A stretch of DNA of 29,659 bases from a virus. Under the pieces are notes generated by a model. That model was not told the origin of the DNA. It did not search any database and saw only the letters and a list, made by a program, of their open reading frames with translations. Shown here in pieces: positions 1 through 29,659 of the stretch; the stretch's first letter is position 1; every line of letters begins with the position of its first letter. The position numbers and the translations under genes are program-made. The stretch covers positions 1-29,659 of IMG/VR virus record IMGVR_UViG_3300042114_000054; one strand, written 5' to 3'.

Positions 1-181
1 TGTCTCAAAAACCTCCAACGCATTGTATTTTTGGAATTCTGAGGCACAAGAAAACGCACTAGAAAAAAGAGGACACTCGTTCGCATGTCGAATAATAAGT
101 AAACAAGTGAATGAAATCGGTATAGACACTAACGACCCCGCTAGTATTTTTCTTAAACAACACGAGATGGATAATGACTAA
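1..181 (+). CDS. C-terminal end of an unknown protein (partial, runs off left edge)
   Basis: The frame whose first full codon is at position 2 stays open from the window edge to a TAA at 179-181, giving about 59 residues that end in FLKQHEMDND. The start lies outside the window. The stop overlaps the first codons of the methyltransferase gene that starts at 174, an 8-base overlap typical of translationally coupled phage genes, so the two are probably one operon. I do not recognise the sequence: it is hydrophilic, with a single Cys and no membrane segment. The coding call rests on the open frame and the coupled overlap only. Confidence 0.6.
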   Translation, partial: VSKTSNALYFWNSEAQENALEKRGHSFACRIISKQVNEIGIDTNDPASIFLKQHEMDND

Positions 182-791
182 TGACACACTGATACGAAAC
201 AAGACTAACGTCTACAAAACGGGAGAAGTATTCACGCCCAGTCATCTTGTCGATAAGATGAATGACTTAGTGCCTTGTGAGGCATGGGAAGATAAGACAT
301 ATGTTTTTCTTGAACCCACGTGCGGAAATGGTCAGTTCCTTGTTCGTATTTTTAATAAGAGAATAAACCACGGGTTATCAGTTGAGGAGGCGCTGAACAC
401 ACTAATCGGATTAGATATATCGACAGACAATATCTCCGATAGTCGTTCTCGATTAGTCGAACTAGCCTGTACCATCGCGTTAGAAAAAGGTATAGAGAAA
501 GGATCGATCCCTTGGTTTAACTTAATCGAACGTGTTCTAGCCATCGTGCATAATAACATATTCAAGGTAGACTCATTAGTAGACATGACAGCCTATCAAA
601 AAGGGGAAGGTATTTTGGCAAACAAGAAGTTTGTCTTTGAGGACCCCACTGGTAACAACAACGTCTTGCCCCTTAGACATCGTATTAAAAAGATCTCCGT
701 CATCCACAAAGCCCTCAAGGCACTTGAGGGGGATAAAAATATACCAGCACGTAATCACCCGTTATGCCAAGCGATATTTGATATCAATTGA
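174..791 (+). CDS. Split Eco57I-like adenine-specific DNA methyltransferase, N-terminal SAM-binding half
   Basis: This 205-residue protein carries the first half of an N6-adenine methyltransferase. TGEVFTP (residues 16-22) is the usual N-terminal motif of Eco57I-type enzymes, FLEPTCGNGQFL (45-56) is motif I that binds S-adenosylmethionine, and LIGLDIS (77-83) resembles motif II. NNIFKVDSL (127-135) may be the motif III region. The protein ends at residue 205 without the catalytic NPPF/Y motif IV. That motif is found on the opposite strand in two genes ending at 835 and 1841. Inference: the halves assemble into an active enzyme that methylates phage DNA against host restriction. The start has a weak ribosome site, but it overlaps the upstream stop, which suggests coupling. 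An inactive relic is the alternative, although the motifs look intact. Confidence 0.85.
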   Translation: MTNDTLIRNKTNVYKTGEVFTPSHLVDKMNDLVPCEAWEDKTYVFLEPTCGNGQFLVRIFNKRINHGLSVEEALNTLIGLDISTDNISDSRSRLVELACTIALEKGIEKGSIPWFNLIERVLAIVHNNIFKVDSLVDMTAYQKGEGILANKKFVFEDPTGNNNVLPLRHRIKKISVIHKALKALEGDKNIPARNHPLCQAIFDIN

Positions 792-806
792 TAATATTCA
801 TCAATA

Positions 807-836
807 GATGGTGTGTGTCATTCGACACACACCATC
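807..836. terminator. Hairpin between convergent methyltransferase halves
   Basis: A perfect 13-bp stem (GATGGTGTGTGTC, loop ATTC, then its complement) lies 15 bases after the stop of the rightward gene. It overlaps the stop codon (835-837) of the leftward gene. Neither side has a clear T-run, so if it stops transcription it is not a textbook intrinsic terminator. Its position between converging genes favours a two-way terminator or an mRNA 3'-end stabiliser. Confidence 0.6.
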
Positions 837-1797
837 ATAGAATCTTCGATTCGATAATGGCAATTTCTTGTAAAGATAAGTCGTATTTCGCATACAGATC
901 TTTATCAGTCCAAGGGACAGAATAATCAATAACGTCAGGAACCCATGCAAAACAACCTCTAGGGATGTATTGAGATATGACACGTAATCGTAACATATAA
1001 CGAAAAAACTTAGTCTTCATGTAAGAGACAAAGTTTATAGCCTCTATTTCAGTGTCGAATGAATTAACGACAAGAAACGTCTCCGAACAGATTTCCCCCG
1101 GCGGTGACATGACATGGGATGTCTTACTAAGTAATCTGGTAGGCTTGTATAAATCCATCCATTTTTCTGGTATTGCAAAGGGGATTATCACCTTCCATTT
1201 GTTTATGTCACCACGCAGATTCTTAACAATAGACCCATCCACAAACTTCTTTCCCATGCTATGCCTGAACATACATACGACCCCATTTTGTGCCGTGGGT
1301 GTTAAGTTGCTGATCCCATAAGGCTTCCGCGTTGATACCACAACGTCTAAGAACCTTGACGTGTTATTCTTAACCTTCCCAAGGATGGGGAGGGCGTCAT
1401 GTTCACGAACAACAATATCAAAATCGTTTAATCGACGTTGAATACCATTAAACGTGCACTCCCCGTTATATTTCTTATCCCAAAGAAAATAACATACGCC
1501 CCCGACGATAAAAGCAGACGGGAACGTCTTAGCACCTGATATACCGTCTTCAACTATTCGTAAACGACGGTCATTCACCATTCTTGTTCTGAAAGAGGTC
1601 AGTACCTTTCCACCTTGTTGTAACCATCTACTAGGTATCACCATCGATAGATAATCTGGCATCATGTTATCGATAATACCCTCGATGAACTTACCATAGA
1701 CACTAACCCCTACCTGAACCCTCTTATCTCCCATCCCTTTCGTCCCTCCCGTGTTATAAGGTGGGTTCCCCAATACGACTAGTTTATTAAACCTCAT
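835..1797 (-). CDS. Split adenine methyltransferase, catalytic/target-recognition half, distal copy
   Basis: This 320-residue protein starts MRFNKLVVLGNPPYNTGG, so the catalytic NPPY (motif IV) sits at residues 11-14. It continues with the Eco57I-family C-terminal part: MVIPSRWLQQGGK, NDRRLRIVED, GGVCYFLWDKKY, a variable middle, FDTEIEAINFVSYMKTKFFR, and the end segment VPWTDKDLYAKYDLSLQEI. It lacks motif I, which is encoded separately at 174-791. The frame extends upstream to 1935, but that part is the neighbour's 3' end read on. The start at 1797 is fixed by AGGAGG five bases before the ATG. It is a close paralogue of the gene at 1841-2794 and lies 43 bases downstream of it. The two differ mainly in the likely target-recognition segments. 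Confidence 0.85.
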   Translation of the reverse strand: MRFNKLVVLGNPPYNTGGTKGMGDKRVQVGVSVYGKFIEGIIDNMMPDYLSMVIPSRWLQQGGKVLTSFRTRMVNDRRLRIVEDGISGAKTFPSAFIVGGVCYFLWDKKYNGECTFNGIQRRLNDFDIVVREHDALPILGKVKNNTSRFLDVVVSTRKPYGISNLTPTAQNGVVCMFRHSMGKKFVDGSIVKNLRGDINKWKVIIPFAIPEKWMDLYKPTRLLSKTSHVMSPPGEICSETFLVVNSFDTEIEAINFVSYMKTKFFRYMLRLRVISQYIPRGCFAWVPDVIDYSVPWTDKDLYAKYDLSLQEIAIIESKIL

Positions 1798-1840
1798 ATT
1801 TCCTCCTATTCTTGTATGTGATCCATTATTGTAGGTATTA

Positions 1841-2794
1841 TCATATAATCTTCGATTCGATAATAGCGATTTCTTGTAAAGATAAGTCGTATTTCGCATA
1901 CAATTCTTTATCAGTCCAAGGGACAGAATAATCAATAACGTCCGGAACCCATGTGTAACAACCTCGGGGGCTGCGCTGCGATATAACGCGTAATCGTAAC
2001 ATATAACGAAAAAACTTAGTCTTCATGTAAGAAATAAAGTTTATAGCCTCTATTTCAGTGTCAAATGAATTAGCAACAAGGAACGTCCATGAACATACCT
2101 CACCTGGTGGTATTGTAAAAAGGGAGCCCTCGGTGAATATTCTAGCAGGCTTACTAAAATCTAAGGCCAAACCTGATAGCGCAAAGGGGACCACTACTTT
2201 CCACTTGTTTATGTCACCACGCAAGTTTTTGACAATAGACCCGTCCACAAACTTCTTTCCTAGGGTATGCTTAAACATACATACAACCCCATTTTGTGCC
2301 GTGGGGGTAGGACTAGTAACCCCATATGGGACAGGAACAGACACGGTAGTGTTGAGAAATACTGACGTGTTATTCTTAATCTTCCTCAAGATAGGGATAT
2401 CATCATGCTCACGGACAACAATATCAAACTCATTTAATCGACGTTGAATACCGTTAAACGTGCAATCCCCGTCGTATTTCTTATCCCAAAGAAAATAACA
2501 TATGCCCCCTATGATAAGGGCAGACGGGAACGTTCTAGCCCCTGACATATCATCTTCAATTATTCGTAAACGACGGTCATTCACCATTCTTGTTCTGAAG
2601 GAGGTCAGTACCTTTCCACCTCGTTGTAACCATCTACTAGGTATCACCATCGATAGATAATCTGGCATCATGCTATCGATAATACACTCGATGAACTTAC
2701 CATAAATACTAACCCCTATTTCACCTAGTTTACCTCCCCGTCCTCCTGTATTAAAAGGTGGGTTTCCCAAAACGACCAGTTTATTAAACCTCAT
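1841..2794 (-). CDS. Split adenine methyltransferase, catalytic/target-recognition half, proximal copy
   Basis: This 317-residue protein has NPPF at residues 11-14 (GNPPFNTGG) and the same Eco57I-type C-terminal segments as its neighbour, ending in LSLQEIAIIESKII. An AGGAGG ribosome site lies six bases before the ATG. It would be transcribed first, from a promoter-like site near 2843-2872, with the second copy behind it. Compared with the copy at 835-1797, the first 170 or so residues and the last 75 are almost the same. The segments around GVTSPTPTAQN and SGLALDFSKPARIFTEG have changed heavily. By family knowledge the C-terminal part chooses the DNA target, so the copies may give two specificities with one SAM-binding partner. 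That pairing is inference. Confidence 0.85.
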   Translation of the reverse strand: MRFNKLVVLGNPPFNTGGRGGKLGEIGVSIYGKFIECIIDSMMPDYLSMVIPSRWLQRGGKVLTSFRTRMVNDRRLRIIEDDMSGARTFPSALIIGGICYFLWDKKYDGDCTFNGIQRRLNEFDIVVREHDDIPILRKIKNNTSVFLNTTVSVPVPYGVTSPTPTAQNGVVCMFKHTLGKKFVDGSIVKNLRGDINKWKVVVPFALSGLALDFSKPARIFTEGSLFTIPPGEVCSWTFLVANSFDTEIEAINFISYMKTKFFRYMLRLRVISQRSPRGCYTWVPDVIDYSVPWTDKELYAKYDLSLQEIAIIESKII

Positions 2795-2842
2795 TTTTCC
2801 TCCTATTCTTGTATGTGGTACATTATTGTAGATATTTAGTTA

Positions 2843-2872
2843 TATTTAGTTATATATCTATAACCCTGTCAA
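2843..2872 (-). promoter_or_regulatory. Promoter-like site for the methyltransferase catalytic halves
   Basis: Read leftward, a perfect -35 box TTGACA (2867-2872) is followed after 17 or 18 bases by CTAAAT or TAAATA, a poor -10 box, within a direct repeat AACTAAATAT/AACTAAATAT. The site is about 50 bases upstream of the ATG at 2794. The -35 box is convincing and the -10 box is not. Confidence 0.4.
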
Positions 2873-2979
2873 TATTCTGTAAGATACCTTTTGTAAAGGT
2901 TAATCGTCCAGTCTATGGTACATATGCACAAGGGGGCCAGTAGATAGGTGAAACAAGAACAACCCGAGGGAAATACAAT

Positions 2980-3501
2980 ATGAGCGGAAGGAGAAACTTC
3001 ATTGAACGCAAGAAGACAACCCTTAATCCCCCAGACTGCTATTCTATCTATCATATACAACAAGGGAAAGACATAAAATATTCATTAGGGGAACTAAAGA
3101 CGCTAGGGGAGGACTTACCTCGAACATGTAAAATAACACTTCTTAAGATAGACGCAGACCCTACTTATAATATGACCTTAGAAGAATCAGCTAATATGAT
3201 AACGTTGTTATCCCTATCAATGAGCACGGTATGGGGAGGTAGCCCCCGGGGACGATTACCTGAAATAACCATGCAAGATTATAGAAATGAGTTCTATATC
3301 AGAATGATGCATCACCTCCGTAGGTTCGATAGGAGCAAGGGTTGTTGGGTATATCAGTGTAAGTTCATGGCCCATGAAACCATCGCTACATATGTGAATA
3401 CATGGAAAAAACAACGTCGAATGGAAAAAAGACTGGAAGACGCTTATTATCAATTACAAGATGAATACCCGGAATTCTGGGAAATAACGGCCCCTTCTTA
3501 G
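2980..3501 (+). CDS. Possible phage sigma factor (T4 gp55-like)
   Basis: This 173-residue protein starts eight bases after GAGGG and is the first gene of the rightward block. Residues about 98-150 read like sigma70 region 2: MQDYRNEFYIRMMHHLRRFD, then RSKG, an aromatic stretch WVYQCKF, a helix AHETIATYVNTW, and a basic KKQRRMEKR. This matches the pattern L..a...FD..kg..F..y......i...i.. seen in gp55-type late sigma factors, which are similarly short and lack region 4. Family assignment is by pattern only and is uncertain. The position supports it: the gene lies directly before the terminase genes, and a non-sigma70 motif (CACTATACGTG) follows at 3508. Alternatives are another DNA-binding regulator or an unrelated hypothetical protein. 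Confidence 0.45.
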   Translation: MSGRRNFIERKKTTLNPPDCYSIYHIQQGKDIKYSLGELKTLGEDLPRTCKITLLKIDADPTYNMTLEESANMITLLSLSMSTVWGGSPRGRLPEITMQDYRNEFYIRMMHHLRRFDRSKGCWVYQCKFMAHETIATYVNTWKKQRRMEKRLEDAYYQLQDEYPEFWEITAPS

Positions 3502-3507
3502 TCGTTA

Positions 3508-3518
3508 CACTATACGTG
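3508..3518 (+). promoter_or_regulatory. Candidate phage late promoter motif CACTATACGTG
   Basis: The 11-mer lies in the 59-base gap before the small terminase start. The same 11-mer recurs at 17564-17574 and 17991-18001, each before a tailspike start. No TTGACA-like box sits 16-18 bases upstream, so a host sigma70 promoter is unlikely. It resembles the CACTATA core of single-subunit phage RNA polymerase promoters, or an extended -10 box for a gp55-like sigma. Which one applies is unknown. Confidence 0.4.
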
Positions 3519-3560
3519 AAATACGCAGAAATGCGGTACAACACTCATTTTGAGGTAAAA

Positions 3561-3926
3561 ATGAATCTGACTAAAATACTAGTAGTTTGGAAGACGGTTT
3601 GGGACGCCTCCACTAAAATGAACCCATTCCCTGTCATTTTAGATGACGCGTTAGATAAGATAGGGTACTCTATTATCGACCTGCATACCGCCCTTGCAAT
3701 TATCGCGTCAAAAAGAGAAACGCTCACTAAACCCGAGGCCAAATTACTAAGGTTTTGGGCACGTGCCAAAGCGGTACAAGAAGCGGCACTAGTCGACGCG
3801 ACAACAGCACGAAACAATCTACCTGGTAGTATTTTCATACTTAAAACAAAACACGGTTACACTGAGACTAACCGAGTCGAACAAACGAGCAACACAAAGG
3901 TGATAATGGACTGGGGTACAAATTGA
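3561..3926 (+). CDS. Terminase small subunit (DNA packaging)
   Basis: This protein of 121 residues from the chosen start recognises and delivers DNA to the packaging motor. The best family sign is the C-terminal part: TKPEAKLLRFWARAKAVQEA followed by NNLPGSIFILKTKHGYTET, like the 'sIFmLKnkfGYkd' signature of phage small terminases. It is directly before the large terminase and overlaps it by four bases. The open frame begins at a GTG at 3516, but the ATG at 3561 is preceded by GAGG four bases after an AT-rich run, the best ribosome site, so I chose it. The same GAGGTAAAAA context precedes the scaffold and tailspike genes. No clear helix-turn-helix was seen in the N-terminal half. Confidence 0.7.
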   Translation: MNLTKILVVWKTVWDASTKMNPFPVILDDALDKIGYSIIDLHTALAIIASKRETLTKPEAKLLRFWARAKAVQEAALVDATTARNNLPGSIFILKTKHGYTETNRVEQTSNTKVIMDWGTN

Positions 3927-5218
3927 ACCCAGTGGTGATTAAGCATTTTAGTAAGAAACTAAATATTCTAAACCCTTCTATTAAGAAACGCTACAAGATT
4001 CTGCGAGGTGGTAGGGGGTCAGGTAAGTCTTGGGGCGTCGTAAGAACCCTCGTCGGGTTTATGTGTACATACCACATGTTCATAGTGTCTGGACGCGAAA
4101 TACAGAAATCGATAAAAGAATCTGCTAAAAAACTGTTCATAGACACGATACATAGATACGGGCTAGATGATCAGTTCACAATACTAGAAACAGAAATAAC
4201 ACACAAGATAACAGGGGCTAGGTTAATATTTCTTGGACTGAAGTCTAACCCCGAGGCGATTAAAGGCCTGGAAGGTTGTAATATATTGTGGAACGAGGAG
4301 GCTGACAGAATTAGTGAAGAATCTTGGGAGCTCATAATCCCAACCGTTTTTAGAAATAGCAACGCACAAATATGGTGCACATATAATCCCCAGTTACCAT
4401 CAGACTTTGTTGAGAAATTGTTAAAAGACCCTGAGTGCGTATCAGAACATATCAATTACACAGAGAACCCATTTTGTACGCCTGAGTTTATAGCTGAGGC
4501 TGAAAAGATGAGGGAAGAAAACCCCGCTAAGTATAATTGGATATACCTCGGGGGTTATCGTCCTGAGGGCGCTGACACGTATATCCCTCTATCTTTAGTA
4601 ATGGACGCTATCAACCGCCCTCCTCAACTTATAGACCCCAGATATGAGATCGTGGCTGGACTAGACCTAGGTTTTTATCAAGATAGAACAGTACTGGCAA
4701 TAAGGCACGGCGTCAACATATTAGACATAAAAATATGGAATAGCCCGGACGTGAACGCACTAGTTCCTGAGATTGTAGGCATGATGAGCAGACACAGAAT
4801 CACCCGACTGGGTATCGACGCCCTAGGCCCCGGCGCGCCCGTCATCCAAATGATACAACCCCTGTTACCTGGCCGAATATTCCCTGTCAAATATTCTGAG
4901 AAATCAGAATCTAGAGAGTTTAAAAACAAACGTACTGAGGCCTGGGGAAAAACGAAAGAATTACTAAACACGGGCCATCTGCCTAGCGGGTATGATAATG
5001 ACCTTATTTCTGACCTATGCAATCTACGTTACACATATTCATCTGACGGAAGAATAGAACTAGAAACGAAGAAACAATTAGTATCCAGAGGTTTTCGTAG
5101 TTGCGATATCGCAGACGCCATCGGGATATCCCTAGTAATACCCGATGAGATGGCCCGAACGCCCCGCGTCACTAGAAGTGCTGAACATAATAGCCCCCGC
5201 GACTGGACTGGCATATAA
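3923..5218 (+). CDS. Terminase large subunit (packaging ATPase and nuclease)
   Basis: This 431-residue Terminase_3-type (PBSX family) motor pumps DNA into the prohead and cuts it. The ATPase domain shows Walker A GGRGSGKSW (29-37), Walker B ILWNEEA (121-127) and coupling motif CTYNP (152-156). The nuclease domain shows GLDLGFYQD (247-254), RLGIDALG (295-302) and SCDIADAIGISL (393-404), giving acidic residues D248, D299, D395 and D398 for metal binding. The start is a TTG that overlaps the small-terminase stop (TTGA), with GGGG six bases upstream. An in-frame GTG at 3932 or 3935 is possible but has no ribosome site. Length is normal for the family. The portal gene follows after 15 bases. Confidence 0.95.
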   Translation: MNPVVIKHFSKKLNILNPSIKKRYKILRGGRGSGKSWGVVRTLVGFMCTYHMFIVSGREIQKSIKESAKKLFIDTIHRYGLDDQFTILETEITHKITGARLIFLGLKSNPEAIKGLEGCNILWNEEADRISEESWELIIPTVFRNSNAQIWCTYNPQLPSDFVEKLLKDPECVSEHINYTENPFCTPEFIAEAEKMREENPAKYNWIYLGGYRPEGADTYIPLSLVMDAINRPPQLIDPRYEIVAGLDLGFYQDRTVLAIRHGVNILDIKIWNSPDVNALVPEIVGMMSRHRITRLGIDALGPGAPVIQMIQPLLPGRIFPVKYSEKSESREFKNKRTEAWGKTKELLNTGHLPSGYDNDLISDLCNLRYTYSSDGRIELETKKQLVSRGFRSCDIADAIGISLVIPDEMARTPRVTRSAEHNSPRDWTGI

Positions 5219-5233
5219 AACAGGAACAACAAT

Positions 5234-7231
5234 ATGGAAGAGAATATTTACAGCGTACCAAACTTCTATGTCCAATCAGACGACAACGATGCTGAGGTTG
5301 TAGATGATTTTGGTTTGAATGGAGAACAACGTGCTGACCTCGTTAAACGCGCCAAAAAGGCCGCTAGCGAGGCACATGGGTATTGGGATGCTAAGTACGA
5401 TGAGATGGAAAATGACTGGAAGATGTATGCCGCGGACCAGTGGAGCGAGGAGGCCAAACTGGCACGACGCGGCCGGCCCCGTCTGACCCTTAATCAGTTA
5501 CCTAAGTTCGTTAAACGTATTATCGCACAAACACGAAAAGAACCCCCTGCAATTAAACTGAGCCCCCGAGAATCTAGTGACAGGTTGAAGGCTGATATCG
5601 CGACTGGACTAGTACGTTATATTGAGGACGCGTCAGGCGCTAAATATGTCTATTCTCATGCACTAGAGTGCGCGGTAATCGGTGGCCTGGGCTGGATTAA
5701 GGGTTCATTCGACCCTATACAACGCAAGATACTAATCAAGAAGGTGAAAGACCCATTCTATTACATGGCGGATCCCGATTCCGAGGAAATTGATGGTAGC
5801 GACGCTAAGTATTTTATAGCACATATAAAGAAGAAAGAAGGTAAGAAGTCTCTAGATAGTTATGAATACTGGTACAAAGACGAGGGCAAGGTTTTCTGGG
5901 TAATTATCAATGAGGGTAAAATAGAGGACTACGGTGAGTTCCCGGGAGCTATCATCCCTATCTTTCCAGTGTTTGGGGAGGAGATTACCTATAGGGACGA
6001 ACGCATACTTAAAGGTATCATCCGGGACCTTACAGACGCCCAACGCACGTACAATTATGTCAAATCACAAGAAGTGGAAATAGTCGCACTTACCCCCAAG
6101 GCCCCCGTCATCGCAGAAGAAGGCACACTGGAGGGGTACGAGGGTGACTGGAAACGTGCATCTAAAACCCCAGTCGATATTCTTTATTACAAGAAAACGA
6201 ACCTTGCGTCTGAACCAGCTCAGCCTCCTACCTTTGCTAGTACCCAACCAAACATAACCTGGTCCCCTCAAATAACCCAAGGGGCCATGTCCGACCTTCG
6301 TGAGATATCTGGAATATATGACACGAACCTCGGCGCGGACGCCGGCGGACAGATGAGCGGTAAGGCCATTATCGCTAAACAGGAGGCGGGTGATTCAGGT
6401 CAGTTAACATACACAGAACACTTACAGGCAACAATACAACAGGTGGGCCGCTGGGTACTAGGCATGATAGCCCCCGTCCTGGGTGAGGAAACGTCTATCC
6501 GCATATTAGGTGAGGATGGTAAACAATCTATCGTAGACACTTCTACCGCCCAAATAGACCCAGTAACAGGACAACCTGTCATGCTAGACTTGAATTTTGC
6601 TGAGATGGACATATCTGTTAGTTCAGGCCCTGCTTATTCTACGCGCAGGGAGGCCTCCAGTAGGGCTATCCAAGAAATTATGACGGCCCTCCCTAATTCT
6701 GCTCAGTTCATTGCTGATATCGCGGTGAGAAACCTAGACCTTCCCGGCGCCGAGGAGGCTGCTAACCGTTTGTATAAGATGTTACCGCCTCAATTAATCG
6801 AGTCTCAAGACAACGGTTTGATACCTCGCGAAACGGCTGACCAGATTATGAATCAGTCTGAGGCAACAATACAACAACAACAACAACTTATTCAGCGTAT
6901 GCAGACAGAAATACAATCATTGCATATCGAATTACAGAACCAAACACAGGCTAAACTAGCTGGTGAACAGATGAAGTCTCAGACCTCCATCGCCGTCGCA
7001 CAGATTAAAGAGGCAGGGGCAAACGAGCGCAAAATGGCTGACGTCGCCGCAAGAACGGCGTCTGATAATAAGAAAATAGCGATGAGTGTGTTAGAGGCAC
7101 AACATACCCCGCCCCCTGTGCCAGACGCGCCCGAACAGGTAACGTTGAACAACACAACCGTTCACCCTATTCAGGCCCCTATTCAGGCCCCTATCCAGCC
7201 AATTATGTATAGACAAGGCGACGGTTTTTAA
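5234..7231 (+). CDS. Portal protein (P22 gp1-like)
   Basis: This 665-residue protein forms the dodecameric ring through which DNA enters and leaves the capsid. P22-type features are the N-terminal AHGYWDAKYDEMENDWKMYA helix region, RRGRPRLTLNQLPKFVKRI, and the central core (FPVFGEEITYRDERILKGII, then RDLTDAQRTYNYVKSQEVE). It also has the segment DLREISGIYDTNLGA, followed by GQMSGKAIIAKQEAGDSG. Residues from about 545 on are Gln-rich and helical (QQQQQLIQRMQTEIQSLHIE), which fits the C-terminal barrel of P22 gp1. The end holds a short repeat PIQAPIQAPIQP. P22 gp1 is 725 residues, so this is slightly short. The ribosome site is AGGA eight bases before the ATG. Confidence 0.95.
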   Translation: MEENIYSVPNFYVQSDDNDAEVVDDFGLNGEQRADLVKRAKKAASEAHGYWDAKYDEMENDWKMYAADQWSEEAKLARRGRPRLTLNQLPKFVKRIIAQTRKEPPAIKLSPRESSDRLKADIATGLVRYIEDASGAKYVYSHALECAVIGGLGWIKGSFDPIQRKILIKKVKDPFYYMADPDSEEIDGSDAKYFIAHIKKKEGKKSLDSYEYWYKDEGKVFWVIINEGKIEDYGEFPGAIIPIFPVFGEEITYRDERILKGIIRDLTDAQRTYNYVKSQEVEIVALTPKAPVIAEEGTLEGYEGDWKRASKTPVDILYYKKTNLASEPAQPPTFASTQPNITWSPQITQGAMSDLREISGIYDTNLGADAGGQMSGKAIIAKQEAGDSGQLTYTEHLQATIQQVGRWVLGMIAPVLGEETSIRILGEDGKQSIVDTSTAQIDPVTGQPVMLDLNFAEMDISVSSGPAYSTRREASSRAIQEIMTALPNSAQFIADIAVRNLDLPGAEEAANRLYKMLPPQLIESQDNGLIPRETADQIMNQSEATIQQQQQLIQRMQTEIQSLHIELQNQTQAKLAGEQMKSQTSIAVAQIKEAGANERKMADVAARTASDNKKIAMSVLEAQHTPPPVPDAPEQVTLNNTTVHPIQAPIQAPIQPIMYRQGDGF

Positions 7232-7434
7232 AGGCATCACTAGCGTGTCGCATAGGCGGTATACCCTGACCGAAAAATAGGGGTTTACACCTGACGCTAG
7301 ACAACTTAGTAACGAACCCTAACCCGTGAACAGACGCTTAGCAGGGGGTATCAGCGGTAACACTTCCGCATCAGTAATCAAGCTGTAAAAAAAGGTGGAA
7401 ACAAAAATGGGATCATACCCAGTGAGGTAAAAAG
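7232..7434 (+). other. Intergenic leader before the scaffold gene, with a motif variant and mini-ORF
   Basis: This 203-base gap has no ordinary gene. CACTAGCGTG (7238-7247) is a shortened variant of the candidate late motif. CTAGCGT and ACGCTAG form a 7-bp inverted repeat about 50 bases apart. A GCGG...CCGC hairpin lies near 7350-7370. A seven-codon frame at 7407-7430 (MGSYPVR) has GGTGGA before it and ends in GAGGTAA, which doubles as the ribosome site of the scaffold gene. A leader controlling scaffold translation is possible but unproven. Confidence 0.35.
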
Positions 7435-8364
7435 ATGGATGAAATCAATTTTGACGATATCAAGTCAGACGCTGAGATTAAAGAAACACAAACAGGGGCC
7501 CCCCAATTAGGTGCTCCAGCTAGTGTTGCTGGTGAGACTTCAACGAAAGAAAACGCTGAGGAACCCGCCGAGGAAAACACTGAGGAAAACGCTGAGGAAC
7601 CCGCCGAGGAAAACGCTGAGAAAGGAAAGAAGGACGAATCCCCGTGGGGTAAACCTGATTCTGTTCCTGCCGGCGTTAAGAAACGGTTTAGTAAACTGAG
7701 CGGTGAATTACGTGATACCAAGGCAAAAATGCAGCAAATGCAAGAAGCACTAAACTTCTTTCAGTCCCAGTCTCCAAATCAGAATCAGCAAAAGACGCTC
7801 ACCCGTGAAGACTTCCTAAGGGCTGGAAAGACAGAAACTGATTACATTAACCATCTGGTACAGATTAGTACTCGGGACCAAATGGTACAAATGCAACAAC
7901 ATATGGCTCAACAGGCTCAACAGAAACAAGACGCTGATGAGATATCATCCAAATGGCAATCAGCAATGGAAAACGCCAAGGCTGACCTACCCGATTATGA
8001 TGACGTAATTGCTGAGACACAGGTACAATTGCCGGTAGCCTCGATGAGGTATTTGGCAACGTCGCCCCTCGGTCCTTATGTCGCGTATACCATTGGAAAA
8101 AGAGAAGACATCCAGAAACATATCAATAGCGTGCCTCCTGAACATAGGCATGCTGAGATTCTAAAGGTGGAACAACAGGTTAAGACATGGTTAAGTAAGA
8201 GAACTGAGGCGGGAACAACCCCTCCTCCTCCTCCTTCTTCTCCTAGTGCTCCCAGTGCTCCCCAACCTCCCCGCCCACGTGCGCCAAAAATATTAGGCGC
8301 ACGTGGACAAATCAAACTCGACCCCGCCACCGCCTCTATCGAGGACTGGTTGGGGATGAACTAA
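7435..8364 (+). CDS. Capsid scaffolding protein (P22 gp8-like)
   Basis: This 309-residue protein directs coat assembly and then leaves the prohead. Support comes from its place between portal and coat, its length (P22 gp8 is 303 residues), and a very acidic N-terminal part with six four-residue ENAE/EPAE units. It also has a helical Gln-rich middle (DQMVQMQQHMAQQAQQKQ) and the central segment LPDYDDVIAETQVQLP. A Pro-rich linker near 262-285 precedes a small tail ending in SIEDWLGMN. In P22 the coat-binding part is a basic C-terminal hairpin. Here the RPRAPKILGARGQIK stretch near 283-297 could play that part. The ribosome site is GAGG shortly before the ATG. An 11-bp inverted repeat lies in the 3' end of the gene. 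Confidence 0.85.
   Translation: MDEINFDDIKSDAEIKETQTGAPQLGAPASVAGETSTKENAEEPAEENTEENAEEPAEENAEKGKKDESPWGKPDSVPAGVKKRFSKLSGELRDTKAKMQQMQEALNFFQSQSPNQNQQKTLTREDFLRAGKTETDYINHLVQISTRDQMVQMQQHMAQQAQQKQDADEISSKWQSAMENAKADLPDYDDVIAETQVQLPVASMRYLATSPLGPYVAYTIGKREDIQKHINSVPPEHRHAEILKVEQQVKTWLSKRTEAGTTPPPPPSSPSAPSAPQPPRPRAPKILGARGQIKLDPATASIEDWLGMN
7549..7620 (+). repeat. Six 12-bp units coding ENAE/EPAE in the scaffold N-terminus
   Basis: Units run GAAAACGCTGAG, GAACCCGCCGAG, GAAAACACTGAG, GAAAACGCTGAG, GAACCCGCCGAG, GAAAACGCTGAG. The pattern ENAE-EPAE-ENTE-ENAE-EPAE-ENAE suggests that a larger unit was also duplicated. The tract can change length in frame. Confidence 0.9.
8275..8306. promoter_or_regulatory. 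Perfect 11-bp inverted repeat at the end of the scaffold gene
   Basis: CCACGTGCGCC (8275-8285) and GGCGCACGTGG (8296-8306) flank a 10-base A/T loop within the last 25 codons of the scaffold gene. The stem is GC-rich and should fold in mRNA. No T-run follows, so it is not a typical terminator. A role in differential expression or mRNA processing between scaffold and coat is a guess. Confidence 0.55.
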
Positions 8365-8422
8365 CCCCCCTGCGTGTAACCGCGAGCACCCCCCTGCAAA
8401 TAGTTACTAAGAGAGAAAACAA

Positions 8423-9673
8423 ATGGCTAATAATATCGCTAAAATCACAGGTATGGTCGTACGTGAAACCGCGCGCGGTTATCACAACACTCGTCTTTTT
8501 TCTGGATTAATTTCCCGGAAATACAATGATGAGTTCGCACAAGAAGGCGCAAAGGTAGGCGAAACTATTTTCGTTCGCAAACCTGCCAAGTTCCGTATTC
8601 GTTCTGGCGCAAATCAAGAGATTCAAGACGTCGTTGAGACAAAGATTCCAGTGACTCTCCCTGCTCAGGTAGGCGCTGATTTCTCCTTCTCGACCCGTGA
8701 ACTGACCCTGGATATCGATAGCGGCAAGAGAGAATATTCAGACCGCACCATCGTTCCTGCTGGTTCTGCTATCGCCTCTTCCAAGGACGCTGAAGGGTTA
8801 CAACTAGCTGCACTGAACGCTGGTTTCACCGTCGTCACTCCTGCTACCCCTAGCCTCGCTGATTTCACCGCTGCTAAGGCGTTCTTGAACAAGATGTTGG
8901 CTCCAAAGGGTATGGATAGCCGTTTCGCAATTGTTGGTTCTGACGTTGAATCCGCAGTCGCAAACGAGGTGAAAGTGTTGTACAACAACGCTAAGGAAAT
9001 CACCACGGCTATTCGTGAGAACGAATTGCACTCTATTGGTGGTTTGACATGGGCGTCCAGTGACCTAGTTTACGTTCGCACGAACGGCGCTGGTGGACTG
9101 GCTGTTACGCTCGGCGCTGTAATCGTTCCCGATTATGCCAATGAAACTCAGACTATCACCATTGCTGGCGCTGGCGCTCCTTCCGTCGCCGTAGGTGATA
9201 CCCTTGTTTTCAACACACACTTCGTGAACCCGGAAACCAAACAAGTCTATGTGAACGCTATGCAACGCAAGGTTCTTGCTAAGCCATCTGCGTCTACCGT
9301 GACCGTTTATTCTGTGCGTCCTGTTATCGCCGCCCCTGCTACCCCTGCTGCTCGTGCACAGGCTGCTGCTGCAAATTGTGAGGCCCTCCCTGCTAATGGT
9401 AGCACAATTAGCGTTCTTGGCGTGGCTGGAACGAAGTATCTTGTGTCTGTTGTTCTCCAGAAAGAAGCCATGTGTCTCACCTCGGTGGACCTTGTTATTC
9501 CTGAGGATGGCGTCGCAATGAAGGACAAGATTTTGATCGACGGTATGTCTATCAGGTTCCTCAAAGCCTACTCAATTGGGGATGATACCCTTCCTTCCCG
9601 CCTGGACACACTGAGCGCGTTTACTGCACTCTATCCAGAATGGATTGTTGCTGTAGAAACCCCTCTTGCATAA
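8423..9673 (+). CDS. Major capsid protein (P22 gp5-like coat)
   Basis: This 416-residue protein builds the icosahedral shell. The N-terminal part (ARGYHNTRLFSGLISRKYND, then VGETIFVRKPAKFRI) and the strand TKIPVTLPAQVGADFSFSTR are typical of P22 gp5 coat proteins, and the length is close to the 430 residues of gp5. An insertion-domain-like part is likely around residues 225-345. Codon use looks smoother than in the neighbouring genes, with many GCT, GTT and CGT codons, as expected for the most abundant phage protein (judged by eye). GAGAG lies upstream of the ATG. A strong terminator follows the stop, so coat mRNA can end there. Confidence 0.93.
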   Translation: MANNIAKITGMVVRETARGYHNTRLFSGLISRKYNDEFAQEGAKVGETIFVRKPAKFRIRSGANQEIQDVVETKIPVTLPAQVGADFSFSTRELTLDIDSGKREYSDRTIVPAGSAIASSKDAEGLQLAALNAGFTVVTPATPSLADFTAAKAFLNKMLAPKGMDSRFAIVGSDVESAVANEVKVLYNNAKEITTAIRENELHSIGGLTWASSDLVYVRTNGAGGLAVTLGAVIVPDYANETQTITIAGAGAPSVAVGDTLVFNTHFVNPETKQVYVNAMQRKVLAKPSASTVTVYSVRPVIAAPATPAARAQAAAANCEALPANGSTISVLGVAGTKYLVSVVLQKEAMCLTSVDLVIPEDGVAMKDKILIDGMSIRFLKAYSIGDDTLPSRLDTLSAFTALYPEWIVAVETPLA

Positions 9674-9690
9674 GTAGTACGTAATATAGA

Positions 9691-9727
9691 AGGGGTGGGG
9701 TCCATTATGAATCCCACCCCCTTTTTT
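9691..9727 (+). terminator. Intrinsic terminator after the coat gene
   Basis: GGGGTGGG (9692-9699) pairs with CCCACCCC (9713-9720) and is followed by TTTTTT (9722-9727). This is a textbook rightward terminator 18 bases after the coat stop. It probably lets coat and scaffold mRNA exceed that of the tail genes. Confidence 0.9.
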
Positions 9728-9735
9728 GTCTAGTT

Positions 9736-9746
9736 CACTAGTCGTG
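9736..9746 (+). promoter_or_regulatory. Variant of the candidate late motif (CACTAGTCGTG)
   Basis: It sits just after the coat terminator and about 130 bases before the gp4-like gene, where a new promoter would be needed. It differs from CACTATACGTG at two central bases, and the preceding TT also matches the tailspike sites. The rest of the gap to 9877 shows no other clear signal. Confidence 0.25.
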
Positions 9747-9877
9747 TCGTATGATTAATCAGTACATGCATATTTGGGACGCACACTGGGCAGATGAGAC
9801 AAGACAGATAAAAGACGTTGTATGTATACCCGATAAGTCTAGTCAGGAAAACACTAGAAATAGGAAAAGGAGAACTA

Positions 9878-10807
9878 ATGTACACAGTTCGTCAGCTGAT
9901 ATTAGAAAGCTACCGCATGTCGGGAATTAAGGGCGTTGGTGACACTCCCACGTCCACTGAAACGTCTGAGGCCCTAGGGTTTCTCAATGGTACCTTAGAC
10001 ACGTTTGCCACCCAACCAACCTGGGCGCCGGGCATCATTACACGTAGTGTCCAAACTAAAACAGACGGGACGGTTGTTATCGCAAAAGACCTTTCCCGTG
10101 TATTAACCCGGGTGGTAGCGTCCCTTGTGCCTAGCAACTTATTAGTCACAACCGGTGACGTCAACAAGGTGAATATCGGGGATGAACTGAATCTCCTTAT
10201 AGATAACGTTCTACATAACGTCACCGTTTCAGCTATCAATAGCGTCTTTTCTTTCACAACTGATAACCCCAACGCACTGGACGGTTCATATACAACTGGT
10301 ACCTTTAAATACCAGTCTGAGCCCAACAAATACCTAATTGACTTAGTCATAGACCCACCCGGCCATCTGCTCGCCGTTTCTGACGCAAATGGTGCGTCCC
10401 TTCCTTCTTTGTTCGCACAAGACTTCTATGCAAATACGTCCCTAGTACCGGATGGTTGGTATTATGAAACGGCAACTGACCCCTACCATACTCTTTATGT
10501 TAAGTCATCTGGCCAGTCAGTGAAAATAGTTCTAGAAGAACCCGGATGGCGGAACGTCACCCTAGACACAGACGTTTCCAAACTTCCCGGAAATATGTTG
10601 CAGATAATAAAATGGCGTTTGGCCGGCGACCTCGCACAGGTGAACGGTTTTTCAGAAATGGCGTCCACGTGTCTAGCTCGTTATCATGAGGCAAACGCAT
10701 CATTTCGTCGCTCACGTCATAAATCAGGGTACGCCTCGGGAGACATGTCTGCCCCCGGTGGTAATCATGCAGGACGTTACAATATTTCATCGGACGGGAT
10801 GAGCTGA
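9878..10807 (+). CDS. Tail accessory factor / head completion protein (P22 gp4-like)
   Basis: This 309-residue protein probably forms the ring under the portal that closes the filled head. The N-terminal part MYTVRQLILESYRMSGIKGV is followed by an ETSEALGFLNGTLDTFAT helix, the helical pattern of gp4-type connectors. A central beta-rich part (about residues 60-215) makes it much larger than P22 gp4 (166 residues), as in many environmental P22-like phages. It ends with a helix and a basic tail (FRRSRHK). The start at 9878 has AAGGAG five bases before the ATG. The earlier in-frame ATG at 9818 has no ribosome site. The gene overlaps the next by one base (TGATG). Confidence 0.75.
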   Translation: MYTVRQLILESYRMSGIKGVGDTPTSTETSEALGFLNGTLDTFATQPTWAPGIITRSVQTKTDGTVVIAKDLSRVLTRVVASLVPSNLLVTTGDVNKVNIGDELNLLIDNVLHNVTVSAINSVFSFTTDNPNALDGSYTTGTFKYQSEPNKYLIDLVIDPPGHLLAVSDANGASLPSLFAQDFYANTSLVPDGWYYETATDPYHTLYVKSSGQSVKIVLEEPGWRNVTLDTDVSKLPGNMLQIIKWRLAGDLAQVNGFSEMASTCLARYHEANASFRRSRHKSGYASGDMSAPGGNHAGRYNISSDGMS

Positions 10808-12342
10808 TGGCTAAGTCTACAACACAATTAAAAGGGCTGGTAGGCCCTAGTTTCACATACGGTTCTCTTCCGTTAGATTGCCAGCTTAGTATCAATTTTG
10901 AGCCCATTATCGTAGAATCAGCAAACGCAAAGGCACCTTATGCACTAATAGGTACGCCGGGCGTATTACATAGACAATTCAGGTATAATGGCGTTATTTA
11001 TGACCATATCCCTACCGCATACCCCGGACGAATAAGGGGTATGTATTACACTAGTCGAGGGTTCTTTACTGAGACGAACGGCGCACTTGTTGTTGTAGCG
11101 TCTGAATCAGTTTATGAGGTTAAACTACCCGATAACGCAGGGATATGTGACCTTCGAAAAATAGGGGTTGTTTCCAACCTCACTGACTCAGTAGGGATGG
11201 TGGATGATGGTTTCGGGTTGATCATTAGCGACGGGCTGAATATGTACCGCGTCAAATTGTCTGATTCAGCCATGACTAGTTTTGGTTCTGCGGCCCCCTT
11301 GCAGGTTAATAGCGTCGATATGCTCGCTGGGTACACGTTATGTTCCGGTAAGTTAGACGGCGTTCCCCAAAACAGTTTTTTCTGGTCGGATCCCTACGAA
11401 AATGACGTTTGGAACCCCCTGTCATATGCGTCAGCAGAGGGTACCGCGGACCCTATTACTAGTGTCAAGGTTCTAGGGGGAAACGTGTGGTTATTGGGCC
11501 CTCGGAGTTATGAAATACATCAGCCTACAGGTTCCTCAAAAAGACCGTTCACACGGGTAAGTGGTTCTATCAACGGCATAGGTAGCGCGGCCCCCGGCGC
11601 CGTGGCGTCTATAGCAGACAAATTATTTTTTCTTGGGGCCGGCGTTAGCGGTAACGTCAGGGCATATGTAGGAAGTGGGTATTCTGTTTCACGTATATCG
11701 ACTGACGCCCTTGAGGCTGAATGGGCCACCTATACAAATTTTTCAGATGCCATAGGTTACGCATATTCACAAGAAGGACGAACATATTGGGTGATATCTT
11801 GGCTTACTGATAACAAGACTTATGTGTTTTGTACTGAGGCAAACGCCTGGCATCAGCGGGCTACCCGCGACATAACAACAAACGCGTTTAATCGCTGGAA
11901 AATATCCCAGTGTGTGTATGCCTATGACAAGATATTCGTGGGTTCTTTAGAAGACACTAAGATGTATTCTCTTAGTTCTCAATACCTGGACGAGGACGGG
12001 ATACCTATCGTTCGTGTGCGAAGAACCCCCCACGTCACTAGCGGGATGAGCGTTTCTATGCACAGGTCCATCACGTTAGACCTTGAGACGGGAATAGGTT
12101 CAGCGACAGGGCAAGGCGTGGATCCCCAGATTATGCTTCGGTATTCTAGTGACGGCGGGAGGACATGGTCCTCCGAATTGTGGACGACGGCAGGAAGACA
12201 GGGTGAATACCGAACACGTTGTAAATGGCTGGGATTAGGTATCGCACGGGATAGAGTGTATGAAATACACGTGTCTGCCCCAGTCCGCTGGACTATTCTT
12301 GGCGCTGAAATAGACACAGAACAAACACATGCAGGTATTTGA
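10807..12342 (+). CDS. Packaged-DNA stabilisation / tail hub protein (P22 gp10-like)
   Basis: This 511-residue protein would form the hub that holds the tailspikes and plugs the portal complex. P22 gp10 is 472 residues. Typical parts are the start GLVGPSFTYGSLPLDCQLSI, then NFEPI, GTPGVLHRQF and YPGRIRGMYYTSRGFFTETN. The beta-propeller-like repeats continue with GMVDDGFGLIISDGLNMYRV, NSFFWSDPYENDVWNPLSYA and GNVWLLGPRSYEIHQPTGSS. The end segment has IMLRYSSDGGRTWSSELW. The order after the gp4-like gene matches P22. It is coupled to both neighbours by TGATG overlaps. Confidence 0.85.
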   Translation: MAKSTTQLKGLVGPSFTYGSLPLDCQLSINFEPIIVESANAKAPYALIGTPGVLHRQFRYNGVIYDHIPTAYPGRIRGMYYTSRGFFTETNGALVVVASESVYEVKLPDNAGICDLRKIGVVSNLTDSVGMVDDGFGLIISDGLNMYRVKLSDSAMTSFGSAAPLQVNSVDMLAGYTLCSGKLDGVPQNSFFWSDPYENDVWNPLSYASAEGTADPITSVKVLGGNVWLLGPRSYEIHQPTGSSKRPFTRVSGSINGIGSAAPGAVASIADKLFFLGAGVSGNVRAYVGSGYSVSRISTDALEAEWATYTNFSDAIGYAYSQEGRTYWVISWLTDNKTYVFCTEANAWHQRATRDITTNAFNRWKISQCVYAYDKIFVGSLEDTKMYSLSSQYLDEDGIPIVRVRRTPHVTSGMSVSMHRSITLDLETGIGSATGQGVDPQIMLRYSSDGGRTWSSELWTTAGRQGEYRTRCKWLGLGIARDRVYEIHVSAPVRWTILGAEIDTEQTHAGI

Positions 12343-12737
12343 TGAGTGCAATTACTGTAAACGTGCCCGAAACGCCCCACCAATCGCCCCTTCTTGATAA
12401 AGGCACGATTAGTCCTCCTTGGCGAGAATGGTTTGCGTCTTTGGGCACATGGATAAAAGAATCAGCTAGTCCAGAACAATTATCCCTATCGATAGGTAAT
12501 TGTCAGGTAGCACGCGTTGGCGCGGTGGTAAGTATCAATTGTCAAATACCCCCCGGGACCTATGTCAACACTAGCGTGACAGGTATGCTGAAACCCTTGC
12601 AGAACGTCGCTGTACTAGCGCAAGGGTCCGCAGGACTGGGCATATGTGAGCTCGATGAGGATGGCAACTTGATACTAAATATTACTAGCACAACAACGAT
12701 ATTATTAGCCGCGACGTTCATCGCGGGGAAGGAGTAA
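12342..12737 (+). CDS. Small virion-associated protein at the tail-needle position
   Basis: This protein has 131 residues. The N-terminal part holds PPWREWFASLGTWIKES, a 'PWreWF..L..wI' pattern that I associate with short tail proteins of podoviruses. It is followed by a beta-rich domain (VARVGAVVSINCQIPPGTYV, then VAVLAQGSAGLGICELDEDG, then TTTILLAATFIAG). In P22 the tail needle gene 26 occupies the place after gene 10. This protein is shorter and has no long coiled coil, so it is not a simple needle homologue. It could be a tail tip or plug protein. The ATG overlaps the upstream TGA by one base. The open frame includes an upstream TTG that I did not use. Confidence 0.55.
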   Translation: MSAITVNVPETPHQSPLLDKGTISPPWREWFASLGTWIKESASPEQLSLSIGNCQVARVGAVVSINCQIPPGTYVNTSVTGMLKPLQNVAVLAQGSAGLGICELDEDGNLILNITSTTTILLAATFIAGKE

Positions 12738-12742
12738 ACACA

Positions 12743-13696
12743 ATGGCAATCCCATTATCTGCTGCAGCGTCCCTGGCCGGGATGTCCCTAATCGGCAACG
12801 GTATTAGTGAATATGGTAAATATCGTGCTAGCAAGGCTAGCGCCGCTGAACTTAGAAAGACGGCGAATCAGAACAAGAAATACGCGACTGATCAGTATGA
12901 GAAACAATTTGGCGCTAACACTGATGAAGAATTATTTCGAAAAACAGGAGCGCACAACCTATCAGAATTACAGAACCTGATAGATTCTGGCAAGTTGTAC
13001 GAGGGCTATGGTGATTACGAGGGGGACCTGACATTCGACCCTAGTTCTGTCGACGTCACCCAAGACCCCGGTTATGCGTTCCGTCTTAAACAAGGACGCG
13101 AGGCACTAGACGCCTCCGCGGCGTCCAAGGGAGGTATGTTCAGCGGCGCACAACAAAAGGCGTTGCTAGAATACGGCCAAGAACTAGGGTCGCAAGAATA
13201 CCAAAACGCCTATCAACGTCAAGAAGGCACGTTTAACAACAACGCACAACGCACATACGCTGATTATTTGACACGTCTTGGCCAGTACAATCAAAACCTA
13301 CGCAACCAAGTTTCGGACCTCAGCGGGATGGTCGACAGGGGTGAACGTGCGCTGGGAAGACAAGAAGTGGCTAATGAGAATCTTACAGGACGTGTGTTAA
13401 ACGCTAACAACACGATCGGGAACGCTAATTCCATTGACGCTGGTGCAGGGTGGAACGCACTTAGTGGGTTCGCGCAAGGCGTAACGAATAGCGGAATGGA
13501 TATCGCGAAAACATATGCGATGGGTGGTTTTTCTAGCGCCCCCACCCCTGAAATGGACACAACAGACTTTGAAGGGTTAACCCCGGGCCAACAAGACGCC
13601 GTACTGAATATGAGCGGACTAAATACGTCTTTGTACAGACAAATGAATAATCCATATACAGCGCCCACAAACGCGCCTTGGGTGAGGGGTATCTAA
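12743..13696 (+). CDS. DNA ejection (injection) protein, P22 gp7-like
   Basis: This 317-residue protein is packaged in the virion and sent into the host with the DNA. The signature is VTQDPGYAFRLKQGREALDA followed by SAASKGGMFSGAQQKALLEY and QELGSQEYQNAYQR (about residues 108-160), a block widely seen in podovirus DNA-transfer proteins. The start MAIPLSAAASLAGMSLIGNG resembles a mildly hydrophobic membrane-interacting leader. A helical middle is followed by a Gly/Ser/Ala-rich segment (SGFAQGVTNSGMD) and a Pro-rich end. The ribosome site is AAGGAG eight bases before the ATG. The next gene starts directly after the stop. Confidence 0.8.
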   Translation: MAIPLSAAASLAGMSLIGNGISEYGKYRASKASAAELRKTANQNKKYATDQYEKQFGANTDEELFRKTGAHNLSELQNLIDSGKLYEGYGDYEGDLTFDPSSVDVTQDPGYAFRLKQGREALDASAASKGGMFSGAQQKALLEYGQELGSQEYQNAYQRQEGTFNNNAQRTYADYLTRLGQYNQNLRNQVSDLSGMVDRGERALGRQEVANENLTGRVLNANNTIGNANSIDAGAGWNALSGFAQGVTNSGMDIAKTYAMGGFSSAPTPEMDTTDFEGLTPGQQDAVLNMSGLNTSLYRQMNNPYTAPTNAPWVRGI

Positions 13697-14479
13697 ATGA
13701 ATAACTTAAATGAGCTAGCTAGCAACATGGGAAAAGGCGGTTCTTTGCCTTGGGACGCCTCGGAACTAAGTGCTCCATATTCCAAGGCTACCCCCGACGT
13801 TTGGGAGAATTATTACAATTATCTAGCAGGGAATGGGGCCAAGACACTGCCTCGGCCATCTTTCACGTTTGATGAAACGTTGTTAAACACACAAGGTAAT
13901 CAGGTCGTCCCTCCAGTCGTTCCTCCAGTCGAAGAACCTCAGGAATCACCCCCAGTCGTTCCCCAGGAATTACCTCCCGCCGCCCCTTATTATACTCCCG
14001 AGGACATGCCCACGAAGGCTAAGAAAAAAGGCGTGAAACCTATCAATTATGTCGAGGCACTAGCTAAACTTGATCGTATTTTAACTGACGTATATTCTGA
14101 GGATGCTACCTCACCAGCCCTGGAAGGGGCTAGAGAAAATACATACCCTTCCTATGAACCAACCCCCCTAGCCCTGGAAAACATAAGTAACTTAAAATTG
14201 GGTAGTTTAACCGCTCAGCCAAACACGCCTAATTTCCCCGTCATCGGTGACATAGAAACCCAGGGAACGCAAGGTGGTGAGGTACCCGTAACCCCTGACA
14301 CTATGCAAGGTTATACGCCATCATATAACCCTCAAAAACAAATAAACCCTTTCAACCCCGGTAATCAGGCTAGTCTAAACATGCAGGGGTATAATCCCTA
14401 TATGTCTGGGTACAAGCCCGAAATGGCTGAATATGGGGTCAATATTCCGCTGAACACCTTAAGACAAGAGAAGAGATAA
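13697..14479 (+). CDS. Proline-rich hypothetical virion protein
   Basis: I do not recognise this 260-residue protein. A Pro/Glu-rich stretch (residues about 73-100, VVPPVVPPVEEPQESPPVVP) suggests an extended linker. The C-terminal third is Asn/Pro/Tyr/Gln-rich and looks disordered (YTPSYNPQKQINPFNPGNQA). No enzyme motif or membrane segment was seen. The gene lies between two ejection-type genes with GAGGGG as ribosome site and overlaps the next gene by one base, so a virion or ejection role is likely from position. Its last residues (VNIPLNTL) resemble the first residues of the next protein (TNIPLNFL). Confidence 0.6.
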   Translation: MNNLNELASNMGKGGSLPWDASELSAPYSKATPDVWENYYNYLAGNGAKTLPRPSFTFDETLLNTQGNQVVPPVVPPVEEPQESPPVVPQELPPAAPYYTPEDMPTKAKKKGVKPINYVEALAKLDRILTDVYSEDATSPALEGARENTYPSYEPTPLALENISNLKLGSLTAQPNTPNFPVIGDIETQGTQGGEVPVTPDTMQGYTPSYNPQKQINPFNPGNQASLNMQGYNPYMSGYKPEMAEYGVNIPLNTLRQEKR

Positions 14480-15939
14480 TGACTGAACTAGACACAAATA
14501 TCCCGCTGAACTTCTTGTCAGGCAAATACATAACCCCCTGGTACAAGGGTACCCCTATTTCTGACCTTTACACAATAAGTAAACAGACAGAACAGACGGC
14601 AAAAGAAGTGGCCGACAAGAACGCAATAAAAGACCGCGAGGAAAAGGTACGGGAGGCGTTAGCTAGTGCACTAGAAGATGGCGTCTCATTAGATGAGGCC
14701 GCTAGGGCCGTGGCTAAGTATGATATAAACCTGTCGTACAAGCTACTAAAAGAGTTCAACGATGAGAAAACAGCTGTCTCACCCGAGAACGTGCGATACA
14801 GATTATCTGGCCTATTAAGTACGTCGATGGGCGCCCTCAATCAATTAGCCTCAAATGACCCTGCCCGTCCTGGTTATCTAGAACTAGTTGCATCACTAAG
14901 AAAAGAACTAGCGGCTGATATCCCTTCCATGCAAAGAGCGTTTGTTCTTTTCAAACAGGCAGACGCCCTGGGTGAGGGGGCGGTATCTACCGTGCCTACC
15001 ATGTCTACCGTATCTGACATGTCTAGTATACCTGACGTGTCTGTTCCAGTTGTTGCTGGAACAACCATAATAGGCAAAGAAGTGTTCCGGAATGGTAAAG
15101 AATCTGCCACCCCCACCGATTGGTTTAGTTTAGAAACAATTGATGGTTACCCTAAACCTATTGTTACCGCAGGGGCAGACATTGCTAACGCTGACTCAGT
15201 CGTTCAGTCTAGTTACAAAAACGCGTTAGCAGACTGGGAGAAGAATAACACCCCTGCTAAAAAGGCGGCAACCGAGGCCGCAACTGAGGCAGAAACGAAG
15301 GCCGAGATTAAAAAGTGGGTTGCCGACTTTATCAAGACATATAATCTAGTCTCGTTTAGCGAGGGGGCAACCAAGGCCCGCGCCGCCCTTCAAAACGCGG
15401 TAAACGAGTTTAAGGGAGGTAATTACGCTACCGCTAACCTAAAAGTGTTCAAAGAAGTCATGGGCGCGATGAGCACAGGTGAGTACAGTATCGCGACGGG
15501 TTCCCCCTTTGCCGCGGCGATTACGGCCCTGCCCTTCCTGGGGGACGCCATCGGGAACGCACTTGCCGTCAAGAAGTTCAACAGCAAAGAAGACGCGCAG
15601 CATCGTATAGAGGACGCTATCGAGGCGTTTAATACGACGGTATCATCAGCCACTGCTGATGCCCTGGTACCTTATGAAATAGACAATAAGCCACTTGAAA
15701 ACAGAGACGCGAAGGTGGCTGCACTGGCACAAGACGGAGCCTACGACGGTTTTCGCACGAAGGTTGGAAAACCATTCCCGTTATTAGTCCCCAAGCCTTC
15801 TAGTGTGCCAACGACACCAAGGCCCCCAAAACCCTTTCAGGCCCCCGAGGCAGGATTCAAATGGGTATACAAGGAGGACCGCCAAAGATGGGTCCAGCGT
15901 GATATAAAAAAGCTCAAATCTGAGGATATTACCGAATGA
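14479..15939 (+). CDS. Probable DNA ejection/internal virion protein (P22 gp20 position)
   Basis: This protein has 486 residues. The N-terminal 160 residues are strongly helical (EREEKV-type helices, DEAARAVAKYDINLSYKLLK, LVASLRKELAADIPSMQRAF). They are followed by a low-complexity Ser/Thr/Val/Pro repeat (TVPTMSTVSDMSSIPDVSVP) near 172-192. A long Ala/Lys/Glu helix region (KKAATEAATEAETKAEIKKW) precedes a small Ala-rich hydrophobic part (SPFAAAITALPFLGDAIGNA). Such all-helical, Ala-rich proteins in this operon position are usually ejected with the DNA. No homology is recognised by eye, so this is inference. It overlaps both neighbours (TAATG and ATGA). Confidence 0.6.
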   Translation: MTELDTNIPLNFLSGKYITPWYKGTPISDLYTISKQTEQTAKEVADKNAIKDREEKVREALASALEDGVSLDEAARAVAKYDINLSYKLLKEFNDEKTAVSPENVRYRLSGLLSTSMGALNQLASNDPARPGYLELVASLRKELAADIPSMQRAFVLFKQADALGEGAVSTVPTMSTVSDMSSIPDVSVPVVAGTTIIGKEVFRNGKESATPTDWFSLETIDGYPKPIVTAGADIANADSVVQSSYKNALADWEKNNTPAKKAATEAATEAETKAEIKKWVADFIKTYNLVSFSEGATKARAALQNAVNEFKGGNYATANLKVFKEVMGAMSTGEYSIATGSPFAAAITALPFLGDAIGNALAVKKFNSKEDAQHRIEDAIEAFNTTVSSATADALVPYEIDNKPLENRDAKVAALAQDGAYDGFRTKVGKPFPLLVPKPSSVPTTPRPPKPFQAPEAGFKWVYKEDRQRWVQRDIKKLKSEDITE

Positions 15940-17555
15940 AATACTACGACATATATGATGACGATGATGATATTCTTGCGACCAACGTCCCTGAATCTGA
16001 AATAGCGGCGCGGATGAAGGCGGAGGACGGTAGCTATTTTGAACTGACCCGTGCAAACGCTGAGGCTGATAGAGCGGCGTTTGCTGCACAGACAAAAAAA
16101 GAGGCAACGGCGGCTGAACAACGGGCTAGGTATGACGCGTTGTCTGAACCCTATCGACTAATCGCGCCTTATTCTGCACGTGAATATGCAGAAACAGGAA
16201 AGAGTGACTTATTGAGCATGGCCACACTAAAAGACGCGTTCTCATTATTGGGCAGACTGGGTTCCACGGCAGGTGAGTCTGACTGGCAATCAATGGGAAA
16301 AATTTCTGAGGAACATGACGGTATAATTGGAAGTACACTTGCTAGTCCTGTGACTGGCGCCGCCCTTCTTGCCGCCCCTTTCGCGCCACTCGCTGGCGGG
16401 GCACTTTCCTTATCCCCGTTCATGACATCCCTTGTGACTGGCGTTACCGAGGGCGCTGTCGCGACGGCCGCAGGTGCCGCGTTTGATGATAAATACGGTG
16501 GAACCGACGCCGCCTTCGACGTTCTATTATCAACCGTTGTGCCCGTTCTGGGTCCCGTCATCAAAAATATGTCACGTAGCCAAGGCAGGGCTAGAATCGT
16601 GCAATTACTTAAAGAAAAAGGGATTCATGCTAGTGAATGGGTTACTGACGCGTTGTATGCCGCCCTTGCGAAGTCTGACGGGTCAGCCGTTTTTAAACCT
16701 AGTCTTGGTACCGTTGCTGATAGGGGCAAGGAGGTGAAAACGATAGCATTAGGCGACCTAAGTAAGGACATAATTCCTGGAGAATTACCGACCCCCTCCC
16801 GCGCCTCTTTCCCCTCCCCTAGTGAGACAACCGAGGCGGCGGCTAAGGCTGTGGCTAAGGCGGCAGAAATGGAGCATCTTGTAATTGAGAACGTTAAATC
16901 ATCCCTTGTCGGTAAAAAACACCCCCGCACGCTAAGTGAGATAGACGAAACGATCGGGCGTGTGAAGAGCTATTTTCGCAAACAAGCATACTTGGATGAA
17001 CGTATGGCGGCCGGCGGCATGTTTGAACATGAGTTTAGCCAGCCATTCGCTGAGCTCCTTAGTGAATATGCTGACATACCCGAACTAGTTAATCAGATTC
17101 AGGGTACCTATTCCAAATCATTGCACGAGGCACGAACAAGGGCAATGGGGAACATGAGGTTATCACAGGTGGCGAAAGATGGTAGTCTTATCAACCCTCC
17201 TAACGCTACCCCTCAGAAACAAGGCACCATTTCTGGGTTCTCAGGAAACTGGGATAATCTCCTCGGGAATCTGCAGGCGGGTGACTTAGCCGCAACCGGT
17301 AAATTGCTCCCCTCACCTGATTTCAGCTGGCAAAACCCTATCACTAGCACGACTAGAAAACTGAAAACTACCGCCGGTAATTATATGTATCCGCTCGCTG
17401 GCCTAGCGTCAGAAGGCGTTCGTTTCTTACCCCAGCTCACACGTGAATTGTATTCAGAACCTGGTTCAGAATATGAGGAAGAAAATAATAACCAGCCCCC
17501 TGTGACCTTACCCGCCTCCCAAGGTAAAACGCAATACGGGATAGGACGCAAATAG
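15936..17555 (+). CDS. Probable DNA ejection/internal virion protein (P22 gp16 position)
   Basis: This 539-residue protein starts with an acidic run (YDIYDDDDDIL). A long hydrophobic, Ala/Gly-rich region follows at about residues 130-180 (LASPVTGAALLAAPFAPLAG, then FMTSLVTGVTEGAVATAAGA). It could insert into or cross a membrane, as expected for a protein that helps DNA pass the envelope. The rest is helical with basic patches (RIVQLLKEKGIHASEW; KSYFRKQAYLDERM). No lytic transglycosylase active site was seen. The ATG overlaps the upstream stop (ATGA). Its last 22 codons lie inside the duplicated segment that made the first tailspike copy, and part of that tail is repeated after 17915. Confidence 0.6.
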   Translation: MKYYDIYDDDDDILATNVPESEIAARMKAEDGSYFELTRANAEADRAAFAAQTKKEATAAEQRARYDALSEPYRLIAPYSAREYAETGKSDLLSMATLKDAFSLLGRLGSTAGESDWQSMGKISEEHDGIIGSTLASPVTGAALLAAPFAPLAGGALSLSPFMTSLVTGVTEGAVATAAGAAFDDKYGGTDAAFDVLLSTVVPVLGPVIKNMSRSQGRARIVQLLKEKGIHASEWVTDALYAALAKSDGSAVFKPSLGTVADRGKEVKTIALGDLSKDIIPGELPTPSRASFPSPSETTEAAAKAVAKAAEMEHLVIENVKSSLVGKKHPRTLSEIDETIGRVKSYFRKQAYLDERMAAGGMFEHEFSQPFAELLSEYADIPELVNQIQGTYSKSLHEARTRAMGNMRLSQVAKDGSLINPPNATPQKQGTISGFSGNWDNLLGNLQAGDLAATGKLLPSPDFSWQNPITSTTRKLKTTAGNYMYPLAGLASEGVRFLPQLTRELYSEPGSEYEEENNNQPPVTLPASQGKTQYGIGRK

Positions 17556-17563
17556 ACGTATTT

Positions 17564-17574
17564 CACTATACGTG
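17564..17574 (+). promoter_or_regulatory. Candidate phage late promoter motif before the first tailspike copy
   Basis: CACTATACGTG lies nine bases after the ejection-gene stop and 22 bases before the ATG. It overlaps a small hairpin, ACGTAT (17556-17561) with ATACGT (17568-17573). No sigma70 -35 box is visible at the right distance. Confidence 0.4.
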
Positions 17575-17596
17575 GGTAAATAAAACGAGGTAAAAA

Positions 17597-17932
17597 ATGG
17601 CTGGAACGTTGCTCAGCGGCTTTCGTATTCGTCTAGCGGACAGGGCAGGTAACCCCCTGTACCCTGGGCGTGTCTCTTTTTTTGACGCAGAAACGTCTGT
17701 CCCTAAAACGGTTTATGCGGATTATGAATTAGTCACCCCCCTGGGCACGACGGTAGACACTGATATTGAAGGTTATATCCCTGCCATTTGGTGTGCCGGC
17801 GGCCTTTATGACGCGTCTGTTCAGCAAAGAATTGTCATCGACCCTGAGACATGGGAGACCTTGTGGACCATCAATAACCTAGAAATAGGAATAGGGAGCG
17901 TGGCAGGGGCTGGGATAACCAGCCCCTTGTAA
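17597..17932 (+). CDS. Stand-alone tailspike virion-binding domain (truncated duplicate)
   Basis: This 111-residue protein is nearly the same as residues 1-108 of the tailspike encoded at 18025. About six substitutions separate them, plus a two-residue insertion (NNLEIGIG against DNIGIG). It stops after GAGITSPL because the frame runs into a copy of the ejection-gene 3' end. The domain has the usual form of phage tail-fibre adaptors (GNPLYPGRVSFFDAETSVPK, then TVYADYEL, then DTDIEGYIPAIW). By analogy it should trimerise and bind the tail hub, but it has no receptor-binding part. It keeps a good ribosome site (GAGG) and its frame despite drift. It could be a decoy, a plug for hub sites, or a by-product of duplication. 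Confidence 0.75.
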   Translation: MAGTLLSGFRIRLADRAGNPLYPGRVSFFDAETSVPKTVYADYELVTPLGTTVDTDIEGYIPAIWCAGGLYDASVQQRIVIDPETWETLWTINNLEIGIGSVAGAGITSPL

Positions 17933-17990
17933 CCTTACCTGTTACACAAGGTAAAACGCAATACGGGATAGGACGCAAATAGACGTATTT

Positions 17991-18001
17991 CACTATACGT
18001 G
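17991..18001 (+). promoter_or_regulatory. Candidate phage late promoter motif before the full tailspike
   Basis: A second copy of the leader, with CACTATACGTG and the ACGTAT/ATACGT hairpin, starts 23 bases before the ATG at 18025. It is kept without change in the duplicated unit. The leader differs from the first by one added A before the ATG. Confidence 0.4.
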
Positions 18002-18024
18002 GGTAAATAAAACGAGGTAAAAAA

Positions 18025-20760
18025 ATGGCTGGAACGTTGCTCAGCGGCTTTCGTATTCGTCTAGCGGACAGAGCAGGTAACCCCCTGTACCCTGGACGTG
18101 TCTCTTTTTTTGACGCAGGAACGTCTGTCCCTAAAACGGTTTATGCGGATTATGAACTAGCCACCCCATTGGGCACGACGGTAGACACTGATATTGAAGG
18201 TTACCTCCCCGCCGTTTGGTGTACCGGCGGCCTTTATGACGCGTCTGTTCAGCAAAGAATTGTCATCGACCCTGAGACATGGGAGACCTTGTGGACCATC
18301 GATAACATAGGAATAGGGAGCGTGGCGGGGGCTGGGATAACTAGTAATACCGTATACGTAGAGAATATTGCGTCTATGCGTGCGTTACCTAGTGCTAGTG
18401 CTGATATTGTAATATGTGCTGGGTATTATGTTGCTGGAGATTGTGGGAAACCATTGACGTTCACATGGCAACCAAACTCAACACGGGCAGATGACGCTGG
18501 CGCATATATAAGGGACTTATATACGCCGCCTGGGAGTGCCGGACGTTATCATCAAATGCTCGATTCTGTCCTTGACGTAAGAAGTTGGGGCGCGCTACCT
18601 GACAACCCTTCTATTGATTGTATAGGAAATATTTTAGCGTGTGAGAATTATGCCGTGGATCCCACCGTTTACCCAAACGCGCCACCTGTCATCGCGTTCA
18701 TAGCGCCCGGTAAATATCAAATATCAGGAACCTTGGCGCTGGACGCACAATGGCATGATACTACAAGTACGATATACAAAAAGGTACCCTATTGTTTCGA
18801 GCAAGGCGCCTATGTTCAAGGCGGCATGGGTAGTATGCTATCTATTCAAAACCCGACGATTATAAACTCGAATACAAATATTGTAGAATACCCGACTGGT
18901 TTTAATATAGCGCCAAATACCGTTGAATATTTCCGCCCTCAATGGTTACCCAATTATCATGGAGATATTGTAGATAAGACGGCAATCGCAACAGGGTATA
19001 ATATCCCTATCCGCATATTCGGGATAGAAGAAAACGTGATCATGGAAGGTGACGCGACATGGGAAGAACTAACTGACGTTTCTATTGATGGACCGTTCAC
19101 CATCACCATCCCTGACGGCATCACGCTGACGATTAAGAGCAAACTAACCGTCAAAGATGATAATCATATCTTTGTGCAAACAGGGAACGGGAAGGTTACC
19201 TTTGAGGGTAACACGCCCGTGAACGCGTCGTGGTTTGGGTACAGTAAGGCTAGCGGAACGTCACATGGGACATATATACAACTAGCAATTGACGCGTGTT
19301 CAGTTTCAGGTTATGTCATAATCCCTCCTGTGTCTGACCCGGCCATCGGCATATACACGTCGGTGAGCGGGGAAAAAGACTTGGGTAAGTATGTAACGCC
19401 TATCTGTTTTGAACAACCCGTGAAAATATTTTCAGGTGGTTCTATCAGTGGGTTCTCAATAGAAGGTGGTTCTTACAAGAAGTTCGATCTTCAAGGTGGG
19501 ACCGTTGGTAAAATACATGGTAATTATATAGACCCTTTTTGGTGGGAAGGGTTAGCGCATGGTTTTGATTCAGCGAACATAACTAATAATCACACAATTT
19601 TGTCTTCAATTGTAAAGACAGCAATGATAAGTGGCGTTCCTATTAACGGGTTCTGCAGAACCATCGCGATACGTAACAAACTCACCCCCCTATTACCCAC
19701 GTCTGCTGATGATCATCTAGAAATAAAGGACCTGACAATAAAGGCCTCTTCCTGGAACGGTGGTACGTCAGATGTCATACTTAAATATGAGGCGTCTTCT
19801 CAGCAACCCACGGGTGAGGTCGTTCTAGATAACGTGAATATCGACATATCTGAGCTAGGACAGAATCATGTGTCTTTATATGCGTATCCGACATATTTAC
19901 GTGTCACCAATTGTTCACTGATGGGTGATTGTGTGGTAGCGGCAACGTCTACCATTGTTTCTGGCACGACGTTCATAAATTCTTCGGACACAGGGATACG
20001 TCTTTTGGGCGCACAACTAGGCGCAACATACACAGGAAACCATTTCATAAATACGTGTATCAAATTACGCGGTGACGGCACCGTCAAGGCCGGTCGTACA
20101 AACGCTATGTTAGAACATATTGTTTTTAACGGAAACACTATTACTAACACGACGGGTGATATAGACAGGGGCGTAATATTATTAGAAACGGCATACCCAG
20201 ATACCGTTGTCGATGGCGTAATCATTACTGATAATTCCTTTGTCGGGTTAATAGATTCTACAACAGAAGCAAACGGTGCTAGAATCAGACAAACGTTTGT
20301 GTACGCGGGCACTTGGGTAGCTAACGCAAAGAATCATTCCTTGATAATAAAAAACAATAGTGTGGACCCATCATATAAATACAACCATGGCCCATCGACG
20401 GTAAATTATCAGAACTTCTGTCCATGCACTGAGGGTTATTTTCATTTCAACGGGCCAGCAACCGTTTGTAGCGCTAACGTAATAACGTCAGTGACAGGGA
20501 CGTACGTGGTGCCGTCCACTAGGGTATTCCAACTTCTTGCAAACGTTCAAGAATATGACTATGTACATATTACATCAGCCGGCGTGGTCAATTTCACAAC
20601 GGTAGCTATGTTTGCATCAGTAGAAACAATTGCCGTCCCTGCCGCTAATACCCCTCTATCTCTACGCTACAATTTCTTCACAAATATTAACGATTCTGTC
20701 GCCGTTAATTTCAATTGTGTTTTTCAAATATATGGATCTCAACTAAGAGGTTACAACTAA
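18025..20760 (+). CDS. Tailspike protein with beta-helix receptor-binding part
   Basis: This 911-residue protein probably binds, and may degrade, a host surface polysaccharide. Residues 1-107 form the virion-binding domain shared with the short protein at 17597. The middle includes YVENIASMRALPSASADIVI (near 110) and VLDVRSWGALPDNPSIDCIG (near 180), the usual entry to a pectate-lyase-like fold. The 'DvrsWGAlpDn' segment is typical of phage tailspikes. Residues about 570-770 show beta-helix-like repeats (NCSLMGDCVVAATSTIVSGT, FNGNTITNTTGDIDRGVILL, ITDNSFVG). A smaller C-terminal beta domain follows. Catalytic residues cannot be assigned by eye. The ribosome site is GAGG, as in the truncated copy. 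It overlaps the next gene (TAATG). Confidence 0.85.
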   Translation: MAGTLLSGFRIRLADRAGNPLYPGRVSFFDAGTSVPKTVYADYELATPLGTTVDTDIEGYLPAVWCTGGLYDASVQQRIVIDPETWETLWTIDNIGIGSVAGAGITSNTVYVENIASMRALPSASADIVICAGYYVAGDCGKPLTFTWQPNSTRADDAGAYIRDLYTPPGSAGRYHQMLDSVLDVRSWGALPDNPSIDCIGNILACENYAVDPTVYPNAPPVIAFIAPGKYQISGTLALDAQWHDTTSTIYKKVPYCFEQGAYVQGGMGSMLSIQNPTIINSNTNIVEYPTGFNIAPNTVEYFRPQWLPNYHGDIVDKTAIATGYNIPIRIFGIEENVIMEGDATWEELTDVSIDGPFTITIPDGITLTIKSKLTVKDDNHIFVQTGNGKVTFEGNTPVNASWFGYSKASGTSHGTYIQLAIDACSVSGYVIIPPVSDPAIGIYTSVSGEKDLGKYVTPICFEQPVKIFSGGSISGFSIEGGSYKKFDLQGGTVGKIHGNYIDPFWWEGLAHGFDSANITNNHTILSSIVKTAMISGVPINGFCRTIAIRNKLTPLLPTSADDHLEIKDLTIKASSWNGGTSDVILKYEASSQQPTGEVVLDNVNIDISELGQNHVSLYAYPTYLRVTNCSLMGDCVVAATSTIVSGTTFINSSDTGIRLLGAQLGATYTGNHFINTCIKLRGDGTVKAGRTNAMLEHIVFNGNTITNTTGDIDRGVILLETAYPDTVVDGVIITDNSFVGLIDSTTEANGARIRQTFVYAGTWVANAKNHSLIIKNNSVDPSYKYNHGPSTVNYQNFCPCTEGYFHFNGPATVCSANVITSVTGTYVVPSTRVFQLLANVQEYDYVHITSAGVVNFTTVAMFASVETIAVPAANTPLSLRYNFFTNINDSVAVNFNCVFQIYGSQLRGYN

Positions 20761-22916
20761 TGCCTATCGTCTCAACCATGCCTTTCGTAAAACCTCATTT
20801 TCATAGCAATGATAATTCTGCGGCGACTGGGTATAAACTCTATTCATATGACGCGGCTACCCAATTGCCCTTGCCCTTGTATAGCGATGCAGCAGGTGAT
20901 ACTGAATACCCAAACCCCCTTGTCTTAAACGCCCGAGGGGAGCCTGACGGCGACGGTATTTATTTTGACATAAACCACACTTACAAACTCACATACACGA
21001 CGGCGCAAGACGTACCAGTTTGGACAGAACCTGCGTTAGTTGCCAGTGGCGCGCTACCGGGCCCGCAAGGTGAGCAAGGCGAACAAGGTGAACAAGGTAT
21101 TCAAGGTGAACAAGGTATTCAAGGTGAACAAGGTGACACGGGGGTGGCTGGGATTAATTACCGAGGCGACTGGTTAGCTAGTGCACAATACATAGAAAAA
21201 GACGTTGTGCGTGCCGCAGACGGGAACGCTTATTATTGTCAAGTACCCGTGGCCCCTGTGGGTGTTTCTCCTGAAACTGACCCTGTTTCTTGGACAATAT
21301 TTGTGATGAAAGGGGCACAAGGTGAACAAGGTATTCAAGGTATTCAAGGCGTTCAAGGCGTTCAAGGTCCCCAAGGTGAACAAGGTATTCAAGGTGAACA
21401 AGGTGCACAAGGTAACCAAGGCGTCCCTGGCGTTATGCAATCTGTTGTTGCGGGAACTGGTATCGACGTAGACGATACAAACCCGGCCAGCCCTGTAATC
21501 TCTATCGAGCCTAGTTTTGGCAACGGGAGGTTTGTTCTTTTAGACCCCGCCGGCGCTGAACAAATAGTCAAAGGGCAGATATCTTCCCAGAAAAAGCTGA
21601 CTGGAAATAGCCCCAGAAGCTATCTGAGTTCTAACGATGAAATCGCTAGTTATTCTGCCTATGCGTATACGAGCATAGGCGCGCCTGGGTCTGCCACTTC
21701 ATTAGCACGCGCCTCAGCGTATGAAAATTATGTGGTAGCTAATACCTGGCTGGCGACTGGTTTAGATGACATGGTGAATGGTCATAGGGCTAGCGCGACT
21801 AGTAGCGATTATCTGTATATACACAAGGCGTCAGCACTAGTTGCGGCCACCTCAGAACTAGAAGTGCATGAGGACGTGTCGAATGGCCGCACAGCGTCTA
21901 TTGCGTCAGCGACTAGCGGAAATACCGCTAGCGGTATTTGGGATATGACACATACGATGCTGACTAAGAATGAAAACGTAGACACTAATCATTCAGAGTT
22001 GCATACTAAGACAGGCACGTTCGAAAACAAGAAGGCCCACAACACTAGCACACATGTTATCATAGAACATAACGAAGACGCAAACATAAGTGTCGGGAAT
22101 GAGAAAAAAACGGATATCACCACGCTCATCGTTGGCGAGCCGGCAACAACAGAAATTACAGAATCGCTAGAAATGACGATGACAGGTTTGTTAAAACGTT
22201 GGATATCCAAAATAGCAGGCGTCACATATGAATTGGCGATAGATACCGCCAATTCATTAGTCACGATCTCCGGGATGGACTTATGGCTAAAAAAAGGACT
22301 AAAAGATAGCCTAGGGTCAGTCGGAAGTGCAGGACAGGTTTTATCATCGACAGGAACGGTAACCACCTGGGTAACGCCAGGCGGCGGTGGCTCGACAGAC
22401 GTGTGGCAAACAATTGGACAACTCGGACAATATAGTGCGTCGAGGTATGATTTAAGCAACTGGGAGAACTCAGGAAATATCTTACAATTCCCGGGTGGGG
22501 TAAACTCATGGACGAACGGCGGATCACAAAACGCATCTACTGATAGATACATAATACCGCTCATGGATATTGACAGAGTCAAAGGTTTTGTCCACATACA
22601 ACAATTGTATAATGAGACAGGCGGTACCATTACATCGGGTACGGTATTGACGGGACAAATTGTATTCGTTAAGGTTAGTGCAAATGGTCATAGCGCCGTT
22701 TATTCTTTGTCTATGACATCAACATACACAGGGGCTAATTGGAATCATAATCAAGATAGTCAACAGAATTACAGGCATGTCTTTTCATTCGACCACGTTT
22801 TGCCATCCCAGCAGCTACTAGCAGGTGAAACCTGGGGCGTGTCTATACGAATCACAAACGCTTATAGAAAATATCAAAGAATAATTCAATGCTCACTGAT
22901 GGGGAGGATGGTATGA
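20760..22916 (+). CDS. Tail fibre with two collagen-like stretches
   Basis: This protein has 718 residues. Residues about 10-82 are a tail-fibre N-terminal domain (GYKLYSYDAATQLPLPLYSD, then NPLVLNARGEPDGDGIYF). Gly-X-Y repeats at 101-130 and 185-225 (GEQ/GIQ units) should form collagen-like triple helices. Between them sits a small Trp/Tyr/Cys module (133-182; RGDWLASAQYIEKDVV...WTIF) that resembles carbohydrate-binding modules of the CBM5/12 kind. The long C-terminal part is beta-rich and probably binds a receptor. The open frame begins earlier, at 20715, but the ATG at 20760 overlaps the tailspike stop and has AAGAGG before it. No chaperone or peptidase domain was recognised at the C-terminus. 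Confidence 0.85.
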   Translation: MPIVSTMPFVKPHFHSNDNSAATGYKLYSYDAATQLPLPLYSDAAGDTEYPNPLVLNARGEPDGDGIYFDINHTYKLTYTTAQDVPVWTEPALVASGALPGPQGEQGEQGEQGIQGEQGIQGEQGDTGVAGINYRGDWLASAQYIEKDVVRAADGNAYYCQVPVAPVGVSPETDPVSWTIFVMKGAQGEQGIQGIQGVQGVQGPQGEQGIQGEQGAQGNQGVPGVMQSVVAGTGIDVDDTNPASPVISIEPSFGNGRFVLLDPAGAEQIVKGQISSQKKLTGNSPRSYLSSNDEIASYSAYAYTSIGAPGSATSLARASAYENYVVANTWLATGLDDMVNGHRASATSSDYLYIHKASALVAATSELEVHEDVSNGRTASIASATSGNTASGIWDMTHTMLTKNENVDTNHSELHTKTGTFENKKAHNTSTHVIIEHNEDANISVGNEKKTDITTLIVGEPATTEITESLEMTMTGLLKRWISKIAGVTYELAIDTANSLVTISGMDLWLKKGLKDSLGSVGSAGQVLSSTGTVTTWVTPGGGGSTDVWQTIGQLGQYSASRYDLSNWENSGNILQFPGGVNSWTNGGSQNASTDRYIIPLMDIDRVKGFVHIQQLYNETGGTITSGTVLTGQIVFVKVSANGHSAVYSLSMTSTYTGANWNHNQDSQQNYRHVFSFDHVLPSQQLLAGETWGVSIRITNAYRKYQRIIQCSLMGRMV
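21060..21434 (+). repeat. Gly-X-Y coding repeats in the tail fibre
   Basis: Two tracts (21060-21149 and 21312-21434) are built from nine-base units such as GGTGAACAA and GGTATTCAA. They can expand or shrink in frame by recombination. They are coding repeats, not a CRISPR array, as they lack unique spacers. Confidence 0.9.
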
Positions 22917-23419
22917 TTAGCTACATATACAATACAGGTAGTGAAACAATTGAAGGAATCGAGGCAGGACAAAAGAAGTATGTGTTCTTTAATCGTTCAT
23001 TTTTAGACATAATCCCACCCGACATAATAACAGGTATCGATAACGGTATACTAGTTTGCTATGACACAGAACAAATGGTGATGCTAGACGTAAATAATGC
23101 TGTATACCAGTTATACAATTCGATGAGAAAACCTGACATAACAATGGACCTGGCTAACACTAGGGACAGAAACAGATATCTGCGTTTCGTAGGTGAACAA
23201 CTTGTCGATATCATGCGTGAGCTCTATGCCAGCCAGCCGATTAGCACCCGTATTGACGCACTGACAAAGTTCAAAAACGTGGTTAGTGCATTGCACGTAG
23301 GAGATGTCGAGGTTGCCTTGTATTTGTTGGGGATGGTTTCCCCTGATGAAATATTCACGGAATCTTTCAAGATACATATTATGAATATGGCTGAGGCGTG
23401 CATAGAGGGGGTCATTTAG
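22913..23419 (+). CDS. Hypothetical protein downstream of the tail fibre
   Basis: This protein has 168 residues from the ATG at 22913, which has GGGGAGG upstream and overlaps the fibre stop (ATGA). The N-terminal part is beta-rich (SYIYNTGSETIEGIEAGQKK, YVFFNRSFLDIIPPDIITGI) and the rest is helical (YLRFVGEQLVDIMRELYASQ). I do not recognise it. It could be a fibre chaperone or a cap protein by position, or an early lysis-region gene. No membrane segment or lysozyme motif was seen. Confidence 0.65.
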   Translation: MISYIYNTGSETIEGIEAGQKKYVFFNRSFLDIIPPDIITGIDNGILVCYDTEQMVMLDVNNAVYQLYNSMRKPDITMDLANTRDRNRYLRFVGEQLVDIMRELYASQPISTRIDALTKFKNVVSALHVGDVEVALYLLGMVSPDEIFTESFKIHIMNMAEACIEGVI

Positions 23420-23489
23420 AATGCGAAAAAAGCTACGCACTAACTAGCTAAATAATGACATTTTTTATCAGGGATATAGAGGATCGATT

Positions 23490-23804
23490 ATGGACAGCAC
23501 GACAGTAAAATATTTGATAGAGATTTTAGAGATTAATCCAAGTTGGTCCCTCGTGGTTCTAACCGTGTTGGGTGGGTTAATATATTTTGTAATAGGCCTA
23601 TCGAAGAATACATCATTGACAATAAAGATCTATGAATCGATGAATACGCTGGACGCAATTAGGGCTGACCAACTTAAGTCGAATGAGGAGAGGGCTAAAC
23701 AGAGTGAGGAGATCAAGATAATTAATCAACGTCTCACTTCAGTAGAAGAAGACATGGCCTCGTTCAGATGCACCAACGCACCTTCGTGTCCGAATAAATT
23801 ATAA
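23490..23804 (+). CDS. Putative holin or membrane-anchored lysis protein
   Basis: This 104-residue protein has one membrane segment at about residues 19-37 (WSLVVLTVLGGLIYFVIGLS). A long charged helix likely to form a coiled coil follows (about 55-92, LKSNEERAKQSEEIKIINQR). The end carries two Cys (CTNAPSC). One membrane span with a cytoplasmic or periplasmic coiled coil fits a class III-type holin or an inner-membrane spanin, and the late position fits lysis. Function is inferred from topology only. The ribosome site is AGAGGA. The preceding 70-base gap holds no clear signal. Confidence 0.6.
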   Translation: MDSTTVKYLIEILEINPSWSLVVLTVLGGLIYFVIGLSKNTSLTIKIYESMNTLDAIRADQLKSNEERAKQSEEIKIINQRLTSVEEDMASFRCTNAPSCPNKL

Positions 23805-23807
23805 CAA

Positions 23808-24365
23808 ATGTATATTATGAAAGTTCTATCTATTACCCGATCTCCCATATCTATAACCCCTATCCGGGAAAGATGGTATGAACTTACAAGTGATACTAGA
23901 TGTCTTATATCTACAGATATCGGATGTTTATATTATTATGTGCACAAGGGTTTCAAATGGGATTCCAGAAGTGGCGGAATACTGGCTGACCTGATAGCGG
24001 CGAACATAGGTAATCAGGCAGAAATGTGGGCGTACCTTGTACACGACTGCAATTTCTACGGCCTCGGCCTTTCATTTGAAACAACTAATAATCTACTAAA
24101 ACAACAATTAATAACAGACGCTAAATATGGACGTTTACGTGCATCATTTATTAAGTGGTGCGTAGACGTTCCTCCAGTTTGTGCGTCTTTTGAACAGAAT
24201 ACTGATGAAGAAGAACTAAATAAGAAACTTATAAGTTTTCAATGGATGAATAATCAGCAGGGTTTCATGATTGCGCAGGCAATTGATTTCAGTAACAACA
24301 CACACAAACTAGAGAACATAGAAGAAAGTTCTCTAGAGTTTCGAAGGCGCTGGTCGCATAAATAA
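23808..24365 (+). CDS. DUF1353-like protein
   Basis: This protein has 185 residues. The pattern HKGFKWDSRSGG ... AEMWAYLVHDCNFYGLGLSF ... NNLLKQQLI is like DUF1353 (y.vp.GF.tD......aa.vHD.lY.......aD.lf..al), a small phage family of unknown function often found near late or lysis genes. The 'HD' pair lies at about residues 80-81. It starts three bases after the holin-like gene, and the ribosome site is poor, so translation may depend on coupling. A second in-frame ATG lies at 23817. This is the last rightward gene before the converging leftward block. Confidence 0.6.
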   Translation: MYIMKVLSITRSPISITPIRERWYELTSDTRCLISTDIGCLYYYVHKGFKWDSRSGGILADLIAANIGNQAEMWAYLVHDCNFYGLGLSFETTNNLLKQQLITDAKYGRLRASFIKWCVDVPPVCASFEQNTDEEELNKKLISFQWMNNQQGFMIAQAIDFSNNTHKLENIEESSLEFRRRWSHK

Positions 24366-24367
24366 AA

Positions 24368-24395
24368 ATACCCAAGAACTAGTGTTCCTGGGTAT
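24368..24395 (-). terminator. Leftward intrinsic terminator between converging blocks
   Basis: A 12-bp stem (ATACCCA.GAAC with GTTC.TGGGTAT) has loop TAGT. Read leftward, the single mismatch becomes a G-U pair and the stem is followed by TTTTTAT. It ends transcription of the leftward genes and lies just past the last rightward gene. Confidence 0.8.
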
Positions 24396-24416
24396 CCTGG
24401 AGGGTTGAGATTAAGG

Positions 24417-24605
24417 TTATGGGATAGGCGTTAGTTCTGTCCATTCCTGTCGTTTTGTCGTGTTCCAGTGCGTCTGCAACTCTTTCATCGCCTCATCAAT
24501 AGAAACACGTCTGTTTAACGCGACTGACATGACGTTACGCATATCGTTCATATTGTCACGCGCTTGTAACGTGACAGCGAGTGTTGTGTGTTGAATATTG
24601 TTCAT
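24417..24605 (-). CDS. Small hypothetical protein, last leftward gene
   Basis: This 62-residue protein has AAAGGA seven bases before the ATG. It is helical and hydrophilic (LQARDNMNDMRNVMSVALNR, SIDEAMKELQTHWN), with no Cys. It lies 25 bases after the first paralogue of the cassette array and just before the terminator at 24368, so both are probably on one transcript. I do not recognise it. Small early proteins of this kind often bind a host protein, but nothing here shows that. Confidence 0.65.
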   Translation of the reverse strand: MNNIQHTTLAVTLQARDNMNDMRNVMSVALNRRVSIDEAMKELQTHWNTTKRQEWTELTPIP

Positions 24606-24630
24606 ATGTTTTCCTTTGTTATCTATCGTG

Positions 24631-25185
24631 TTAGCGTGAAATGTAAAAGACTCTACTTATCATCATCATCAGCAGCATCATCATCAGCATCATCATCATC
24701 GTCCTCCTCCTCCTCCTTTCTTGGAGGGCACGCCAACGCCTGTTTTCTTCTTCTTCACGTGCCTGCCAGAAATTTTCATTTTCGCGTCTGTAATCACGTT
24801 CGTTTTCTAGCAACGTACGAAACTCATCAGCGCTCTCAAATAAGTACACAACGCCTTTGCTAGTCTCCAGTCTGTATTCACGGCCTTCTTCACACGTGAT
24901 ATTGAAATCGATATCATCATCATAGATTACAAAACGTTCACCGACGTAATTACATGACCACATGATATCTCTCCAAGAACGCGGTATTTTCGAGCCCCAT
25001 TCTCTACTATTTTCTACTTCATTTTGAAATGCTTCTCTTCGTGCGTGTCTTGCTTCTTGAGCCGATGAAAACACAGCAATATCTGCTGTATCGTCGTTGT
25101 GAGACCACAACAACACATTTAGTTTCACGTCGCAAAGTGTTCTGACGAGATTGTCGATTGTTTCGTTTGTGATTGTGATAGACAT
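24631..25185 (-). CDS. Cassette paralogue A, with C-terminal extension
   Basis: This protein has 184 residues. Residues 1-132 belong to the same unknown family as the genes at 25381 and 25981 (MSITITNETI..LVRTLCD, FSSAQEAR, GERFVI, DIDFNITCE, ETSKGVVYLF, LLENERDYR). An extra part follows the point where the others stop: ENENFWQAREEEENRRWRAL, then five Arg, then a Met/Leu-rich run coded by a (GAT/ATG)n trinucleotide tract. In the -1 frame that tract would read as an acidic tail (five Glu, then runs of Asp and Ala) with its own stop, so the true C-terminus is doubtful. AAGGAG lies six bases before the ATG, and a strong promoter lies upstream. Function unknown. Confidence 0.75.
   Translation of the reverse strand: MSITITNETIDNLVRTLCDVKLNVLLWSHNDDTADIAVFSSAQEARHARREAFQNEVENSREWGSKIPRSWRDIMWSCNYVGERFVIYDDDIDFNITCEEGREYRLETSKGVVYLFESADEFRTLLENERDYRRENENFWQAREEEENRRWRALQERRRRRTMMMMLMMMLLMMMISRVFYISR
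24661..24716 (-). repeat. Trinucleotide tract in the 3' end of paralogue A
   Basis: The plus strand shows CAT/CAG/CAT units (24661-24700) followed by TCC units (24701-24716). Read leftward this is (AGG)n then (ATG/CTG)n. Unit changes keep the frame, but single-base slips in the AGG part would switch between a Met-rich tail and an acidic tail. Confidence 0.85.
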
Positions 25186-25218
25186 ATTGTACTCCTTGTT
25201 TTGTTGTTGTCTTCTTAT

Positions 25219-25278
25219 AATATAACAACATATTTACAAGAAAGCAACTGTTTTTTTATAAATAAAATATTTTTTTAT
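25219..25278 (-). promoter_or_regulatory. Strong sigma70 promoter with UP-like element, paralogue A
   Basis: Leftward reading gives -35 TTGCTT (25242-25247), a 17-base spacer and -10 TATATT (25219-25224). A-tracts and T-tracts directly upstream (25251-25278) match the form of UP elements that bind the polymerase alpha subunit. The likely transcript start is near 25212, about 27 bases before the ATG. Confidence 0.8.
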
Positions 25279-25285
25279 AACTCGA

Positions 25286-25342
25286 TTAAACTAGCGTTTT
25301 CTCTTCAAATAATATATCGACGTCTTGTGTATTTGTAACATA
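25286..25342 (-). pseudogene. Remnant of the 3' end of the gene at 26486-26965 (first)
   Basis: These 57 bases encode exactly the last 18 residues (YVTNTQDVDILFEEKTLV) and the stop of the intact gene at 26486. One silent change is present (GAA for GAG). No start or ribosome site belongs to it. It was carried along when the cassette was duplicated. Confidence 0.85.
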
Positions 25343-25343
25343 A

Positions 25344-25374
25344 AAAGAAACCTGTGCATAACACAGGTTTCTTT
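25344..25374 (-). terminator. Intrinsic terminator after paralogue B
   Basis: A perfect 13-bp stem (AAAGAAACCTGTG and its complement, five-base loop) lies seven bases after the stop at 25381. Leftward, the stem ends in a T-run (CTTTTTATG). It makes paralogue B a single-gene transcript. Confidence 0.9.
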
Positions 25375-25380
25375 ATTGTC

Positions 25381-25788
25381 TTAGTTGTTTCTGTAATCAC
25401 GTTCATTTTTGAGCAACTTACGAAACTCAGCAGCGTTCTTAAATAAGTACACAACGCCTTTGCTAGTCTCTATCTTGTATTCTTGACTCTGTTCACACGT
25501 GATATTGAAATCGATGTCATCAGCGTCGATTACGAAACGTTCACCCAGATAATTACATGACCACGCGATATCTCTCCAAGAACGCGGTATTTTCGAGCCC
25601 TCCTCTCTACTATTTTCTACTTCATTTTGAAATGCTTCTCTTCGTGCCTGTCTTGCCTCTTGAGCCGATGAGAATATAGATATGTCTCCTGTGCCATCGC
25701 AATAGGACCCATGCAACACATTTAGTTTCACGTCACAAAGTGTTCTGACGAGATTATTGATTGTTTCGTTTGTGATTGTGATAGACAT
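25381..25788 (-). CDS. Cassette paralogue B, unknown function
   Basis: This 135-residue acidic protein of unknown family has its own promoter (25819-25847) and terminator (25344). The N-terminal half (MSITITNETINNLVRTLCDV, FSSAQEARQARREAFQNEVE, IPRSWRDIAWSCNYLGERFV) is close to paralogue A. The C-terminal half (CEQSQEYKIETSKGVVYLFK) is less like A and C than these are like each other. No signal peptide, membrane segment or enzyme motif was seen. The ribosome site AAGGAG is six bases before the ATG. A strong promoter and duplication suggest a dosage-dependent early role such as blocking a host defence or enzyme, which is inference. Confidence 0.8.
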   Translation of the reverse strand: MSITITNETINNLVRTLCDVKLNVLHGSYCDGTGDISIFSSAQEARQARREAFQNEVENSREEGSKIPRSWRDIAWSCNYLGERFVIDADDIDFNITCEQSQEYKIETSKGVVYLFKNAAEFRKLLKNERDYRNN

Positions 25789-25818
25789 ATTGTACTCCTT
25801 GTTTTGTTGTCTTCTTAT

Positions 25819-25878
25819 AATATAGCAACATATTTACAAGAAAGCAACTGTTTTTTTATAAATAAAATATTTTTTTAT
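25819..25878 (-). promoter_or_regulatory. Strong sigma70 promoter with UP-like element, paralogue B
   Basis: This is a copy of the promoter at 25219: -35 TTGCTT at 25842-25847, 17-base spacer, -10 TATATT at 25819-25824, A/T tracts at 25851-25878. It drives the gene starting at 25788. Confidence 0.8.
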
Positions 25879-25885
25879 AACTCGA

Positions 25886-25942
25886 TTAAACTAGCGTTTT
25901 CTCTTCAAATAATATATCGACGTCTTGTGTATTTGTAACATA
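25886..25942 (-). pseudogene. Remnant of the 3' end of the gene at 26486-26965 (second)
   Basis: It has the same 57 bases as the remnant at 25286, coding the last 18 residues and stop of the intact upstream gene. It lies between terminator C (25944) and promoter B (25819). Confidence 0.85.
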
Positions 25943-25943
25943 A

Positions 25944-25974
25944 AAAGAAACCTGTGCATAACACAGGTTTCTTT
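25944..25974 (-). terminator. Intrinsic terminator after paralogue C
   Basis: It has the same 13-bp stem and leftward T-run as the terminator at 25344, exactly 600 bases away. It ends the transcript of the gene stopping at 25981. Confidence 0.9.
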
Positions 25975-25980
25975 ATTGTC

Positions 25981-26388
25981 TTAGTTGTTTCTGTAATCAC
26001 GTTCGTTTTCTAGCAACGTACGAAACTCATCAGCGTTCTCAAATAAGTACACAACGCCTTTGCTAGTCTCCAGTCTGTATTCACGGCCTTCTTCACACGT
26101 GATACTAAAATCAATATCATCAGCGTCGATTATGAAACGTTCACCTATGTAATCACATGTACTATCAAGTTCGTCCCAGGTTTTTGGTTCTTTCAGCCCC
26201 GCTTCTTTGCACGCGTTTACTTCGTACTGAAACGCTGACGCACAGAACGCCTCAGCCTCGCGGGCAGAAGAAAACATACCGATTTCGCTTGATCCGTCTG
26301 CAAAATGAGCAAGACTGACATCTATTTTTGTGTCACAAAGTGTGCTGACGAGATTGTTGATTGTTTCGTTTGTGATTGTGTTAGACAT
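25981..26388 (-). CDS. Cassette paralogue C, unknown function
   Basis: This 135-residue protein has the same start and end as paralogue B (MSNTITNETINNLVSTLCD ... ENERDYRNN). Its middle is much diverged (residues about 20-80: DTKIDVSLAHFADGSSEIGM, AEAFCASAFQYEVNACKEAG, KTWDELDSTCDYIGERF). The C-terminal part (CEEGREYRLETSKGVVYLFE) is almost the same as in paralogue A. It is the copy next to the intact upstream gene, so it may mark the original position. It has its own promoter (26419) and terminator (25944), with AAGGAG six bases before the ATG. Confidence 0.8.
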   Translation of the reverse strand: MSNTITNETINNLVSTLCDTKIDVSLAHFADGSSEIGMFSSAREAEAFCASAFQYEVNACKEAGLKEPKTWDELDSTCDYIGERFIIDADDIDFSITCEEGREYRLETSKGVVYLFENADEFRTLLENERDYRNN

Positions 26389-26418
26389 ATTGTACTCCTT
26401 GTTTTGTTGTCTTCTTAT

Positions 26419-26478
26419 AATATAGCAACATATTTACAAGAAAGCAACTGTTTTTTTATAAATAAAATATTTTTTTAT
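26419..26478 (-). promoter_or_regulatory. Strong sigma70 promoter with UP-like element, paralogue C
   Basis: -35 TTGCTT at 26442-26447, 17-base spacer, -10 TATATT at 26419-26424, A/T tracts at 26451-26478. It begins eight bases after the stop of the gene at 26486. It is the array member joined to the complete upstream gene. Confidence 0.8.
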
Positions 26479-26485
26479 AACTCGA

Positions 26486-26965
26486 TTAAACTAGCGTTTT
26501 CTCCTCAAATAATATATCGACGTCTTGTGTATTTGTAACATATAAGTTCCACAACCACGAAGGGTATTTCCCGCGCCATTCGGCGGGGCTTTTTGGGCGT
26601 GCTTTTGCAATAACATGCAGAACGCCCGCGAGCGATAGTGTCGCGCCCTTTTTCTTCTCAGCAATAATCTCACGCAATATATTTAGTGCTTCATACCCTT
26701 CTTTCAGAAACACTTGTTTCCATGCCTCCGGTTTGGCTCGCCGGCCAGTCCCTCGCCTTGCGGCGTTTAATAATCCCCGAGGCCGTCCCGGCCTATTAAC
26801 CTCATTGAGGGGGCAGTGTATTATCAGGTTACCGCTCATCGTATTCATACACGCACGTGCGATGAGTGCGTCGTAATTTATTTGTGCGTTTATGTTCGTA
26901 GAATTATCAAAACGAAGAAGTCTAGCTAAGTCTTTTTTTCGTAGTGCGACGTTGTGCCGTTTCAT
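26486..26965 (-). CDS. Basic hypothetical protein
   Basis: This 159-residue protein is very basic in the first two thirds (MKRHNVALRKKDLARLLRFD; VNRPGRPRGLLNAARRGTGR). A helical part follows (AWKQVFLKEGYEALNILREI) and then an aromatic end (EWRGKYPSWLWNLYVTNTQD). The charge suggests nucleic-acid binding, and GRPRG resembles an AT-hook core. I do not recognise the family. It is coupled to the small gene upstream by an ATGA overlap, with GAGGAG before the ATG. Its last 18 codons are repeated twice as remnants in the cassette array downstream. Confidence 0.7.
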   Translation of the reverse strand: MKRHNVALRKKDLARLLRFDNSTNINAQINYDALIARACMNTMSGNLIIHCPLNEVNRPGRPRGLLNAARRGTGRRAKPEAWKQVFLKEGYEALNILREIIAEKKKGATLSLAGVLHVIAKARPKSPAEWRGKYPSWLWNLYVTNTQDVDILFEEKTLV

Positions 26966-27099
26966 TGTTTCTCCTCCCGGTCATTAATAGGTTTACATCT
27001 TTCGCAATTACAAGATTTCAAGTCCTCAAGAGATTTCAGCCCTTCGATTAGCGCCTTTCGTGCGCGCTCAAATACTAGTTCTGTTTCTGCATCAGTCAT
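26962..27099 (-). CDS. Small Cys-containing protein (45 residues)
   Basis: An excellent ribosome site (GAGGAG, six bases before the ATG at 27099) opens a 45-codon frame: MTDAETELVFERARKALIEG, then a helical stretch, then SCNCERCKPINDREEKQ. Its TGA overlaps the next ATG. The C-x-C-x-x-C cluster could bind zinc, perhaps in a dimer. The helical N-terminal part may be a partner-binding surface. The coupled context and ribosome site make it a real gene although it is very short. Function unknown. Confidence 0.7.
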   Translation of the reverse strand: MTDAETELVFERARKALIEGLKSLEDLKSCNCERCKPINDREEKQ

Positions 27100-27128
27100 G
27101 TCTATCTCCTCGTTGTTGTTGAAAAATA

Positions 27129-27545
27129 TCATATATCATATTTCAGTGCTAGTTTTGCTAGTTCTTTTACAGCTATGTCTGCTGAACTAATATTAAGAAC
27201 CGCATGTGCTATGTGCTCTTCAAGAAGTTTCTCTGCTATCTTATTCGCAAGACTAGTCACAAGAAAACGCACGCACTTAGCTGATTCTTGTTCTTGTTGT
27301 TCTGTCGTCTTGTTCATAATGAAATCAGATTGTTCTTCTTTTACAGAAAAAGGCACGCCGTCGATTAGGACGGTTAGTGTCGTAGACACTAATTGTTCGC
27401 GAAGAATAATTGAGGTATAAGACTGATATGCACGGGGGTGGTTCCGTTGCACTTTTAGATTAGTGATATTCATTGTCATCCAAGGGTTAAAGATAATACA
27501 TGTCACCTTATCTAACTGATTAAATAAGGTGACATGGCGAGGCAT
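27129..27545 (-). CDS. Hypothetical protein in the leftward operon
   Basis: This protein has 138 residues from the ATG at 27545, which lies six bases after the upstream stop. Starts at 27479 or 27473 (MTMNITNLKVQRN) are possible. None has a good ribosome site. A 13-bp inverted repeat at 27499-27536 would lie inside the coding part with the long start and in the leader with the short ones. The C-terminal half is helical (SAKCVRFLVTSLANKIAEKL, AVKELAKLALKYDI). No motif was recognised. The small Cys-containing gene follows after 29 bases. Confidence 0.6.
   Translation of the reverse strand: MPRHVTLFNQLDKVTCIIFNPWMTMNITNLKVQRNHPRAYQSYTSIILREQLVSTTLTVLIDGVPFSVKEEQSDFIMNKTTEQQEQESAKCVRFLVTSLANKIAEKLLEEHIAHAVLNISSADIAVKELAKLALKYDI
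27499..27536. promoter_or_regulatory. Perfect 13-bp inverted repeat, possible operator or RNA hairpin
   Basis: CATGTCACCTTAT (27499-27511) and ATAAGGTGACATG (27524-27536) are separated by 12 bases. The total length and spacing suit a dimeric repressor. In RNA the hairpin would sit at or just after the start of the gene at 27129-27545. No T-run follows, so an intrinsic terminator is unlikely. Confidence 0.55.
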
Positions 27546-27551
27546 TAATGA

Positions 27552-27959
27552 TCAGCCGTACACCTTTCGGAATTCATCATACACACTAGTAGGGATAGGG
27601 CCATCTGGGATAGAACAACAAACCTCACAAACGCCGTTTGATTCTTTGATACGAAACCCGCTCATTATTAACCCTATCTTATACCCGTCGGGCGTGATGG
27701 GGACACGTACCGTGTCTGAATTAACAACGTGTATTTTAGCAAGAAGGTCATTAAAAGGTATCCAGTTATTTTTTTGTAATAACCCTCCCGATTCTTCCAC
27801 CAAGTGTATTAGTGTGTGTCCCCTATTCCAATCGGCGACGTCGACGTTTCTTCCAAACAATTTGCAGGAACTAGTCTGAGCGGTTTCGCGGGTAGGACCG
27901 TTGATATTGGGCATATTGTTAAATACCACCTTCGTTCGTGTACGTTGAGATTTCAGCAT
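27552..27959 (-). CDS. Hypothetical protein next to the helicase
   Basis: This protein has 135 residues from the ATG at 27959, which has AAGGGA eight bases before it and overlaps the helicase gene by 41 bases. A second ATG at 27914 (MPNINGPTRETAQ) starts five bases after the helicase stop, with AAGGTGG eleven bases upstream, and is a fair alternative (120 residues). The sequence is beta-rich (IHVVNSDTVRVPITPDGYKI) and has C-x-x-C-C (CEVCC) near residue 112. Family not recognised. Being directly behind the helicase suggests a replication accessory role, which is inference. Confidence 0.6.
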   Translation of the reverse strand: MLKSQRTRTKVVFNNMPNINGPTRETAQTSSCKLFGRNVDVADWNRGHTLIHLVEESGGLLQKNNWIPFNDLLAKIHVVNSDTVRVPITPDGYKIGLIMSGFRIKESNGVCEVCCSIPDGPIPTSVYDEFRKVYG

Positions 27960-29463
27960 CGTTGGATTCCCTTAGGTTGATAGGTGTAATGGATTCATCG
28001 AACAAAATAGAGGCGTCAGCACAAGACGTTATGACCTTCATCCCGTGGTCTATTTGACATACGAATGGCAAAATATCCCCCGAACGTCTGCTCTTTAGCG
28101 TAGACACTTGTACCCTATTTGAAATCTTGTCTTGGTCATTTCTATGCAGACACACTATCGAATCAGCGTATCTTTCTATCCACGCGCTATCTGATAGGTC
28201 ATATGCGCGGGGCTTATCAGTCTTCTTAGCGTCTATTCGTTTTTGTCCTTCACGGTTTAATTGATGAGGCGTAAGAACAACGATACCCCTCCCCGCGAAG
28301 TTTAGAGCCATCTTTTTGGCCTCAGACGCGATATGTCTTATTTTATCGGTGGTAGCTAACCGGGCTAGTTCCACGGGTACGTCAAGAACGCCAAGATAAT
28401 CGATTATCACTAACCCCAGAAATTTACCGTCCCTTTTCAGTTTTTTATCTTCGTTCTCAGCATCTAGTCTGATAGCCTCAACCGTACCGCCCACGCTGGC
28501 GCCCACGGTTTTTATAATCAAATGACCAAGGGGTTCAGACTGGCCCGGCGTGGGCTTCCCAAAGGACGCGTTAGCCTCCCGAAGAAACCCACGCACGGAG
28601 GGGTCCGCCATTTTTTCCTCGAAATTGTGATGATTGATCGTTCCTATAAGTTTCTCATATTTAGAACCCATCCAGTCCATTTCAGAGTTTAACAAATGAA
28701 TTAAGAAAGACTTATATATCTCATCAGAACCTTGTTCAGTTGTGACATAATAAACAGATTGTCCGTTCCTTATTGCATACCAACCCATCAGCAAGGCTAG
28801 GGTAGTCTTGAATGACCCTGCTGGCGCAGCTATGAAATTGAGGCTCTTATTGTACAAGAACCCCAGTCCCTCCTCCAGCGGTACTAGTCCTTCGTATGTG
28901 AACGCCGAACGACTATTACCCGCAATTAATGAATCAAGGACGCGGTCTAAAGAATCAGGGTCGGAACTAGACACATAATCTTGGCTATCCTCATCTTCTA
29001 GTTTATCAGCGATGTCTGCTAGTTTTAACTGAGCCTTCTCTAGTCGTTCTAAGAACGATATGTGTTCACCCTTTTTATTCTTGTCAGAATTGATAATCTG
29101 AACAACGTCAGCTAGTTCAGCGTGTGCAAGAGATTCTGATTCTTGGGCAAGGAGGTTCTCTAGCGCTTTGCCATGCAGGGGTTTTTCTCTTAGTGCCTCG
29201 TCTATGAATACTATTTCTGCCTCCCGCCCTGGAATATTTAAATAAAGATCTCTAAACCCCACGATATCTCGCGGGGCGTGTAACGCCTTTAGCACAAGAC
29301 GATGAGAAGGCACGGTACTAGTTCTAAGTATTTTCGCAAGATATTTAGACGCTTGTTCTATTGCGGCAATTGCCTGAGTTTCAGTCGGGCGCTGATCTAG
29401 TTTCTTATCTAAAGATTTCTCCAGAACGAACGTGATACTTCTGAATATTTGGGCAAGACTCAT
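27919..29463 (-). CDS. DnaB-like replicative helicase (RecA-fold ATPase)
   Basis: This 514-residue protein unwinds DNA at the phage replication fork. The C-terminal RecA-like domain has Walker A APAGSFKTT (213-221), a following glutamate motif (YVTTEQGS, 239-246), and Walker B LVIIDYLG (351-358). It also has the conserved VVLTPHQLNREG (395-406), with the 'hQLnReg' sensor of DnaB-type helicases, and a basic STLKSRRSG (454-462). The first 180 residues are helical but not clearly a DnaB N-domain or a primase, so loading and priming may use other proteins. GGAGG lies six bases before the ATG. The upstream partial gene ends just before it, so they are probably co-transcribed. A recombination-type RecA-like ATPase is the less likely alternative. 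Confidence 0.88.
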   Translation of the reverse strand: MSLAQIFRSITFVLEKSLDKKLDQRPTETQAIAAIEQASKYLAKILRTSTVPSHRLVLKALHAPRDIVGFRDLYLNIPGREAEIVFIDEALREKPLHGKALENLLAQESESLAHAELADVVQIINSDKNKKGEHISFLERLEKAQLKLADIADKLEDEDSQDYVSSSDPDSLDRVLDSLIAGNSRSAFTYEGLVPLEEGLGFLYNKSLNFIAAPAGSFKTTLALLMGWYAIRNGQSVYYVTTEQGSDEIYKSFLIHLLNSEMDWMGSKYEKLIGTINHHNFEEKMADPSVRGFLREANASFGKPTPGQSEPLGHLIIKTVGASVGGTVEAIRLDAENEDKKLKRDGKFLGLVIIDYLGVLDVPVELARLATTDKIRHIASEAKKMALNFAGRGIVVLTPHQLNREGQKRIDAKKTDKPRAYDLSDSAWIERYADSIVCLHRNDQDKISNRVQVSTLKSRRSGDILPFVCQIDHGMKVITSCADASILFDESITPINLRESNDAEISTYTNEGGI

Positions 29464-29659
29464 TTATGACCTCCAGTAATGCTTACACATGTCTTTTACA
29501 TAATCAGGCGCGGGGTTGTATTCAGCAAACCATAGCATAATCGTGGTAGCACCAGGGATACCGCTCCGTACGCCAAGAAATTGTTGCACACACCCCCTGT
29601 GGGTTGGTTCAAAGGCCCCCAACGTGTATTGTTCATACAATCTATCGCTGTATTTTACA
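29464..29659 (-). CDS. C-terminal end of an unknown protein (partial, runs off right edge)
   Basis: The frame ending in TAA at 29464-29466 is open to the window edge: about 64 residues, ending DYVKDMCKHYWRS. It contains GVRSGIPGATTIMLWFAEYN and scattered Cys. Its end holds the ribosome site (GGAGG) of the helicase, so the two genes are tightly coupled. I do not recognise it from this piece. Confidence 0.65.
   Translation of the reverse strand, partial: VKYSDRLYEQYTLGAFEPTHRGCVQQFLGVRSGIPGATTIMLWFAEYNPAPDYVKDMCKHYWRS

Follow-up and report, generated by a model that had tools for sequence, protein, structure and literature searches.

Organization of the methyltransferase locus

The DNA analysed here, referred to as the window, is a 29,659-base IMG/VR virus record with three methyltransferase (MTase) genes at its left end. 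The genes for coat, portal and terminase point to a P22-like podovirus, and the record may be a fragment. The first gene, N (174-791, plus strand), encodes a SAM-binding half of 205 aa with strands β1-3, as assigned by PHROG, tblastn and alignment to the N genes of relatives. It contains motif X (GEVFTP) and motif I (EPTCGNGQF, aa 47-55, positions 312-338 of the plus strand), and it has no motif IV. The other two genes, A (835-1797) and B (1841-2794), lie on the minus strand and encode catalytic halves of 320 and 317 aa, respectively, each with a target-recognition part (TRD). On the same strand, motif IV is NPPY in A (1756-1767) and NPPF in B (2753-2764). The initial annotation had placed motif I in one gene and motif IV in two genes facing it, and this was correct. 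No polypeptide of the window carries all the motifs together, which is the usual γ-class form.

N and the A/B pair are convergent, with fewer than 50 bp between the ends of N and A. A and B each have their own strong ribosome-binding site, and a minus-strand transcript would read B and then A. A perfect 13-bp hairpin (807-836) lies between the N stop and the A stop; the region 786-850 has an MFE of -26.2 kcal/mol with a z of -5.2. The hairpin has no T-run, but it could act as a two-way terminator and would suit two transcripts that meet. Convergent promoters had been proposed to set the ratio of the two sides. This was not borne out, because promoter-like sites at the locus were no commoner than in shuffled sequence. 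An invertible cassette in the window was rejected, as no long inverted repeat joins N to A or B.

A longer reading frame of A starting from TTG at 1935 was considered and rejected in favour of the ATG at 1797. The residues MRFNKL, which come after AGGAGGAAAT, line up with the beginning of B, which makes the longer frame unnecessary.

N and the two C-halves

The matches of N in PHROG reached 5.9e-14 and included a phage family labelled "DNA methyltransferase" (3.5e-11), and tblastn matched it to a gut phage at 1e-16. The N genes of relatives could be aligned to it, although it sits on a long branch of the N tree and its position there is not resolved. A search of the window with the N profile found no other gene with motif I. 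A and B begin at motif IV and do not have the variant N-like domain (FLDPxxKSG) carried by C genes of relatives, so N is the only candidate found for the SAM site.

Both C-halves matched Pfam Eco57I (PF07669) above its curated cut-off of 25.3 bits (A, 43 bits, 6.5e-11; B, 34.5 bits, 2.8e-8). Their matches begin only at profile positions 69-77 of 171, near motif IV. A tblastn search with B gave a match at 5e-52 that spans the entire query. The two genes are tandem paralogs, repeating with a period of 1006 bp; their amino-acid identity is 78%, and 171 of 951 aligned nucleotides differ. The only contig recovered by a terminase and capsid search for close relatives of the phage is identical across the 6,926 bases compared and stops inside B. 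Thus the tandem A-B layout is without a second independent assembly.

The differences between A and B are not spread evenly. At the nucleotide level, codons 44-83, within the catalytic core, are 97% identical, and identity falls to 55% at codons 144-163 and 58-60% at codons 204-243, within the TRD, so that the two halves differ mainly in their target-recognition part, as had been proposed. The diverged segments are codons 144-168 and 204-236 of A (1294-1368 and 1090-1188, minus strand), and comparison of A with B placed the matching segments of B at codons 141-165 and 201-233 (2300-2374 and 2096-2194, minus strand). Divergence is also seen in a third stretch (aa 18-30), which follows motif IV and forms a loop of low confidence in the AlphaFold2 model of B. 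Because synonymous change is likewise uneven (P = 0.0055), the pattern is a mosaic, from either exchange of the TRD or homogenised flanks. NPPY or NPPF and most conserved positions are retained in both copies, and the dN/dS of 0.24 indicates that both are under purifying selection. The TRD-centred divergence therefore suggests unlike targets and not decay.

Complementarity of the two halves

No relative of the C-halves was found in the PDB by sequence; CamA, BseCI and TaqI were reached only by fold. B alone was modelled by AlphaFold2 with a pLDDT of 89 and a pTM of 0.88. The model matched CamA at residues 156-577 (Z 14.7), BseCI at 124-576 (Z 14.5) and TaqI at 96-412 (Z about 12), and all these matches begin at the motif IV strand and run onward. 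We also modelled a natural fusion from a related locus (L037; pLDDT 92, pTM 0.90), in which residues 1-191 align to N genes and residues 192-519 to C genes. This chain matched CamA at 13-577 (Z 24.7), BseCI at 9-576 and TaqI at 21-411, that is, almost the whole enzymes. Since B covers part of each enzyme and the fusion covers nearly all of it, the N and C parts are complementary. The fold matches and the alignment of the fusion place the cut between β3 and β4. The strand order of the MTase sheet is known, and by this order the N and C chains would meet at the centre of the sheet. When N and C are aligned to the fusion and read as one, the motifs come in the order X-I-(II-III)-IV, with a TRD at the C-terminal end. 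The motifs, the fusions in relatives and the fold matches all agree with the earlier proposal that the locus holds one common half and two C-halves of one MTase.

Split and fused relatives

Related loci were taken from IMG/VR, phage records and GTDB genomes, sorted by N and C profiles and freed of duplicates; the counts are of sampled loci within the fetched flanks, not of all genomes. At 100 unique loci, a canonical N part and a C part were found as two distinct genes. These are on the same strand in 100/100, and the median gap between their ORFs is -32 bp. A single N-C chain was found at four unique loci. In three of them (L037, L100 and L207) a canonical motif I half is joined directly to C, and the fourth, L010 from Fusobacterium phage FNU4, is a fused chain with a variant first half. 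In the N tree, split L036 is the sister of fused L037 (99/94), and split L108, whose N adjoins a C gene without an extension, is the sister of fused L100 (100/79); the tree was built on few columns and the L108/L100 pair is not fully supported. These split and fused sister lineages indicate that splitting or joining happened more than once.

The initial annotation had treated the separation of the parts as abnormal. In this subfamily it is the rule, with 100 split loci against four fused ones. The statement that there is no fused version was right for the window and wrong for the family. A frameshift of a fused gene in this isolate only had been named as the reading to exclude, and a broken or frameshifted single gene was indeed rejected. 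The split form is present at 100 loci, N and the C-halves have their own starts on opposite strands, and A and B differ as described above. The split layout itself recurs in relatives as separate N and C genes, but convergence of N with two complete C-halves was seen only in the window among the sampled loci.

An N-terminal extension of about 200 aa was found in 98 unique C genes, and its motif I could be read in 91. A Lys replaces the first Gly of this motif in all 91 (FLDPxxKSGVF), whereas the Gly is kept in 155 of the 155 N genes in which it could be read. Several of the Lys-type C genes (L003, L004, L006, L144, L148 and others) adjoin N genes with the normal Gly.

A short stand-alone N gene of 145-180 aa is conserved in phages (L063, L066, L072, L079 and L014). 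In 17 of 18 phage records with a stand-alone N, the profiles detected no Eco57I-type partner.

A proposed shared SAM-binding subunit with two catalytic halves

The reading that we prefer, as judged from sequences and models, is that N probably pairs with A or with B in an active enzyme, giving two enzymes with different targets. N and one C-half would associate as a heterodimer to make a single γ-class N6-adenine DNA methyltransferase. N would supply β1-3 and motifs X, I, II and III, which form the SAM site, and the C-half would supply β4-7, the NPPY/NPPF adenine pocket and the target-reading TRD. The same N would be used by both A and B, and N+A and N+B would methylate two targets in the phage DNA. 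As the TRDs of A and B differ, these targets are most likely unlike. Methylation of two targets may then shield the phage DNA from host restriction. Against this pairing, N and the C-halves of the window are on opposite strands, unlike the 100 codirectional relatives. In addition, the N of the window is long-branched, and several stand-alone phage N genes are partnerless in their records.

The same split enzyme could exist with A and B having the same or overlapping targets, the duplication reflecting dose or drift and only one copy being of importance. The strong similarity of A and B and their near-identical catalytic stretches fit this reading, and the columns at which they differ are also the looser ones across the family. 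Because the same positions vary family-wide, part of the A-B divergence may be tolerance. This weakens, but does not remove, the case for different targets. It is just in the two TRD segments that identity drops to 55-60%, and purifying selection acts on both copies; on this ground we regard a shared target as rather unlikely.

N might instead act alone or with some other partner, A and B being remnants or having partners elsewhere. Good phage matches of N are stand-alone genes, most without a detected Eco57I-type partner, and N is on the strand opposite to A and B. Yet A and B retain their motifs under purifying selection, the ends of N and A nearly touch, and N and C parts are adjacent or fused across the family, all of which makes unpaired genes improbable. 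A joint N2AB complex, whose two TRDs would read a two-part target by analogy with Type I HsdS, could account for two TRD-divergent halves side by side on one likely transcript with a single N, but the nearest solved folds (CamA, BseCI and TaqI) are single-TRD enzymes and we consider it very unlikely.

More broadly, we tentatively suggest, at somewhat less than even confidence, a shared SAM-binding subunit that serves a small array of exchangeable catalytic-plus-TRD halves, with TRDs diversified by recombination, two targets here and perhaps more in relatives. The exchanged unit would then include part of the active site. Specificity would change by swapping half of a Rossmann methyltransferase fold in place of a TRD or S subunit alone, and such a locus would offer a natural ready-made two-part system for m6A marking.

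Comparison with known systems

The nearest systems are other two-gene MTases of this subfamily from phages and bacteria, such as L003, L004, L006 (phage NatCom_35866), L144 and L148. Like the window, they have N (EPACGxG) and C (NPPY and TRD) in separate genes, which are homologous to those of the window, and their C part matches PADLOC PDLC03375 (MTase_II, 348 positions). Unlike the window, they are codirectional and adjacent, with one C gene that carries the extra Lys-motif-I N-like domain. The window thus has the separate canonical-motif-I N and NPPY-plus-TRD C of this subfamily and lacks its codirectional neighbours and FLDPxxKSG domain. What sets it apart is one N beside two C-halves, the lack of a pseudo-N domain, and convergence around a perfect hairpin. 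The fused L037, L100 and L207 have the same parts in the same N-then-C order but in one chain with one TRD. CamA, M.BseCI and M.TaqI, which are γ-class adenine MTases, are alike in fold, both as whole enzymes and in the C part, but they are single chains with sequence identity of only 10-20%.

The Lak megaphages (L230, L226 and L227) provide the nearest parallel, with a stand-alone N that has two or three C-like genes nearby, on mixed strands. Their C parts are strongly diverged, some being truncated or having NAPY, the layout is divergent, and TAG is read as glutamine.

Type I HsdM/HsdS systems and multispecific phage C5-MTases combine a common core with exchangeable specificity, and in both the target-recognition parts are swapped and the active site is not. 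In the window, the exchanged half also bears NPPY and half of the sheet. An HsdM subunit has both motifs I and IV and works with a separate S subunit, whereas the window divides these motifs between genes and carries the TRD on the motif IV chain. For multispecific phage C5-MTases, Trautner 1996 is cited in PMC12707154. A natural two-chain C5-MTase, M.AquI, is cited in PMC5944983. Like the proposed enzyme, it is one MTase made of two polypeptides; it differs in being a cytosine-C5 enzyme, and no duplicated half is noted for it.

Searches of the open-access literature, covered mostly as titles and abstracts, turned up no paper describing a natural adenine MTase divided between motifs III and IV. 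The two-gene adenine MTases, with their 100 unique loci and a second gene with a conserved altered motif I, are apparently a large and little-described family.

Other arrangements among the relatives

L144 (7968-12792) and L148 (7965-12842) are bacterial three-gene operons in which N and an extended C are accompanied by a third gene. Its product (about 865 aa) has a weak Type III helicase match, and these operons are likely restriction-modification systems. In L057 (6839-8755), a catalytic gene with motif I and NPPY (280 aa) is followed by two TRD-only genes, the second preceded by a long GA dinucleotide tract; phase-variable TRD switching is possible there. L046 (7018-14180) has three C modules, of which one is plus-strand and two are minus-strand. 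At the NPPY starts there is an inverted repeat of 33 nt with 97% complementarity (7166-7198 and 9188-9220), and the modules could form a repeat-flanked invertible cassette. In the Aeromonas phages Aeh1 and 65 (L012, 2431-3681; L013, 2113-3303), the halves are fused and permuted, with NPPY and the TRD first and motif I last, and both chains are annotated as hypothetical proteins.
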